64,000 bases of DNA. Source: Prochlorococcus marinus str. MIT 9211 (GTDB lineage Bacteria > Cyanobacteriota > Cyanobacteriia > PCC-6307 > Cyanobiaceae). Made by a program: the position numbers and the translations under genes. Each line of letters opens with the position of its first letter. Within the stretch, counting starts at the first letter, position 1. Shown piece by piece: positions 1 to 64,000 of this stretch. The stretch lies in NCBI RefSeq assembly GCF_000018585.1, contig NC_009976.1, positions 1 to 64,000 on the forward strand. The letters are read 5' to 3'. Below the pieces are notes generated by a model. The model was given only the letters and a program-made list of their open reading frames with translations, did not search any database and was not told where the DNA came from.

Positions 1-197
1 AGGAAATAAAAAAGAATAGAGTCTAGAAAACCAACTTGAAGGTATTCCACAGTTTCCACAAGCTCTACTACTACTAATTCTTATTTATTCTTTTTTATAA
101 GAACAGTAATAAACACTAATTAAAAAGCTTTGCAAATTTTGAAATGATATGAAAATTTGGGATGTCTTTTTTCTGTTTCGTCGTTAAATTTGATTCG
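1..197. other. Candidate oriC-proximal leader upstream of dnaN
   Basis: AT-rich non-coding leader. Two adjacent 9-mers, TATTCCACA (43-51) and GTTTCCACA (52-60), resemble DnaA boxes; the second differs by one base from the TTTTCCACA form reported in cyanobacteria. A long A/T stretch follows (61-160) that could serve as an unwinding region. Picocyanobacterial genomes are usually numbered from here, so this may be the right half of an origin whose left half lies outside the window. The box matches are seen; origin function is inferred. Confidence 0.4.
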
Positions 198-1355
198 ATG
201 AAACTAGTATGCTCCCAATCCGAACTGAACTCTGCTCTCCAGCTTGTTAGCAGAGCAGTAGCTTCTCGCCCTACCCACCCTGTATTAGCTAACATCTTGC
301 TAACAGCAGATGCTGGTACAGGACGCTTAAGCCTTACAGGCTTTGATCTAAATTTAGGAATTCAAACATCTCTAACCGCTTCAGTAGAAGTTAGTGGGGC
401 TACAACCCTTCCTGCAAAGTTGTTTGGAGAGATTGTTTCCAAACTTTCTAGTGACTCGCCAATAAATCTAGTAAGCGATGAATTAGGAGAAAAAGTTAAT
501 TTAACGAGTAAAAGTGGTACTTATCAAATGCGTGGTTTAAATGCAGATGATTTTCCTGAATTACCTCTTGTTCAGACTGGAGCTTCGTTGCAAATTAACC
601 CTTTGATTTTTGCTAATGCTTTAAAAAGTACGTTATTTGCAAGTAGCTCTGATGAATCAAAGCAAATTTTAACAGGAGTTCATTTAATTTTTGATGGAAA
701 TATTCTTCAAGCTGCAGCTACTGATGGTCATCGTTTAGCTGTATTAAACTTGGAAGATGCTATTAACTTGAACTCCTCTACGAATTTAAATACTAATGAT
801 AAAATTGAAGTCACACTTCCTGCTAAATCTCTTCGCGAAATTGAAAGATTTATTGGAAATTATAAAAACGAGGAAAAAATTAGTCTTTTTTATGATAGCG
901 GTCAAGTTGTATTTACGGCATTAAATCAAGTTGTTACAACAAGAATATTAGAAGGAGATTATCCAAATTATAATCAATTAATACCTGAATCATTTTCGAA
1001 TATTTTAGAATTTGATAGAAAACCTTTTATATCAGCTCTTGAAAGGATTGCTGTTTTAGCAGATCAACATAATAATGTTATAAAAATTTCAAAAGAACCT
1101 TCTTCTGATTTAGTTAAAATAACAGCTGATGCTCAGGATGTTGGTAGTGGTGTTGAATCCATTCCTGTTAAATTTAATGGAGATAATTTTCAAATTGCTT
1201 TTAATGTTCGTTATTTGTTAGAAGGATTAAGAGTTTTTGAAGAAGATAAAATTTGTTTACGTTGTAATTTACCTACTACTCCTGCTATTTTGTCTTCTAT
1301 AGATGATCAAAATACTTTTATTTACCTTGTAATGCCAATACAAATTCGGTCTTAA
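198..1355 (+). CDS. dnaN: DNA polymerase III beta subunit (sliding clamp)
   Basis: Ring-shaped processivity clamp that tethers DNA polymerase III and other repair and replication proteins to DNA. The 385-residue product has the usual family length and three tandem clamp folds. It opens MKLVCSQSELNSALQLVSRA and ends YLVMPIQIRS, the conserved C-terminal MP-[LIM] tail that lines the peptide-binding cleft. An in-frame start 36 bases upstream would add 12 residues that do not resemble the family N-terminus, so the ATG at 198 is preferred. It is the first gene of a co-directional run with the PRC-barrel gene and purL. dnaA is not adjacent, as is normal in cyanobacteria. Confidence 0.97.
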   Translation: MKLVCSQSELNSALQLVSRAVASRPTHPVLANILLTADAGTGRLSLTGFDLNLGIQTSLTASVEVSGATTLPAKLFGEIVSKLSSDSPINLVSDELGEKVNLTSKSGTYQMRGLNADDFPELPLVQTGASLQINPLIFANALKSTLFASSSDESKQILTGVHLIFDGNILQAAATDGHRLAVLNLEDAINLNSSTNLNTNDKIEVTLPAKSLREIERFIGNYKNEEKISLFYDSGQVVFTALNQVVTTRILEGDYPNYNQLIPESFSNILEFDRKPFISALERIAVLADQHNNVIKISKEPSSDLVKITADAQDVGSGVESIPVKFNGDNFQIAFNVRYLLEGLRVFEEDKICLRCNLPTTPAILSSIDDQNTFIYLVMPIQIRS

Positions 1356-1356
1356 T

Positions 1357-2124
1357 TTGACTTTATCTAACGAATTACTTTTAAGTAATCTTTTAAATCA
1401 CAATGTTAGATGTGATAAAGGTATAGACCATGGTCCTGGCATTATTGCTTGGATGCATCCACCTGTCCATCGTTTACTTGGATGGGCTACGAGACCTTCT
1501 ACTTTAAAATTATCAAGGGATGTTTGGCGTTTGAATCAGTTAAAAGGCATTTCTTCTCAAGAGCTTTATGTAAAAGGAATACCTGCTCAGTCAGATCAAG
1601 CAACCCTTGATAGGTTCCCTACATTATTAGAAGCTGATTTAATTAATAGAAACGGAGAAAAAATAGCATTAATTGCTGATTTTGTATTTGACTATAAAAC
1701 AGGTAAAATTTTATATTACTTAGTATCAAGATCAAATCCTAAAATACCTGGAACAAGTAGATGGCAGTTATCACTTGATAAAATTATTGATCAACAACCT
1801 GGTTTAGTATTTACTAATAATCTAAGACTTGATGATTTTCCGATACTGAAATCAAGCTTTCGTCAGAACTTATTAAAAAAAAGTTTGAAATTGCGTGATC
1901 AATTTCAAGAAATTTCTTTGAGAGCAAATACTCGTTTAGAAGGTTGGTTAGAAGAATTACCTTGGGATGACGAAGAGCTCTCTGAAAATTTTTCTGAAGA
2001 TAATAGTAGATTTGATTTATTTGGAGATTGGGACATTAATAATGATGACGAAGCTAAACAGTTTTATATAAACTCTTCTAGTAGAATAAATAACCCTGAA
2101 AAAGAAGGAGATCCTTGGATATAA
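1357..2124 (+). CDS. PRC-barrel-like conserved protein
   Basis: Protein of about 255 residues found as the second gene in picocyanobacterial chromosomes. Residues about 90-150 ([20 protein letters not shown], then a segment with [13 protein letters not shown]) look like a PRC-barrel, a small beta-barrel seen in photosynthetic reaction-centre H subunits and in RNA-processing proteins. The C-terminal third is highly acidic ([12 protein letters not shown] and beyond). The start is uncertain: the TTG at 1357 is one base after the dnaN stop, and no ATG precedes the conserved core. Translation is probably coupled to dnaN. The molecular role is unknown. Confidence 0.75.
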
Positions 2125-4544
2125 AAACTATGCTAGAAAACTCCTCAATCGAATTTGAAAATTTAGTCAAATTATCTTCTTTTAAAACCGATTATGATGT
2201 TTTAAGTTCTTTATCACATGAAGGATTAAAAAAGGAAGATTACATTGAAATCTGCAAACGTCTAGAACGAGCTCCAAACCGGACTGAATTGGGAATGTTT
2301 GGAGTTATGTGGTCTGAACATTGTTGTTATAGAAATTCAAAACCATTATTACAAAATTTGCCTACTTCAGGTAAGCGTATTCTTGTAGGTCCTGGAGAAA
2401 ATGCTGGAGTTGTTGATATAGGAGATGGTCAAAGGATAGCGTTTAAAATAGAAAGTCATAACCATCCTTCTGCAGTTGAACCATTTCAAGGTGCTGCTAC
2501 TGGAGTTGGGGGGATTTTACGTGATATTTTTACAATGGGTGCACGTCCTATTGCTTTATTAAATGCACTTAGGTTTGGTTTGCTAGAAGATAAAAAAAAT
2601 GTTGGCTTATTAGAGGGTGTTGTTGCTGGAATAGCGCATTATGGCAACTGTGTTGGTGTACCAACAATTGGAGGTGAGACATCTTTTAATACGAGCTATT
2701 CAGGTAATCCTTTAGTGAATGCTATGGCTATTGGCTTACTAGAAACAAAAGATATTGTTTGTTCTGGAGCAAAAGGTATCGATTATCCAGTCATTTATGT
2801 TGGTAGTACTACAGGAAGAGATGGAATGGGAGGTGCTAGTTTTGCTAGTGCGGAATTAAGTAACACTTCTCTTGATGATCGTCCAGCTGTTCAAGTTGGT
2901 GACCCATTTCTTGAGAAAGGTTTAATTGAAGGATGTTTAGAAGCTTTTAAAACAGGTAATGTTATAGCTGCTCAAGATATGGGAGCTGCAGGACTTACTT
3001 GTAGTTGCTCTGAAATGGCTGCGAAGGGAGAAGTAGGTATTGAGTTGGATTTGGACCTTGTTCCTGCTCGTGAACAAGGTATGACACCATATGAATTTTT
3101 ACTTTCAGAATCTCAAGAAAGAATGCTTTTTGTAGTTAAGCCTGGCAAAGAAAATGATGTGATGAAAATTTTTACAAATTGGGGACTAAAAGCTCAAGTT
3201 GTAGGAAAAGTTCTCAAGGAAAGAGTTGTAAGAGTTTTATATCAGAAAAAAATAGTTGTAGATTTACCAGCTGACGCTTTAGCTGAAGATACTCCAGTTA
3301 ATGAACATTCTTTACTATCTAATCCTCCAAAATATATCTTAGATCATTGGAAATGGACTGAAGAAAACCTTCCTTTTTCTAATGAAAAAGGTATAACAGT
3401 GCAAGATAAAATAAAAAAAGACAGATTTTTTACATGGAATAATATCTTATTAAAATTATTAGATGATCCAACAATTGCTTCTAAGAAATGGATATATAAT
3501 CAGTATGATTACCAGGTTCAGAATAATACAATTATTCCACCTGGAGCTGCTGATGCGGCTGTTATTCGCGTAAGAGATATAGATTCAAAAAAAAGTGATA
3601 AATTGATTAATAAAGGTTTAGCAGCAGTGGTTGATTGTCCTAATCGTTGGGTTGCTTTAGATCCTGAACGTGGCGCTATAGCAGCAGTTGCTGAAGCATC
3701 AAGGAATATTTCTTGTGTTGGAGGAGAACCTTTGGCTTTAACTGATAATTTGAATTTCTCATCTCCTGATCATGCTATCGGTTATTGGCAATTAGCTAAA
3801 GCTTGTGAAGGTATTTCTAAAGCATCCTTACATCTTGATACTCCTGTAACTGGAGGAAATGTTTCCTTATATAATGAGATACGTCTTTCTACTGGAGAAA
3901 TACAACCTATTCAACCAACACCAGTCATAGGAATGATAGGTTTAATAGACGATATTAATACTATTGTAGGTCAATCATGGATTAATGAAGGTGATCTTAT
4001 TTGGTTATTAGGTGTTCCTTTAGAAGCATCATCATTATTAGATAATAGAATTAGCTTATCTTGTACTGCATATTTAGAGAATATTTTTAATTTACATACA
4101 GGCAGACCCCCTGAAATAGATTTGAATTTGGAAAAATTAATACAATCATTTCTCCGAAAATCAATTTCTAATCAATTAATACTCTCTGCTCATGATGTCA
4201 GTGATGGAGGTATAGCGACTGCTTTAGCAGAATCTGTTATATCTTCTGGATTAGGAGCAAAATGTATCTTTCCTAATACTTCAAATAGAATTGATAGTTT
4301 ATTATTTGCTGAAGGTGGATCTAGAATTGTTATAAGCATTTCTCCTAGTAAACTTTCTGAATGGAAATTAAATTTAAGGACTTTTGCTAGAGAGAATAGT
4401 TTTTCCATACCTGCTATGCAAATAGGTCATGTTCAACGTGACCCTAGTCTTTCCATTTCTCAAGCTAATGTTGAATTAATACAATTATCAATTTCTCAAT
4501 TAGCATCTTCATTTAATAATGCAATTCCTCGTAGAATGTCGTGA
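2115..4544 (+). CDS. purL: Phosphoribosylformylglycinamidine synthase subunit PurL
   Basis: Synthetase subunit for step four of purine synthesis, converting FGAR, ATP and ammonia to FGAM. Its length (804-809 residues) is the small-PurL type that works with separate PurS and PurQ, neither in this window. Diagnostic segments are [12 protein letters not shown] near residue 65, with the catalytic His, [20 protein letters not shown] for ATP and Mg binding, and a second AIR-synthase-like half with [17 protein letters not shown]. Two starts compete. TTG 2115 has AAGGAG four bases upstream and overlaps the previous gene by 10 bases. ATG 2130 has no overlap but also no well-placed ribosome site. purF follows 75 bases later. 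Confidence 0.96.
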
Positions 4545-4619
4545 AAACATATATTCTTCAAAACTTATCTATGACTTCTTCAGATAATTTTTTATTCTGT
4601 ATATATTAAGGAGTATTTT

Positions 4620-6077
4620 ATGTGCGGCATAGTAGGTATTTTTTCTAATCATCAGATTAATCAATTGATTTATGACAGCTTGTTATTATTGCAGCATAGA
4701 GGGCAAGACTCTACAGGTATAGCAACGATGGAAGGAAGTTTATTCCATATATGTAAATCAAAAGGACAAGTAAAAGAAGCTTATAGAACGCGAGATATGA
4801 GAAGTTTACTTGGCAATATAGGTATTGGTCATGTCAGATATGCGACTAAAGGAACTGCAGATAGTGAAAATGAAGCACAACCCTTTTATGTCAATGCACC
4901 TTATGGCATTATTCTTGTACATAATGGAAATTTGACTAATACAAGAGAACTAGAAAAGCAGCTTTTTAATATAGATCGAAGACATACAAATTCTTCTAGT
5001 GATACTGAAATGTTGCTAAATATCTTTGCAACTGAAATACAAGCTCAAATTCATGGAAGTTCTTTATCACCAGAACATATTTTTTCTGCTATTAAATCAT
5101 TACATAAAAGAGTGGAAGGTTCTTATGCTGCTATTGCTTTAATTGCTGGCCATGGATTAGTTGCTTTTAGAGATCCGTATGGAATTAGACCATTAGTTTT
5201 AGGTAAAAGAATTTCGGAAGATAATCGGGATGAATGGATTCTTGCAAGCGAATCTCTGGTCTTGGAAAATAACGATTTTCAAATTGTTCGTGATTTAGAT
5301 CCAGGGGAGGCAGTATTTATATCAGTCAATGGTGAACTTCATTCCCAACAATGTTCAGATAATCCCAAACTATTTCCTTGTTCTTTCGAATATGTTTATT
5401 TAGCTAGGCCTGATTCAATTATGAATGGAATCTCTGTCTATGAAGCAAGGCTTCGGATGGGTGATCGATTAGCGAATACTATAAAAAAGACACTTAATTC
5501 TGGAGATATTGATGTTGTTATGCCTATTCCCGATTCTTCCAGGCCTTCTGCCATGCAAGTTGCTAGACAATTAGGTGTTGAATATAGAGAAGGATTTTTT
5601 AAAAATAGATATGTAGGCAGAACTTTTATTATGCCAGGGCAATCTCAACGAAAGAAATCAGTACGACAAAAGTTAAATGCTATGAGTACAGAGTTTAAAG
5701 GAAAAAATATTCTCATTGTTGACGACTCTATAGTTCGAGGAACTACTTCTAGAGAAATAGTTCAAATGGCAAGACTTGCTGGAGCGAATAAAGTTACATT
5801 TACTTCAGCAGCTCCGCCTATACGATTTCCGCATGTTTATGGGATTAATATGCCTTCAAAAGATGAGCTAATAGCATATGATCGATCCATTCTTGAAATT
5901 CAGAATATTTTATTAGTTGATCAATTAGTTTATCAAGAGGTCGGTGATCTTAAGACTGCAATTTTGGATGACTCCAAGATAGAAGATTTAGATATGTCTT
6001 GCTTTACAGGTCATTATGTTACAGGAACAGTTACTAATGAATATTTAAATTGGGTTGAAACTGAATATATTTCTTAA
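4620..6077 (+). CDS. purF: Amidophosphoribosyltransferase
   Basis: Committed first step of purine synthesis, making phosphoribosylamine from PRPP and glutamine. The 485-residue protein begins MCGIVGIFS, so the N-terminal nucleophile Cys2 is exposed after Met removal with no propeptide. The glutaminase domain (to about residue 230) contains [12 protein letters not shown]. The phosphoribosyltransferase half carries the PRPP loop [17 protein letters not shown] at about 362-378. TAAGGAG lies six bases upstream of the ATG, one of the clearest ribosome binding sites in the window. The gene ends four bases inside the end of the convergent topoisomerase gene. Pairing with purL suggests shared purine control. 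Confidence 0.97.
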
Positions 6078-8560
6078 TTAATAAAAGAATGACTGTTAGG
6101 ATCTATTAAAGGAATAACTTCATCTATATACTCGTCATCATCAACTTTTATTAGATCTTTGTTAATTTTATCATACTTAATCTCCTTTATAGCCTCTTGA
6201 CTTATCCTTCCATTTCTTTCTTTTGATGTAATTACTCCAACTAGGCTCTTGCCATTAAATACTTGTACTACCCTGTTTTGCTCTTTATTAGAATCCTTTA
6301 ATATATTTTTTATTGTCCCTAAGTCTCCTCTTTTACATGTTCTTATACTATTTATAGAATGTTTTAAAATAGAACCCTTTTTAGTTATCATTATTAAGTC
6401 TTCTTTAGATGAACAAGTGATAGCACCTATAATTCTCTCTCCTGGGAAAAGTTTCATAATCACTGATCCTTGAGCCAATTTGCCCATAATAGGGATATTT
6501 TCATCATCTATTTTTATTTTCAGTATTCTTCCTATGTCACTTACAATAATTAAATAGTCATTTAAACGACAGATTAAACCTGATTGCAAGTTCACATTTT
6601 CTTTTAACTTTAATAATGATGCTGCTCTTCCTGACATATCTACTATTTCTTCTATATCTAATCTTTTGAATCTACCATCACTTGTTAGAAGTCCAATACT
6701 AAGCTCTTTATCTTTTCCTATTGGAATAATACTACTGATCTTTTCTTTTTCTAATATTGTTGGAATGAACTTTTGAATTATTCCAGGTTGATTTCCTGAA
6801 AACTCCCATTTGACTAAAGCTATTTTTCCGCAATTTGTAACTACAATAACTTTTGGATTTTTTTCTATAGGCCATATTAATCTTGCTGGTATTGGTGCAT
6901 CTCCAAGATTACAGCTTTCATCTAAATGTAATCTTCCTAGAAGTTGTGGGCTTACTATTTTTACTTGATTGTCATTTTGTATCATTAATCTACTTTCACG
7001 AGGTAGATTTTCATATGCTTTTTTTCTTTGCAATTCTGCATTAGGTCTCAGACTTGCGTTCCTTTGTGCTAATAACTCATCACCGCCCTCAATTAATTTG
7101 GTCTTTCTTTTGGACCCAAATTGCTTTCTTAATCCTTTTAGTTCTTCGATCATTGCTTTTAACAATTCGTCTCTGTCATTAAGAACAATTTCTAAGCAAC
7201 TTTTCTTTTCCTTTAGTTCTTCTAACTCGTTATATAAACTTTGAGTTTCTAGATTTGTTAACCTTCTTAAAGGCATTGAAAGTATTCCATCAGCTTGTTT
7301 CTCAGTTAAATCTAGTCGAACCATAAGTCTTGTTCTAGCCTCCATTGCATCTTTAGCACTTTCAATCATATCTATTACATTTCTAACATTTTCTAAGGCT
7401 TTTAATAGTCCTTCAACTATTTCAAGCCTTTCTAATGTTTTTAATAGATTATTTTTTGTTCTTCTAATAATTGTTAACTCTCTAAACTCCAAGAAAATAT
7501 CTAAGAATTTCTTAAGTGATAATTGTTTAGGCTGTCCATTAACAATTGCTAGTAAGGTTGCACCAAAATTACTTTGAAGAGAAGTTCTTTGATATAAAGT
7601 ATTTAATATTTTTTCAGGGTTACTGTCTCTTCTTAGTTCTACTACTATTCTCATTCCTTCTCTATCACTTTCATCTCTTATATCGGCTATACCTTCTACT
7701 TTTCCATTATTTACCATCTCTGCTAATTTTTCTATCCAATTAGATTTACTAATTTGATAAGGTAATTCAGTAATGATTATTGCATTTTTTTTGTGTTTTC
7801 CTTTCCCTGGATTAATTTCTTCGATATGAGCTATTCCTCTCATTGGAATACTCCCTTTTCCCTTTAAATATGTCTCTTTAACACCAGTTCCGATTAGGAC
7901 CTCTCCCCCGGTTGGGAAATCAGGTCCTGGAATTATGCTTAGTAACCTTTCCTCTGAAATATTAGGCTTTTTAATTATTTCTATTAATGCATTAATAACT
8001 TCATTAATGTTGTGCGGTGGAATGCTCGTTGCCATGCCTACTGCAATGCCAGAGCACCCATTAAGAATCAGAAAAGGTAATTGAGCTGGTAATACAATTG
8101 GCTCCTGTTGTGAAGAATCAAAGTTTGGTGCAAATTCAACAGTATTTGAACCAAGTTCCCCAAGCATTGCTTCATATGCGATTGCTGCTAAGCGAGTTTC
8201 TGTATATCTCATTGCAGCAGGTGGATCATCATCTACAGATCCAAAATTTCCATGTCCATCTAAAACTGGATATCTGCTTGCAAAACTTTGAACAAGCCTT
8301 ACTAAGGCATCGTAAACCGCTTGATCTCCATGAGGGTGGTATTTACCAAGTACATCCCCTACTACCCGAGCACATTTTTTAAAGGGTCTTTCTGGAGTTA
8401 ATCCTAATTCATGCATTGCATAAAGAATCCGCCTTTGTACAGGCTTCATCCCATCTCTTGCATCAGGCAATGCTCTTCCAACGATTACGCTCATCGCGTA
8501 TTCGAGGTACGACCGCTGCATTTCGTGATGCAGTGAAATAGCTTGCAGGCGCTCTTCCAT
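6074..8560 (-). CDS. Type IIA topoisomerase subunit A (GyrA/ParC-like)
   Basis: DNA breakage-reunion subunit of gyrase or topoisomerase IV, 828 residues. The N-terminal part has [19 protein letters not shown], the QRDR segment [17 protein letters not shown] (73-89) and AAMRYTE with the catalytic Tyr119. The C-terminal beta-pinwheel region (about 500-828) lacks a recognisable QRRGGKG GyrA box; the nearest candidate reads [12 protein letters not shown]. Cyanobacteria often carry two GyrA-type genes, and the missing box suggests this is the ParC-like one, or a gyrase with a divergent C-terminus. Gln80 sits at the position of E. coli Ser83. The partner GyrB/ParE gene is not in the window. Confidence 0.9.
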
Positions 8561-8637
8561 CCAGATAATTGAGGATTCTTAGAAGGCCTAAGGATTCAAG
8601 AGTACAGACTTATTTCATTTTGCACCAGTTTTTGTTA

Positions 8638-9531
8638 TCACTTATTTTGAAAGTTTGAGTTAGCCAAAGCCTTGGCGATTGAAGTTGCAAGTTTTGGACT
8701 TTTAAATAGCTCTTTTGTTGCTTCTTGAAGCTTGTTACCCCAAAGCTGTTCTTTTTGATGTATTTGTGAAACGTAATTAGGATTTAAATTCAATGCTTCT
8801 TTAGCAAGTTTTATAGATTCTTCATTGTTGATATGAATACTATTTAGCGCTGCTGCCAATGCAAGTTTTGGCTCAGCATCATTTGTGATTCCTAGGACTT
8901 TCCGCCATAGGTAAATTGCTTTTTTGATGTTATTCATCTCGTAATGAACAAGACCTTGATTATTAATTGCTTGCCAGAAATTAGGTTTTAGCTCAGACGC
9001 CTTTTGAAATGCTTTTAATGCAGAATTGGTTTTGTTTAGAATAAACTTTGCATTTCCTAACTGAAAATATGCAGTTGGATTGTTTGGATCAATTTTTAAA
9101 CCTGATTCAAGTGATGTAATAGCATATTTAGGTTTTTTTAGGTTTAATGCTATTGATGCTTCTGCAAACCAAATATTAGCTAGTGAAGAGTTATATGATT
9201 TTGCTTTTTGAATTGATAAAAGTGCATCTTCGAGTTGATTAGTTTTCATTTGACCTTCTGCAAGTATTATCCAAAGCTCTACTTTTTCTGGATTAAGACT
9301 AACTGCTAATTTAGCAAGATTAGTGCCTTGCTTTATTGGTCCAAACCTAATGAATTTAGCTGCCATATCTCCTATACTTAAACCTGTGACTTTTAGCTCT
9401 TTAGTATTTGGCTCATAAACACTTGGAATAAAAGCAAATGATCTTTGATTAGGTATTAATATATTAAAATTTAAAACTGCTAAAACAATTATATATGTCT
9501 TTTTCATTGAAATAATACTGTATTTAGGCAT
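8638..9531 (-). CDS. Exported TPR-repeat protein
   Basis: Protein of 297 residues with an N-terminal hydrophobic segment (about 9-33, KKTYIIVLAVLNFNILI, ending in SFAF) consistent with a signal peptide or anchor. At least five tetratricopeptide repeats follow, recognisable by NPEKVELWIILAEGQMKTNQ, DPNNPTAYFQLGNAKFILNK and KPNFWQAINNQGLVHYEMNN. TPR arrays scaffold protein contacts, and in cyanobacteria exported ones often help photosystem or pilus assembly, but no specific role is visible. The ATG at 9531 has AAGGA eight bases upstream, just after the queG stop; an ATG at 9507 is an alternative start. It lies 11 bases downstream of queG and is probably co-transcribed. Confidence 0.8.
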   Translation of the reverse strand: MPKYSIISMKKTYIIVLAVLNFNILIPNQRSFAFIPSVYEPNTKELKVTGLSIGDMAAKFIRFGPIKQGTNLAKLAVSLNPEKVELWIILAEGQMKTNQLEDALLSIQKAKSYNSSLANIWFAEASIALNLKKPKYAITSLESGLKIDPNNPTAYFQLGNAKFILNKTNSALKAFQKASELKPNFWQAINNQGLVHYEMNNIKKAIYLWRKVLGITNDAEPKLALAAALNSIHINNEESIKLAKEALNLNPNYVSQIHQKEQLWGNKLQEATKELFKSPKLATSIAKALANSNFQNK

Positions 9532-9542
9532 AAAACTATTCC

Positions 9543-10508
9543 TTATTTTTCTAGCTTAGTACAATTAACAGCTTTATTTCCTAACTTTGCATTACGCCTC
9601 CACATCCAAGGTTTAATCCTTTTTAATGCAGAGTTTTTTAGCTTTTTTTTCCATGTCTCATCATCCCATGCCAATATTTTATCTTTACTGAGATTTAGCA
9701 CCCATTCATGAGGCTGCACATCTGGGTCTTTGCTACTCACCATTGTTTGGTGATTCCATGGACAAACGTCTTGACATATATCGCATCCCGCAATCCATTT
9801 ACCCATTGACTTTTCAATATTTTCTGGAAGTTTAGGATTTCGATTTTCAATATTGTGATATGCAAGACATTTTTGAGCATTCACTACAAAAGGCTCTGTA
9901 ATTGCATGTGTTGGACAAGCTTCAATACATTTTTGACAATTGCCGCATAGAGGAGTTGAAGGCTTATCAGGAGTTAGAGCTTCTGTGCAAAGTAAATATC
10001 CCAAGACCATCCAAGAACCATGTTTCTTATCAATCAAATTACTGTTTTTGCCTATCCATCCGATCCCAGCTTCTTCTGCCCATGCCTTTTCTAGAAGTGG
10101 AGATGAATCTACACAAATTTTCCATTTACAATTAGCTTTTCTTTGCTCTAGCCATCGTCCTAATTTTTTGAGTCTTTTTTCTAAAACTTTGTGATAATCA
10201 TTGCCCCATGCGTAGCGAGCAACTAACAATTTGTCTGGATCACTTATTTTTGCATCAATGTAATAATTCAGTCCTACTACGAGAACACTTTGCACATCCT
10301 TTAAAAGTGTTTGTATGCTTTGACGTCTTGGGGCTTCCATCCATCTCATATCACCGTGATAGCCAGCATCTAGCCATCTCTGTAGCGCAGCTGTGCGCAT
10401 CTTTATTCGATTGCTTCCGGGGATTCTGGCTATGCCTACAGGACTGAATCCGTGACGCTTTGCCTCCTCTTTAAAATCATGTGAAAGCTTGTCTTGGGTT
10501 TCCAACAT
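9543..10508 (-). CDS. queG: Epoxyqueuosine reductase QueG
   Basis: Cobalamin- and iron-sulfur-dependent enzyme for the last step of queuosine synthesis, reducing epoxyqueuosine to queuosine at tRNA position 34. The 321-residue product has the DUF1730 N-terminal cobalamin domain (FSPVGIARIPGSNR, GYHGDMRWME). Two [4Fe-4S] ligand sets follow: CGNCQKCIEACPTHAI (about 190-205) and CDICQDVCPWNH (about 243-254). Length and motif order match the family. ATG 10508 is chosen over a TTG two codons upstream. The downstream TPR gene probably shares its transcript. Confidence 0.93.
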   Translation of the reverse strand: MLETQDKLSHDFKEEAKRHGFSPVGIARIPGSNRIKMRTAALQRWLDAGYHGDMRWMEAPRRQSIQTLLKDVQSVLVVGLNYYIDAKISDPDKLLVARYAWGNDYHKVLEKRLKKLGRWLEQRKANCKWKICVDSSPLLEKAWAEEAGIGWIGKNSNLIDKKHGSWMVLGYLLCTEALTPDKPSTPLCGNCQKCIEACPTHAITEPFVVNAQKCLAYHNIENRNPKLPENIEKSMGKWIAGCDICQDVCPWNHQTMVSSKDPDVQPHEWVLNLSKDKILAWDDETWKKKLKNSALKRIKPWMWRRNAKLGNKAVNCTKLEK

Positions 10509-10636
10509 GGCCAAAATTCATCAAAAAAGAGAAGAGTTTTGCTTCATCTTTCATTATTTCCATTAATAAAAGCTTATTGCTAAATGAAATTGGTTAACTT
10601 AGTTGAATAATCTAATTCAAGGGTTTTAGAAACTTT

Positions 10637-11380
10637 TTGGTTCAGTCATCTCCTAGACAAGATCTTTCCTTAGCCTCAAGGTTGCAGCAAGATCTTAAGA
10701 ATGACCTTATAGCTGGGTTGTTAGTTGTCATTCCATTGGCGACCACCATTTGGCTGTCAACGATAGTTAGCCGCTTTGTGCTTGCTTTCCTTACGTCTAT
10801 ACCTAAGCAATTAAATCCATTTATTACTCTTAACCCACTTTTGCAAGATTTGATCAATCTTGCTCTTGGCTTAACTGTCCCTTTATTAGGAATACTTTTA
10901 ATTGGATTGATGGCAAGGAATTTTGTAGGACGTTGGTTGCTTGAATTTGGAGAAGGGACTCTTTCTAAGATTCCATTCGCAGGCTCAGTTTATAAAACTT
11001 TAAAGCAACTCTTAGAAACTTTTCTAAGAGACAATTCTAAAAGATTTAGAAGAGTTGTTTTGGTTGAATATCCTCGTGAAGGACTATTTAGTGTTGGTTT
11101 TGTTACTGGCTTGGTTGGTCCATCACTTCAACCAGAATTAAGTCAACCACTACTTAGTGTATTTATTCCTACTGCGCCAAATCCAACTACTGGCTGGTAT
11201 ACCTTAGTCCCTGAGTCGTCGGTTAAAGATTTAAATATTTCAGTTGAGGATGCCTTCCGTACCATTATCTCAGCAGGAATTGTTAACCCAGATGAGAGAA
11301 ATACTTCAATTAATACAAGTTTTTCTAGCTTATTTGCACAATTAAGATCTAATCAATCCCAATCGTCTGTTTCTAATTAG
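10637..11380 (+). CDS. DUF502 family membrane protein
   Basis: Protein of 247 residues of the DUF502 family, found in cyanobacteria and chloroplasts (the LIKE-COV group in plants). Two membrane spans lie at about residues 24-50 (GLLVVIPLATTIWLSTIVSR) and 68-92 (NLALGLTVPLLGILLIGLMA). They are followed by the family signature GEGTLSKIPFAGSVYKTLKQ and a soluble domain containing VEYPREGLFSVGFVTG. Biochemical function is unknown. The start is TTG 10637; no ATG or GTG precedes the conserved region in frame. It is followed by nusB after 34 bases. Confidence 0.88.
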   Translation: MVQSSPRQDLSLASRLQQDLKNDLIAGLLVVIPLATTIWLSTIVSRFVLAFLTSIPKQLNPFITLNPLLQDLINLALGLTVPLLGILLIGLMARNFVGRWLLEFGEGTLSKIPFAGSVYKTLKQLLETFLRDNSKRFRRVVLVEYPREGLFSVGFVTGLVGPSLQPELSQPLLSVFIPTAPNPTTGWYTLVPESSVKDLNISVEDAFRTIISAGIVNPDERNTSINTSFSSLFAQLRSNQSQSSVSN

Positions 11381-11414
11381 ACTTGTAACTCATTCTTTTC
11401 TTTCATTTTTGATA

Positions 11415-12050
11415 ATGCAATCTCGATCTATTTCTAGAGAAATTGCACTTTTGGTATTAGGTCAGATTTCAGATAAACAAATTAATAACATAGAAGATAT
11501 ATCACTCGAAGATTTATTAATGCTTGGCCTTGAAACTCTTATGAATCATTTGAGGGAGCAATTAGATTTCTGTGCTGTTCAGCTTGAATCAGCGCAAGAG
11601 CAATTACTGGATAGTGAATTGGAAAGCTGTGAGAAAACATCAGCTTCTAAAATTAGAAATCATTTAGAGACTTCTTTAAATCACTCACGAGATATTATAA
11701 ATAGTTTGTCTGATAGCTTAGAATTAACAACACTCTTGGCTTTATCTGATCAAGTTAATATTCGGGAAGATGCAATTCAAAGGGTAAGTTTAGTTTTGCA
11801 AAATTTACAGAGTATTAATTTAAATCTAGATGAAGTTATGGATGGATGGCGATTAAAACGTTTGCCAAGAATTGATCAGGATATTCTCAGACTTGCATAT
11901 ATAGACATACATATATTAAATGCTCCAATTGCTGTTGCTTGTAATGAAGCTGTAAATCTTGGTAATAAATATAGTGATAAACAAGGAAGGCGAATGATTA
12001 ATGGTATTTTAAGGAGACTACAAAATTCTGATTCAATTAATATTGCCTAA
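11415..12050 (+). CDS. nusB: Transcription antitermination factor NusB
   Basis: All-helical RNA-binding factor that, with NusE/S10, binds boxA and supports rRNA antitermination. The 211-residue product is long for NusB because of the extended central region typical of cyanobacterial forms. The C-terminal half carries the clear signature RLPRIDQDILRLAYIDI, then PIAVACNEAVNLGNKYSD and GRRMINGILRRL. ATG 11415 is preferred to a TTG two codons earlier. The stop overlaps the ftsY start by one base (TAATG), so the two are translationally coupled. Confidence 0.93.
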   Translation: MQSRSISREIALLVLGQISDKQINNIEDISLEDLLMLGLETLMNHLREQLDFCAVQLESAQEQLLDSELESCEKTSASKIRNHLETSLNHSRDIINSLSDSLELTTLLALSDQVNIREDAIQRVSLVLQNLQSINLNLDEVMDGWRLKRLPRIDQDILRLAYIDIHILNAPIAVACNEAVNLGNKYSDKQGRRMINGILRRLQNSDSINIA

Positions 12051-13384
12051 TGTCTAGCGACGAACTTCCCAATAATCAAAATGCTCTTTCTTCTAAAGAG
12101 ACAATAGAGGAAAATCAATCAGATAATTTAAATTTAGAAGAACAAGAATCATTAGATTGGGCAAAACAAGCTTTTGAAAAATTAAAACAGAAACAGTTAG
12201 AAAAGAAAGAAGCTCTTTTCAAAGAGAGTAATTCACTAGCACAAGTTACTGAGGAAACTCAAGAAACAAATAATCTACAATTAAAAAATAAAATTAATAA
12301 TGTAGATAAAGATGATTGTTTAAATGATTCATCTAAAGATATTTTAAAAGATATAGAAGATTCAGGATTAGGAGAATTTGATGATTCTTTTACATGGTCT
12401 GCAGGGGTATTGGCAGCTCAAGGTAAGGAGCCTGATAGTATATCTTTAGAAGATATTGATTGGTTAAAGAGATTACGACAAGGATTGGAAAAAACTAGAA
12501 AAGGTTTTGTAACAGATTTACTTGAAAAATTTGGAGATGATCCACTTACACCAGAAGTTCTAGATGATTTAGAAGCTTTACTTTTAAGAGCTGATGTAGG
12601 TGTAAATGCAACAGATCAAATAATTACTGCATTGCGAAGAAGATTAAATGAAGAAGTTCTAGATTCTAAGGAGGGCTTTAGATTTTTAAAACAGCAACTC
12701 TGCCAAATTGTTAATAAACCGATTAAAAATAGCAATCAAGAAGTACTTGCTCCAAAACATAAATCTTTAAATATTTGGTTACTTGTAGGCGTGAATGGTG
12801 TAGGTAAGACAACCACATTGGGAAAACTTGCCCATCTTGCTTTACGAAGTGGATATACTGCATTAATTGCTGCAGCTGATACTTTTCGTGCAGCTGCAGT
12901 TCAACAAGTCCAAATATGGGGACGTAGAAGTGGTGTTTCTGTAATAGCTAATGAAACTCCTAATGCTGATCCTGCAGCTATTGTTTTTGATGCAATAGGT
13001 GCGGCTAAATCTAAAGAAATTGAATTGTTGTTAGTAGATACTGCAGGTCGACTTCAAACAAAAAATAATTTGATGGAAGAATTGGCAAAAATCAGACGTA
13101 TTATTGATCGTCTTGCTCCAGAAGCAATAGTTGAATCACTTTTAGTGCTTGATGCTAGTCAAGGTCAAAATGGTTTGAATCAGGCAATGTCTTTTGCTGA
13201 ATCTGCCAATTTAACAGGTGTAGTTATTACAAAGCTTGATGGATCTTCTAGGGGAGGAGTTGCTTTTGCAGTTGCCTCTGAAGCAAAATTACCAATTCGA
13301 TTTATAGGGGCAGGAGAACGGCTACAAGATTTAAAACCTTTTAATAGTTTTGAATTTGTTGAGGCTCTTTTGGCAAATCGTTGA
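12050..13384 (+). CDS. ftsY: Signal recognition particle receptor FtsY
   Basis: GTPase receptor that docks SRP-ribosome complexes at the membrane for co-translational insertion, important for thylakoid and plasma membrane proteins. The 444-residue protein has an acidic, Lys/Gln-rich A domain (1-130), a helical N domain (about 145-225) and the G domain. Motifs are GVNGVGKTTTLGK (about 247-259), DTFRAAAVQQ, DTAGRLQTKNNL and TKLDGSSRGGVAF. Start is ATG 12050, overlapping the nusB stop. Confidence 0.96.
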   Translation: MSSDELPNNQNALSSKETIEENQSDNLNLEEQESLDWAKQAFEKLKQKQLEKKEALFKESNSLAQVTEETQETNNLQLKNKINNVDKDDCLNDSSKDILKDIEDSGLGEFDDSFTWSAGVLAAQGKEPDSISLEDIDWLKRLRQGLEKTRKGFVTDLLEKFGDDPLTPEVLDDLEALLLRADVGVNATDQIITALRRRLNEEVLDSKEGFRFLKQQLCQIVNKPIKNSNQEVLAPKHKSLNIWLLVGVNGVGKTTTLGKLAHLALRSGYTALIAAADTFRAAAVQQVQIWGRRSGVSVIANETPNADPAAIVFDAIGAAKSKEIELLLVDTAGRLQTKNNLMEELAKIRRIIDRLAPEAIVESLLVLDASQGQNGLNQAMSFAESANLTGVVITKLDGSSRGGVAFAVASEAKLPIRFIGAGERLQDLKPFNSFEFVEALLANR

Positions 13385-13441
13385 CATTGCAGCTTATTTC
13401 TATATTTTTTGCTATTTTTTTAGTTCTGCATTAATACTGCA

Positions 13442-14852
13442 GTGAGTACTAACCCTGTCAGTCCACATTCAAAAACAACGCTTCACAATAGCTTGCAATC
13501 TTCTTCTGCTTATGAATCTTTGCGAGATCTTTTAGAAAGCTTATCTAGAGAACAAAGTCGTAATCAAGAATTATTGTCTTCTATTTGTTTTGCTCTGAGA
13601 AACTTTACTAATTTAAATAGGTTCTTAGAGCTTGTGCCTGTTGTTGCCTCTCGTTTAGTTGGGGTTGAAGGTTCCTTATTAGTTCCTTTTCACTTAGATG
13701 GTCGGATATGGAAGGATCAAATACATAGTATTTCTGGAGATCTATCAGAAAAATTAATAAAGCAATTTTGTGAGTTTCCTCAGGGTCAAATTTGTGGCTT
13801 TGCGTCTGATGAGAAGCAATTGCTTCTGATGGATAGTTTGGTTCAGAGAAATTTGGCCAATGCTGGCATCTTTGTTACATCACTTGTTGCAAGAGGTAAG
13901 CAACTAGGAAGACTTTATGTTTTTGAACCTAAGTCCCCTTTGGTTTGGAGTGATATAAACAGGCGACATATTCAAATTATTGCTGATTTAGCAGCTGTAG
14001 CAATAGAAAATGACTTTTTTACCCAAGAGACACGTCGACATGAGACTGTTGATCGACAGTTAAGCATCGGTGCTGAAATCCAGGCTCAATTACTTCCTGA
14101 TCATTGTCCTGTTATTGAAGGAATTGAATTAGCTGCAAAATGTAGAACTGCTTTTCAAGTAGGTGGTGACTATTACGACTTTATGCCGACCCGACCTGAG
14201 TTGAATGGCAGGCGAAGAGAGCGAGGCAGATGGGCTTTGGTAGTTGGAGATGTTATGGGTAAAGGTTATTCCTGCTGGCTTATTGATGACGATGCTTAGA
14301 GGGATGCTGAGGGCAGAGGTACTTAGTGGATTGCCACCCGATCGCATTCTTCATGATCTAAATCAATTGGCTTTGGATGATTTGGCTCAGTCTCATAGAT
14401 TTGTGACCCTTTTTTATTCTGATTATGACCCTAGATCTAGGAGATTGCGTTTTGCTAATGCTGCTCATAATCCACCACTGCTTTGGAAAGAAGAGCAAAA
14501 AACTATTTGCAGATTAGATGCTCCAGGTCTTTTGATAGGACTGCAACCAGAAGCTGAATATGTGTGTGGAGAAATTATTCTTCAACCTGGAGATATTATT
14601 TTGTATTACACGGACGGTGTTACAGAAGCCCCTGGCATGACAGGCAAACGTTTTGATGAGACTAGGTTGATATCTTTGCTTGAGGATGCTGCTCGCCAAT
14701 CTATAGGGGCTCAAGAAATTTTAGAAATGCTTTTTAAGCGCCTGGACCGCTTTGTTGGTAATGATCATCATTTAGAAGATGATGCTTCTATGGTTGTTTT
14801 AAAAGTAAATGAGGAATTAGTGCTCCCGCATGTAAATAATTCTTATGACTGA
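13442..14852 (+). pseudogene. RsbU-type PP2C/SpoIIE phosphatase, frameshifted
   Basis: Regulator related to RsbU: a GAF-like sensory half (about residues 40-195) and a SpoIIE-type PP2C Ser/Thr phosphatase half, usually dephosphorylating an anti-anti-sigma factor. The frame opening at GTG 13442 reads well through IQAQLLPDHCP, FQVGGDYYDF and VGDVMGKG, then turns to YSCWLIDDDA and stops at 14299. The continuation PAGLLMTMLRGMLRAEVLSG, then YTDGVTEA and HLEDDASMVVLKV, lies in another frame to 14852. Deleting one T at 14266-14267 restores GDVMGKGIPAGLLMT. The break is at the metal-site motif, so neither part should be active alone. It is either a recent inactivation or a base error. No slippery sequence for programmed frameshifting is evident. 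Confidence 0.88.
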
Positions 14853-14890
14853 CAATTCCATAACAAACTGCTTTATTAGAGATAAAAGAA

Positions 14891-16294
14891 TTGGGATTAA
14901 AAAATTTGGGAAAACCTTGGAGCGATCGATTCGAAGTAGGCCTTCATCCTTTTATAGAGAGTTTTAATGCTTCTATAAAGTTTGATTTTCTTCTTTTGCA
15001 AGAAGATCTTGATGGATCAATAGCTCATGCAAGGATGCTAGGCAAAACAGGCATAATTAATGCTGATGAAGCATCTCAACTTGAAAAAGGCTTAAACCAG
15101 ATTCGTTTAGAAGCATCCCAAGGTGTTTTTAATGCTGATCAACCTGCTGAGGATGTTCATTTCGCTGTTGAGAACAGATTAATAGAACTTTTAGGACCGC
15201 TTGGAAAGAAACTGCATACTGGTAGAAGTAGAAATGATCAAATAGCTACAGATATAAGATTATGGTTGCGACGAAAAATTGATGAAATCAATTTTGATTT
15301 AGAAAATATTCAAAAGATTTTGTTGGGCCATGCAGAAAAGAATTTGTATACACTTATTCCTGGATATACGCATTTGCAAAGAGCTCAACCTGTTTCATTA
15401 GCTCATCATTTACTTGCATATCTTGAAATGTTTCAGAGAGATAGAGATCGTTTGGTCGAAGTCAAAAGTCGAGTTAATACCTCTCCTTTGGGAGCAGCTG
15501 CCTTAGCAGGAACTTCTTTACCAATTGACAGGCTATATACAGCAGATCAATTAAATTTTACTAGTATTTATTCCAATAGTTTAGATGCAGTAAGTGATCG
15601 TGATTTTGCAGTTGAATTTATTGCTGCATCTTCATTAATTATGGTTCACTTAAGCCGATTATCAGAAGAAATAATTTTTTGGTCTAGCGAAGAATTTTCG
15701 TTTGTAAAATTAACCGATCGATGCGCAACTGGTAGCAGCATAATGCCTCAAAAAAAGAATCCTGATGTACCTGAACTTGTTAGAGGAAAGTCAGGAAGAG
15801 TCTTTGGCCATCTCCAAGCTTTGTTGGTCATGCTCAAAGGTCTGCCTCTTGCATATAACAAAGATTTTCAGGAAGATAAAGAGGCTCTTTTTGACACAGT
15901 AGTGACTGTTAGAAATTCTCTTCAAGCAATGTCTATTCTCTTAGAAGAGGGTTTGGAGTTTTCTTTAGATCGCCTGGGATCAGCCGTGGAATCGGATTTT
16001 TCTAATGCAACTGATGTGGCAGATTATTTAGTTTCTAAAGAAGTCCCTTTTAGAGAGGCTTATCAGATTGTTGGACGTTTAGTAAAGCTTTGTATGAAAG
16101 AAGGTATTTTGCTTAAGGATCTTTCTTTTGATCAATGGCAGGATATGCACCCTGCTTTTGATCAGGATATATATAAAAGGTTAACTCCAGAACATGTAGT
16201 CGCCTCGAGGATTAGTCAAGGCGGAACAGGCTTTGCTCAAGTGTCTGCACAGTTGGAAAATTGGCAAAATCAGTTTTCTTCTTTGAAAGAATGA
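14891..16294 (+). CDS. argH: Argininosuccinate lyase
   Basis: Last step of arginine synthesis, splitting argininosuccinate into arginine and fumarate. The 467-residue length is standard. Family marks include [20 protein letters not shown], the [18 protein letters not shown] loop, and the superfamily signature [12 protein letters not shown] near residue 283, whose flexible loop carries the catalytic Ser. Start is TTG 14891; the conserved N-terminus ([20 protein letters not shown]) begins soon after, so little is missing. Transcribed in line with the phosphatase gene, 38 bases away. argJ sits far off at 61.8 kb. Confidence 0.96.
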
Positions 16295-16300
16295 TCTCTT

Positions 16301-16313
16301 GCCTCTTAGAGGC
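16301..16313 (+). terminator. Small hairpin after argH
   Basis: GCCTC (16301-16305) pairs with GAGGC (16309-16313) across a TTA loop, seven bases after the argH stop. There is no strong T run directly after it, so it may be an RNA 3'-end stabiliser more than a full terminator. Confidence 0.35.
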
Positions 16314-16367
16314 TAATTGGTATTAATATCAAAGCGTAAATAATTTTTAGTACAATTATTTACTTAT

Positions 16368-16385
16368 GGCTTTTTAAGCCTTTTT
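16368..16385 (+). terminator. Short hairpin plus T run upstream of the RRM gene
   Basis: GGCTT (16368-16372) and AAGCC (16376-16380) form a five-base stem with a TTT loop, followed by TTTTT (16381-16385). It has the shape of a weak intrinsic terminator for argH. As it lies only 32 bases before the RRM-protein start, it could instead act as a leader attenuator for that gene. Confidence 0.4.
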
Positions 16386-16416
16386 GGCACATTTATTTTT
16401 TCGGTCCAATTTTCAA

Positions 16417-17154
16417 GTGAGTATTTTTGTTGGCAACTTGCCCTTCCGCGCTGAGCAGGAAGATGTGATTCAATTGTTTGCTCCTTTTGGAGAGGTCGCA
16501 AACTGTTCTTTACCACTAGAACGCGACACAGGTCGTAAAAGGGGTTTTGCATTTATTGAAATGGCAGATGAGGCGGCTGAGTCATCAGCTATCGAAGCCC
16601 TTCAAGGTGCTGAATTAATGGGTCGTCCATTAAGAATTAATAAGGCAGAACCTCGTGGCGGTGGTGGTGGTCCTCGCAGAGGCGGCTATGGCGGCGGCGG
16701 CTATGGCGGCGGCTATGGCGGTGGTGGTCAAGGCGGCTATGGCGGCGGCTATGGCGGCGGTGGCGGTCAAGGCGGCTATGGCGGCGGTGGCGGTCAAGGC
16801 GGCTATGGCGGTGGTGGTCAAGGCGGCTATGGCGGCGGTGGCGGTCAAGGCGGCTATGGCGGTGGTGGTCAAGGCGGCTATGGCGGTGGTGGTCAAGGCG
16901 GCTATGGCGGCGGCGGCTATGGCGGCGGCTATGGCGGTGGTGGCGGTCAAGGCGGCTATGGCGGCGGTGGCGGTCAAGGCGGCTATGGTGGTGACCAAGA
17001 TCCTGGACAACGATCTTCTGGCGCTAAGGGATGGGAGGACCGTAGTTATGGTTCTTCTGATACTTCTGATAGAGATGAAAATCGCAGTAGGCGTAGACGA
17101 GGAGCCGCTTCAGAAACTGATGAGACTTCTGATTATGGTGGAGCAGAAGGTTAA
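16417..17154 (+). CDS. RRM RNA-binding protein with long glycine-rich tail
   Basis: Cyanobacterial Rbp-type RNA chaperone, 245 residues. One RRM occupies residues 2-80, with RNP2 IFVGNLPF and RNP1 RGFAFIEM. Residues about 84-195 are almost wholly Gly/Tyr/Gln: QGGYGG occurs nine times. The tail ends with a charged, Arg-rich stretch (ENRSRRRRGA). Rbp proteins of this kind respond to cold and bind mRNA, sometimes helping mRNA localisation at thylakoids. The gly-rich tail here is long and could drive self-association. GTG 16417 is chosen because it starts the RRM exactly; earlier in-frame codons give an unrelated N-terminus. Confidence 0.92.
   Translation: MSIFVGNLPFRAEQEDVIQLFAPFGEVANCSLPLERDTGRKRGFAFIEMADEAAESSAIEALQGAELMGRPLRINKAEPRGGGGGPRRGGYGGGGYGGGYGGGGQGGYGGGYGGGGGQGGYGGGGGQGGYGGGGQGGYGGGGGQGGYGGGGQGGYGGGGQGGYGGGGYGGGYGGGGGQGGYGGGGGQGGYGGDQDPGQRSSGAKGWEDRSYGSSDTSDRDENRSRRRRGAASETDETSDYGGAEG
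16681..16992 (+). repeat. Tandem glycine-rich coding repeat
   Basis: About 310 bases built from 24- and 27-base units reading GGYGGGGQ or GGYGGGGGQ, encoded almost only by GGC, GGT, TAT and CAA. The tract is strikingly GC-rich against the AT-rich surroundings. Unit copies are nearly identical at DNA level, so length should vary easily by slippage or recombination. It also creates spurious open frames on both strands. Confidence 0.9.
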
Positions 17155-17158
17155 TTAT

Positions 17159-18160
17159 TTAAAGCCCAACTTCTTCTAATTGTTGGGCAGCTTTTTCTAA
17201 AATTATTAGTTTTGCGCTTGATTTTTGAGCTTTAGTGCTTAGGTTGTGTCTCCATGCACGAGCTCCAGGTACCGCTTGGACTAATTGAAGAAGATGTTTG
17301 CTTATATCCCAAAGCCTCCCTTCATTATCAAGGTGCTTTTGTGCATATGGAATTAAATTTTGAATAACTTGCGAAGCTTTTACTGGAAAATAATCCTCTC
17401 CATAAATTAACGAATCCATTTCTTGCCAAAGCATAGGATTTGAATATGCGGATCTTCCAACCATTGCCCCATCAAATATCTTTAAAGTTTTTACACATTC
17501 CTCTGGTGTATGTAAGCCGCCGTTGAACTCTATTTTTAATTCGGGACGCTTTAATTTTAATTTTTTAACTTTTAGATATTCCAATGGTGGAATAGTTCGA
17601 TTTTGTTTTGGATTTAATCCTTCCAGCCATGCTTTGCGAGCATGAATTGCAAATCTGTCTGCTCCTGCTTTAGCTATTTGATCGACAAAAGAAAAAAGAA
17701 ATTCCTCACTGTCAAAGTTATCAATGCCAGTTCTATGTTTGATTGTCACAGGAATTTGGGTTGCATTTTTCATGGCTTCTATGCATTTAGCGACTTGATT
17801 TGGAGTTGCCATAAGGCATGCACCAAAGTTGCCTGATTGCACTCTTGGACTAGGACAACCAAGATTTAGATTGATTTCGTCATATCCCCAATCTTCTGCA
17901 AGCTTGGCAGCGTCAGCTAGCTCTTTTGGATTATCTCCGCCAACTTGGAGTGAAATAGGGTGTTCAATTTCATCAAAATCTAAAAGACGCCTTCCTTTTT
18001 GATGTTGCAATGCTTTAGCTACAATCATTTCCGTATATAGCAATGACCTTCGGCTGACTTGTCGAAAAATTACCCTGAAATGCCTATCTGTGCAGTCCAG
18101 CATTGGCGCAATACTAAAACGATAGGCGTTAGTAATTCTTGGAGTGTAAGTGGCAACCAT
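17159..18160 (-). CDS. dusA: tRNA-dihydrouridine synthase (DusA type)
   Basis: FMN enzyme that reduces uridine to dihydrouridine in the tRNA D-loop. The 333-residue product has the TIM-barrel signatures FSIAPMLDCTDRHFR, YTEMIVAKAL, INLNLGCPSPRVQSGNFGAC (catalytic Cys), PVTIKHRTGID and GAMVGRSAYSNPMLW. The HARKAWLEGLNPK segment favours the DusA group. ATG 18160 is chosen; a TTG 21 bases upstream would add MDRQHNK. Convergent with the RRM gene, with four bases between the stops. Confidence 0.94.
   Translation of the reverse strand: MVATYTPRITNAYRFSIAPMLDCTDRHFRVIFRQVSRRSLLYTEMIVAKALQHQKGRRLLDFDEIEHPISLQVGGDNPKELADAAKLAEDWGYDEINLNLGCPSPRVQSGNFGACLMATPNQVAKCIEAMKNATQIPVTIKHRTGIDNFDSEEFLFSFVDQIAKAGADRFAIHARKAWLEGLNPKQNRTIPPLEYLKVKKLKLKRPELKIEFNGGLHTPEECVKTLKIFDGAMVGRSAYSNPMLWQEMDSLIYGEDYFPVKASQVIQNLIPYAQKHLDNEGRLWDISKHLLQLVQAVPGARAWRHNLSTKAQKSSAKLIILEKAAQQLEEVGL
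17164..17188. terminator. Bidirectional intrinsic terminator at the rbp/dus junction
   Basis: GCCCAAC (17164-17170) and GTTGGGC (17182-17188) form a perfect seven-base stem with an 11-base loop. On the plus strand it is followed by AGCTTTTTCT, on the minus strand by TTTAAATAATTAA. It can therefore end the RRM gene and the convergent dus gene. It lies inside the last codons of dus (QQLEEVGL). Confidence 0.7.
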
Positions 18161-18234
18161 TTTGTTATGTTGCCTATCCAAGAGATAAGATCCTAAGTTT
18201 TTCTAGATAATTTTGGAACAATCTTTTTGATTTT

Positions 18235-18741
18235 ATGTATAACAACTTTTTGTCGCTTAATCGTCGTTCAATCCTTTTAGGAATTTGGTCGGGATTCTTA
18301 GGGTTACTTTTTACTCCTAAAACAGTTTTTGCTGCTTCCAAAGCAGCAGATGAAGATTGGAATTTGACAGATGAAGACTGGAAAAAGCGTCTATCATTAG
18401 AGGCTTATAAAGTTTTAAGAGAAGAAGGAACAGAAAGACCTTTTTCTAGCTTGTTAAATGAAGAGAAGCGACTAGGAGTATTTCATTGTGCTGGATGTGA
18501 TCTTCCTTTGTTTGAGTCGGCAAAGAAATTTGATAGTGGTACAGGATGGCCAAGTTTTTGGGAATCATTGCCCAATGCCATTGATACAAAAACAGACTTT
18601 AAATTGATTGTGCCTCGAACCGAGTATCACTGTCATCGTTGCGGAGGTCATCAAGGTCATGTTTTTAATGATGGACCTAGACCAACAGGAAAAAGATATT
18701 GCAATAATGGAATAGCACTAGCTTTTAGACCATCAAAGTAG
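18235..18741 (+). CDS. msrB: Exported peptide methionine (R)-S-oxide reductase
   Basis: Repairs methionine-R-sulfoxide in proteins. The 168-residue product carries a twin-arginine-like leader: Arg10-Arg11 in NRRSILLG, a hydrophobic stretch, then a VFAAS cleavage-like site near residue 33. The MsrB domain has zinc pairs Cys85/Cys88 and Cys133/Cys136, the GTGWPSFW motif and catalytic Cys156 in RYCNNG. The leader implies a periplasmic or thylakoid-lumen enzyme, perhaps folded before export by Tat. Divergent from dus, with 74 bases between the starts. Confidence 0.93.
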   Translation: MYNNFLSLNRRSILLGIWSGFLGLLFTPKTVFAASKAADEDWNLTDEDWKKRLSLEAYKVLREEGTERPFSSLLNEEKRLGVFHCAGCDLPLFESAKKFDSGTGWPSFWESLPNAIDTKTDFKLIVPRTEYHCHRCGGHQGHVFNDGPRPTGKRYCNNGIALAFRPSK

Positions 18742-18783
18742 CTGGATTTTTATTTGAGGATTAAAAAATTTTGTTTTGATGGG

Positions 18784-18797
18784 TGCGGGCTTCCGCA
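18784..18797 (+). terminator. Hairpin after msrB
   Basis: TGCGG (18784-18788) pairs with CCGCA (18793-18797) across a GCTT loop between msrB and grpE. Only a weak T-containing sequence follows, so termination strength is uncertain. No HrcA/CIRCE inverted repeat is visible here before grpE. Confidence 0.4.
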
Positions 18798-18858
18798 GCT
18801 TGTTATATGTGCGCATTAACCTTCAACATTAGTACAAAAGAATTTTCAATTAATTCAT

Positions 18859-19602
18859 ATGAATGACGAAGCCTCTACTCCAATCCAGGAAGATCTAAAA
18901 GAAGAATCTGCTGTTGATTTAGCTCAGGAGGCAAAGCCTACTAGTGATGAACCTTCACTATCAAACGTCGCAGAAGGTTCTCAAGAAGCTGGGGCAGAGA
19001 CAGACGTGACTTCTTCAGATGCAAAGGATTCCTCTTCTCAAGCACTTGATAATGAAGCGCGACTTGAACAACTTGAAAGGGAACATGAAACATTAAACAG
19101 TCAATATATGAGAATTGCAGCGGATTTTGATAATTTTCGAAAACGACAAAGTCGAGATCAAGACGACCTTCGCTTACAACTTCAATGTAATACTTTGAGC
19201 AGTATTTTGCCTGTTGTAGACAACTTTGATCGAGCCAGGCAGCAATTAAATCCTGAGGGAGAAGAGGCACAAGCTCTACACAAAAGCTATCAAGGTCTTT
19301 ATAAGCAACTGGTAGATGTTTTAAAACAGCTTGGAGTGGCCCCTATGCGTGTAGTAGGACAAACTTTTGATCCAAGTTTGCATGAAGCAGTTCTTAGAGA
19401 GCCAAGTGATGAATTGGCAGAAGATATTATTGTGGAAGAATTGCAGCGTGGCTATCACTTAAATGGTCGTGTTTTAAGGCATGCCTTAGTTAAGGTTTCT
19501 ATGGGCCCTGGTCCAAAAGATGATGGTGAAGAAACTATTACGGAACAATCCTTGGAAGGGGACAATACTACTGATCAACAATCTTCAGAAAAATCGGATT
19601 GA
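18859..19602 (+). CDS. grpE: Nucleotide exchange factor GrpE
   Basis: Co-chaperone that releases ADP from DnaK. The 247-residue protein has an acidic disordered N-terminus (1-70), a long coiled coil ([20 protein letters not shown]) leading to [15 protein letters not shown], and the C-terminal beta domain with [20 protein letters not shown] and [17 protein letters not shown], the GrpE signature. It is followed by dnaJ after 42 bases, forming a chaperone operon. dnaK itself is not in the window. Confidence 0.96.
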
Positions 19603-19644
19603 GGAAATGTATTTGACTTGTCTTAACAAGCTATTTCATGACTA

Positions 19645-20778
19645 ATGGCTGATTTTTACGACCTACTAGGAGTTAGTCGAGATGCTGATGCTGACTCATT
19701 AAAACGTGCGTATAGGCGACTAGCTCGTCAATACCATCCTGATATCAATAAAGAACCTGGAGCGGAAGAACGTTTTAAAGAGATAGGACGAGCATATGAA
19801 GTTCTTGGAGATCCACAAAAACGTGCAACTTATGACCAATTTGGAGAAGCTGGCTTAGGAGGAAGTGCTGGAATGCCAGATATGGGCGATATGGGTGGCT
19901 TTGCAGATCTTTTTGAAACTTTCTTTAGTGGTTTTGGTGGGGCTTCTTCTTCAGGTGCGAGATCTCAGCGTAGAGGACCTCAGCAAGGAGATGACCTGCG
20001 TTATGACCTGACTGTTGATTTTCAACAAGCTGTCTTTGGCCAAGAAACCGAAATTAAAATTCCTCATTTAGAAACTTGTGACACTTGCAATGGTAGTGGG
20101 GCTAAACCTGGTACTGGTCCTACCGCTTGCTCTACTTGTGGAGGAGCTGGGCAAGTTCGAAGAGCTACAAGAACGCCTTTTGGAAGTTTCACCCAAGTTG
20201 CAGAATGTCCTGCATGTAATGGATCAGGACAATTAATAGCTAATCCGTGCTCTAGTTGTGGTGGTCAAGGTGTCAAACAGATTCGTAAAAAACTTAGGAT
20301 TAATATTCCTCCAGGAGTAGATACTGGAACAAAATTACGAGTTTCTGGAGAAGGTAATGCTGGATTAAGAGGAGGACCTTCTGGAGATTTATACGTTTTT
20401 CTTAAGGTGAAAAGTCATCCAAAATTAAGACGAGATGGTTTGACTATTCATTCAGAAGTAAATGTTAGTTATTTGCAGGCAATTTTAGGAGATACAATTG
20501 AAGTTGATACTGTTGATGGTCCAACAAATATAGAAATACCAATCGGCACTCAACCAAATGCAGTTCTTACCTTAGATAACAAAGGGATTCCTAAATTAGG
20601 AAATCCTGTAGCTAGAGGTAATCATTGCATTTTAGTCAAAATAAATCTTCCAACAAGGTTGACGGAAGATGAAAAGACTTTGTTAGAGCAATTAGCAACT
20701 TATCATTCTGCAAAAGGTGTACAACATCACCATCATAAGAGTGGCTTATTTGGAAAATTATTTAGCAATAATGAATAA
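19645..20778 (+). CDS. dnaJ: Chaperone DnaJ (type I)
   Basis: Hsp40 that delivers substrates to DnaK and stimulates its ATPase. The 377-residue protein has the complete type I layout: J domain (1-70, with HPD at 31-33), a Gly/Phe linker ([16 protein letters not shown]), four zinc-finger repeats ([32 protein letters not shown]), and C-terminal substrate-binding domains with [19 protein letters not shown]. The tail has HHHHK before its end. It overlaps the TusA-like gene by eight bases. Confidence 0.96.
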
Positions 20779-21019
20779 TGAATCTTCTTTAAATAATGTA
20801 TATCTCAATCTTCGAGGAACTCCTTGCCCAGTTAATTTTATTAAGTCTTCGTTAGCTATTGAAAAATTAGATTTTAATCAATCATTAACCATTGATTTAG
20901 ATAAGGGTGAACCAGAAAAGATGGTTCTTCCAGGTTTAAGGGACGCAGGACATAAAGTCAAAGTTATACTTGATGAAATTGATTGGCTTAGAATAAGGGT
21001 GATTTCTAGTGAAGAATAA
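20771..21019 (+). CDS. TusA/SirA-like sulfur carrier protein
   Basis: Small 82-residue protein of the TusA family. The core [17 protein letters not shown] contains Cys19 in the Cys-Pro motif that carries persulfide sulfur in relatives. DWLRIRV near the end is the last family strand. Members serve in tRNA thiolation or sulfur transfer, but the substrate here is unknown. ATG 20771 lies inside the end of dnaJ, and the end overlaps the rsgA start by 11 bases, so translation of all three is coupled. Confidence 0.88.
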
Positions 21020-21950
21020 AATTAATCAAATTGAAGGGATTGTTGTTTCAAAAAAGGCTAATTATTTATTTGTGGATATTGATACTAATCATCTTTCAAC
21101 CAATATATTAGAAGATTTAGATATAGAAGTATCTAGTAGACTTTTATGCACACAAAGAAGTCGATTAGCCTATTCTGAATCTTTTGTTAGTGTTGGAGAT
21201 AGAGTATTAGTAGAAGCTATTAGTTTCTCGAAAGCAACAGGTGTAGTATGTAAGATATTTCCTAGATCAAGTTTTTTTGAACGCCCTCCAGTGGCTAACA
21301 TCACTAATATTTTTGTTTTGATATCTTTAGATCAGCCGAGATTTGATTATGATCAAGCAAGCCGCTTTTTATTAACTGCAGAAAATACTAGGCAAAAAGT
21401 AAGTTTAATTTTAACTAAAAAAGATTTAATTACTCAGAATCTATTAAATCAATATCTTGATAGATTAAATCAATGGGGATATAATCCTTATCCAATATCT
21501 GTAAAGACTGGAGATGGTGTGCAGAAGCTAAAGAATACATTGACAAATTCAAAAATAGGAGTTTTCTGTGGACCTTCTGGCGCAGGAAAAAGTAGTTTAC
21601 TTAATTATCTTTTACCTTATGCTTCTATTCCAGTTGGTGATTTATCTAAAAAATTGAGTAGAGGAAAACATACAACTCGAAATGTAGAGCTTTTTCAGTT
21701 AACTAATAACTCTTTGATTGCTGACACCCCAGGATTTAATAGACCTGAAATAGATATTGATCCAAAGGAACTTGCTTTTTTATTTCCTGAAATAAGACAA
21801 CAAATTCATACCAATCGATGTAAATTCAGAGATTGTCTACATTTAGGCGAACCAGGTTGTGCCTTAGATAAAAAATTTGAGAGGTATTCAAATTACAAAC
21901 AATTTTTAAAATTAATGATTAATCGCCGTCGTCAATACCAGGCAGGTTGA
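21009..21950 (+). CDS. rsgA: Ribosome small-subunit GTPase RsgA
   Basis: Circularly permuted GTPase that checks late 30S ribosome maturation. The 313-residue protein has an N-terminal OB fold, then GTPase motifs in permuted order: LTKKD (G4, about 137), [12 protein letters not shown] (P-loop, about 188-199) and DTPGFNRPE (G3, about 239). A C-terminal zinc site follows ([14 protein letters not shown]). GTG 21009 is the start. The 3' end overlaps the convergent ebfC gene by 32 bases. Confidence 0.95.
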
Positions 21951-22266
21951 GATTCAAACCACCTGTTAATTCTTGCATTCTTTCTTTCATGGTAGAAGTT
22001 GATAATTCGTGCGCATCTTTCAATGCTTCTAAAATTGCTATTTCAGCCTTTTCTTTTCCTTCGAGCAAGATAGAAGGGTCTATTTCTATTCTAAGTGGGA
22101 GTTGATTGCCTGATAGACAGATAGACACTCGACCATCTTGATTTTTCCCTTCTAACTCCATTGCATCAAGCTCTTCTTGAAGTTTTTGTGCATCTTGTTG
22201 GATTTGTTGAGCTTTTTTAAATGCTTCTGTTAGTTGTCCAAAATTTGGGAGTCCGAAAGCTGCCAT
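21919..22266 (-). CDS. ebfC: YbaB/EbfC family nucleoid-associated protein
   Basis: Small dimeric DNA-binding protein of 115 residues. The family core is visible: an N-terminal helix ([20 protein letters not shown]), then [20 protein letters not shown], and the C-terminal helix with [20 protein letters not shown]. Members coat DNA and influence gene expression; in many bacteria they lie beside dnaX-recR, but here the neighbours are rsgA and murB. It lies 36 bases downstream of murB on the same strand and probably shares a transcript with murC-murB. Confidence 0.93.
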
Positions 22267-22302
22267 GTTTTTGATCAGTGAATTTTTAGATTAAGCTATT
22301 TA

Positions 22303-23184
22303 TTAAAAGCCAATCTTTTTTACTTCTGGTTGAAGTATAAAGCCATGCACATCTAGAACTTTTTTTTGAACGATCGAAATTAGTTTAGAAATATCCTTGG
22401 CAGTTGCATGGTGTGTATTAACAATAAAATTAGCGTGTATTTTCGAGATTTCTGCACCACCAATACGAAATCCTTTTAAACCAAGACCCTCAATGATTTG
22501 ACCTGCTTTTAGTGGCTCTGGATTACGAAAAACACTCCCGCAACTGGGTTGATTATATGGTTGTGTTTTTAAGCGATGATTCAGATTGCTATTTGTGAGA
22601 CGTGTTAATTCGTTTTGATCGTGACCTGGCTCTAGTTCGAAACGTGCTGATAAAACAATTAATTCTTCGTTTTGAAGAACACTATTACGATATGAAAAAC
22701 CCAGATCTTTTTTTGTTAATTCGAATTCTTTGCCCTCTTTGATGGATATTACTTTGACCGAATGCAGTCTGTCAGCTGTACAATTCCCTTGAGCACCTGC
22801 ATTCATAACTACGGCACCTCCTACTGTGCCAGGAATTCCTACGGACCATTCCAGTCCATGAAGACCAGCTTTTGCTGCACGTCTAGCCAAGACAGGTATT
22901 GATTCACCTCCTAGAGCTATTACTGATCCAGATACATTGTTAATCTTGCATCCTTGTAATTTTTTCATGCATAAAGTAATTCCTTTTAAAATTTGGTCAT
23001 TTATTAAAAGGTTAGAGCCAGCTCCAATTGCTTGACATCGTAAATTATTGTTTTTAGACCAGGTAATTAATTCTTTGACCTCATCGATTGTCTGAGGTTC
23101 TGCTAACCATTCAGCAGGGCCGCCTACTCTCCAAGTGGTGAAATTTCCTAAAGAAACTAGAGGTTTAATAATTTCCTGTATCAC
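22303..23184 (-). CDS. murB: UDP-N-acetylenolpyruvoylglucosamine reductase
   Basis: FAD enzyme making UDP-MurNAc by reducing the enolpyruvyl group. The 293-residue protein has [15 protein letters not shown] at the N-terminus, GAGSNLLI and [18 protein letters not shown] for FAD binding, and [11 protein letters not shown] with the catalytic Ser. [20 protein letters not shown] is of the type IIa form lacking the extra loop of E. coli MurB. GTG 23184 begins three bases after the murC stop, so the two wall genes are one unit. Confidence 0.95.
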
Positions 23185-23187
23185 CTT

Positions 23188-24618
23188 TTAGGCTACTAGA
23201 TGTTTAGACTGGTTTTTATTAGTTTTTGACTTCTCTAGTAATTTTTTAGACAACATATTAATATTACCTGCCCCCATAAATAGAATGAGATCATCTTTTA
23301 TGGTGTTTTTTTTAATGATACTTTCGAGTTCTTTCATGTTAGTAGAAGTATAAATACTGATGTTCGGATGCTCTTTTTTTATTAATGAAAAAAGGGAGTT
23401 AATACTGACATCACTAATCATCTCTTCTCCAGCACTATAGATGGGTGCGAGAAAAACAATATCAGCTTTTCCAAGAGATTTTGCAAAATCTTTTATTAAA
23501 TGCTTAGTCCGAGTATAACGATGAGGTTGAAAAACAACTACTAATCTTTTTGATATTTTAGGTAGCCAATTGGTTTTTGTATTGATCATTAGCCTAGCGG
23601 TTTCAATTGTTGCATTTATTTCACTAGGATGATGCGCATAATCATCAACAATTTGCCTGCCTTGCCATTGACCTTTAAAATCAAATCTTCTATTAGGAGG
23701 TTTAATATCTTTGAGACTATTTTTTAATTCAGAAAATGATAAGCCTGCAAGCCTGCATGCTGCTATTGCGCCAACCGCATTGCTAAGATTATGTAATCCA
23801 GGTAATGGAACTGTTATTTCACCTAAAAAAGTTTCTTTTTCGTAGAAATCAGCAGTTGTTTCATTGCCATTTATGGAAGTTGGTATGCCTGAGAAATCAA
23901 CACCTTTTATCGTTTGTGTAGACCACCAATTGATATTTTTATTTGACTTATTTTGAAGATTAGGACAATCATGGTTGGCCAAAACTTTTTTGCAGCTTTT
24001 GCTAAATTTTTCCATAGTTTCTTTCAAAGATTCAAGATCTTTATAGTAATCTGTGTGATCTAATTCAATATTAGTGATTATACCTATATCTCCTTCAAAC
24101 TTTACTAGTGTTCCATCAGATTCATCTGCTTCTGCAACAAGAAATTTACCCTTTCCTGCATGTCCATTGCTTTTGTAGAAGGGAACAACTCCGCCAATAA
24201 GCGCCGTGGGGTCTTCTTTATTTAATGCCAAAAGAGTTGTAATTATTGTGCTTGTAGTTGTTTTGCCATGACTTCCAGCCACTACAATTGATGGCTGTTG
24301 TTTAATCAGCCAAGCGAGAATATCAGAACGATGAAAGACTTTTAATTTTTGTCTATAAGCTTCTTGCAATTCTGGATTTGCTTTGAATATGGCAGAACTA
24401 ATTATTATGATTGGTTTAGTCTCCATATTTTTACATATTATTTGAATATTTTTCGCACTTTGATTGGTAAATGTTTGAACTCCATGATTACTTAACTCTG
24501 CCATTGCATTATTACTTTTTTGGTCTGAACCTGATATGGAGTAGCCGCGCTTAACCAAGATCAGCGCTATTGCGGACATCCCAATACCTCCAATACCTAT
24601 GAAATGGATATGGCGCAC
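23188..24618 (-). CDS. murC: UDP-N-acetylmuramate--L-alanine ligase
   Basis: Adds the first amino acid, L-Ala, to the peptidoglycan stem. The 476-residue Mur ligase has an N-terminal Rossmann motif (HFIGIGGIGMSAIA), the ATP loop AGSHGKTTTS (114-123), EADESDGTL, the central ELDHTDYYKD segment, and the C-terminal substrate domain with DDYAHHPSEINATI and FQPHRYTRTKHL. Its Rossmann domain and length distinguish it from MurD, MurE and MurF. It is the promoter-proximal gene of murC-murB-(ebfC). Confidence 0.96.
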   Translation of the reverse strand: MRHIHFIGIGGIGMSAIALILVKRGYSISGSDQKSNNAMAELSNHGVQTFTNQSAKNIQIICKNMETKPIIIISSAIFKANPELQEAYRQKLKVFHRSDILAWLIKQQPSIVVAGSHGKTTTSTIITTLLALNKEDPTALIGGVVPFYKSNGHAGKGKFLVAEADESDGTLVKFEGDIGIITNIELDHTDYYKDLESLKETMEKFSKSCKKVLANHDCPNLQNKSNKNINWWSTQTIKGVDFSGIPTSINGNETTADFYEKETFLGEITVPLPGLHNLSNAVGAIAACRLAGLSFSELKNSLKDIKPPNRRFDFKGQWQGRQIVDDYAHHPSEINATIETARLMINTKTNWLPKISKRLVVVFQPHRYTRTKHLIKDFAKSLGKADIVFLAPIYSAGEEMISDVSINSLFSLIKKEHPNISIYTSTNMKELESIIKKNTIKDDLILFMGAGNINMLSKKLLEKSKTNKNQSKHLVA

Positions 24619-24788
24619 GTCTTTTTGAATGCTTATTCGTAAGTGAGACTTGATTGAACAATAACGGTCTCTTGCCTAGAAGGCCCATTTTTAAAATTTT
24701 TCATAGTGAATTTTTCGTTTTTACTGGCTTTTAGATGTGACTTTTGTAGGAACCTCTTAAAGAATTAAAGAAATGCGCCGTATTTCTG

Positions 24789-24794
24789 TATGAT
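24789..24794 (+). promoter_or_regulatory. Possible -10 element for gap
   Basis: TATGAT at 24789-24794 lies 40 bases before the gap start in the 215-base divergent gap with murC. No convincing -35 hexamer sits at the usual distance (TAAAGA at best). Tentative. Confidence 0.25.
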
Positions 24795-24833
24795 CACAGG
24801 CCCGTTTCTCTTCCGATTTAGCCGGCTTTCAAA

Positions 24834-25856
24834 ATGACCTTACGTGTAGCGATTAATGGATTTGGCCGAATTGGTCGTAACTTCATGCGTTGTTGGTTGA
24901 GTCGAGGCTCTAATACTGGCTTAGAAGTTGTTGGTGTCAATGTAACTTCTGACCCTAAGACCAATGCCCATTTGCTTAGATATGACTCTATTCTTGGCGA
25001 ACTCAAGGACACTGAAATTGGTTATACAGATGACAATTTTATAATCAATGGAAAAGAGATCAAATGCTTTTCTGATAGGAACCCTTTAAATTTGCCTTGG
25101 AAGGATTGGGGAGTAGATCTTGTAATTGAGTCAACTGGTGTTTTTAATACTTATGAAGGGGCCAGTAAGCATTTAGCTATAGGAGCTAAGAAAGTTATTC
25201 TTACAGCTCCTGGTAAAGGTGATGGCGTTGGTACTTTCGTTGTTGGAGTGAATGCAGATCAATATAATCATTCAGATTTTAATGTTCTTAGTAATGCGAG
25301 TTGTACGACGAACTGTCTTGCACCAGTAGTGAAGGTTTTAGATCAAACTTTTGGAATTAACAAAGGTTTGATGACTACAATCCATAGTTATACAGGTGAT
25401 CAAAGAATTCTTGATAATAGTCACCGTGACCTTAGAAGAGCTAGAGCTGCAGCAATGAACATAGTGCCTACTTCCACTGGAGCAGCTAAAGCTGTGGCGT
25501 TAGTTTATCCGGAAATGAAGGGCAAGTTAACTGGAATTGCAATGAGAGTTCCTACTCCTAATGTTTCTGCAGTTGATATAGTTTTTGAAGCTGGTTGTTC
25601 AATTACTGCAGAAGATATTAATGCTGCTATGAAAACTGCTTCTGAGGGGTCTATGAAGGGAATTATTAAATATGGAGATCTTCCATTAGTCTCTAGTGAT
25701 TATGCCGGAACTAATGAATCTTCTATTATTGATACTGATTTGACTATGGCTATTGGTAATAACATGGGCAAAGTAGTTGCTTGGTACGATAATGAGTGGG
25801 GATATAGTCAAAGGGTTGTAGATTTAGCAGAAATTGTTGCTAAGAATTGGAAGTAA
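24834..25856 (+). CDS. gap2: Glyceraldehyde-3-phosphate dehydrogenase (Gap2 type)
   Basis: Calvin-cycle and gluconeogenic GAPDH. The 340-residue protein has [13 protein letters not shown], the active-site [11 protein letters not shown] with Cys157, [20 protein letters not shown] and [17 protein letters not shown]. The adenine-binding stretch reads [20 protein letters not shown]: the Asp that normally follows Asn in strictly NAD-dependent forms is Val37 here, consistent with the NADP-accepting photosynthetic Gap2 class. ATG 24834 begins the family N-terminus exactly. Divergent from murC. Confidence 0.95.
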
Positions 25857-25875
25857 TTGGTTTCAAAGAAATTAA

Positions 25876-26886
25876 TTACTTATTTTGAAAATGTTCAAAG
25901 TCTAAATAATTTTTAGAATCGATTTCTTTTCCATTCTCCCAAAGAATTTCGGGAGAACCCTGTTTTACATCGCCAATAATTTTACTCAATGGCATTATTT
26001 TTATCCATTCATTTGCCCATTCCAGCGGCAAACTGATTACAAGCTCATAGTCTTCACCTCCATTAAGACACCATTTATCCCAATGATTCCCTTTAGGCCA
26101 ATCTTTATGAGTAGGAAGATTATTAGTTCTTATAATTGCTTTGCAGTTACTGCTTATGCAAATACTTTTAATTGCTTCTAATAGTCCATCACTGCTATCA
26201 GTTCCTGCAGCTCTCCAAGGAATCTTTGTAGGCTTGCAATTGATTAGTGACTTCAGAGCTTTTATTGGCGCTGAAGGATGTTGGTGACTTTCGATAGCAA
26301 TTGCTTTTAATTCATCACTTACATGCTTAGTTTCTAAGACTTTATCCTCAAGAAGTAATGCGAGGCCTAAGCGACTTAGTCCATGAGGACCACTTGTCAC
26401 AAGACAATCTCCGGGGATTGCATGAGACCTATGCAGATCTAATGGTCCTTGAGAACCTATAGCGGTAATCGAAATTACTTTTTCATTTCCTTTAGATATA
26501 TCACCACCTATTAACTTGCCACCATAAACCTCCAATGCATTTGTCATTCCTTTGTATAAACGATTTACCCATGACCAAGATGTAGAAGGTGGTGCTATTA
26601 GGCCAATGGTTACTGATAAGACTTTATCTAATCCACTAGAGGCAAGATCAGAGAAATTACTTGTTATTGCTTTCCAACCAATATCTTCAGGAGTCATGGT
26701 TCTCGAACTGAAATGAACTTTTTCCACCATTAAGTCTGTATTTATAATTAAGTCCTTTTTGCAATTTTTTATTAATGCTGTGTCATTATCAATTTGCCCA
26801 TCATCCATATATTTTTTAAGGCGATTGAGTATTTCTCTTTCACCAATTTCTAATAGCGTTTCACTTGATCCTGAAGATTCAGGCAT
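25876..26886 (-). CDS. thiL: Thiamine-monophosphate kinase
   Basis: Final step of thiamine diphosphate synthesis, phosphorylating TMP. The 336-residue PurM-fold protein shows DTALI and NTDLMVEKVHFS near the N-terminus (Mg/ATP site), DIGWKAITSNFSDLASSG, YGGKLIGGDISKG, GTDSSDGLLEAI and CLNGGEDYELVISLP. The order matches ThiL. The start overlaps the upstream cyclophilin stop by eight bases, so the pair is probably coupled. thiO is at 58.4 kb. Confidence 0.94.
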   Translation of the reverse strand: MPESSGSSETLLEIGEREILNRLKKYMDDGQIDNDTALIKNCKKDLIINTDLMVEKVHFSSRTMTPEDIGWKAITSNFSDLASSGLDKVLSVTIGLIAPPSTSWSWVNRLYKGMTNALEVYGGKLIGGDISKGNEKVISITAIGSQGPLDLHRSHAIPGDCLVTSGPHGLSRLGLALLLEDKVLETKHVSDELKAIAIESHQHPSAPIKALKSLINCKPTKIPWRAAGTDSSDGLLEAIKSICISSNCKAIIRTNNLPTHKDWPKGNHWDKWCLNGGEDYELVISLPLEWANEWIKIMPLSKIIGDVKQGSPEILWENGKEIDSKNYLDFEHFQNK

Positions 26887-27955
26887 GTGACTTTAGTTTT
26901 TCCGATCCATTTAGGACTTTGATAGAAATTATTTGATCATTCACTCCTAATTCATTGAGAATTTCATTCCCTTCGATTACATAGCCAAAGGCTGCATTTC
27001 TTCCATCAATTAAGTTTCTGCCTGCAGGATTTAGCTCTGCTTCATATAGAAAAAAGAAGAATTGAGATGAGCCATCATCCAGTGCTTGTTCTGAATGTGC
27101 CCATCCAAGCGTTCCAAGAGTTGCGAAAGGAAGAGTGGGCGTCGAAGTATATAGTCCAAGCTCTTCAAATGTTTCGTTATAAATGGTTTCCGATTGTCCA
27201 TCGACACGAATTTCTAAAGGCACATTCCGTTCTTGCTTTGTTTCAGGATCTATATATCCAATTTCAGGTCCTTTAGGATCACCAGTCTGCAGAACAAAGA
27301 ATTCTTCAGCTCTATTCATAGGTAACCCATCGTAAAAACCTTTTTCGACTAAATCTACAAATGCTCCTGCGGTTAATGGAGCATTATAACCATCAATAAC
27401 AGCATTCATTTTTCCTTTAGTGGTTTCAATAGATACAGTTGCTCTTCCAAGGAGTCGAGGCAAGTTATCAAATTCATTAGGAATTTTGTATGGAAATTCT
27501 CCTGGTAAGAATAGTGACTCAAGGTCTCCAATCTCTTGAAGGGCTTTGCGTCGTATATCTATGAATTTTGCTTTGTTTTTTGCGGTAGCTTGTTCATTCA
27601 GATTTTCAAGGTCTTCTTTTAAGGAAATAATGATTTGTTCCCCTTGCTTTTTGCTTGTATTCGGAATTGAATCAATAATTTTCTTCTTTCTATTATTCAG
27701 TAATGATTTACTTCTTGAGGTTGCTTTGCTAATTGCAGGCCAACGCCCTCCTCTCACTAAATCACTTGTTTCTTCAAGACCATTTTGTATTTCTCTTAAA
27801 TCCTTTTGGTTTATAGGCAGGGCATTTCTCAATATTGCATATGGATCTTTAATTCGATTACCATTGGGGAGTGCAGCAATGGCAGGTTTATCCCAAACCA
27901 AGGCAAATGGGATAAATAATGTCAGAATTGCAAGTAAGAGAATTTTTTTTGTCAT
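26879..27955 (-). CDS. Lumenal cyclophilin-type peptidyl-prolyl isomerase (TLP40-like)
   Basis: A 358-residue protein with a signal peptide (residues 1-27, KKILLLAILTLFIPFALVW, ending AIAA). A helical N-terminal region of about 130 residues follows, then a C-terminal cyclophilin fold (about 170-355) with GYNAPLTAGAFVDLVEKGFY, NRAEEFFVLQTGDPKG and DGSSQFFFFL. This layout matches TLP40/CYP38 of plants and their cyanobacterial relatives, which assist photosystem II assembly in the thylakoid lumen. Whether isomerase activity is retained cannot be judged. Divergent from efp. Confidence 0.88.
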   Translation of the reverse strand: MTKKILLLAILTLFIPFALVWDKPAIAALPNGNRIKDPYAILRNALPINQKDLREIQNGLEETSDLVRGGRWPAISKATSRSKSLLNNRKKKIIDSIPNTSKKQGEQIIISLKEDLENLNEQATAKNKAKFIDIRRKALQEIGDLESLFLPGEFPYKIPNEFDNLPRLLGRATVSIETTKGKMNAVIDGYNAPLTAGAFVDLVEKGFYDGLPMNRAEEFFVLQTGDPKGPEIGYIDPETKQERNVPLEIRVDGQSETIYNETFEELGLYTSTPTLPFATLGTLGWAHSEQALDDGSSQFFFFLYEAELNPAGRNLIDGRNAAFGYVIEGNEILNELGVNDQIISIKVLNGSEKLKSHA

Positions 27956-27964
27956 CTGATGTTT

Positions 27965-27980
27965 AAGTCATGCATGACTT
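27965..27980. promoter_or_regulatory. 16-bp perfect palindrome between cyclophilin gene and efp
   Basis: AAGTCATGCATGACTT (27965-27980) is a perfect palindrome in the 63-base divergent intergenic gap. It is 10 bases from the cyclophilin start and 38 bases before efp, so a dimeric repressor bound here could affect both genes. No regulator can be named. Confidence 0.4.
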
Positions 27981-28018
27981 TCGCACAGTTCTATGATCAT
28001 TTGTGATGAATAGCGGAA

Positions 28019-28579
28019 ATGATTTCAAGTAACGACTTCCGCACTGGTACCACAATTGAATTAGATGGTGCTGTTTGGCGTGTGATTGAATTTTTACATG
28101 TTAAGCCAGGAAAGGGCTCAGCTTTTGTGAGAACAAAGTTGAAAGCAGTACAAAGTGGCAGTGTTGTAGAAAAAACATTTAGGGCTGGTGAAATGGTCCC
28201 TCAGGCTTTGCTTGAAAAGACAACCCTTCAACATACTTATATGGATTCAGGGGACTATGTTTTTATGGATATGAGTAGTTATGAGGAAACCAGATTGACA
28301 GCCGCACAAATTGGTGAAAGTCGAAAATATCTAACAGAAGGTATGGAAGTTAATGTAGTCTCTTGGAATGAAAGGCCTCTTGAGGTTGAATTACCTAATT
28401 CAGTTGTGTTGACTGTTAAAGAAACTGATCCTGGGGTCAAAGGCGATACTGCGACTGGAGGAACTAAGCCAGCAATTCTTGAAACTGGTGCACAGGTTAT
28501 GGTTCCTTTATTTATTTCAGTAGGTGAGAAGATCAAAGTTGATACACGTAATGATAGTTATCTAGGTCGGGAGAACTAA
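28019..28579 (+). CDS. efp: Elongation factor P
   Basis: Rescues ribosomes stalled on polyproline. The 186-residue protein has the three beta-barrel domains; the N-terminal loop reads [13 protein letters not shown], with Lys32 at the place of the modified E. coli Lys34. The C-terminal signature [18 protein letters not shown] is intact. No modification gene (epmA, epmB) is present nearby. The stop overlaps the accB start by one base. EF-P next to accB is a common arrangement in cyanobacteria and other bacteria. Confidence 0.97.
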
Positions 28580-29088
28580 TGACAATGAATCTTGATCACG
28601 ATGAACTACATCGCTTGTTGGCCAAATTGGGTGACAGCGATATTCAAGAATTCCGTTTAGAAGGGCAGGATTTTCGTTTGGAAATCAAACGAAATATTGC
28701 TACTACTAGTAGCAGTATTTCAACTTCTAATGCCATTCAGCAGTCGACTTCTATTGAGGCAACACAACCTGCTGCTCCAATAATTGTTGAATCCATCTCT
28801 GAAAGTCCTAGTAACCCACCTCCTGCAGTAGCTGCTTCTCGGCCTGAATATCATGAAATTACGGCTCCTATGGTAGGAACGTTTTATAGGGCGCCTGCAC
28901 CTGGAGAGCCAGTCTTTGTAGAAGTGGGTTCTCGCATAACAGAAGGACAAACAATTTGTATTCTTGAAGCAATGAAGTTAATGAATGAATTGGAATCTGA
29001 GGTCAATGGAGAAATAATCGAAATTTTGATTGAAAATGGTACTCCAGTTGAATTTGGCCAAGTTTTAATGCGAGTTAAACCTCTTTGA
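28579..29088 (+). CDS. accB: Biotin carboxyl carrier protein of acetyl-CoA carboxylase
   Basis: Carries biotin between carboxylase and transferase for malonyl-CoA synthesis. The 169-residue protein has an N-terminal helix, a Ser/Pro/Ala-rich linker (residues 42-90) and the biotinyl domain (92-169), with APMVGTFYRAPAPGEPVFVE and EAMKLMNE, where Lys133 is the biotinylation site. ATG 28579 overlaps the efp stop. The 3' end overlaps convergent pdxA by 14 bases. Confidence 0.96.
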   Translation: MTMNLDHDELHRLLAKLGDSDIQEFRLEGQDFRLEIKRNIATTSSSISTSNAIQQSTSIEATQPAAPIIVESISESPSNPPPAVAASRPEYHEITAPMVGTFYRAPAPGEPVFVEVGSRITEGQTICILEAMKLMNELESEVNGEIIEILIENGTPVEFGQVLMRVKPL

Positions 29089-30121
29089 GCTTCTTTTGTG
29101 AATAATTAGATAACTCCCAAGCCACTTCTAAGGCTGACTTCATGCTTTTAAAGCAAGCAACTCCTTTACCAGCAATATCAAAACCTGTTCCGTGATCAGG
29201 AGAAGTACGAATAAATGGTAGGCCTAAGGTTGTATTAACTGCTGACTCAAATGCAATTAATTTGATTGGAATCAATCCTTGATCATGATAGAGAGCCAAA
29301 ATACCGTCTGGGGCATTTGGATCTGGCTTACCTTGCCAAGACTTTGCAGCTGAAATCCAGCATGTGTCTGGGGACATAGGCCCATCAAGTTTAATATTTG
29401 GATGATTTTGTTTCCAAATTTCGATAGTGGGAATGATCCATTGAATTTCTTCATTACCTAGTTGGCCATTTTCTCCAGCATGAGGATTTAGACCTGCTAT
29501 CAGTAATTTGGGCATATCTTTAAATTGTTGGCAAAAATCTAATAGTGTATTTAATTTTGCATTGATTATTTCGGGACTTAATTTTTTAGGAACAGCTTCT
29601 AAAGGTATGTGGGTAGTAGCAAGAAGGGTATTTAACCTCCAGGCATTGTGAGGTGATATTGCGGTAAACAGCATTGATGGTTTCTCAACATTTGTAAGTT
29701 CTCCTAAACGTTCAGTTTGTCCTGGATATTTATGTCCTGCCTGATGCCATGCATATTTCGCGATTGGTGCAGTTACAAGAGCTTTTCCTTGACCTTCCAG
29801 AATTAATTCAGTGGCTCGGGTAAGCCATTGAAAGCTAGCTTCGCCACTTGCTGTATTCGATTCTCCTATATAGATTTTCCCTTCACAAGGAATATCTTCT
29901 ATGTCTAGAGAACCAGGGTCAGCTAAAGATTGAATACCTTGGGCTTTCAGTTTTGTATAGATCATTTCAATAGTCTGTTTGCATCCGACTAACAAAGGTT
30001 GCATATTTCTAGGTAAGTCCAAGGACCTAAGTGCTTTGAGGACTACCTCAGGCCCAATGCCTGCAGGATCTCCTAATGAGATAACCAAGCGGTCTTTGTG
30101 TTTATTGTTTGAATTACTCAT
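29075..30121 (-). CDS. pdxA: 4-hydroxythreonine-4-phosphate dehydrogenase
   Basis: Oxidises 4-phosphohydroxy-L-threonine in DXP-dependent vitamin B6 synthesis. The 348-residue length is standard. Motifs include ISLGDPAGIGPEVVLKAL at the N-terminus, LVTAPIAKYAWHQAG, the metal-ligand segments GLNPHAGENG and YHDQGLIPIKL, and FIRTSPDHGTGFDIAGKG. It starts four bases from a small divergent ORF at 30126, so the two share a very compact promoter region or their promoters lie inside each other. Confidence 0.95.
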   Translation of the reverse strand: MSNSNNKHKDRLVISLGDPAGIGPEVVLKALRSLDLPRNMQPLLVGCKQTIEMIYTKLKAQGIQSLADPGSLDIEDIPCEGKIYIGESNTASGEASFQWLTRATELILEGQGKALVTAPIAKYAWHQAGHKYPGQTERLGELTNVEKPSMLFTAISPHNAWRLNTLLATTHIPLEAVPKKLSPEIINAKLNTLLDFCQQFKDMPKLLIAGLNPHAGENGQLGNEEIQWIIPTIEIWKQNHPNIKLDGPMSPDTCWISAAKSWQGKPDPNAPDGILALYHDQGLIPIKLIAFESAVNTTLGLPFIRTSPDHGTGFDIAGKGVACFKSMKSALEVAWELSNYSQKKLKEV

Positions 30122-30125
30122 CGCT

Positions 30126-30308
30126 ATGTTGCGTTTATTGGCTTTAGGATTTTTGGTTTATGGCATAGGCATAGGCTTCAAAAATGGATGGCTTGTGATT
30201 CATTGGAGTCCGCTTTTACATGATGTGGGATTTACTGATGTGAATCGTGAAGAACCTATGAATTGGTCTGAATTTATTCGTCAAAGATTTGAGAAAAATG
30301 ATTCATAA
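30126..30308 (+). CDS. Small membrane protein, unknown
   Basis: A 60-residue product starting MLRLLALGFLVYGIGIGFKN, one hydrophobic span (about 2-22), followed by a short acidic/aromatic tail (NREEPMNWSEFIRQRF). It fills the gap between the pdxA start and the end of the SDR gene and leaves no long spacer, which supports a real gene. I recognise no named family. A longer in-frame opening runs back into pdxA antisense, but that part is a shadow. Confidence 0.5.
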   Translation: MLRLLALGFLVYGIGIGFKNGWLVIHWSPLLHDVGFTDVNREEPMNWSEFIRQRFEKNDS

Positions 30309-30316
30309 AGATTAAT

Positions 30317-31225
30317 CTAAGGTTCATTTTTTGACTCATAAGATATTAAGCAATCTTTTAAACCTGATTTGTAGTCTGGGTGGATTAAAGAATATCCAAG
30401 CTCTTTGCAAAGAACTTTATTACTTACTTTTCGATTCTCTTGCCAGAATGAAAGAGCCATTGGGCTCATTGTTTCTGCTGCTATTTCAAATGATTCAATA
30501 GGAGGTAACTCTTGGTTGAGAAGGTAGGCAGCATATTGCATTACTTCTATGTTAGAAGCTGGAAAATTATCAGCCAAATTAATGATTTCAGGGTTTATAC
30601 CTTGAGAAATCAAGTTAATCAAATGCAATATTCCGCCTGCTATATCATCTATGTGAATTCTTGAAAATACTTGACCGGGTTTATGTATGACTTTGCTTTT
30701 TTTATTCTTGATGGCTTCTAAGGTAGATCTACCGGGGCCATAAATTCCAGGCAATCGAATTATTTGAACTGGCAATCCTGAACTTTGCCAAGCTTTTTCA
30801 CACGCGAGACGACGAATACTTCTGGCTTGTTTTGGATTTGCACAATCATTTTCATTTACCCAGGCACCTTTACAATCTCCATAGACGCCTGTTGTGGAAA
30901 GATATCCTGCCCATTTGAGGGGCATCTTTTTAATCGCAGCACTGAGATTTTTTAGTACAGGATCTTCACCTGTATCTAAAGGGGGGATGCAACTAATTAA
31001 ATGAGTAACATCTTTTAGGACGCTTTCTTCTGGAATACTTTCTGAAGCGCTGTCATAGATGAAATCCGCACCAGTTTTATTAAAGCTTCTTCGACTACAA
31101 AGTACTTTTGCTCCAAGCCTCCTAGCTGCTGCGGCAATGTGCTGACCACTAAAGCCTCCACCAAAAATAAGAAGCTTTGAATTAGGAGAAAATTGATGGG
31201 ATTGCTTGACAACCTTTTCTAACAT
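30317..31225 (-). CDS. NAD(P)-dependent epimerase/dehydratase-like SDR protein
   Basis: A 302-residue extended short-chain dehydrogenase-like protein. The N-terminal Rossmann motif is KLLIFGGGFSGQHIAAAARR. A Thr-Thr-Gly-Val-Tyr-Gly segment (YLSTTGVYGDCKGAWV) provides the YxxxK-region equivalent, and LPGIYGPGRSTLEAIK with RIHIDDIAGGILHLI follows the sugar-epimerase pattern. The catalytic Lys is not in the usual spacing after the Tyr, so activity is uncertain. The relative YeeZ has the same style. Substrate unknown. Confidence 0.8.
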   Translation of the reverse strand: MLEKVVKQSHQFSPNSKLLIFGGGFSGQHIAAAARRLGAKVLCSRRSFNKTGADFIYDSASESIPEESVLKDVTHLISCIPPLDTGEDPVLKNLSAAIKKMPLKWAGYLSTTGVYGDCKGAWVNENDCANPKQARSIRRLACEKAWQSSGLPVQIIRLPGIYGPGRSTLEAIKNKKSKVIHKPGQVFSRIHIDDIAGGILHLINLISQGINPEIINLADNFPASNIEVMQYAAYLLNQELPPIESFEIAAETMSPMALSFWQENRKVSNKVLCKELGYSLIHPDYKSGLKDCLISYESKNEP

Positions 31226-31255
31226 GAGTACAAATGTATTACTTGCAAAGTTTTA

Positions 31256-31474
31256 ATGGCTAGTTCTCATTTGATTATTTTGCCAGGAAATATTTCTGGC
31301 GTTTTTGTTCCTAAAGGCTCTGCACTGGAATATGAAGGTAAAAGTTGGCAATCTATTCTAATACTTGTAGTTTTTTTATGTGCCTTTGCTGCTTTTCTCG
31401 TACCTGAGAGGCCTCATCAATTTGCATCAATATGCGAAAAGCACAACTCTGTCCATGCCTGTAAGGTTTGGTGA
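31256..31474 (+). CDS. Small single-span protein, unknown
   Basis: A 72-residue product with a central hydrophobic span (WQSILILVVFLCAFAAFLV, about 31-49) between short polar ends. Divergent from the SDR gene (30 bases between starts) and ending six bases before the convergent HNH gene. ATG 31256 is the only sensible start. Not recognised. The tight fit between neighbours supports it as a gene. Confidence 0.5.
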   Translation: MASSHLIILPGNISGVFVPKGSALEYEGKSWQSILILVVFLCAFAAFLVPERPHQFASICEKHNSVHACKVW

Positions 31475-31480
31475 AATTTT

Positions 31481-31888
31481 TTATGCAGCTTGGAAATCCC
31501 AATCGGTTGAGTAATCTTTGCTTCTGGCTTGATTTTTATCTATTTGTGGCTGAGCCCATTCAAGCAAACGAATTGCAAGTCGTAGATCTCCGTCCATCCA
31601 AGCTCTTATAGCCATAGCTCTTCTAGGGTCGTAAAATCTTTGACGTCTGTACCAATCAAAGGCTTCTGCATCTGATTTATGCCCATTGCATGACAGGCAT
31701 GCTGGAACACAATTTTCGGTAATACTTAAACCACCTCGACTTCTAGGAAGCACGTGGTCAATTGATTCAGATGGCTTGCCGCAATAAATGCAACTTTCGC
31801 CAGTAAATGTATGGAGCGACTGTCTCCAGCGTCGAACACGTAATTTGGGGCAGAAATCTTCGAGAAAAACTGCGTCCCTATTTTGCAT
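31481..31888 (-). CDS. HNH endonuclease-family protein
   Basis: A 135-residue protein with a complete HNH domain: zinc pair CIYC (33-36), the catalytic IDHVLPRSRGG segment (43-53), then CLSCNGHKSD, completing the second zinc pair and final His. The C-terminal part (FDWYRRQRFYDPRRAMAIRA) is typical of a cyanobacterial stand-alone HNH family. No adjacent methylase, intron or inteins are seen, so it is not obviously a restriction or homing system. Function in the cell is unknown. Confidence 0.88.
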   Translation of the reverse strand: MQNRDAVFLEDFCPKLRVRRWRQSLHTFTGESCIYCGKPSESIDHVLPRSRGGLSITENCVPACLSCNGHKSDAEAFDWYRRQRFYDPRRAMAIRAWMDGDLRLAIRLLEWAQPQIDKNQARSKDYSTDWDFQAA

Positions 31889-31909
31889 CCGAGGTTCTCG
31901 GTTATCTAA

Positions 31910-31940
31910 ATATTGACGTGATATACCTTCTAGTCAATAT
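31910..31940 (-). promoter_or_regulatory. Inverted repeat / promoter-like site before the HNH gene
   Basis: ATATTGAC (31910-31917) and GTCAATAT (31933-31940) are perfect inverted repeats with a 15-base spacer, 22 bases upstream of the HNH start. On the minus strand this also reads TTGACT, a 17-base spacer, then AATATT, which resembles a sigma-70 promoter. It could be the promoter, an operator or both. Confidence 0.4.
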
Positions 31941-32082
31941 GTTCAATCAATTTTGTTTTTTATATTTAGCTTCATCAAATAACGATCAGCCTTATTAACC
32001 TTTAATTATCGCTTTTCTATTGGAGACGTTAATTCTAGAAAGTTGAATTTAATAATCTAAATTTTTTTCCAGGAGATGATAC

Positions 32083-32487
32083 TTAGTAGCTATATCTATC
32101 TTTTGCATAATTCTCTTTCGAAGTATTATTATTTTCTTCTTCTCCTATTGAGATGTTATTGTTCTCAGCTTTTAATGGTTTCGGATATAAATCTCCTAGA
32201 TAGCTAATGCATCCATCAAATCTTTCTGGCTCTCTTACAACTGCTTCAACAATCATAGCCGCGGCTTGTTTTGGAGAAGTTTTAAATAAACCTGGCTTTT
32301 GATTTTTTATTGATTCATAAGCAGCTCGCCAGCTTGCTTCATGATCATTTCCTCCTTGTCGCATGACACAGTAGATATCTACACCAATACCAGCCCCAGC
32401 TAGTCCTATTGGTGCAGTAATTAAATTTACTGCTGTAAGAAAACCAATTGAAACTGGAATAGTCATGAAATTGTCTTTCTTGAGCAT
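32083..32487 (-). CDS. Conserved-looking hypothetical protein with hydrophobic N-terminus
   Basis: A 134-residue product. Residues 10-40 are hydrophobic and Gly/Ala-rich (IGFLTAVNLITAPIGLAGAG), possibly a membrane anchor. A central helical part follows (AAMIVEAVVREPERFDGCIS), then an Asn/Glu-rich, low-complexity C-terminus (ENNNISIGEEENNNTS). No family is recognised. Start could be ATG 32487 or the internal Met at residue 8 (32466). It is bounded by non-coding stretches on both sides. Confidence 0.55.
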   Translation of the reverse strand: MLKKDNFMTIPVSIGFLTAVNLITAPIGLAGAGIGVDIYCVMRQGGNDHEASWRAAYESIKNQKPGLFKTSPKQAAAMIVEAVVREPERFDGCISYLGDLYPKPLKAENNNISIGEEENNNTSKENYAKDRYSY

Positions 32488-32852
32488 AATTTTTATGTGA
32501 TGCGCCTATTGGTAAAGTTATCTACCTATTGAGTAATGTCTAGTATTCTGGGCAATTTAGAAGGCTTGTCAGAGCTAGGTCATTTAATTACTAAAGGCAA
32601 AATCAGTCGTCAGTAATTAAGCTCACTACATTTGTGCAGTTATGGTTGTTGTTCCAGCTACGATTCTTGGAGTTTCTTGAGACTACCCACTAGGTTAATT
32701 TGTCCACTTAACCCAAACAGTCAACTTCTTAGTAGACGCTATTGTCAACCTGATTGCCTATTCTAAATTTTGTATTCAATGTTTGTAAAGACTTGAGACT
32801 TGAGAGTTCTTGATTTATGTGTTGTTATCAGTGAAAGTACTTAATTTGCGAA
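32488..32852. other. 365-base gap: no clear gene, one tiny ORF and a small inverted repeat
   Basis: The largest gene-free stretch in the window. It holds a 26-codon ORF (32536-32616, starting MSSILGNLEGLSELGHLIT) without a ribosome site, an inverted repeat GGTTAA (32693-32698) / TTAACC (32708-32713), a short direct repeat ACTTGAG near 32791-32804, and the promoter region of the next gene. A small RNA is possible but not shown by sequence alone. Confidence 0.35.
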
Positions 32853-33140
32853 ATGTCATCCTCTTGTTCATTCAGGATTACAAGAACAGCTGAAGATCTT
32901 GCTCAGACTCTTGCTGCCATTTCTCAGCGGTTAGTCAAACTCGAGCAGCGATTAGAAGCCTTAGAAACTCAGTCCAATCAATCTGAAGTAAGTCAGACTG
33001 ATGAAGAAATAGTTATGCTGGATGGAGTTGATCAGTTGTTACAGGAATGTAAAGGTCTATTAAATACATCAACCGCTGTTGAAAATAATGATGAGTTTTG
33101 GACAGACGATACAGGAGAAAACCAAGAGATAGCAGCTTAA
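32853..33140 (+). CDS. Small coiled-coil hypothetical protein
   Basis: A 95-residue acidic product. Residues 10-42 (AEDLAQTLAAISQRLVKLEQ then RLEALETQS) form a strong heptad-pattern coiled coil, followed by an acidic tail. No domain family is recognised; a scaffolding or adaptor role is possible but unsupported. Preceded by the long intergenic gap and followed by 100 bases before the convergent aminotransferase stop. Confidence 0.6.
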   Translation: MSSSCSFRITRTAEDLAQTLAAISQRLVKLEQRLEALETQSNQSEVSQTDEEIVMLDGVDQLLQECKGLLNTSTAVENNDEFWTDDTGENQEIAA

Positions 33141-33240
33141 AAAATATTCTGCCGGATTACCTTCTAAAATTAATTATTTAGGAGTTAATGGAAAATATGC
33201 AAGATCTTCAATAATTAAAGTATTCCCTATGAGAAAAGCT

Positions 33241-34398
33241 TCATACTCTATTTTCTTTAAAAAGTATTTTTGAAGCGGTAGCTACTCCAGTACCAATTGG
33301 CTCTTTTAAAGCCCCTAATTGATTAAGAGCAGATTCTATAGATGCTATAGCTGTAATAATGTCACGATCATTGACAAATCCAAGATGACCTATGCGAAAG
33401 ACTTTTCCTTTTAAGTGATCTTGACCACCTGCAAGTAATATATCAAAATTTTCTTTTACTACTTTTCTTATTAGATCAGCATCAATATCTTTAGGCTCTA
33501 CTGCAGTGATGGAAGGACTGCCATACCCAGGGGCTGCAAATAATTTCAAACCAATAGCTTCCATTGCTTTTTGGGTTGCTTCTTTATGTCTATTATGACG
33601 ACTAAATATCTTTTCTAAACCTTCCTCTTTCATCATATTTAACGCTTCTTCTAATGCAAAATATAGATTTACACTAGGCGTAAAAGGATTGCTATTTTTA
33701 TCACTAGTTTTTTTGTATGACTTCAGGTTTAAATAAAAACTTGGTAAATCTGAGCGTTCACTTGCCTTCCAAGCTCTTTGATTCATTGCAACAAAACTGA
33801 GGCCAGGAGGCATCATGTATCCTTTTTGAGAGCCAGATGCAAGAACGTCTATGCCCCATTCATCCATAGGTACATTGCATGCACCTAAACTAGTAACACA
33901 GTCTGCAATAGTGATTGCTTTTTCGTGTTTTCTAACCTCTTTACTAATTGCCTCTAGATTGTTAATAACTCCTGTAGATGTTTCTGAGTGGGTAAGTATT
34001 ACGGCACGAATTTCATTATCAGCTTGAAGTATATTTCTGAACTTTTCAGGTTCTAATGGTTCACCCCAATTGGACTTAATAATTTCAACATTGAGTCCAT
34101 AGGCCTTGGCAATTTTCACCCATCTTTCACCAAATTTTCCATTTTCTCCACAAATAACTTTATCCCCTTTTTTTAAGGTATTAATGATTCCTGCTTCCAT
34201 GGCAGCAGTCCCACTGCCAGTAATTGTTAAAACATCCCCTTCTGTTTGATGCAGCCATTGCAGTAGCTGAGTTGTTTTTTTGACGATTTCTTGGAACTCT
34301 GGAGTGCGGTGACCAATGGGATGTTGACTTAGAGCTTTTAGAACTCTCTCTGGCACTGGGGTTGGTCCAGGGATCATTAGAGCAAGTTTTTCTTTCAT
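33241..34398 (-). CDS. Class V aminotransferase (alanine/serine--glyoxylate type)
   Basis: PLP enzyme of 385 residues. The N-terminal MIPGPTPVPERVLKALSQHP and IGHRTPEF are hallmarks of the alanine-glyoxylate / serine-glyoxylate / soluble hydrogenase small-subunit group. SGSQKGYMMPPG gives the PLP Lys192. ADCVTSLGACNVPMDEWGID carries the PLP-ring Asp. In cyanobacteria it is assigned to photorespiratory glyoxylate transamination. The substrate cannot be fixed from sequence alone. Divergent from cbiD. Confidence 0.92.
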   Translation of the reverse strand: MKEKLALMIPGPTPVPERVLKALSQHPIGHRTPEFQEIVKKTTQLLQWLHQTEGDVLTITGSGTAAMEAGIINTLKKGDKVICGENGKFGERWVKIAKAYGLNVEIIKSNWGEPLEPEKFRNILQADNEIRAVILTHSETSTGVINNLEAISKEVRKHEKAITIADCVTSLGACNVPMDEWGIDVLASGSQKGYMMPPGLSFVAMNQRAWKASERSDLPSFYLNLKSYKKTSDKNSNPFTPSVNLYFALEEALNMMKEEGLEKIFSRHNRHKEATQKAMEAIGLKLFAAPGYGSPSITAVEPKDIDADLIRKVVKENFDILLAGGQDHLKGKVFRIGHLGFVNDRDIITAIASIESALNQLGALKEPIGTGVATASKILFKENRV

Positions 34399-34454
34399 CG
34401 CCTAGGAGGGGGGCCAAACAGTTATCTTAAAAAGCTATCAAGGGAATTCACTTT

Positions 34455-35621
34455 ATTTCTAATTCATCTTCTGATTCGAGAGGTTTTACACTGCCAGTAT
34501 GGGTCGCAGCAGCAGCAAAGGGTGCTGCTGAAGCTATGGCAGGAAAGGCTTTTTGCTCATCCCAGAAGATTCAACTGCCAAACACAAAAGAATTCATAAA
34601 TGTCCCAGTTACTTCAGCTGGTTCGTTTGTAAATGCTCAAAAAGCGATGGGGATTAGTCATTGCGACCCTGGCTTATGTCTTGATTTAACTAGAGGATTA
34701 GAAATATGGGTGATGTTGGAATATGAAACATTGGACGATGAAAAGGATATAGAACTTTCTGTAGATTCCTGGTTAAAAATAATAGGTGGTTTTGGTGTTG
34801 GAAAGTTTGAATCGAATGGAGAGATTTGTCTGTCAGACTTTGCCAAACAACTTTTATATTTGAACCTTTTACCATTTAAAGAAAAAGGCCGGAAGATAAA
34901 ACTGGAAGTTATTTTTCCTGAAGGACAAAGCTTGGCTGAGCGAACTAGTAATGCCGCTTTTGGTGTCGTTGATGGATTGGCGTTGATTGGTACTCAAGCA
35001 GAAGTACAAACTAGCGCTTCTCCTGACCAACTTCATCAATCTCTTGATGAGTTGCGAAATCAATGCTCCAGTCAAACTTTTGAAGGTGCTTTGACTTTTG
35101 TCATTGGAGAGAATGGATTGGACTTAGCCATTCAATCTGGATTGAATCTTCAACCAATCATAAAAACTGGTAATTGGTTAGGCCCTTTAATAGTTGCTGC
35201 TGCAGAAGAACGCGTTAGTGAACTTTTATTATTTGGTTATCATGGAAAATTAGTCAAACTGGCAGGAGGTATATTTCATACCCACCATCATTTAGCAGAT
35301 GGTCGATTAGAAGTGCTTACTGCTTTAGCAGTGAAGGAACGTATTCCTTTTGACTTAATTAAATTATTAGCTCAGTCTGCTTCCATTGAATCAGCATTAT
35401 TGATATTAGAAGAGCAAGATCCTTTAGCTGCTAAAAAACTTTGGCTGAGATTGGCTAGAGAAGTTGAGAAGAGAAGCCATGAATATGTTAAACGTTATGT
35501 TTCCTCGTCTATAAAGATAGGAGCTATTTTGTTTGATCGTAAAAGACAATTACGCTGGGCAGGACCAATAGGTCTGAAAAAAGTTAATGCGCTTGGCGTA
35601 ACTCTTGAAGTTTTGTCTTGA
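34455..35621 (+). CDS. cbiD: Cobalt-precorrin-5B C1-methyltransferase CbiD, apparent non-canonical start
   Basis: Methylates C1 in anaerobic-type cobalamin synthesis. The first canonical start in frame is ATG 34536 (361 aa), but that would remove the family N-terminal motif. Codons upstream, open back to a TAA at 34428-34430, read [20 protein letters not shown], matching the CbiD G-[YF]-T..AAAKAA signature. No ATG, GTG or TTG occurs in any frame between 34399 and 34497. An ATT at 34455, with AAGGGA ten bases before it, would give [17 protein letters not shown] and 388 residues. Other family marks are intact: [26 protein letters not shown]. The start is inferred. The gene overlaps the extended frame of guaA only out of frame. 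Confidence 0.85.
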
Positions 35622-35661
35622 TGTTTTCTCTAGTCTAACTTTATGCAGATTCTTGTTTGAT

Positions 35662-37251
35662 ATGTCTTCTGACTCACTGCTTAAAAGCCAAAGGAGCCCC
35701 TCAATAGTCATCCTTGATTTTGGCTCACAATATTCTGAATTGATAGCTCGACGAATTAGAGAGACAGAAGTGTATTCAATTGTTTTGAGTTACAGCACTT
35801 CAGCAGCAGAATTACGCAAATTAGCTCCCAAAGGCATCATTTTGAGCGGAGGTCCTAGTTCAGTTTATACAGCTTCAGCACCTCTATCTGATCCTGAGAT
35901 TTGGGATTTGGACATTCCCGTTCTTGGTGTTTGTTATGGGATGCAGGTAATGGTGCAACAGTTAGGTGGACATGTAACTGCTGCAGTTGGTAAGGCTGAG
36001 TATGGTAAAGCACCTTTGCATGTTGATGATCCAACTGCATTGCTCACGAACGTCGAGAGTGGATCGACAATGTGGATGAGTCATGGCGATTCTGTAGATA
36101 AACTTCCGAGAGGCTTTGTTCGTTTAGCCCATACAAGCAATACTTTAGAGGCTGCTATCGCTTTACATACCAAACGTTTCTACGGTGTTCAGTTTCATCC
36201 AGAAGTTGTTCATTCAACGCAAGGGATGGTAATGATAAGGAATTTTGTTTATAACATTTGCTGTTGTCAGCCTGATTGGACAACCAGCACTTTTATCGAT
36301 GAAGCAATAAGTACGGTTAGAAGTCAAGTAGGAGATAAAAAGGTTTTGCTTGCTTTATCAGGAGGTGTAGATTCTTCAACCTTAGCTTTTCTACTTAAGC
36401 GTGCTATTGGTGATCAATTAACTTGCATGTTTATTGATCAAGGTTTTATGCGAAAAGGTGAACCTGAGTTTTTGATGGAATTTTTTGATCAAAAATTTAA
36501 AATTAATGTTCAATATATTAATGCGCGTGAGCGCTTTATTTCTAAACTCCAGGGAATCTCTGATCCAGAGGACAAAAGAAAAGTTATAGGCAGGGAATTT
36601 ATTCGTGTTTTCGAGGAAGAAAGTGAACGCCTCGGACCTTTTGACTATCTTGCGCAGGGCACCCTATATCCAGATGTTATAGAAAGTTCAGGGACAAATT
36701 TAGACCCTAAAACTGGAGAAAGAATAGCTGTGAAAATTAAGAGTCATCATAATGTTGGTGGCCTACCAAAGGATCTTCAATTTAAATTAGTTGAACCTTT
36801 AAGAATGTTATTTAAAGATGAGGTAAGGAAAGTAGGCAGAGCACTTGGACTACCTGAAGAAATAGTTGGTAGACACCCTTTTCCTGGCCCTGGCTTAGCA
36901 ATAAGAATTCTTGGAGAAGTTACTGATGAGAAATTAAATTGTCTACGTGATGCAGATTTAATCGTTCGTGAGGAAATTAATCGAGCAGGTTTATATCATG
37001 AAATATGGCAGGCTTTTGCTGTTTTATTGCCAGTCTGCTCTGTTGGTGTCATGGGTGATCAACGTACTTATGCATGGCCGATTGTTGTGAGATGTGTTTC
37101 TAGCGAAGATGGCATGACAGCTGATTGGTCACGGTTACCTGATTCACTTTTGCAAATTATTTCTAATCGAGTAGTGAATGAGGTTAAGGGCGTTAATCGC
37201 GTTGTTTTAGATATAACAAGTAAGCCACCTGGAACAATTGAGTGGGAATAG
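35662..37251 (+). CDS. guaA: GMP synthase (glutamine-hydrolysing)
   Basis: Converts XMP to GMP. The 529-residue protein combines a class I glutaminase (Cys91 in GVCYGMQ, His179 and Glu181 in VQFHPEV) with an ATP pyrophosphatase domain ([15 protein letters not shown]-loop near 233-238) and a dimerisation domain ending [20 protein letters not shown] 35662 gives the usual cyanobacterial length; an upstream in-frame start would overlap cbiD and adds an unrelated N-terminus. The 3' end of guaA is a known integration site for genomic islands, and an integrase gene follows here. Confidence 0.97.
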
Positions 37252-37275
37252 TTTCTAGGGGTTGATTTTCCTGTA

Positions 37276-37296
37276 ATCCCTGTTATAATAAGGGAT
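37276..37296 (+). terminator. Weak hairpin after guaA
   Basis: ATCCCT (37276-37281) pairs with AGGGAT (37291-37296) over a nine-base AT-rich loop, 24 bases after the guaA stop. No T run follows directly. It could be a terminator remnant or part of an attachment region. Confidence 0.3.
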
Positions 37297-37472
37297 ATCG
37301 GGTGATCGGAATGATCACACATAGGTCACACACAAGATAATATAAACCCATTTTTCAAGGGTTCTGAGATGACCATTTCACTTCCATCACACATAGAAGT
37401 TTGAAGCATCTCCACAGAGAAATCTTAGATTGGCACATTCGATATTTTTATAAATTTACAAAATGAAGAATT

Positions 37473-38945
37473 ATGGGTTTCCGTGGAAACAATGAGCGTA
37501 CCTTCGCTGAGTACGTTGAATTAGATATTGCTGTGAATGATGACTCACCTAATGCTTACATCTATAAAAGATTAGACAGCGAAACTAATAAACCAGTTAG
37601 AGAAAGAACTTGGTATGTAGGTATCCCCATTCCAAACAAATGTAATGGGAAAAGATTATCTCTTCGTACTTCCGATTTATCTAATGCGAAGAAAAAAGCA
37701 CTCCAAAAAGTAGTGAATATTATGTCTGACCTAGATCAAGGTGTTGATGTATGTGGAAGTAAGGTTCAAGTAATGATTGATGAGTTCCTTTCCAAGAAAT
37801 TCATCAATGTACGTCCTGAAATGATGGGTAAAAAGGAAGGTGGTAGTAAAAGTATTACTAAAGATAGGTATGACAATATAAAAGGAAAACTGAAAAATTA
37901 CTTTATTCCTTTTGTTGGTGCTAATACTATTGCTACTAATCTAAAACCTAAGGAGTTTTAGGAATGGGAATATTGGAGAAGGCAAGAAGAAAACTGGGCA
38001 GGTGTAGGTAAAAAGAAAAAAGCACCTTGTCAATCAACTATTGGTGATGAGATTACTTTGTTTCGTGAGGTTTGGAGATGGGGAGTCAAGAAAGGATTCA
38101 TCAGATCATCATTAGATGTCCCGTTTGATGATCATAATTTCATTGAAGATGAAAAAGTAAAAAGGGATACTTGGGAATTGAATGAATGGAATGAGTTCCT
38201 AAAAAGAGAATGTGATTGGTATGCCTTAGAACAAAACTCTGAAGATCAAGATCGTGTTTGGGAATCATTTATCGCTCATCAACTCATTCGTATTTGTGCT
38301 TGCTCTGGACTTAGACCTAAAGAATGGTCTTTATTGAAGTGGAAAGATGTAAAAGATTATCCAAATGAAGATTCTATTGATGAAGAAGATAAGTTGGCGA
38401 TTGAAATGATTACTCATCCATCAACTAAAACTGGACAAAGAGAAGCACATTGTACTGGTGGTATCTGGTTCCGAAACATCTATGAAAAGACAAAGTTCAA
38501 AAGTAAAAATGATTGGATATTTACTGATTTAGAAGGCAATAGATTAGAACCTGATTGGTTCAGCGACATATTCAATGGGGAAGGTAATTGTAATGGACTT
38601 ATAGAATTTACTAATCAATATAAATTGAAAGGAAAAGAATTAGTTCCTTATTCTTTGAGGCATTTTTATGCTTCTCAATCCATATACGATGAGGTTCCTG
38701 AAGATATTATCGCTGACAATATGGGGATAACTAAAACCAGATTGAATAGATCATATAAACATTGTTTTTTGAGGGTACGAACTAAGAGATTATTCAGTAA
38801 AAAAGGAAGTCAATTTCCTATAAAACAAATGAGAACTTTTGGTACTGGTCAATATGCTTTCTTTACTGGAACTATGAAACAAAAAGACCCATCTTCTAGT
38901 CAAAAATCTAGAAAATTTGGTCTTAGTTTATCTCGTTTGAAGTAG
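37473..38945 (+). pseudogene. Tyrosine recombinase/integrase interrupted by an in-frame TAG
   Basis: Site-specific recombinase of phage-integrase type. The frame opens at ATG 37473 and is broken by a single TAG at 37959-37961 after KPKEF. It continues without a shift as EWEYWRRQEENW to 38945, 490 codons in all. The first part holds the arm/core-binding region. The second holds the catalytic residues: Arg in ICACSGLRPKEWSLLKW, box II PYSLRHFYASQS (Tyr replaces the usual first His), and the likely nucleophile Tyr in RLNRSYKHC. Without read-through, the C-terminal piece would start at ATG 38058 at best and lack DNA-binding sequences. A strong terminator follows at once. Confidence 0.88.
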
Positions 38946-38975
38946 GGGTATAAAACCCCCTACCCTATTTTTTAC
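38942..38975 (+). terminator. Strong intrinsic terminator after the integrase
   Basis: GTAGGGG (38942-38948) and CCCCTAC (38957-38963) form a perfect seven-base stem with an eight-base loop, followed by CCTATTTTTT. The first arm overlaps the integrase stop codon. It is the clearest intrinsic terminator in the window. Confidence 0.8.
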
Positions 38976-38988
38976 TGGGCAATTTTTT

Positions 38989-39125
38989 TTATTTGATTGC
39001 TATCTCAAGGTCGTTTTCAAAGTTTTGTAGGTTTATATTATCTACATCTATATTTTGCCATTCTACGTTTATGTTTGATTGAATAATTGATGTATAGGGA
39101 ATATTGCTTTAATTTCTTCAATCAT
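38989..39125 (-). pseudogene. Possible decayed small ORF between integrase and acyltransferase
   Basis: On the minus strand an ATG at 39125, with AGG-like sequence upstream, reads MIEEIKA, then needs a one-base shift to continue as NIPYTSIIQSNINVEWQNID and on to ENDLEIAIK and a stop at 38989. The second part has coding-like composition but no start codon of its own. It may be the remnant of a small cargo gene or chance. The rest of the 38976-39229 gap shows nothing else. Confidence 0.2.
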
Positions 39126-39229
39126 CTCTACCTGCTAGATTTAATTTACCAAATGTCTCGATGAATAGACCACAGATACTCTGAGAAGGTGCACGAGACT
39201 AAATTTGTATTTGTAAAGTATTGATTTGT

Positions 39230-41320
39230 CTACTGATTCTTATTGGAATGACCTTTTGAAGAGTTTATATGAACTATCATTGAGAGAAGGTCTGTTGAAA
39301 TCATAATCGCTCCTTCTTTGCTTAGGTGGTCAGAATCACTGTATAAATAAGTATTTTCTTTTACCACATAGCAGTTTTTTTTGTCGCAGAATTTATCAAA
39401 CGGATCGAAAATATAAATGTTACTAACTTCCATTGCCAGTGCATTCATCGCTTCAAGTATGTGCTTTCTTTGTTTTTGGAGAAAATCCTTATCAGTTTTC
39501 TGACAGATGATTCTTATTGATGGTCGGAACCATTGTGGTGAACACAGTTCAGCATTAAAACCTGGATGCTGCGGGAGTGGAGCAACCAATATTAGAGAGG
39601 CATTGGCATCGTTCAATTTGCTTGCAAGTTTCTTGGAGGTATTTATAAAGTCTGAGAGGTTTTTGTCAACAGTATTTCTTGAACGTTCAGAATACTTCTT
39701 GATTTGGAATCTATGCTTTCCACCGTATCCAAAATGAGAGTTTAGATATGATGTTGCGACCAGGACTGATCCGCTACTCCTTCTTTTCATCTTGTCAATC
39801 ATCGTCTTGATAATTGATGACTGAACCTCGTAACAGTATTTTCTATTAGTCTCACCTTGGGGAGGGAAGGCACATCCATCTCTGCTATGAGAAAAAACAT
39901 CGTATTGCGATGTAGATGCAATCACCTCGCTAATGGGAAAGATCGCGAGCGAATGACTGTCTCCGCTAAAGGCAACTAGCGGTCTTTCACTTTTTGCTGA
40001 CAAACAGTTATCAATGAATTGAGTTGTGATCTTATTTGCACCTACCAAGGCATCATTTTCTTTGCTGTCGGAACTATGGCAGTCTTTTGCAATGCGCCCA
40101 GTAATATCTCCTTTGAACTCTAATGGTTTTGTGATGGTGTTAGTAAAGTCCTCACCACTATAGAGTTTTCCTTTGAGCGGTTTGCTAAGGGCAACTAGAC
40201 CCGCAGAAAGAGTAACCAACAATCCTCCGCCGATCATCAATGTTTTCCATCGTTTTCCAAACCAGTTGCCCTTTCGTAGCGGAGTTTCGATCCATAGATA
40301 GGAAGCATTTGCTAATCCAAACATCAGAACGATCTGGAATGGAACTGACCACCAATGAATTCCGATTGTCCAACGACTAATGGAAAGGACACCCCAATGC
40401 CATAGATAGAGCGAGTAAGATATTAGACCTATATAAACGACTTTGGGATTGGTGAAAAATGTGAATGCTGTTGTTTGTTTCCTCAAAGAGGCGATAAGAA
40501 CGGAAGATAGAGCAACAACTGCAACTGTTGATGCTGCTGCCCAAGACATCGGCAAATACATCACCCCAACAATCAATGCTAAAACCATTAGGGGCGGTAT
40601 CTTCGCAAGTAAGTACTCGATCGATTTTCGTTTCTGAAATCCAATAAAAAGTAAGCAACCTGATGCTATCTCCCAGAACCTGGACGGCATTAGGAAATAT
40701 GCTGCTGATTGTTTGATTGGATAGAGGTAAAGGAAACCAATCAATGAGGCAATTGTTAGTGCTCCAACTGTCAGGAATAGGTTACGAGAACCATTTTTCG
40801 TTTGTCTGCTAAACCCAGAAAACCAAATCAGAAATGGGAATAGGATGTAGAACTGCTCTTCCACACCAAGAGACCAAGTGTGTGTGAATACATTGAGTTC
40901 TGTTGATTGGGCAAAGTAGTCAGTTGATCGTTGGAAGAGATATATATTAGATAAACCAAATAATGAAGTCAGACCAGTTTGTAGTGATACGTTTGGTATT
41001 GGATTGAATAAGCAGATCGCAATACTTGTGATGAAGACAAAAACTGATAGTGCTGGCACTAATCGCTTGATCCTTCGTTCGTAAAATCCGCTGATGAAAT
41101 CCTTGAAGTTTTTACTGGGTCTTTGATAAAGAGATGATGTTATAACGAATCCTGAGATAACAAAAAAGATATCAACACCGAGATATCCACCAGGTAAGAT
41201 GTCTTTGTTGAAGTGATTGATGATAACGGTTACAACTGCAAATGCTCTTAGACCATCAATCTCTGAGCGGTAACGACTTTTTATGGCTGATTTATTTTCT
41301 TCGATATCTATTGACATCAT
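39230..41320 (-). CDS. Membrane acyltransferase with C-terminal SGNH domain (OafA/OatA-like)
   Basis: Large 696-residue surface-modifying enzyme. The N-terminal acyltransferase-3 domain (about 15-350) starts RYRSEIDGLRAFAVVTVIIN, has GGYLGVDIFFVISGFVIT, ERRIKRLVPAL and TWSLGVEEQFYILFPFLIWF, with about ten membrane spans. A periplasmic SGNH hydrolase-like domain (about 430-690) follows, with VAFSGDSHSLA (nucleophile Ser) and DSDHLSKEGA (Asp-His). Such proteins O-acetylate LPS O-antigen or peptidoglycan. Base composition looks more GC-rich than the surroundings, which with the adjacent integrase suggests horizontal gain. Changed surface acetylation could affect phage adsorption or grazing (inference). 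Confidence 0.9.
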   Translation of the reverse strand: MMSIDIEENKSAIKSRYRSEIDGLRAFAVVTVIINHFNKDILPGGYLGVDIFFVISGFVITSSLYQRPSKNFKDFISGFYERRIKRLVPALSVFVFITSIAICLFNPIPNVSLQTGLTSLFGLSNIYLFQRSTDYFAQSTELNVFTHTWSLGVEEQFYILFPFLIWFSGFSRQTKNGSRNLFLTVGALTIASLIGFLYLYPIKQSAAYFLMPSRFWEIASGCLLFIGFQKRKSIEYLLAKIPPLMVLALIVGVMYLPMSWAAASTVAVVALSSVLIASLRKQTTAFTFFTNPKVVYIGLISYSLYLWHWGVLSISRWTIGIHWWSVPFQIVLMFGLANASYLWIETPLRKGNWFGKRWKTLMIGGGLLVTLSAGLVALSKPLKGKLYSGEDFTNTITKPLEFKGDITGRIAKDCHSSDSKENDALVGANKITTQFIDNCLSAKSERPLVAFSGDSHSLAIFPISEVIASTSQYDVFSHSRDGCAFPPQGETNRKYCYEVQSSIIKTMIDKMKRRSSGSVLVATSYLNSHFGYGGKHRFQIKKYSERSRNTVDKNLSDFINTSKKLASKLNDANASLILVAPLPQHPGFNAELCSPQWFRPSIRIICQKTDKDFLQKQRKHILEAMNALAMEVSNIYIFDPFDKFCDKKNCYVVKENTYLYSDSDHLSKEGAIMISTDLLSMIVHINSSKGHSNKNQ

Positions 41321-41378
41321 CTTAGGACTAGCTAAAGCGATGAGTAGTAGTTATTTTAGAACAGTGACTTAAAATACA

Positions 41379-41990
41379 TTGACAGTAGCCAATCAAACTG
41401 AAGTAGTTGCTGATCGAAGGCTTCAGTATGACAGTATCCAGTTGTCAGGTAAAACAATCTTTTTAAACCCTTTTTTGTATTGGCGCAGATTTGATACCAA
41501 TACGGATCGATGGTTGAGAGAACCTGGTCAAATAGGAGAAGAGCAAATTAGAATAAATCGAATGCGTTTTTATCCGGAAATTGATTGGAATTATTTAGAG
41601 CAAGAAGAAAAAAATATTAAAGATGGTGCTGTTGAGATGTTTCTTAAAAGTCTTGAATTAATTAGTACTTTTCATCCAGAGCTTAGTTCAGGACAGCTCC
41701 TGGAAGTTGAAAGGAAGATGGCGGTTACTAAAAAACGTGCATTTGAAAGGTGGGTAGAGAAGTCTTTTAGAAGGCGTTTTAAGAAGGAATCTCAAGAAAA
41801 GCAACGGATCGCTAGAGAACGACTTTGGAGAGAATGGAGAGAATGGCTTAGTCTTGAGACAACTCATAAAGCTGTTGTACCTTTAGCTGCTATTTGTGTT
41901 TTTGCAGTTTTTGGAGGTTGGTCGATGGGTATTTCTAGTAATAGCTGCACTCCATATTTTTCCTCGACAGATCAAACTAGTATCAACTAG
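41379..41990 (+). CDS. Conserved-looking hypothetical protein with one C-terminal span
   Basis: A 203-residue product starting at TTG 41379. The N-terminal part contains LNPFLYWRRFDTNTDRWLRE. A long basic helical region follows (RAFERWVEKSFRRRFKKESQ to RERLWREWREWL), then a membrane span (about 169-187, VPLAAICVFAVFGGWSMG) and a short tail. Not recognised as a named family. It lies 14 bases ahead of the next unknown gene and probably belongs to the core set that normally follows guaA (inference from gene order). Confidence 0.7.
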   Translation: MTVANQTEVVADRRLQYDSIQLSGKTIFLNPFLYWRRFDTNTDRWLREPGQIGEEQIRINRMRFYPEIDWNYLEQEEKNIKDGAVEMFLKSLELISTFHPELSSGQLLEVERKMAVTKKRAFERWVEKSFRRRFKKESQEKQRIARERLWREWREWLSLETTHKAVVPLAAICVFAVFGGWSMGISSNSCTPYFSSTDQTSIN

Positions 41991-42004
41991 TTTTAGGGCC
42001 TCTG

Positions 42005-42352
42005 ATGCCTGCATCTATTTTGGATAATTTGCGTTTAATGTTGATGCAGGAAGTTTTGCCTGTAGGAATGGCATTGTTTAAGAGAGTTCGGCAGGGTGGG
42101 GCAAATAAAGTTGCAGAAGCATTCTCCTCATCTTTAGATCCTCTTCAAGAACTGAAAACTGAAGGTCACTCTGCAGCCAAATCATTACGAGAGCAACTTG
42201 ATCAAATTAGCCCTGGTTTGGGTAATCCCGTTATGGAAGTAGAGATTTTGGTAGATGATCATAATGTAGAAGATGATTCTGTATTGATACCAGTTCTAAA
42301 GAGGATTGAGGATAGATTGGATTTGCTTAAGTTATATTTAAGTGATGAATAA
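42005..42352 (+). CDS. Conserved-looking hypothetical protein
   Basis: A 115-residue, mostly helical, acidic protein. The N-terminus (LDNLRLMLMQEVLPVGMALF then KRVRQGGANKVAEAF) looks amphipathic, and the C-terminus (LIPVLKRIEDRLDLLKLYLS) coiled-coil-like. It sits in a tight series with the previous unknown gene (14 bases) and the PBP gene (36 bases), suggesting one transcript and perhaps an envelope-related job. No known family is recognised. Confidence 0.7.
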   Translation: MPASILDNLRLMLMQEVLPVGMALFKRVRQGGANKVAEAFSSSLDPLQELKTEGHSAAKSLREQLDQISPGLGNPVMEVEILVDDHNVEDDSVLIPVLKRIEDRLDLLKLYLSDE

Positions 42353-42388
42353 ACCTAAAATCTTTATTTTCTAATTGGATTATTTAAA

Positions 42389-44197
42389 ATGAAAGCAGAT
42401 AAAGATAATCGCTTTAATGCAAATAAGAATAGAAAGATTGACTTAACTAATCAACCTAAAATACTAGCAATTTTTACAATTGCTTTATTTAGTTTAATTG
42501 CTTCACGACTCTTTTCTTTGCAAATTTTGCAAGGTTCTTTATACCGCAAATTGTCTGAAGAAAATAGAATTCGACTAGTATCCAGCCCACCAATCCGAGG
42601 AAGGATATTAGATATTAATGGGAATATTTTAGCAGACAGTAGACTTGTTCACTCTTTATTTATTCAACCACATATTATAAGTACTAAAAAATGGCCAGAG
42701 CTTTCTAAAAATCTTTCTGATTTATTATATTTAGATAACAATACAATTGATCAATTGTTTAACAAGGGAATTCAAGATAATGAATTTAGCATTACTCTAA
42801 TTAATGAAATGTCTGATGAACAGGTTGTACGCTTTAGAGAAAATGAGAATCTCTTTCCAGGGGTCCAAATACATCTTGAATTAATTAGATATTACCCTTT
42901 TAATAATCTTGCTGCTCATGCATTAGGTTATACCCAGTTTATTACTTCTGATGAATATAGAAAATTAGCTAAAAAGGGTTATAAGATAAAGGATCGCATT
43001 GGAAGAATAGGTCTAGAGGCTGTTTTTGAAAATCACCTTCGAGGAGAATGGGGAGGTGAAATGTTAGAAGTTGATGCTGCAGGTACTATTCAAAAGAGTC
43101 TTGGTTATCAGTCTCCTAAGGCCGGAAAAGATTTAGAGCTTACATTAGACTTAAAGTTACAGTTAGCAGCTGAAAAGGCGCTGGAAGGAAAGAGAGGAGG
43201 TGCAATTGTTGCATTAGATCCACGCAATGGAGCAATTAGAGCTTTTGCAAGTCAACCTAGCTTTAATCCCAATTTCTTTACCAAATCAATTACTACTCAA
43301 AAAGAATATGAGGAAATCTTTTTATCTTCGCAATTACCTCTTTTAAGTAGAGCTTTAAATGCATATGACCCAGGAAGTACTTGGAAGGTAGTTACAGGGA
43401 TGGCTGGGATGGAGAGTGGAAAATTCCCGCCGAATGTGGTTTTGGACACTGTTCCTTGCATTCGATATGGAGGACATTGCTTTCCTGAACATAATGGTCA
43501 AGGTTTTGGCAAAATTGGTTATGAGGATGCATTACGTGTTTCAAGTAATACTTTCTTTTATCAAGTTGGTGTAGGCGTTGGTGCAGAAGAGTTATACGAA
43601 GCTGCTATAAAGTTGGGCTTTCATTCTTTTACAGGTATAGAGATTAAAAATGAAGAGAGTAAAGGTTTTGTTGGTAATGAAGCTTGGGCCGCTAAAGGTA
43701 GAGGTTGGGGAAGGCCAGGAACAACGCCTTGGATTCCAGAAGATATAGCGAGTGCATCTATAGGACAGGCTGTTGTGCAGGTCACACCGTTACAATTAGC
43801 TCGTGCATATGCTGTCTTTGCAAATGGGGGTTATTTAATTACTCCTCATTTGGTTGATGGAAAGATTGATTGGTTATCAACAAAATTTAGAAAAAAGGTA
43901 GATATAAAAGCTTCTACGATAGACAAAATTCGCCAGGGGCTCCGAAAAGTAGCTGTTTCCGGAACCGGTAGAAGCATTAATCAGGATTTATCTACACTCC
44001 CTCCTGTTGCTGGCAAAACAGGTACTGCTGAAGACAGTACAGGAGGTAGTGATCATGCATGGTTTGCTTGTTTTGCCCCTTATGAATCAACAGAAATTGT
44101 TGTAGTCGCTTTTGCACAAAATACTCCTGGTGGAGGTTCAGTCCATGCATTGCCAATGGCTAGAGAAGTTCTGAAAGCATGGCATCAGGATTTATAA
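42389..44197 (+). CDS. mrdA: Class B penicillin-binding protein 2 (elongasome transpeptidase)
   Basis: Cross-links peptidoglycan during side-wall growth. The 602-residue protein has a short cytoplasmic start, a membrane span (about 25-45), a dimerisation/pedestal region (from about 63, including SSPPIRGRILDINGNILADS) and the transpeptidase domain. The active-site triad is S330-T-W-K333, S385-S-N387 and K543-T-G545. The MrdA grouping over FtsI rests on the pedestal motif RIGRIGLEAVFENHLRGEWG. mreB/rodA partners are not in the window. Confidence 0.94.
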   Translation: MKADKDNRFNANKNRKIDLTNQPKILAIFTIALFSLIASRLFSLQILQGSLYRKLSEENRIRLVSSPPIRGRILDINGNILADSRLVHSLFIQPHIISTKKWPELSKNLSDLLYLDNNTIDQLFNKGIQDNEFSITLINEMSDEQVVRFRENENLFPGVQIHLELIRYYPFNNLAAHALGYTQFITSDEYRKLAKKGYKIKDRIGRIGLEAVFENHLRGEWGGEMLEVDAAGTIQKSLGYQSPKAGKDLELTLDLKLQLAAEKALEGKRGGAIVALDPRNGAIRAFASQPSFNPNFFTKSITTQKEYEEIFLSSQLPLLSRALNAYDPGSTWKVVTGMAGMESGKFPPNVVLDTVPCIRYGGHCFPEHNGQGFGKIGYEDALRVSSNTFFYQVGVGVGAEELYEAAIKLGFHSFTGIEIKNEESKGFVGNEAWAAKGRGWGRPGTTPWIPEDIASASIGQAVVQVTPLQLARAYAVFANGGYLITPHLVDGKIDWLSTKFRKKVDIKASTIDKIRQGLRKVAVSGTGRSINQDLSTLPPVAGKTGTAEDSTGGSDHAWFACFAPYESTEIVVVAFAQNTPGGGSVHALPMAREVLKAWHQDL

Positions 44198-44219
44198 ACT
44201 TCTTAAAAACGTTCTGATA

Positions 44220-44426
44220 TTAAGCCGCTTGAATATTTTCTTCTTTTTGAGACAGTTTTAAATCAAGTATTTTTTTGACTTCCAATAAAGAACATATTGG
44301 TGTTCTAAAAGGTAATAAATGCATGGGGCTTCTTTCTGGTCTGACCAGCCATGTTTTGTTGTGCTGTTCAAGCAGAATAAAACCTTTATAGCGAACTGCT
44401 GTAATTTTTTCTGAGATGACTCTCAT
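44220..44426 (-). CDS. Small hypothetical protein
   Basis: A 68-residue basic product (VRYKGFILLEQHNKTWLVRP, then SPMHLLPFRTPICSLLEVKK). No signal or membrane span. The Trp/Arg pattern resembles short picocyanobacterial proteins of unknown function, but I cannot name a family. Convergent with the PBP gene (22 bases apart). The 233 bases upstream hold no other convincing gene. Confidence 0.5.
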   Translation of the reverse strand: MRVISEKITAVRYKGFILLEQHNKTWLVRPERSPMHLLPFRTPICSLLEVKKILDLKLSQKEENIQAA

Positions 44427-44629
44427 GTTGAAAATAATTGCTGCACGTCTTACTTATATAAAAGCACAATATATGGGGTCTTTGCAATTATGAAAAATGT
44501 AGATTATGAACTTCCTTGAGCTTGTGTTATCGGATGCTTAATTTGCTAAACCCTTGGCCTGAAAAAAGATTTAGCATAATTGCTTGCTTGAAGATAGAAA
44601 TGACTGGAGTATTTCCTACGCTTAGCCTA

Positions 44630-44645
44630 ACTCTATATATAGAGT
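44630..44645. repeat. 16-bp perfect palindrome
   Basis: ACTCTATATATAGAGT (44630-44645), 15 bases beyond the end of the FMN reductase gene. Too AT-rich for a strong terminator and with no T run, it could be a protein-binding site or chance in AT-rich DNA. Confidence 0.35.
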
Positions 44646-44659
44646 GTGAGAACTTTGCT

Positions 44660-45184
44660 CTAAAGCCTCAATGGTTCCATTTGCATGAGTCTTTTTAAAA
44701 GATCTTCAATGGATTCATCTTTTGCTGGATTTTTGCTATTACTAGCTAATTGCCGACCTACTACTTGAGCGCCTAGATGTGTGAGCTGTATTCGCATCGA
44801 GAGCAGCAGTTCCATGCATCCACCACCTGAAGCGCTTGCAATTGCAATGGGCCTGCCATTAAATAATTTGCGAAAATCATTTTCTTGAACTGATAACCAA
44901 GCAATTGCGCTAGTTAGTACCGGAGGTATTGAGCCATTGTATTCAGGCGCACAAATGACCCATCTTGGTTGTGTCACTAATTGTTCATGTAAGGCATTAA
45001 TAGAAGATGGACTCCCTTTTTCTTGATGAGTCCTGGGATTGTAGAGAGGCAGATTAAGTGTTGTCAGATCAAGTAAATCAGCTTTGGCTCCTAGTTTTTT
45101 GCTTGCAAGAACAAAACGTTCCGCGAGTTTGAGATTTTCGCCATTACTAGCTGTCATTACTAGTAAATCGTTGGTAGTAATCAT
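44660..45184 (-). CDS. NADPH-dependent FMN reductase-family flavoprotein
   Basis: A 174-residue flavodoxin-like protein. The N-terminal LVMTASNGENLKLAERF is the FMN phosphate loop, and VICAPEYNGSIPPVLTSAIAW the isoalloxazine-binding signature of the NADPH-dependent FMN reductase / azoreductase family. It lies 48 bases downstream of flv1 on the same strand, so it may supply or exchange reduced flavin for the flavodiiron proteins, though this is only contextual. Exact substrate unknown. Confidence 0.9.
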   Translation of the reverse strand: MITTNDLLVMTASNGENLKLAERFVLASKKLGAKADLLDLTTLNLPLYNPRTHQEKGSPSSINALHEQLVTQPRWVICAPEYNGSIPPVLTSAIAWLSVQENDFRKLFNGRPIAIASASGGGCMELLLSMRIQLTHLGAQVVGRQLASNSKNPAKDESIEDLLKRLMQMEPLRL

Positions 45185-45232
45185 TCGAATCTGTTGAAAA
45201 GGTTCCTTATCTAGGTTTATCAGAATTTAGTA

Positions 45233-47077
45233 TTAATAATTTGCTCCTGTGTTTCGATGGTGGACTGCTGTGACTCCATCTGAACTTAGTACTTTGCCAT
45301 GGTGAATCTGTGCATAGATGAGCCAATGATCACCACACTCCATTCTTTGCTGGACAGAGCCTTCAAGCCAGGCCAATGCTTCTGGAAGTATTGGTTGTTT
45401 CCCTGGACTTTGGTCAACCTGTATTCCTTTAAATCGATCTGCACCTGGTTTAAAAGGTTGTAGAAATTGTTTTAAAAGTTTGTGGTAGTTTTCCTCATTA
45501 AGAATGTTCAACGCAAATAAATCTTCTTTATGCAGTAGGGTTTCGACAGCTCTGTCTTTAGCCACTGCAATTGTTATACCTGGAGGATTGAAGCTTGCTT
45601 GACTTACCCAACTGGCGACCATTGCACCTGAAAGGCTCTCTTCTTCAGTATTTTTGAAGGCAGTTAAGATACATAAAGAACCTATTACTTTCCCAAGAGC
45701 CAATAATGCAGGATCACTTTTTGTTGTACTAATACCTCCCCCTAGTCGACGTTTTTTGCGACGTTGTTCTTTTAATAGTTGTCTCCCAAATTGGGTTCCT
45801 GTTTCTTCAAGGGTTTTAATAATATTATTATTAGGACTAAATTTTATTTTTATTGGGTTAAAACCAAATTCAAAACCTCCATCTCGGAGCTTATTTTCTA
45901 GAAGATCTAATGCTTCTCCGCTCCAGCCATAGCTACCAAAAATTCCTACTGGTTTCTGCCTATCTCCTTCAGCAAGTAAGGTTCCCAGTGCTGCAACTAT
46001 TGGAGTTGGTGCATGTCCACCCAGAGTAGGTGATCCTATAAGATAGGCATCCGCTTCTTTTATGGCCTGAACTAGTTCATTTGCAGGAGTGAACTCGCAA
46101 TTTAAACTGTCTACCTTGACACCAGTTGAATTAATTCCTTTTGCAAGAGAATCAGCAATAGATGCTGTGTTTCCATAGGCACTTGCAAATAGTAAAACTA
46201 CTTTTAAGGAGGCCTTCTGTTGACCTTCGCCCCATCTTTGATAGTCATTAAGTAAACTACGCCAACTGGTTTCTATGGCTGGCCCATGTCCAGGCGCAAT
46301 AGTTTGAATATCCAGATCTTCAAGTTTTTCAATAATTGAACTTACTTGGCTGATCATAGGACTCATTAGACAGTCAAAATAATGACGACGCTCTTCTTCG
46401 GTACTGCTTCTGTTGGGTTCTGCCCAGAGGTCATTGCACAAATGAGCACCAAATAACTTGTCACTCATTAGTAGGCCTAATTTTCGCTCAAAACTGATTA
46501 ATCCACCAGGCCATCGAGCAGTAGGACTAGGTATGAGCTGCATTTCATACTCATTAAAAAGAGCTATGGTCTGCTCTTGCTTTATTAACTTAATATTTGG
46601 TAGAGGCGGAATGATTGTATTGCTCTCTTCATTATTTCTGAGTTGTGAAGGCTTAACTTGATACCAAAGATCTTTTAATAATTTTGCTGCAGGATTAGAA
46701 GCCACAAACTCAATATGGTTGAATATCTCCGCTAGTTTTTTTAATAAGGCGACCCTATTAGGGTTGATATGCCCAATGACAACTAATAAGTTTGTATCTT
46801 TATGAGAAATAATGTTGATTAGTTCTGCAATAAAAACTTCCTCAAAATTAATTCCTGGTGGATGAACTAAAACAGCAGATGAATTGGTTTCATTTATTTG
46901 AGTAAATAGAAAAGCATTGGCTGTTGTTCCCTTTTCTAATGCATATTCAATTTCAAATCTTAATTTTCTTGGACTCATACATTTCAGACAAATTAAATCT
47001 TCTTCTATAGGAATACTGACAACATGTTTGTCAGTTTTTGTTTGAGATAATGGATGACTTGTTGTATTTGACATCAA
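45233..47077 (-). CDS. flv1: Flavodiiron protein Flv1 (degenerate metal site)
   Basis: Subunit of the Flv1/Flv3 complex that reduces oxygen to water with photosystem I electrons. The 614-residue protein has the cyanobacterial three-part layout: beta-lactamase-like domain, flavodoxin domain (VVLLFASAYGNTASIADSLA, about 292-311) and flavin reductase domain (SGAMVASWVSQASFNPPGIT). The diiron ligand motif H-x-E-x-D-H is H103-I-N105-P-N107-R108 here, and the His before WP is Arg (TARWPG). This matches the known non-canonical Flv1 class. Overlaps flv3 by four bases. Confidence 0.93.
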   Translation of the reverse strand: MMSNTTSHPLSQTKTDKHVVSIPIEEDLICLKCMSPRKLRFEIEYALEKGTTANAFLFTQINETNSSAVLVHPPGINFEEVFIAELINIISHKDTNLLVVIGHINPNRVALLKKLAEIFNHIEFVASNPAAKLLKDLWYQVKPSQLRNNEESNTIIPPLPNIKLIKQEQTIALFNEYEMQLIPSPTARWPGGLISFERKLGLLMSDKLFGAHLCNDLWAEPNRSSTEEERRHYFDCLMSPMISQVSSIIEKLEDLDIQTIAPGHGPAIETSWRSLLNDYQRWGEGQQKASLKVVLLFASAYGNTASIADSLAKGINSTGVKVDSLNCEFTPANELVQAIKEADAYLIGSPTLGGHAPTPIVAALGTLLAEGDRQKPVGIFGSYGWSGEALDLLENKLRDGGFEFGFNPIKIKFSPNNNIIKTLEETGTQFGRQLLKEQRRKKRRLGGGISTTKSDPALLALGKVIGSLCILTAFKNTEEESLSGAMVASWVSQASFNPPGITIAVAKDRAVETLLHKEDLFALNILNEENYHKLLKQFLQPFKPGADRFKGIQVDQSPGKQPILPEALAWLEGSVQQRMECGDHWLIYAQIHHGKVLSSDGVTAVHHRNTGANY

Positions 47078-48843
47078 TATGACGTGCCTACTTTGCGATG
47101 ATGGACAGCTGTTTTGGACTCTACGTTAGCGACGTTTCCATGCTCTACTAACGCGTAGATAACCCAATGATCTGTAGTCTCTAATCTTTGCTTGACTAGA
47201 CAATCTAAGTATGCGAGGGCATCGACCAATACTGGACCTCCTTTTGTGACATCTTCTAATATGGAGATACCTTCAAAACGATCAGCTCCCGGTGGAAATC
47301 TTTTTAGAAACTGACGGAATAATTTTTGATAGTTATTTTCTTGAAGTACATTGATTACAAAACGATCTCCCACTTGCATAAGAGTTTCTATTGCACGATC
47401 TTTTGCAACGGCAACAGTGATGCCTGGAGGATTGAAGCTTGCTTGACTTACCCAACTGGCTACCATTGCGCCTCGTCGTTGCTCTTTTCCTTTACCTTGA
47501 CTGGCTGTTACTACATATAAACCCCCGCTTATTCGACCCATTGCTTTCATTAGATCGCCACTAAAACTTTTAATATTTGCAATATTTTTTTTACGATTAA
47601 GTAGTTGTCCTAAATCAGTGCCTGCTTCTTCAAAACGTTGAAAAGTATTTGCATCCGGTGTACCACGAACTCTTAGTGGCGAGAAGGCTTCTTTTTGACC
47701 CAGGCTTCTTAATTGATTGGCTACTACATCAATTGGTTCATCATTTCCACCATAAGCATCGTATACAGCTACCCATTGTTTTTGTTTAAGAGCTGCAAGC
47801 AGTGTTCCTATAGCGCTTTGAAGTTCAGCATCAGTGTTATGAGGCCAAGTAGGAACAATGATTGCATTAGCTTCTCCTATGAGTGCACTGATTTCTTGAG
47901 AATCAGAAGCTCTCAGATCAATAAGTTGAACTTGCGCATCGGCTTTATTAATACCTAATGCAATTGCCTGACTTAGGCGGTCACAAAAACCATATTGGCT
48001 TACATAACAAACAGCTGCATACCCTTCCCCTTTGTTACGTTTTTCACTCCAGCTTAGATAACTGCTTAGCCAAAGATCAATGTTGTGTCGTAAAAGGGGA
48101 CCATGCCCAACGGCGATTGTTGTTATTTTGGGTAAATTTTTTATTCGCTTTAGTGCTTGTAAAACACTACGTGCATTTGGGCCCATGAGACAATCGTAGT
48201 AATAACGGAAATCAGGAAGTATTAATTCTGGATCAATATCGAACATGTCACTTGAGCAGTAATGGAGGCCAAAGGCATCACAAGTAAAGAGGATTGCAGT
48301 GGCATGATCAAAGGAAAAAATGGTATCTGGCCAATGTAAATTTGGTGCACTTAGAAATTCCAATTTGTGATGGATTCCATTAGATGGGTTAATGCCTAGA
48401 TCAAGCTCGCATCCAGTTTTTATAGCTTGGGATTTAAAGGGGCGATGAACTTGACTTTCTAAAAATTGAATTGCAACTTTTGAGCCAATAATTTGAATTT
48501 CTGGATTGAAATCAAGAAGGTAACTGATTAAGCCAGAATGATCTGGTTCTGTATGGCTAACAACCAAAAAATCAAGTTCTTGTGGATTGACTTGCTCTTT
48601 AAAAAGTTTTAGCCAGCTATCTCGAAATTTTTCATGACTGGTATCTATTAAGGCTTTCTTCTCACCTTCTATAATGAAACTATTGTAGGTTGTTCCGTTT
48701 CTGAGACCAAATTCAATATCGAACCGACTACGCTTCCAATCTAATGAACGAATAGTAGTAGTATTGGGCGCAATTATCTCGCATTGCAAAGATAGCTGAA
48801 GCTCAGGTTGGGATTGATCAATTACAGCAACAGGGTCAGTCAT
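47074..48843 (-). CDS. flv3: Flavodiiron protein Flv3 (canonical metal site)
   Basis: Partner of Flv1 in light-driven oxygen photoreduction that protects PSI under fluctuating light. The 589-residue protein has all diiron ligands: H97, E99, D101 and H102 in SHTEPDHSG, His in LHWPD, Asp in FTCDAFG and His in VGHGP. A flavodoxin domain and a flavin reductase domain (GAMVASWVSQASFNPPGITV) follow. It is the upstream gene of the flv3-flv1 pair, joined by an ATGA overlap, implying balanced synthesis of the heteromer. Confidence 0.94.
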   Translation of the reverse strand: MTDPVAVIDQSQPELQLSLQCEIIAPNTTTIRSLDWKRSRFDIEFGLRNGTTYNSFIIEGEKKALIDTSHEKFRDSWLKLFKEQVNPQELDFLVVSHTEPDHSGLISYLLDFNPEIQIIGSKVAIQFLESQVHRPFKSQAIKTGCELDLGINPSNGIHHKLEFLSAPNLHWPDTIFSFDHATAILFTCDAFGLHYCSSDMFDIDPELILPDFRYYYDCLMGPNARSVLQALKRIKNLPKITTIAVGHGPLLRHNIDLWLSSYLSWSEKRNKGEGYAAVCYVSQYGFCDRLSQAIALGINKADAQVQLIDLRASDSQEISALIGEANAIIVPTWPHNTDAELQSAIGTLLAALKQKQWVAVYDAYGGNDEPIDVVANQLRSLGQKEAFSPLRVRGTPDANTFQRFEEAGTDLGQLLNRKKNIANIKSFSGDLMKAMGRISGGLYVVTASQGKGKEQRRGAMVASWVSQASFNPPGITVAVAKDRAIETLMQVGDRFVINVLQENNYQKLFRQFLKRFPPGADRFEGISILEDVTKGGPVLVDALAYLDCLVKQRLETTDHWVIYALVEHGNVANVESKTAVHHRKVGTSY

Positions 48844-48970
48844 GCATTCTTTTCATGATTGTGCAGACTCTAATAAGTCAAAGTCAATTGTCGTGACTAA
48901 CTTTAGTGAAAAGCCAATCATTCCTTAATGCTTTTTATTAGAACTAAAGTAATGCCTTCACTAGGTTACA

Positions 48971-49864
48971 TTAATTATTTTCTGACATTGCTTTGATCAT
49001 TGCTTTTTGTGCTTCTTTTTGATTATGTCTGATTAAATTTTTGAAGAATGTTTGATGAGATTTTTGGAATTGTGGATCTTCAGCCAATGGCAAGGCCCCA
49101 GCAATGGATAAACCTTCTTCTCCTTCCATAGCAGCTGTGATGATCACTAAATCTGAATTTAAATTACTGGTGTATGACCACCACAAGCTCGCATTTGAAA
49201 ATGCTGGATGGCTTTGATTGACTAATTGCTTTTCACTTTTGTTTCTGGATACTTTCTTTTTATGTGTTCCTGTAGTAATTTCCTCTAAGATTTTTACTCG
49301 TTGCTTGGATAAGTCAATTAATAGTTGATTTTTACTACGACCACGCAATTGAAAAAGGACAAAAGGGTCTTCTTTAAATCTATCTCCCATTAAAAAGTAA
49401 ATAGCGCTTATGTGTTTACATGGATTTGCTTGATCTGGGCAGCTACATTCGCTTTTTACTTCTTGTAGCTTGAATGGAAACAGTCTGCGACCACTAGCTG
49501 CAAAAGCCGTTTCAATATCCTTAGGCATAATTCCTGCTAATAACTGTGCTGACCACTTTGCTTTTTGAGCCATGGCTTCTAGGACATATTGCCAATCTTC
49601 TTCATCTAGCACGTCTAACCAAAGCTTTACCTTATAAGGATCTTTTTCAGTCCCTTGAACTCTTCCATGCACTCTTCTTCCTTCAAACCGTATTGAGGTG
49701 ACATTGCCTTCTCTTGCATAGCCCCAGGCACGCTCTAAACGTTTCTTAAATCGATAGGAATTAATTAGTTCCATCCATTGTTCTACCCACCAAGATTGTT
49801 GTCCTAGTCCTTCTTTACCCAGAGCAGTTGTTATTTCGGAGTTGTTTTTGGAAGAGAATGACAT
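48971..49864 (-). CDS. SWIM zinc-finger protein
   Basis: A 297-residue protein with a SWIM motif, Cys140-x-Cys142 ... Cys149-x-His151 (CSCPDQANPCKHI), a zinc fold that binds DNA or protein. The N-terminal WGYAREGNVTSIRFEGRRVH and LDEEDWQYVLEAMAQKAKWS are typical of the SWIM proteins that partner SNF2 helicases in bacteria. It follows the SNF2 gene by five bases on the same strand, so the two probably form one complex. Cellular role not established. Confidence 0.88.
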   Translation of the reverse strand: MSFSSKNNSEITTALGKEGLGQQSWWVEQWMELINSYRFKKRLERAWGYAREGNVTSIRFEGRRVHGRVQGTEKDPYKVKLWLDVLDEEDWQYVLEAMAQKAKWSAQLLAGIMPKDIETAFAASGRRLFPFKLQEVKSECSCPDQANPCKHISAIYFLMGDRFKEDPFVLFQLRGRSKNQLLIDLSKQRVKILEEITTGTHKKKVSRNKSEKQLVNQSHPAFSNASLWWSYTSNLNSDLVIITAAMEGEEGLSIAGALPLAEDPQFQKSHQTFFKNLIRHNQKEAQKAMIKAMSENN

Positions 49865-49869
49865 AGTTG

Positions 49870-52800
49870 TTAACTCTCTTTTTCTAAGGAAACTAATTCA
49901 CGTAATTCATTGATGCCAAGTTTGCCAAGCCAATCTTCACCTGCACCAATTATATTTTCTGCGAGCTTAGACTTTTCAGTAATCATTTGATCAATTTTTT
50001 CTTCTACTGACCCTGTAGCAATAAATTTGTGAACCATTACGCTATTTTTTTGACCAATTCTATAAGCACGATCTGTTGCCTGATTTTCTACGGCAGGGTT
50101 CCACCATCGATCAATATGCAACACGTGGTTAGCTCGAGTCAGGTTCAGACCAATACCACCTGCTTTGAGAGAAAGTAAAAATAATTTTGGGCCTCTGGGA
50201 TCTTCTTGAAATTGATCAACCATTGATTGTCTATCTATTTTGCGAGTTCCTCCATGTAGAAAAAGTATGCTATGTCCCCACTTTTTTTCTAGATAAGCTT
50301 GTAGTAAGTGACCCCATTCAGCGAATTGGGTAAAAAGAAGAGCTCTGTCCTCTGTTGCGAATATCACATCAAGAAGTTCTTCCAGCCTTTGAAGTTTGGT
50401 TGATCGTATTCCAAAATCATCGCTAATGTTTTTTTCTTTGAGGGCAAGAGCAGGATGATTACATATTTGTTTGAGACGTGTTAATAGACCTAAGGTTTTC
50501 GCATGACGCTGACCAATAGGACTTCTTGCGATTTCCTGTAAGGTATTGTCTACAGTTTTGTTATAAAGAGCTCTTTGCTCTTGACTAAGAGTAATCCATT
50601 CTTTTAGTTCGACTTTGCTTGGTAGATCCGAGATAATTGATTTATCACTTTTTAACCTTCTAAGAATAAAGGGACTGACACGAGCTTTGAGATCGGTTAA
50701 CGAAGAAATATCACCATAACGTTCAATCGGTAATTTGTAGCGTTGATCAAAAAATTCTTTTTCTCCAAGTACTGATGGATTTAAAAAATCCATTAATGAC
50801 CAAAGCTCACTTACACGATTTTCTATAGGGGTACCAGTTAATGCAATACGAAAAGGGATTATTTTTCCGCCTTTAACAATTTCACGAGTTGTTTGACTTT
50901 GTTTTGAATTTGGATTTTTTATAGCTTGTGCTTCATCAATAATTACACCTTGCCAATCAATTGTTTTCAGAAGCTGTTTATCTCTATGTAGTAGGCCATA
51001 GCTAGTAATAAGAATGTCTACTTTTTTGAGAATCTTTTTCAAGAGTGTTGATGTAGATGAACGATTAGGACCGTAATGCTCTAATACAGATAACTCTGGT
51101 GTAAATGAATAAGCTTCTCGTTTCCAGTTTGTTAATACTGACGTAGGTGCAATTAGCAAAACAGGTTTCTTGAGGTCCTTGTTACTTTTTAAGTGCTGAA
51201 TAAAAGCAAGCACTTGAATTGTTTTGCCCAGGCCCATGTCATCTGCTAAACATGCACCTTGATTAAAACGATGCAAGAAAGCCAACCATCCTATGCCACG
51301 TTCTTGATAAGGCCTCAGTTGTCCATAGAAGCCATCTGGTGCAGCTAGAGGCTCAGGACTTGTATGTTGGTGGTATTGCTCTAAAACGCCTTGGAGCTTT
51401 GGCCCAGCATTAAATTGATGTACTGGAAGCTTCATTAGAGTCTCCCCTTTAGTTGCGGTAAGTCTTAATGCGTCATCTAGGCTTAATTCAGGATTATTGC
51501 TACAGAATTTTTCGGCGATTTTAAGATCATTTGGACGTAATTCAAGCCATGAATCCTTATAGCGAACTAGAGGGCTGCGTTTACTTGCCAGTTGTTCTAG
51601 ATCTTTAAGGCTTAATATGCTTCCCCCTATCATTAGCTCCCAACTCCATTCTAGATTCTCTCGAAGTGTTAATCCTCTGGCACTAGTCGCTAACTCTGCT
51701 TTAATAGCTATACCTAGTCGACTTGCTAATCCTCCTGATAAACTTCTAGGTAGTATTACACCAATACCAATATCACGTAATTGCTTTGAGGCTGTACGTA
51801 CTAGAACAAAAGCTTCTGCAGGTGTGAGTTGCATATTATTTGGAGTAGCATTTTCCAGACCCCTTTCTATTGGTTGAAAGATATTGAGTGCTCTGCCAAG
51901 ACCTTCTAGTAGAATTTCTCCAGGCTGCGCTATTTGAATATCACCAATCTGTAGAACTGCTGAGTCTGCATTCCATACTGCTTCTGCTGCTACCTTTAGT
52001 GATGGATCTGCTTCAGCTTGTAAAGAGAATTGTAAGTCCCATAAATCTTCTCCTTCAAGTGGTGCAAAAAGCTCAAGGCATGCTCTTGCACCTTTAACAT
52101 TGCCTGATAAATTTTCTTTCCAATTTTTACTTGCCTTGGCTAATCTTTCACAATCTTCCAACGGAAGACGAATGACTCCATTATGTGATCCTAATGCCTC
52201 TTGCCAAGCTTTCAGCAATGGATCAAGGTCTTCAGAACTTTCCTCAAAATCTTTTCTTAGCTGTCCATCCACGAGTTCTTCTAAGAGATAAGCCACTTGA
52301 AGTCGACTATTGATTGGTCGACATACTGCAAGTCCGTATTCATCGAGTGTTTCCCTAGGAGTAGTCTTTAATATATGGTTTTGATTTTCTTCAGAAGTTT
52401 CCTCTCTTTTTATGGCACATGTTGCTACTAATGGAAGCCTGATAGAGAATTCTTCTAATCTTTTGCGCTCGTTTTCGTTATTAAGTAAAGGACTCCACCT
52501 AGCTCTAGCTCCAATATTATCAATTGTATTTAATTCAACTTGTGGCAACCAAAGGCCACGAGCAATTAAACTTAGAGACCAACGTTCTAAATGACTCCAC
52601 CATAGGATCTCTTCACTAAGCTCAGGATCTTTTTTCGTGAGAGGTAAGTTTGCAAGCCACGATGCAGCTTCACTGGGTTTGATTGCTATACCTTCAACTT
52701 GCCAGGGCCACCATTCACATTGTTTAGTTACTGGCTCTCCTGCTTGTAAAGGTAGTCCACTCCATTGAGGTTGATCGCTAGTATTTTGTGAGTCCGTTAC

Positions 52801-53073
52801 TCCATTTAATTTTTTGTCTAATGAGTTTTTAATAGATTTACTAGGTAGAGTTAATAAGGCTGTACATTCAATACTTTCTTTAGGTAAAAGCTTTTTTTGC
52901 AATAGCCAAATACGTAAATCTGCTGCTGATAAGGCAAATGGATGTATTACAGGCTGATTGCTGACTATGCTTGGTTTTGCAACTCTCCATGAATCAGCCC
53001 AGATGAGTAGTCCTGGATTATGCGAACTTCCGGTTCGCATTGCTGGCAGCCAAGTAGCGTGTAGCAGACTCAT
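49870..53073 (-). CDS. SNF2-family DEAD/DEAH-box helicase
   Basis: Large (1067 residues) DNA-translocating ATPase. The N-terminal half (1-580) is the Snf2-associated region of bacterial forms. The motor has CLADDMGLGKTIQVLAFIQH (about 606-625), the DEAQ box IIDEAQAIKNPNSKQSQTTR (about 708), IALTGTPIENRVSELWSLMD, and the helicase C domain with SLKAGGIGLNLTRANHVLHI, DRWWNPAVENQATDRAYRIG. Bacterial SNF2 proteins act on protein-DNA complexes or RNA polymerase (RapA), and the SWIM gene supports a DNA-directed complex. Precise role unknown. Confidence 0.93.
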   Translation of the reverse strand: MSLLHATWLPAMRTGSSHNPGLLIWADSWRVAKPSIVSNQPVIHPFALSAADLRIWLLQKKLLPKESIECTALLTLPSKSIKNSLDKKLNGVTDSQNTSDQPQWSGLPLQAGEPVTKQCEWWPWQVEGIAIKPSEAASWLANLPLTKKDPELSEEILWWSHLERWSLSLIARGLWLPQVELNTIDNIGARARWSPLLNNENERKRLEEFSIRLPLVATCAIKREETSEENQNHILKTTPRETLDEYGLAVCRPINSRLQVAYLLEELVDGQLRKDFEESSEDLDPLLKAWQEALGSHNGVIRLPLEDCERLAKASKNWKENLSGNVKGARACLELFAPLEGEDLWDLQFSLQAEADPSLKVAAEAVWNADSAVLQIGDIQIAQPGEILLEGLGRALNIFQPIERGLENATPNNMQLTPAEAFVLVRTASKQLRDIGIGVILPRSLSGGLASRLGIAIKAELATSARGLTLRENLEWSWELMIGGSILSLKDLEQLASKRSPLVRYKDSWLELRPNDLKIAEKFCSNNPELSLDDALRLTATKGETLMKLPVHQFNAGPKLQGVLEQYHQHTSPEPLAAPDGFYGQLRPYQERGIGWLAFLHRFNQGACLADDMGLGKTIQVLAFIQHLKSNKDLKKPVLLIAPTSVLTNWKREAYSFTPELSVLEHYGPNRSSTSTLLKKILKKVDILITSYGLLHRDKQLLKTIDWQGVIIDEAQAIKNPNSKQSQTTREIVKGGKIIPFRIALTGTPIENRVSELWSLMDFLNPSVLGEKEFFDQRYKLPIERYGDISSLTDLKARVSPFILRRLKSDKSIISDLPSKVELKEWITLSQEQRALYNKTVDNTLQEIARSPIGQRHAKTLGLLTRLKQICNHPALALKEKNISDDFGIRSTKLQRLEELLDVIFATEDRALLFTQFAEWGHLLQAYLEKKWGHSILFLHGGTRKIDRQSMVDQFQEDPRGPKLFLLSLKAGGIGLNLTRANHVLHIDRWWNPAVENQATDRAYRIGQKNSVMVHKFIATGSVEEKIDQMITEKSKLAENIIGAGEDWLGKLGINELRELVSLEKES

Positions 53074-53168
53074 ACCCGCAACGCGGTTAGCATGAATTGG
53101 AGCTCCTTCCCTATGAAACGTTATTCCATCAAGGGCAATAACGATTTAGGTCAACTCTATAGCCAATC

Positions 53169-55841
53169 ATGACAGTTGAACAATTGTCGCCTCATTCAAA
53201 GTCACACCCTCTGACAGGAGAGGAGATTCGGACTGCATTTTTGCATTTTTTTGCCGAACGTGGTCATCAAGTTTTACCTAGTGCATCTTTGGTGCCTGAT
53301 GATCCAACAGTCTTACTCACAATTGCAGGCATGCTACCTTTTAAGCCTGTATTTCTTGGTCATGAAGAGAGACCTTCGTCTAGAGTAGTTACGAGTCAAA
53401 AATGTATTCGTACAAATGACATAGAGAATGTTGGCCGTACTGCCAGGCATCAGACTTATTTTGAGATGCTAGGTAACTTTTCTTTTGGTGATTATTTTAA
53501 AAAAGAAGCAATTCAATGGGCGTGGGAGTTAAGTACAAAAACCTTTGGCTTAGATCCCAAATACCTTGTAGTTAGTATTTTTCGAGAAGATGATGACGCT
53601 TATGAAATTTGGAGAAATATCATTGGAGTAAATCCTGATCGGATTATTCGGATGGATGAGGCAGATAATTTTTGGTCTTCGGGACCTACAGGACCGTGTG
53701 GACCTTGTTCGGAATTGTATTATGACTTCAATCCAGAGCTTGGGAATCATTGTATTGACTTAGAAGATGACACTAGATTTATAGAATTCTATAACTTGGT
53801 TTTTATGGAATTTAATAGGGATTCTACTGGCAGGTTGTCTTCACTATCTAATTGCAATATTGATACGGGTATGGGTCTAGAGAGAATGGCACAAATCTTA
53901 CAAAAAGTGCCTAATAATTATGAGACAGATTTAATTTACCCTTTATTAGAAAAGGTTGCCTACTTAGTAGGTGTTGATTATCAAAAGACAGATAAAAAAA
54001 CGCGGATCTCTTATAAGGTTATTGGTGATCACATTAGAGCATGTGTTCAGTTGATAAGCGATGGTGTATCAGCGAGTAATTTAGGGCGTGGATACATCTT
54101 GAGGCGATTGTTGAGGCGCATTGTTAGACATGGGCGCCTTCTTGGTATACCAAAACCTTTCTTAATTGATCTGGGTGAAGTAGCTATTTCTCTAATGAAG
54201 TCTACATACCCTCAGCTACTTGAAAGGCGTGATGTGATTTTGAAAGAGTTGCAAAGAGAAGAGCTACGTTTTTTAGAAACATTAGAGAGAGGTGAGAGAT
54301 TGTTGGCAGATCTACTTTCAAACAATCCAAAAGAAATATCAGGTGAACAGGCATTTGAGTTATATGACACGTATGGATTTCCATTGGAATTAACTCAAGA
54401 AATTGCTGAGGAAAATTCGATTGAAGTTGATTTAAAAGCTTTTGAAAAGGCAATGCAGAGGCAACGTATCCGTGCGAAAGCAGCCAGTACAACAATTGAT
54501 TTGACACTGCAGGATACACTTGACAAGGCGGTTAGAGAACTTAAGCCAACAAATTTCAAGGGGTATGAATGCTTAACAGAAACTAGTACTGTGCAAGCAA
54601 TATTCATTAATGGTGAGCTTGCTCAAGAAGCTCAAGAAAATGATGTAATACAAGTAGCCCTTGATATTACGCCTTTTTATGGAGAATCCGGAGGTCAGAT
54701 TGGTGATACAGGGATCCTGTTTAAGGAATCTGTCACTAATTGCTTAATTGAAATTGATAGTGTAATTAGAAATAATGATGTGTTTGTTCATAGAGGTATT
54801 GTTAAGAATGGAAGGCTACAGGTAGGCGATATAATTCAAAGTCAAGTTCATCATATAAATCGAAGACGTGCTCAAATAAATCATACTGCTACACATCTTT
54901 TACAAGCTTCATTAAAGGAAATTGTTGGCTCTGAAATTAGTCAAGCCGGCTCCTTAGTAAGTTTTGAGCGTTTGCGATTTGATTTCCATTGTTCCTCTCC
55001 AGTGTCCTCTGAAGAGCTAGAGAAGGTTGAAAAAAAAATAAATTTATGGATATCTGAATCACATTCTTTAGTAGTCAAAGAAATGAAGATAGATGATGCG
55101 AAACAAGCTGGAGCAGTTGCAATGTTTGGCGAAAAATATGGCACTTTAGTGAGAGTAGTTGATGTGCCAGGGGTATCTATGGAACTCTGTGGCGGAACAC
55201 ATGTAGCGAATACAGCTGATATAGGAGCTTTTAAGATTGTTGGAGAATCCGGAATAGCTGCTGGAATTCGTAGAATCGAAGCTGTTGCTGGCCCAGGAGT
55301 TTTTGATTATTTTAATGCTCGTGATTCAGTTGTACGGATTCTGAGCGAACGTTTTAAGGTTCAATCAAATGAGATTGTCGATAGAGTGATTGCTTTACAA
55401 GATGAAGTTAAGCTATTAGGGAAGTCACTGATCAAAGCACAGGAAGAAATTGCATTCGCGAAGACTTCGGCACTTGTTAGTAAAGCAACAGCTATTAAAT
55501 CTAGTCATTATATTATTCACCGTTTAGATGGTGTGCCAAGTGAAGCACTGCAATCGGCAGCAAAGGTGTTAGTTGATCAATTGGGTGATTGTTCTGCTGT
55601 ACTACTTGCAGGAACTCCAACTCAGAGCGATCCCAATAAAGTAATTCTTGTTGCGGCATTTGGAGCTAAGACAGTTGCTCATGGATTACATGCCGGTAAA
55701 TTTCTTGGGCCAATAGCCAAGATGTGTGGAGGAGGAGGAGGAGGGCGCCCTAATTTTGCGCAAGCAGGTGGCCGTGATGCGAAGCCTCTAGATAAGGCTT
55801 TAGATCTTGCAAGAGAGCAATTAATGGGTGCTTTACTTTGA
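53169..55841 (+). CDS. alaS: Alanyl-tRNA synthetase
   Basis: Class II synthetase charging tRNA-Ala. The 890-residue protein has motif 1 (FFAERGHQVLPSASLVPDDP and TIAGMLPFKPVFLG), FEMLGNFSFGDYFKKEAI (motif 2), the GMGLERMAQILQ motif 3 region, editing-domain zinc ligands (NHTATHLLQ, CGGTHVANTADIGAF) and the C-Ala tail with GGGGGGRPNFAQAGGRD. Length is normal. Convergent with speA, with two bases between stops. Confidence 0.97.
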   Translation: MTVEQLSPHSKSHPLTGEEIRTAFLHFFAERGHQVLPSASLVPDDPTVLLTIAGMLPFKPVFLGHEERPSSRVVTSQKCIRTNDIENVGRTARHQTYFEMLGNFSFGDYFKKEAIQWAWELSTKTFGLDPKYLVVSIFREDDDAYEIWRNIIGVNPDRIIRMDEADNFWSSGPTGPCGPCSELYYDFNPELGNHCIDLEDDTRFIEFYNLVFMEFNRDSTGRLSSLSNCNIDTGMGLERMAQILQKVPNNYETDLIYPLLEKVAYLVGVDYQKTDKKTRISYKVIGDHIRACVQLISDGVSASNLGRGYILRRLLRRIVRHGRLLGIPKPFLIDLGEVAISLMKSTYPQLLERRDVILKELQREELRFLETLERGERLLADLLSNNPKEISGEQAFELYDTYGFPLELTQEIAEENSIEVDLKAFEKAMQRQRIRAKAASTTIDLTLQDTLDKAVRELKPTNFKGYECLTETSTVQAIFINGELAQEAQENDVIQVALDITPFYGESGGQIGDTGILFKESVTNCLIEIDSVIRNNDVFVHRGIVKNGRLQVGDIIQSQVHHINRRRAQINHTATHLLQASLKEIVGSEISQAGSLVSFERLRFDFHCSSPVSSEELEKVEKKINLWISESHSLVVKEMKIDDAKQAGAVAMFGEKYGTLVRVVDVPGVSMELCGGTHVANTADIGAFKIVGESGIAAGIRRIEAVAGPGVFDYFNARDSVVRILSERFKVQSNEIVDRVIALQDEVKLLGKSLIKAQEEIAFAKTSALVSKATAIKSSHYIIHRLDGVPSEALQSAAKVLVDQLGDCSAVLLAGTPTQSDPNKVILVAAFGAKTVAHGLHAGKFLGPIAKMCGGGGGGRPNFAQAGGRDAKPLDKALDLAREQLMGALL

Positions 55842-55843
55842 AA

Positions 55844-57790
55844 TTATTCTTGTAAATATGTGCTTTGCCTAAGACTGGTTTCTACATGTTCTATTAAGCG
55901 TTGAGCATCATTGATTTTTAACTTTCCTTGTTGTATAGCTGATTCGCTCGCTATTCGCAGTCTTTCTAATAATTGCTCGGAGTCATGTTCCATTGCATTA
56001 AGTACTTCTGCTTTTGTATCCCCACGAATAACGTGATCTAATTTGTACCCTCCATTTTTTGCCATGCGGATATGTATCGAATTCGTACTTCCAAATAGAT
56101 TATGGAGATTGCCCATCACTTCTTGGTATGCCCCTCCTAGAAACATGCCTATCAAATAATCTTCATTAGAGTTAAGCCTATGCAACTCAATCAGAGATTT
56201 AGCTTGTCCATTATCAATAAATTTCGATAATTTACCATCTGAATCACAAGTTAAATCAGCAAAATGCCCTAGTTGAGTTGGCTTTTCATTTAGTCGATGT
56301 ATGGGCATTATTGGGAAGAGTTGGCCAATGGCCCATGTATCAGGTGCTGAACGAAAAATAGATATATTGGCGTAATAGGTCTCAGCTAGTGCTGCATTAA
56401 GTGCATTTAGTTCTTCAGGAATCAAAGTGTCTTTTGGCAGTTTCACCGCTAATGCTTTTGCACAGGCCCAGGTAAGTTGCTCTGCCTTAGCTCGTTCTTC
56501 CAGACCTATGTACCCTAAACGGAATGCAGCCAATGCATCTTCTTTAAATTTAAGTGCGTCGTTCCATGCTTCTTGCAACCTTGAGATATCAACGCCAATA
56601 TTGTGTGGCTCTTCACTTAGAGATCTTAATGTTTGACGTAGATTTTGAACACTGAGACACTCATGTTCTGTTGTTGCTCGAGTATCACTAGGAATTGAGC
56701 TGGTTCCTAAAACATTAAAAACTAATATTGAGAAATGACTAGAAACGGCTCTTCCATTTTCACTCACTAAGGTTGGTACTTGGACTTGGTTCTCTTTACA
56801 GCATTCTTGAATGGTGGCTACTACATCGTTTGCATAATTTTGAAGTGAATAATTTGTAGAGGCTTGTGTTGCCGTACGACTACCATCGTAATCGATTCCT
56901 AAGCCACCCCCCACATCAAGATGACCCATTGGTGCTCCTAGGCGCTTTAATTCGATATAAATATGACTGGCTTCTTGCAATGCATTCTTCAAAACTGCTA
57001 TGTCATTAATTTGGCTCCCTATGTGGAAATGTAGAAGAATTAATTCTTTGAGCAGGCCCGCATCTTTTAATTGTTGGACTGCTTGAGATATTTCTGGTAT
57101 TGATAGGCCGAATTTAGATTTTTCTCCAATAGAGTTGCTCCATCTACCACTACTTTGACTCGATAATTTTGCTCTTATACCTATAAAGGGTGCAGATCCA
57201 ATTTTCTTAGTAGCATTGATAATGCGATCAACTTCATCTAATTGTTCAATAACTACTATAGGTTTCCTTCCTAATTGTCTTGCTAAAATAGATGTTTCTA
57301 TATAACGCTTATCTTTGTAACCATTGCAAATTAGTAATGCTTCAGGGTCATCTAATAAGGAAAGTGCTATTAATAATTCTGCTTTGCTTCCAGCCTCGAG
57401 GCCGAAATGCCATTCTCGGCTACATGTAACTATTTCTTCGACAACATGTCGCTGCTGGTTGCATTTGATTGGAAAGACACCTTTATATTCTCCTTCATAC
57501 TCATAATGTGAAATTGCATTTTTAAAAGCACCATGTAATTTTTTGATTCTGTCTTCAAGAATGTCATCGAAACGAAGTAAAAGAGGTGACTTTAGATTGC
57601 GACTATTCAGTTCTTTAACTAATACCATTAAATCTAATGAATCACCTTCAGGCCCCGTCGGACTGACTTTTATATTTCCAGATTCATTAATTGAGAAATA
57701 ATCTTTCCCCCATTTATCCAGTCGATATAAAACAGTACTGTCTTCAACAGACCAGTCATTTTTCTTAGTGAGGGGCTTGGATTTGGACAA
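55844..57790 (-). CDS. speA: Biosynthetic arginine decarboxylase
   Basis: PLP enzyme making agmatine, the entry to polyamines. The 648-residue protein is the large fold-III type: PLP Lys in GVFPIKCNQQRHVVEEI (about 110), LLHFHIGSQINDI, HLDVGGGLGIDYDG, and a C-terminal part with SIFRSAPDTWAIGQLFPIMP and MFLGGAYQEVMGNLHNLFGS. Its coding start overlaps nothing, and 150 bases separate it from divergent ndk. The enzyme also supports arginine catabolism, but nothing here shows regulation. Confidence 0.96.
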   Translation of the reverse strand: MSKSKPLTKKNDWSVEDSTVLYRLDKWGKDYFSINESGNIKVSPTGPEGDSLDLMVLVKELNSRNLKSPLLLRFDDILEDRIKKLHGAFKNAISHYEYEGEYKGVFPIKCNQQRHVVEEIVTCSREWHFGLEAGSKAELLIALSLLDDPEALLICNGYKDKRYIETSILARQLGRKPIVVIEQLDEVDRIINATKKIGSAPFIGIRAKLSSQSSGRWSNSIGEKSKFGLSIPEISQAVQQLKDAGLLKELILLHFHIGSQINDIAVLKNALQEASHIYIELKRLGAPMGHLDVGGGLGIDYDGSRTATQASTNYSLQNYANDVVATIQECCKENQVQVPTLVSENGRAVSSHFSILVFNVLGTSSIPSDTRATTEHECLSVQNLRQTLRSLSEEPHNIGVDISRLQEAWNDALKFKEDALAAFRLGYIGLEERAKAEQLTWACAKALAVKLPKDTLIPEELNALNAALAETYYANISIFRSAPDTWAIGQLFPIMPIHRLNEKPTQLGHFADLTCDSDGKLSKFIDNGQAKSLIELHRLNSNEDYLIGMFLGGAYQEVMGNLHNLFGSTNSIHIRMAKNGGYKLDHVIRGDTKAEVLNAMEHDSEQLLERLRIASESAIQQGKLKINDAQRLIEHVETSLRQSTYLQE

Positions 57791-57940
57791 AGTTTAGTAG
57801 AGAAAACTATTTATAAAATTTGAAGGGGTGTTCATTGGATACGAGCCCATTCTAAGAACAGTTGTTTTTAATCCTATTGTTTTGCTTGCCAAGAGGGTAC
57901 TTCTCAGTAGACGATAGCTCCATTCTGAATTTATTTTTTT

Positions 57941-58396
57941 ATGGTTGCGGAAAGAACTTTCCTTGCAATTAAGCCTGATGGTGTGCAGAGAGGCTTAGTC
58001 GGTGAAATCCTTAGTCGTTTTGAGCGGAAAGGTTTTAAGTTAATTGCCCTAAAACAATTAATTCCTAGTAGAGCATTGGCTGAGCAGCACTATGGAGTTC
58101 ATAGAGAGCGACCTTTCTTTAAAGGATTGGTTGACTTCATCACCAGTGGTCCTGTTATTGCAATGATATGGGAAGGCGAAGGCGTAATTTTGGGAGCAAG
58201 AAAACTAATTGGATCTACAAAGCCTCTTGATGCGGACCCTGGAACTATTCGAGGAGATTTGGCTATAGATATTGGAAGAAATGTGATTCATGGATCGGAT
58301 GGTCCAGAAACTGCGAGTTTTGAAATAGGTTTATGGTTTGAATCTTCGGAACTTAGCGATTGGAACCCTTCAGATCAGTTGTGGAGAGTGGAGTAG
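57941..58396 (+). CDS. ndk: Nucleoside diphosphate kinase
   Basis: Equilibrates nucleoside tri- and diphosphates by a phospho-His intermediate. The 151-residue protein has [19 protein letters not shown] at the N-terminus and the active His117 in [16 protein letters not shown]. The length is standard. The last 44 bases overlap the convergent thiO gene. Confidence 0.97.
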
Positions 58397-59513
58397 TAAT
58401 TTCACTATTGGTGAATCGCGTGTAATGAAATTGTTGCAATAAACTTTTTTCTGAATTTGATAATGGTTGATCACATAAGCATTTTCCAATTAAGTCCGAT
58501 GTAATAGCTGCTAAAAGTACTCCATTGCGATGATGTCCAGTTGCTAGCCAGAGCCCATTTAGAGATGAATTTCCCAGAATTGGCTTTAAATCTGGTGTAC
58601 ATGGTCTAAAGCCCCACCAGCGCTCCATATGTGGCCAAGACATTGCTGAAGGAAGAAGAGACTCCACTCCCTTTTGTAATTCATTTTGTCCATATGGTGT
58701 ACAACCTTCATTAAAACCTTCTTCTTTTTCGTTTGTTGCGCCAACAATGATTAAGCCGTCTTCGCGAGGGACTAAATAAATTCCTGGTCCAAACATGATT
58801 CGTTTAAGGGCATCTTTCGGACCTTGTATAGAAAACATTTGTCCTTTGACTGGGAATATTGGTACTTCTTTAAAAAGTTGATTGCTCCAAGCTCCACTAC
58901 AAAGAACGGCTTCGTTTGCAAAAATTTCTTCCACTTGACCTGATGCATTACATACATAAACGCCTTGAAAAACATTTTCTTTATAAATTAAAGATTGGAC
59001 TTCTACACCTTCTTGAAAGTGCACCCCTAATTCCACGCATGCTTTTTCAAGGGCTCTCATTAAACGACGCCGGTTGTCTATTTGCCCATCTTCACTAAAC
59101 AGTAATCCAGTTTCCCATTGAGAGGCTATTCCAGGTATTTCTTTTTCTAATGAAAGTCTATTTAGAGACTGACCAAAACGAGCCGTTGGATACTTCTCTC
59201 TGGTTTCAAGATTACAAAAAGGTACGACTATTCCACTCATTCTGAGTCCACAATTCATTCCGCTATTGGTCTCAATTTTCTGGACCCATTCAGGTATTTG
59301 CAAGAGACTTGAGCGACCTAGTTCAAGCATTTGATTACTAAGCCCTTCTGCATGTGGAGCCAACATCCCCGCAGCGACAAAACCTGCAGCTTCGCTTCTT
59401 CTTCTGCTTAAGATTTCAACCTTACGTCCTTTGCTTGCTAATTCATGAGCGATTGAGAGCCCTATGAGACCACCTCCAAGAATTAGTAATCGTTCTGAAG
59501 TATGTGTCGCCAT
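58353..59513 (-). CDS. thiO: FAD-dependent glycine oxidase ThiO-like
   Basis: D-amino-acid-oxidase fold enzyme that supplies dehydroglycine for the thiazole of thiamine. The 386-residue protein has the N-terminal FAD motif [20 protein letters not shown], then [20 protein letters not shown], the [20 protein letters not shown] segment, and C-terminal [17 protein letters not shown] and [18 protein letters not shown]. The family fits ThiO; a related amino-acid oxidase cannot be excluded. No thiazole synthase gene is adjacent. The 3' end overlaps ndk by 44 bases. Confidence 0.86.
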
Positions 59514-59617
59514 TTTTGGCCCTTGATAGAGTTAATTTTGAGTTTTTTAGTGCCCGTTGTCTATCCAAGTTGTTCTCTTTTCCATAGGATGAAAGAATCT
59601 CGAACTTGATATTAAAA

Positions 59618-61093
59618 ATGTCTAGCTCTAATACTGAGTGGCAAGCAGTGATTGGTTTGGAGACTCATGTTCAATTGGGAACAGATAGCAAAATATTTAC
59701 TTCAGCGTCTACGCATTTTGGTGATGCCCCTAATACGCATATTGATCCAGTTGTTTGCGGGTTGCCTGGTACTTTGCCGGTTTTAAACAAGAAAGTCCTT
59801 GAGTATGCCGTTAAAGCTTCTATGGCATTAAATTTGAATATTGCTCGACATAGCAAATTTGATCGGAAGCAATATTTTTATCCTGACCTTCCTAAGAATT
59901 ACCAGATCTCTCAATTTGATGAACCTATTGCGGAAGAGGGATGGATTGAAGTAGAAGTTGCTGAAAAAGGTAAAGACACTTATTTAAAAAAAATTGGTAT
60001 AGAAAGATTACATATGGAGGAAGATGCAGGGAAATTGGTTCACTCTGGCAGTGACCGACTAGCTGGTTCTACCCATTCTTTGGTTGATTACAATCGCGCT
60101 GGAGTAGCTTTGGCAGAGATTGTTAGTAAACCAGATTTACGTACTGGGAGAGAAGCAGCTGAATATGCTGCGGAGATAAGACGAATAGTTAGATACCTCG
60201 GAGTTTCTGATGGGAATATGCAGGAAGGTTCTTTGCGATGTGATGTGAATATCTCTGTCCGAAGGGACGAAAATGCTCCATTTGGCACAAAAGTAGAAAT
60301 TAAAAATATGAATTCATTCTCAGCAATTCAAAAGGCTTGTGAATATGAAATTGAGCGCCAGATTTGTTTATATGAAGAAGGTGGTGTTGTGAACCAGGAA
60401 ACACGACTTTGGGATGAATCTAGGCAATTGACTAAAAGTATGCGATCTAAGGAAGGTAGTAGTGATTATCGTTATTTTCCTGATCCAGATTTAGGACCAA
60501 TTGAGGTTAGTGCTGATCTTCAAAGGAAGTGGAGATTGGAATTACCAGAGTTGCCTGCCGCAAAACGTCATAGATATGCAGATGAGATGGGTTTGTCTGC
60601 ATACGATGCAAGAGTACTAACCGATGAGTTAGCCATGGCAGTTTATTTTGAAGCAGTTGTTTTAGAAGGAGCAGACCCCAAAATTGCCTCTAATTGGATT
60701 ACAGGTGATATAGCGGCTTATGTAAAAGCAAATAAGAAGGATTTTTCTACTCTTCCATTGCGCCCCTCTGAGTTAGCTGAAATGATTCAACTGATTTCTG
60801 ATGCAAAGATTAGTGGGAAAATTGCTAAAGAGATTCTTCCAGAACTTCTTCAAACAGGTTGCTCCCCGAAAGAATATGTTGAGAGAAATGGCTTAGGAAT
60901 GATTAGTGACTCTGTATTTATTACTTCAATGATTAATGAGTTGCTTGTAGCCCATCCAGCAGAGGTTGAAGCATTTAGATCGGGGAAAACAAAACTTCAG
61001 GGATTTTTTGTTGGTCAATTGATGAAGAAAACGGGTGGTAAGATTGATCCAAAGCTTGCCAATACAATCTTACTAAAGCAGTTACAAGCTTAG
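59618..61093 (+). CDS. gatB: Asp-tRNA(Asn)/Glu-tRNA(Gln) amidotransferase subunit B
   Basis: Kinase/transamidase subunit of GatCAB, which converts mischarged Glu-tRNA-Gln to Gln-tRNA-Gln. The 491-residue product has EWQAVIGLETHVQLGTDSKI, LPGTLPVLNK, YFYPDLPKNYQISQFDEPIA, the ERLHMEEDAGKLVHSG region and TKVEIKNMNSFSAIQKACEY, ending with a C-terminal YqeY-like tail (FFVGQLMKKTGGKIDPKLAN). ATG 59618 is preferred over a TTG four codons upstream. gatA and gatC are elsewhere. Confidence 0.97.
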   Translation: MSSSNTEWQAVIGLETHVQLGTDSKIFTSASTHFGDAPNTHIDPVVCGLPGTLPVLNKKVLEYAVKASMALNLNIARHSKFDRKQYFYPDLPKNYQISQFDEPIAEEGWIEVEVAEKGKDTYLKKIGIERLHMEEDAGKLVHSGSDRLAGSTHSLVDYNRAGVALAEIVSKPDLRTGREAAEYAAEIRRIVRYLGVSDGNMQEGSLRCDVNISVRRDENAPFGTKVEIKNMNSFSAIQKACEYEIERQICLYEEGGVVNQETRLWDESRQLTKSMRSKEGSSDYRYFPDPDLGPIEVSADLQRKWRLELPELPAAKRHRYADEMGLSAYDARVLTDELAMAVYFEAVVLEGADPKIASNWITGDIAAYVKANKKDFSTLPLRPSELAEMIQLISDAKISGKIAKEILPELLQTGCSPKEYVERNGLGMISDSVFITSMINELLVAHPAEVEAFRSGKTKLQGFFVGQLMKKTGGKIDPKLANTILLKQLQA

Positions 61094-61099
61094 GAATTT

Positions 61100-61705
61100 T
61101 TAAAGTAATTTATCTATCTCTAAATATAATTTTTGTAGTTCATTATTATTCTCAATAGTTGTATCTCCTAGTCTCTTTTTTAGTTCTAATGGCCATTGTG
61201 CGTTAATTCTATTTTCAGCAGAATTTCTGGAAAGACCATCTCTTTTTAATAAACGATTCATTTGAGTTTCTCTAGTTGAACTTATAACCCATATTTCACT
61301 ACAAAGTGATGTTAAATCAGCTTCAAATAATAAAGGAATAATTAGTATTACTATCGGTTCACGTTGCATTAAATTTAGTTCTTGTGAGAATCTTTTCCTT
61401 ACAATTGGGTGAATTAAATTTTCAATCCACCTTCGTTCATTTTTATCTCCAAAGATAATTTCCCCTAATTTGTGCCTATCAATTAATTGTCTATCCTTAT
61501 TTGTTGAGATAATTCTATTTTTAAATCTTTTTAGAACAGCATTTGCCGCGGGAGTACCTGGTTGAAGAGCATCTCTAGCAAATAAATCTGCATCCAGAAT
61601 TGGCAAACCTTTGTTGATTGCTAAGTAGCTTCCAACTGTACTTTTTCCACTAGCAATGCCGCCAGTGATTCCAATACGTCTTTGAGATCCTTGCCATCTT
61701 TGCAA
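61100..61705 (-). CDS. coaE: Dephospho-CoA kinase
   Basis: Last step of coenzyme A synthesis. The 201-residue P-loop kinase shows RRIGITGGIASGKSTVGSYL (P-loop 15-22), LDADLFARDALQPGTPA, FGDKNERRWIENLIHPIVRK and IPLLFEADLTSLCSEIWVIS. Standard length. Start is TTG 61705 (no better start precedes the motif). It ends six bases after the gatB stop, in a convergent pair, and starts 70 bases from divergent argJ. Confidence 0.94.
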   Translation of the reverse strand: MQRWQGSQRRIGITGGIASGKSTVGSYLAINKGLPILDADLFARDALQPGTPAANAVLKRFKNRIISTNKDRQLIDRHKLGEIIFGDKNERRWIENLIHPIVRKRFSQELNLMQREPIVILIIPLLFEADLTSLCSEIWVISSTRETQMNRLLKRDGLSRNSAENRINAQWPLELKKRLGDTTIENNNELQKLYLEIDKLL

Positions 61706-61775
61706 ATTAATAGCCTTGTAAAATTTCGCTCCTATAACGCAGGATAATAGTTATTCTTCTTTCTAAGTAAGCGTA

Positions 61776-63014
61776 TTGGGTTCTACCGAATCATCTTTAT
61801 GGTCTCCTGCCAAGGGGGGTATTGCTGCTCCTTCTGGGTTTAGTGCTTCTGGGATTTCAGCAGGTTTAAAAAATTCTGGTAATTTTGACCTTGCTTTACT
61901 TCTTGCACCTAAAGGTGCTGTATGTGCAGGGACATTTACTCAATCGTTAGTAAGAGCCGCTTGTGTTGACCTTTGTCGAGAGAGATTACTTATCAATCAG
62001 GGGAAAGCTAGGGCAGTATTAATTAATTCAGGTCAAGCTAATGCTTGTACTGGTACTCATGGTTTACTTGATGCTTTACAAGCTTCTAGCAGTCTTTCTA
62101 AAGAATTAGGCTTCAAGACAGATGAAATATTGGTTTGCTCTACAGGAGTGATAGGGCAAAGAATACCAATGAAGAACTTGCTTTCAGGAATACCTCCTCT
62201 TGTTGCAAATTTGAATGAGCAAGATGGCACTAATGCTGCAAATGCAATTTTGACTACTGATTTAACTAGTAAGCAAATTGCCCTTCAGGCATTTTTAGGA
62301 GATAGGTGCATCACGATTGGGGGCATGGCAAAAGGCTCTGGGATGATTCATCCAGACATGGCAACTATGCTTGGTTTTATTACCTGTGATGCTGGAGTGC
62401 CTATTCAAATCTGGAACGAAATGGTTCGGCAGGTCGTTGATGATTCTTTTAATGCAATTACTGTTGATGGAGATACCAGCACTAATGATGCATTTCTAGC
62501 GTTTTCTTCTGGCCCAAGATTGCAGGCTCAAAACTTTGATTTTTTGAAAACTGGATTAAAGTGTGTAGCAGAATATTTAGCAAAATCTATTGCTAGAGAT
62601 GGTGAAGGATCGAACTGCCTCATTGAAGTAAAAGTTGAAGGAGCAGATACAGCTTCATCGGCAAAAAAAATAGCTCGAACTATTTGTAGTTCTTCTTTAG
62701 TGAAAACGGCTGTCAATGGTGCTGATCCTAATTGGGGCAGAATTGCAGCAGCAGCGGGTAGAGCGGGAGTAGACTTTGATCCAAAAAAAATGTCTATTTG
62801 GATTGGCCCATATCAATTAATAAGTCATGGAGTTCCTTTATCTTTTAATAGAGATAAAGTTTCTTCTTATATGAGTGATATGCTAAAAAGCCTGGATAAT
62901 GAGAGTTCTATAAATATAAAAGTTCTTATTGGTGATGGACCGTTCAAGTCATTAGCTTGGGGATGTGATCTTTCTGAAGAATATATCAAAATTAATTCGG
63001 AATATACTACCTAG
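61776..63014 (+). CDS. argJ: Bifunctional ornithine acetyltransferase / N-acetylglutamate synthase
   Basis: Recycles the acetyl group from N-acetylornithine to glutamate in arginine synthesis. The 412-residue precursor is cut autocatalytically before Thr in HPDMATMLGFITCDA (about 195), giving alpha and beta chains. Other marks are KGAVCAGTFTQSLVRAACVD, NSGQANACTGTHGLLDALQA, TVDGDTSTNDAFLAFSSG and GADPNWGRIAAAAGRAGV. Start is TTG 61776. Whether it has full bifunctional activity cannot be told from sequence. Confidence 0.95.
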   Translation: MGSTESSLWSPAKGGIAAPSGFSASGISAGLKNSGNFDLALLLAPKGAVCAGTFTQSLVRAACVDLCRERLLINQGKARAVLINSGQANACTGTHGLLDALQASSSLSKELGFKTDEILVCSTGVIGQRIPMKNLLSGIPPLVANLNEQDGTNAANAILTTDLTSKQIALQAFLGDRCITIGGMAKGSGMIHPDMATMLGFITCDAGVPIQIWNEMVRQVVDDSFNAITVDGDTSTNDAFLAFSSGPRLQAQNFDFLKTGLKCVAEYLAKSIARDGEGSNCLIEVKVEGADTASSAKKIARTICSSSLVKTAVNGADPNWGRIAAAAGRAGVDFDPKKMSIWIGPYQLISHGVPLSFNRDKVSSYMSDMLKSLDNESSINIKVLIGDGPFKSLAWGCDLSEEYIKINSEYTT

Positions 63015-63046
63015 AGTTATGATCTATACCTTGTATTAAAATTAAT

Positions 63047-64000
63047 TTATATACTCTCATTATATTGCTTGTAGTTAGTCATTTCTCTGAATGAAGTAGA
63101 GCTTTCTCTTAAACTATCAAATCCACCTGAGGCTTTAATTCTTCCATTTTCAAATTCATATATGCAATCAGATTCCATAACAGTTGATATTCTATGAGCA
63201 ATTATAATAATAGTGCTTCTTCTACCTATAATTTCAATAGAATCCATTACTTGGGCTTCTGTATTGTTATCTAAAGAGCTTGTAGCTTCATCAAGAATTA
63301 ATAGTTTCGATTTTCTATAAAATGCTCTTGCGATTGCAATTCTTTGTCTCTGCCCACCAGATAGTTTGATACCATTTTCACCAATTTCAGTATAGATTCC
63401 CTCAGGCATTTGGCAGATTAAGTCTGCGATTTGTGCGGCTTGTAAGGAATCCCATGCTCTATCAATATTAATTTCTTCGTTATTTACTCCATACGCTACA
63501 TTTTCTAAAATATTGCTATTTAAAAGATTAATAGATTGTGGCACATAGGAACAACATGCCTGCCAAGCGGGAACTTCTGTTTCCGTAACATCTACACCAT
63601 CAATTTGTAGAGAGCCTGACGTTGGTCTTAAAAGTCCTAGGAGTTGATTGGCAGTCGTTGTTTTTCCACTTCCAGTTTTTCCAACTAATGCTATTCTTGA
63701 ACCTATTGGTATTGTCATGCTGACATTCTTTAATACTAGATCATCACTTTTTGGATATTTATAATTCACCTTATTTAATCTAATATATTTTTTGGGCTCC
63801 ATTCCTTTGGGAGAAGGCACCTCTTTTGATGAAATAGTTAATCTCTGCTTCTTAACTTGAATTAACTTTAGAGCTTCTTCTAAATCAGGTTTGCTCGATC
63901 TTAATGATGTTATTCCTCTAAATAAAGCTTGAAGAGGAGGAGTTAGTTTTAAAGATGCTAAAGCTAGTGTGGCAAGAAATGGAAGGATATCCAGTATTTT
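63047..64000 (-). CDS. ABC exporter (fused membrane and ATPase domains), 5' end outside the window
   Basis: ATP-driven transporter of the MsbA/HlyB type. The 3' part of the gene is in the window, and the frame stays open to base 64000 (KILDILPFLATLALASLKLT, then LFRGITSLRSSKPDLEEALK), so a membrane domain precedes the nucleotide-binding domain. The ATPase has Walker A VGKTGSGKTTT, Q-loop CCSYVPQSINLL, signature LSGGQRQRIA, Walker B KLLILDEATSSLD and switch IIIIAHRIST. A GTG at 63820 is internal and not the start. Substrate unknown; lipid, polysaccharide or peptide export are all possible. Confidence 0.9.
   Translation of the reverse strand, partial: KILDILPFLATLALASLKLTPPLQALFRGITSLRSSKPDLEEALKLIQVKKQRLTISSKEVPSPKGMEPKKYIRLNKVNYKYPKSDDLVLKNVSMTIPIGSRIALVGKTGSGKTTTANQLLGLLRPTSGSLQIDGVDVTETEVPAWQACCSYVPQSINLLNSNILENVAYGVNNEEINIDRAWDSLQAAQIADLICQMPEGIYTEIGENGIKLSGGQRQRIAIARAFYRKSKLLILDEATSSLDNNTEAQVMDSIEIIGRRSTIIIIAHRISTVMESDCIYEFENGRIKASGGFDSLRESSTSFREMTNYKQYNESI

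Follow-up and report, generated by a model that had tools for sequence, protein, structure and literature searches.

Where does translation of cbiD begin in Prochlorococcus marinus str. MIT 9211? In the window, which comprises bases 1–64,000 of a single-contig genome of 1,688,963 bp, the plus-strand cbiD frame is open from 34431 to 35618, between an in-frame TAA (34428–34430) and the stop codon at 35619–35621. The first canonical start codon in this frame is ATG 34536–34538, with no ATG, GTG or TTG before it. An earlier, sequence-only reading of this stretch had proposed that the gene begins upstream of any canonical start, and had noted that no ATG, GTG or TTG occurs in any frame between 34399 and 34497. 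Both statements are borne out, with frame and coordinates right: plus-strand canonical codons are absent from 34399 to 34498, the first one being an out-of-frame ATG at 34499. Based on comparison with homologous loci, we propose that translation very probably starts at ATT 34455–34457, as the local form of an AUH start codon (AUC, AUU or AUA) shared by much of Cyanobiaceae. The corresponding coding sequence would span 34455–35621 and encode 388 amino acids plus stop.

The identity of the gene is clear. By Pfam, NCBIfam and fold it is cbiD, encoding a predicted cobalt-precorrin-5B C1-methyltransferase. The match to Pfam CbiD (PF01888) scores 169.7 bits against a cut-off of 25 and begins at residue 17 of the open frame (34479), corresponding to profile position 3. 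The match to TIGR00312 (NCBIfam CbiD) scores 247 bits against a cut-off of 200. In a fold search, the AlphaFold model of the protein (mean pLDDT 88.6, residues numbered from ATT 34455) matched the solved CbiD structure 1sr8 with a Z-score of 18.3 (234 residues aligned from residue 8 on, rmsd 7.8), and the next match had a Z-score of 6.9. A PDB profile search also finds 1sr8, and a PDB search with the single cbiD sequence returned no match. The fold search brought up beta-carbonic anhydrases as well (Z below 7), which we took to reflect a common arrangement. Thus, in sequence and fold the protein is like the rest of the CbiD family (PF01888/TIGR00312; 1sr8), and what is unusual here is the start codon only.

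The most conventional solution would be that CbiD starts at ATG 34536, the first canonical codon in the frame, and that the similarity upstream of it is a relic. The structural model and the family alignment make this exceedingly improbable. In the model, residues 1–8 are disordered (pLDDT below 50), residues 11–40 have pLDDT values of 94–98, and residues 13–28, encoded by 34491–34538, form a confident helix. The last codon of this conserved first helix is ATG 34536 itself (residue 28), so a start there would delete the helix along with roughly 20 positions at the beginning of the Pfam CbiD match. Moreover, T12, L13, P14, A19, A21, A23 and A24 are conserved in at least 90% of 50 aligned CbiD sequences, outgroup cyanobacteria included. 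Among the rows listed, only the window and L082 have ATG at this codon. Pfam match, alignment and helix model therefore agree with the earlier claim that the in-frame codons ahead of ATG 34536 encode the conserved CbiD N-terminus, and no canonical start is compatible with that N-terminus.

We asked whether such a gap between homology and the first canonical codon is common in the window. The control set consisted of 53 non-overlapping window ORFs having homologues in five other genomes. For cbiD, homology extends 35 codons upstream of the first canonical codon, and the next largest value for any ORF is 10; cbiD is the only one of the 53 with homology reaching at least 15 codons upstream of any canonical start. 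Since cbiD stands alone in this respect, the missing canonical start is not a matter of chance. A misread base concealing an ATG, which the sequence-only reading had named as a possible refutation, was ruled out as well, because both other genomes of the same genus in our comparison carry ATT at the same codon (three of three with the window's own).

To compare start sites between genomes, we numbered codons backwards from the T of the TLPVW motif, which places ATT 34455–34457 eleven codons ahead of the motif (codon -11). The window's genus and most Prochlorococcus lineages have ATT or ATC at codon -11. The other refutation envisaged earlier, an alignment of homologues favoring the later ATG, was run and points to ATT 34455 instead. 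The choice of this ATT, with AAGGGA upstream of it, as the best candidate thus agrees with the homologues, and the AAGGGA (34440–34445) lies nine nucleotides before it, with an anti-Shine–Dalgarno duplex energy of -5.5 kcal/mol. Another near-cognate codon might serve in its place, chiefly ATT 34446 (codon -14), listed earlier as the second candidate, or ATC 34437. ATT 34446 is in frame, and ATT at codon -14 also occurs in L014 and in the group of strains referred to below as HL Prochlorococcus. Against it, the close relatives L082, L001 and L002 have AAT at codon -14, and the AUH codon shared among relatives is codon -11. In addition, AAGGGA abuts ATT 34446, leaving no Shine–Dalgarno spacer. 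We therefore regard a start at one of these other codons as very unlikely, and the second candidate is not upheld.

The AAGGGA fits a pattern seen in the codon -11 group, to which the window belongs: 57% of its 88 loci show Shine–Dalgarno-like pairing at or below -4 kcal/mol, versus 13% in coding windows and 11% in shuffles. Among the 27 loci without a canonical codon outside this group, which are of Synechococcus and Cyanobium types, such pairing was found in 4% versus 38% of coding windows. A Shine–Dalgarno site common to all lineages was accordingly rejected, as it is confined mainly to the codon -11 group. A second plus-strand motif, AGGAGG at 34404–34409, had been described as having no start near it; the divergent gene on the minus strand has its ATG five bases away, and the motif is most probably irrelevant to cbiD.

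How widespread is the near-cognate start? We collected 283 cbiD loci, 256 from Cyanobiaceae and 27 from other cyanobacteria; removal of exact duplicates left 198 distinct Cyanobiaceae loci, none being dropped for length. In a first classification, 43 of the 198 had no canonical codon anywhere between the in-frame stop and the motif. All but one of these have ATC or ATT at codons -14 to -8 (42/43), and the remaining one has ATA at -11. When the range was set to codons -20 to -4, a canonical start was absent from 58 of the 198 loci, and 54 of these 58 have ATC, ATT or ATA at codons -15 to -8. The exceptions are L063, L261, L267 and L279, each of which has a canonical codon further up according to the first classification. 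From the in-frame stop to codon -4, 46 of the 198 loci lack a canonical codon yet have an AUH codon (38 ATC, 6 ATT and 2 ATA). The frequency of AUH is well above expectation: after dereplication, it was present in 42 of 46 loci without a canonical codon, compared to a mean of 18.1 and a maximum of 28 in 2000 shuffles. In frames +1 and +2 the corresponding counts are 25/46 and 9/46. Codon choice is distinctive too. In AT-rich (low-GC) loci, ATC accounts for 40 of 78 codons at the start site versus 73 of 715 internal isoleucine codons.

The distance to the upstream stop bears on a further alternative, in which a canonical start lies further upstream and the cbiD frame is reached by frameshifting or readthrough. 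Some relatives, such as L082, do have an in-frame ATG further up. In the window, however, 34399–34498 holds no canonical codon in any frame and the in-frame stop at 34428 intervenes; in the 46 relatives that have AUH and no canonical start, the stop is at most 12 codons before the AUH codon in 33 cases (at most five codons in 5). Furthermore, the ORF opened by the upstream ATG of L082 would enter the divergent ORF by 116 bases. We consider this alternative extremely unlikely. As an observation in its own right, the ORF obtained in L082, a genome of the window's genus, by calling its first canonical ATG (1381–2682) extends those 116 bases into the divergent aminotransferase ORF and is a likely annotation trap.

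The phylogenetic distribution of start types was surveyed on a tree of 119 non-redundant proteins built quickly with FastTree (94 Cyanobiaceae rows and 25 outgroup rows). Twenty outgroup rows start with ATG and four with GTG or TTG; in the last one, L205, ATG occurs only at codon -3. AUH without a nearby canonical codon is found in 27 of the 94 Cyanobiaceae rows, spread over branches of Cyanobium, Synechococcus and Prochlorococcus. With the crude labels used, start type changes at least 16 times on this tree, where support falls below 80 for 46 of 116 inner branches. One genus, g35, contains both forms at codon -12, ATC in 11 of 15 genomes and ATG in 4; over the first 300 nt, the members with ATG differ from those with ATC by more than 36%.

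At the AUH codon even the individual bases are preserved. We compared pairs of loci, using each locus once, requiring both members to carry AUH at the same offset and excluding 11 LLI-type rows. At 5–15%, 15–25% and 25–40% divergence, the AUH codon was identical in 36/36, 30/30 and 30/31 pairs, whereas internal Ile–Ile codons, a control conditioned in the same way, were identical in 171/195, 111/140 and 67/104 cases (Fisher p = 0.014, 0.002 and 0.00013, respectively). The ten neighboring codons, not conditioned on a shared residue as the AUH codon and its control were, were identical in 26–65% of pairs at 25–40% divergence, making the AUH codon a one-codon island. Two other tests, based on codon positions and on synonymous changes before versus after the codon, gave no separation in loci without a canonical codon (11 pairs, p = 0.80 and 0.56) or in HL loci (17 pairs, p = 0.40 and 0.76). 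An earlier, unrestricted version of these tests leaned the expected way, but it mixed in LLI rows whose start is probably elsewhere.

The same island speaks to the possibility that ATC/ATT is kept as a DNA or RNA regulatory element, the real start being elsewhere. Such a role might be suggested by the gap of only 56 bases between the divergent gene and the proposed start, and by HL strains, in which the bases following ATC also hardly vary. Nevertheless, the conservation peak coincides with exactly one in-frame codon and the neighbors are much lower. ATG takes the place of AUH in the four g35 genomes, and the structure of the leader RNA is ordinary (folding z 1.27, nothing unusual). We find a regulatory element highly unlikely. 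A consensus promoter scan of 34200–34700 gave no site.

HL and LLI are used here as clade names that we presume to apply. In HL Prochlorococcus (35 distinct loci), ATC is retained at -11 and an in-frame TTG is also present at -4, an alternative start to which initiation there may have moved. In HL loci (e.g. L003, L095 and L100), the bases from ATC on, ATCGTCAGCTCTTC, are near-invariant among the 35 distinct loci, and this invariance exceeds the amino-acid requirement. LLI Prochlorococcus have TTG at -4 and GTC, GTT, CTC or CCC at codon -11; the LLI-type rows L085, L086, L087, L096, L099 and L113 show GTC, GTT or CCC at -11 together with TTG at -4. Because the Ile codon at -11 is lost and an in-frame TTG is available at -4, a canonical TTG start may have taken over in LLI. 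Overall, the near-cognate start codon is conserved among relatives, though lost in LLI Prochlorococcus.

At the level of sequence, the absence of a canonical start, the conserved N-terminus and the base-for-base conservation of the AUH codon are established, and the homologue comparisons support the earlier interpretation of the start site. That the non-canonical start is common to much of Cyanobiaceae could not be seen from a single sequence.

How might such a start work? Across much of the family, AUC, AUU or rarely AUA would occupy the start site in place of AUG. In the window, AAGGGA would help ribosome binding ahead of ATT 34455, and initiator tRNA would read ATT 34455–34457 as (formyl)methionine. 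Yield would be lowered because the third base mismatches the anticodon. IF3 would be expected to discriminate against the AUH start, as it does for infC, pcnB and sigR. The cell would likely benefit by making little CbiD, with an upper limit on its amount, and the level might follow IF3 activity or growth state. Its retention across much of the family suggests that the odd start is put to purposeful use, probably keeping CbiD scarce.

To our knowledge, dependence on a start codon outside the set of ATG, GTG and TTG is rare among bacterial genes, and the best-studied cases are regulatory. The E. coli genes infC, which encodes IF3, and pcnB have AUU start codons, and infC is autoregulated by its own product. 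Like them, cbiD would be a chromosomal gene starting with an AUH codon, one base off AUG. In contrast to the autoregulated infC, cbiD is a predicted B12-pathway methyltransferase gene, with AUC most frequent at the start site. An AUU start was looked for in this genome's own infC, which turned out to start with ATG, so an IF3 autoregulation loop of the E. coli kind is not evident here.

Streptomyces sigR offers another parallel. sigR has a GTC start that is repressed by IF3, and its replacement with a canonical codon leads to overproduction of the protein (PMC5472188). The sigR start is also described as conserved across the lineage, overlooked by gene callers and preceded by a Shine–Dalgarno sequence (PMC5472188). 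cbiD resembles sigR in the first two respects, and its codon -11 group, the window included, has a Shine–Dalgarno-like site in front as well. It differs in being an enzyme gene with an AUH codon, whereas sigR encodes a sigma factor and combines GTC with a very strong Shine–Dalgarno sequence, AGGAGGTG; moreover, many cbiD family members have no Shine–Dalgarno sequence, and IF3 control is carried over to cbiD by analogy. It is from IF3 repression of the sigR GTC start that we infer weak, IF3-sensitive translation of cbiD. Our literature searches, which covered open-licence PMC papers, brought up no mention of a non-canonical cbiD start. Judging from the comparisons above, cbiD would join infC, pcnB and sigR as a gene with a conserved non-canonical start.

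That a metabolic enzyme retains AUC or AUU in so much of a family speaks for weak initiation having been selected over the long term. Going further, the family-wide AUC/AUU might represent a standing translational brake on CbiD, through which (pseudo)cobalamin synthesis would be coupled to IF3 activity; selection against AUG would have maintained this brake from an early ancestor within Cyanobiaceae onward. This is a tentative idea, and we lean against it; if true, it would concern the ocean's most abundant phototrophs. The start is relevant to how levels of a B12-synthesis enzyme are set in a streamlined genome with few regulators. The family also provides a natural set of ATC, ATT, ATA, ATG, GTG and TTG variants at one start site for comparison. 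On the practical side, gene callers limited to ATG, GTG and TTG would make CbiD too short or extend it wrongly in many genomes of picocyanobacteria.

As for the genomic neighborhood, cbiD is flanked upstream by a divergent class-V aminotransferase gene on the minus strand (33241–34398, starting at 34398) and downstream by a guaA-like GMP synthase gene on the plus strand (35662–37251, ATG 35662). Behind guaA, in the plus-strand region 37473–38945, ORF 38058–38945 has a weak phage-integrase match; 37473–37961 and this ORF may be the first and second halves of a split gene. An acyltransferase-SGNH gene follows on the minus strand (39230–41320), and the two together resemble an island at the guaA end.
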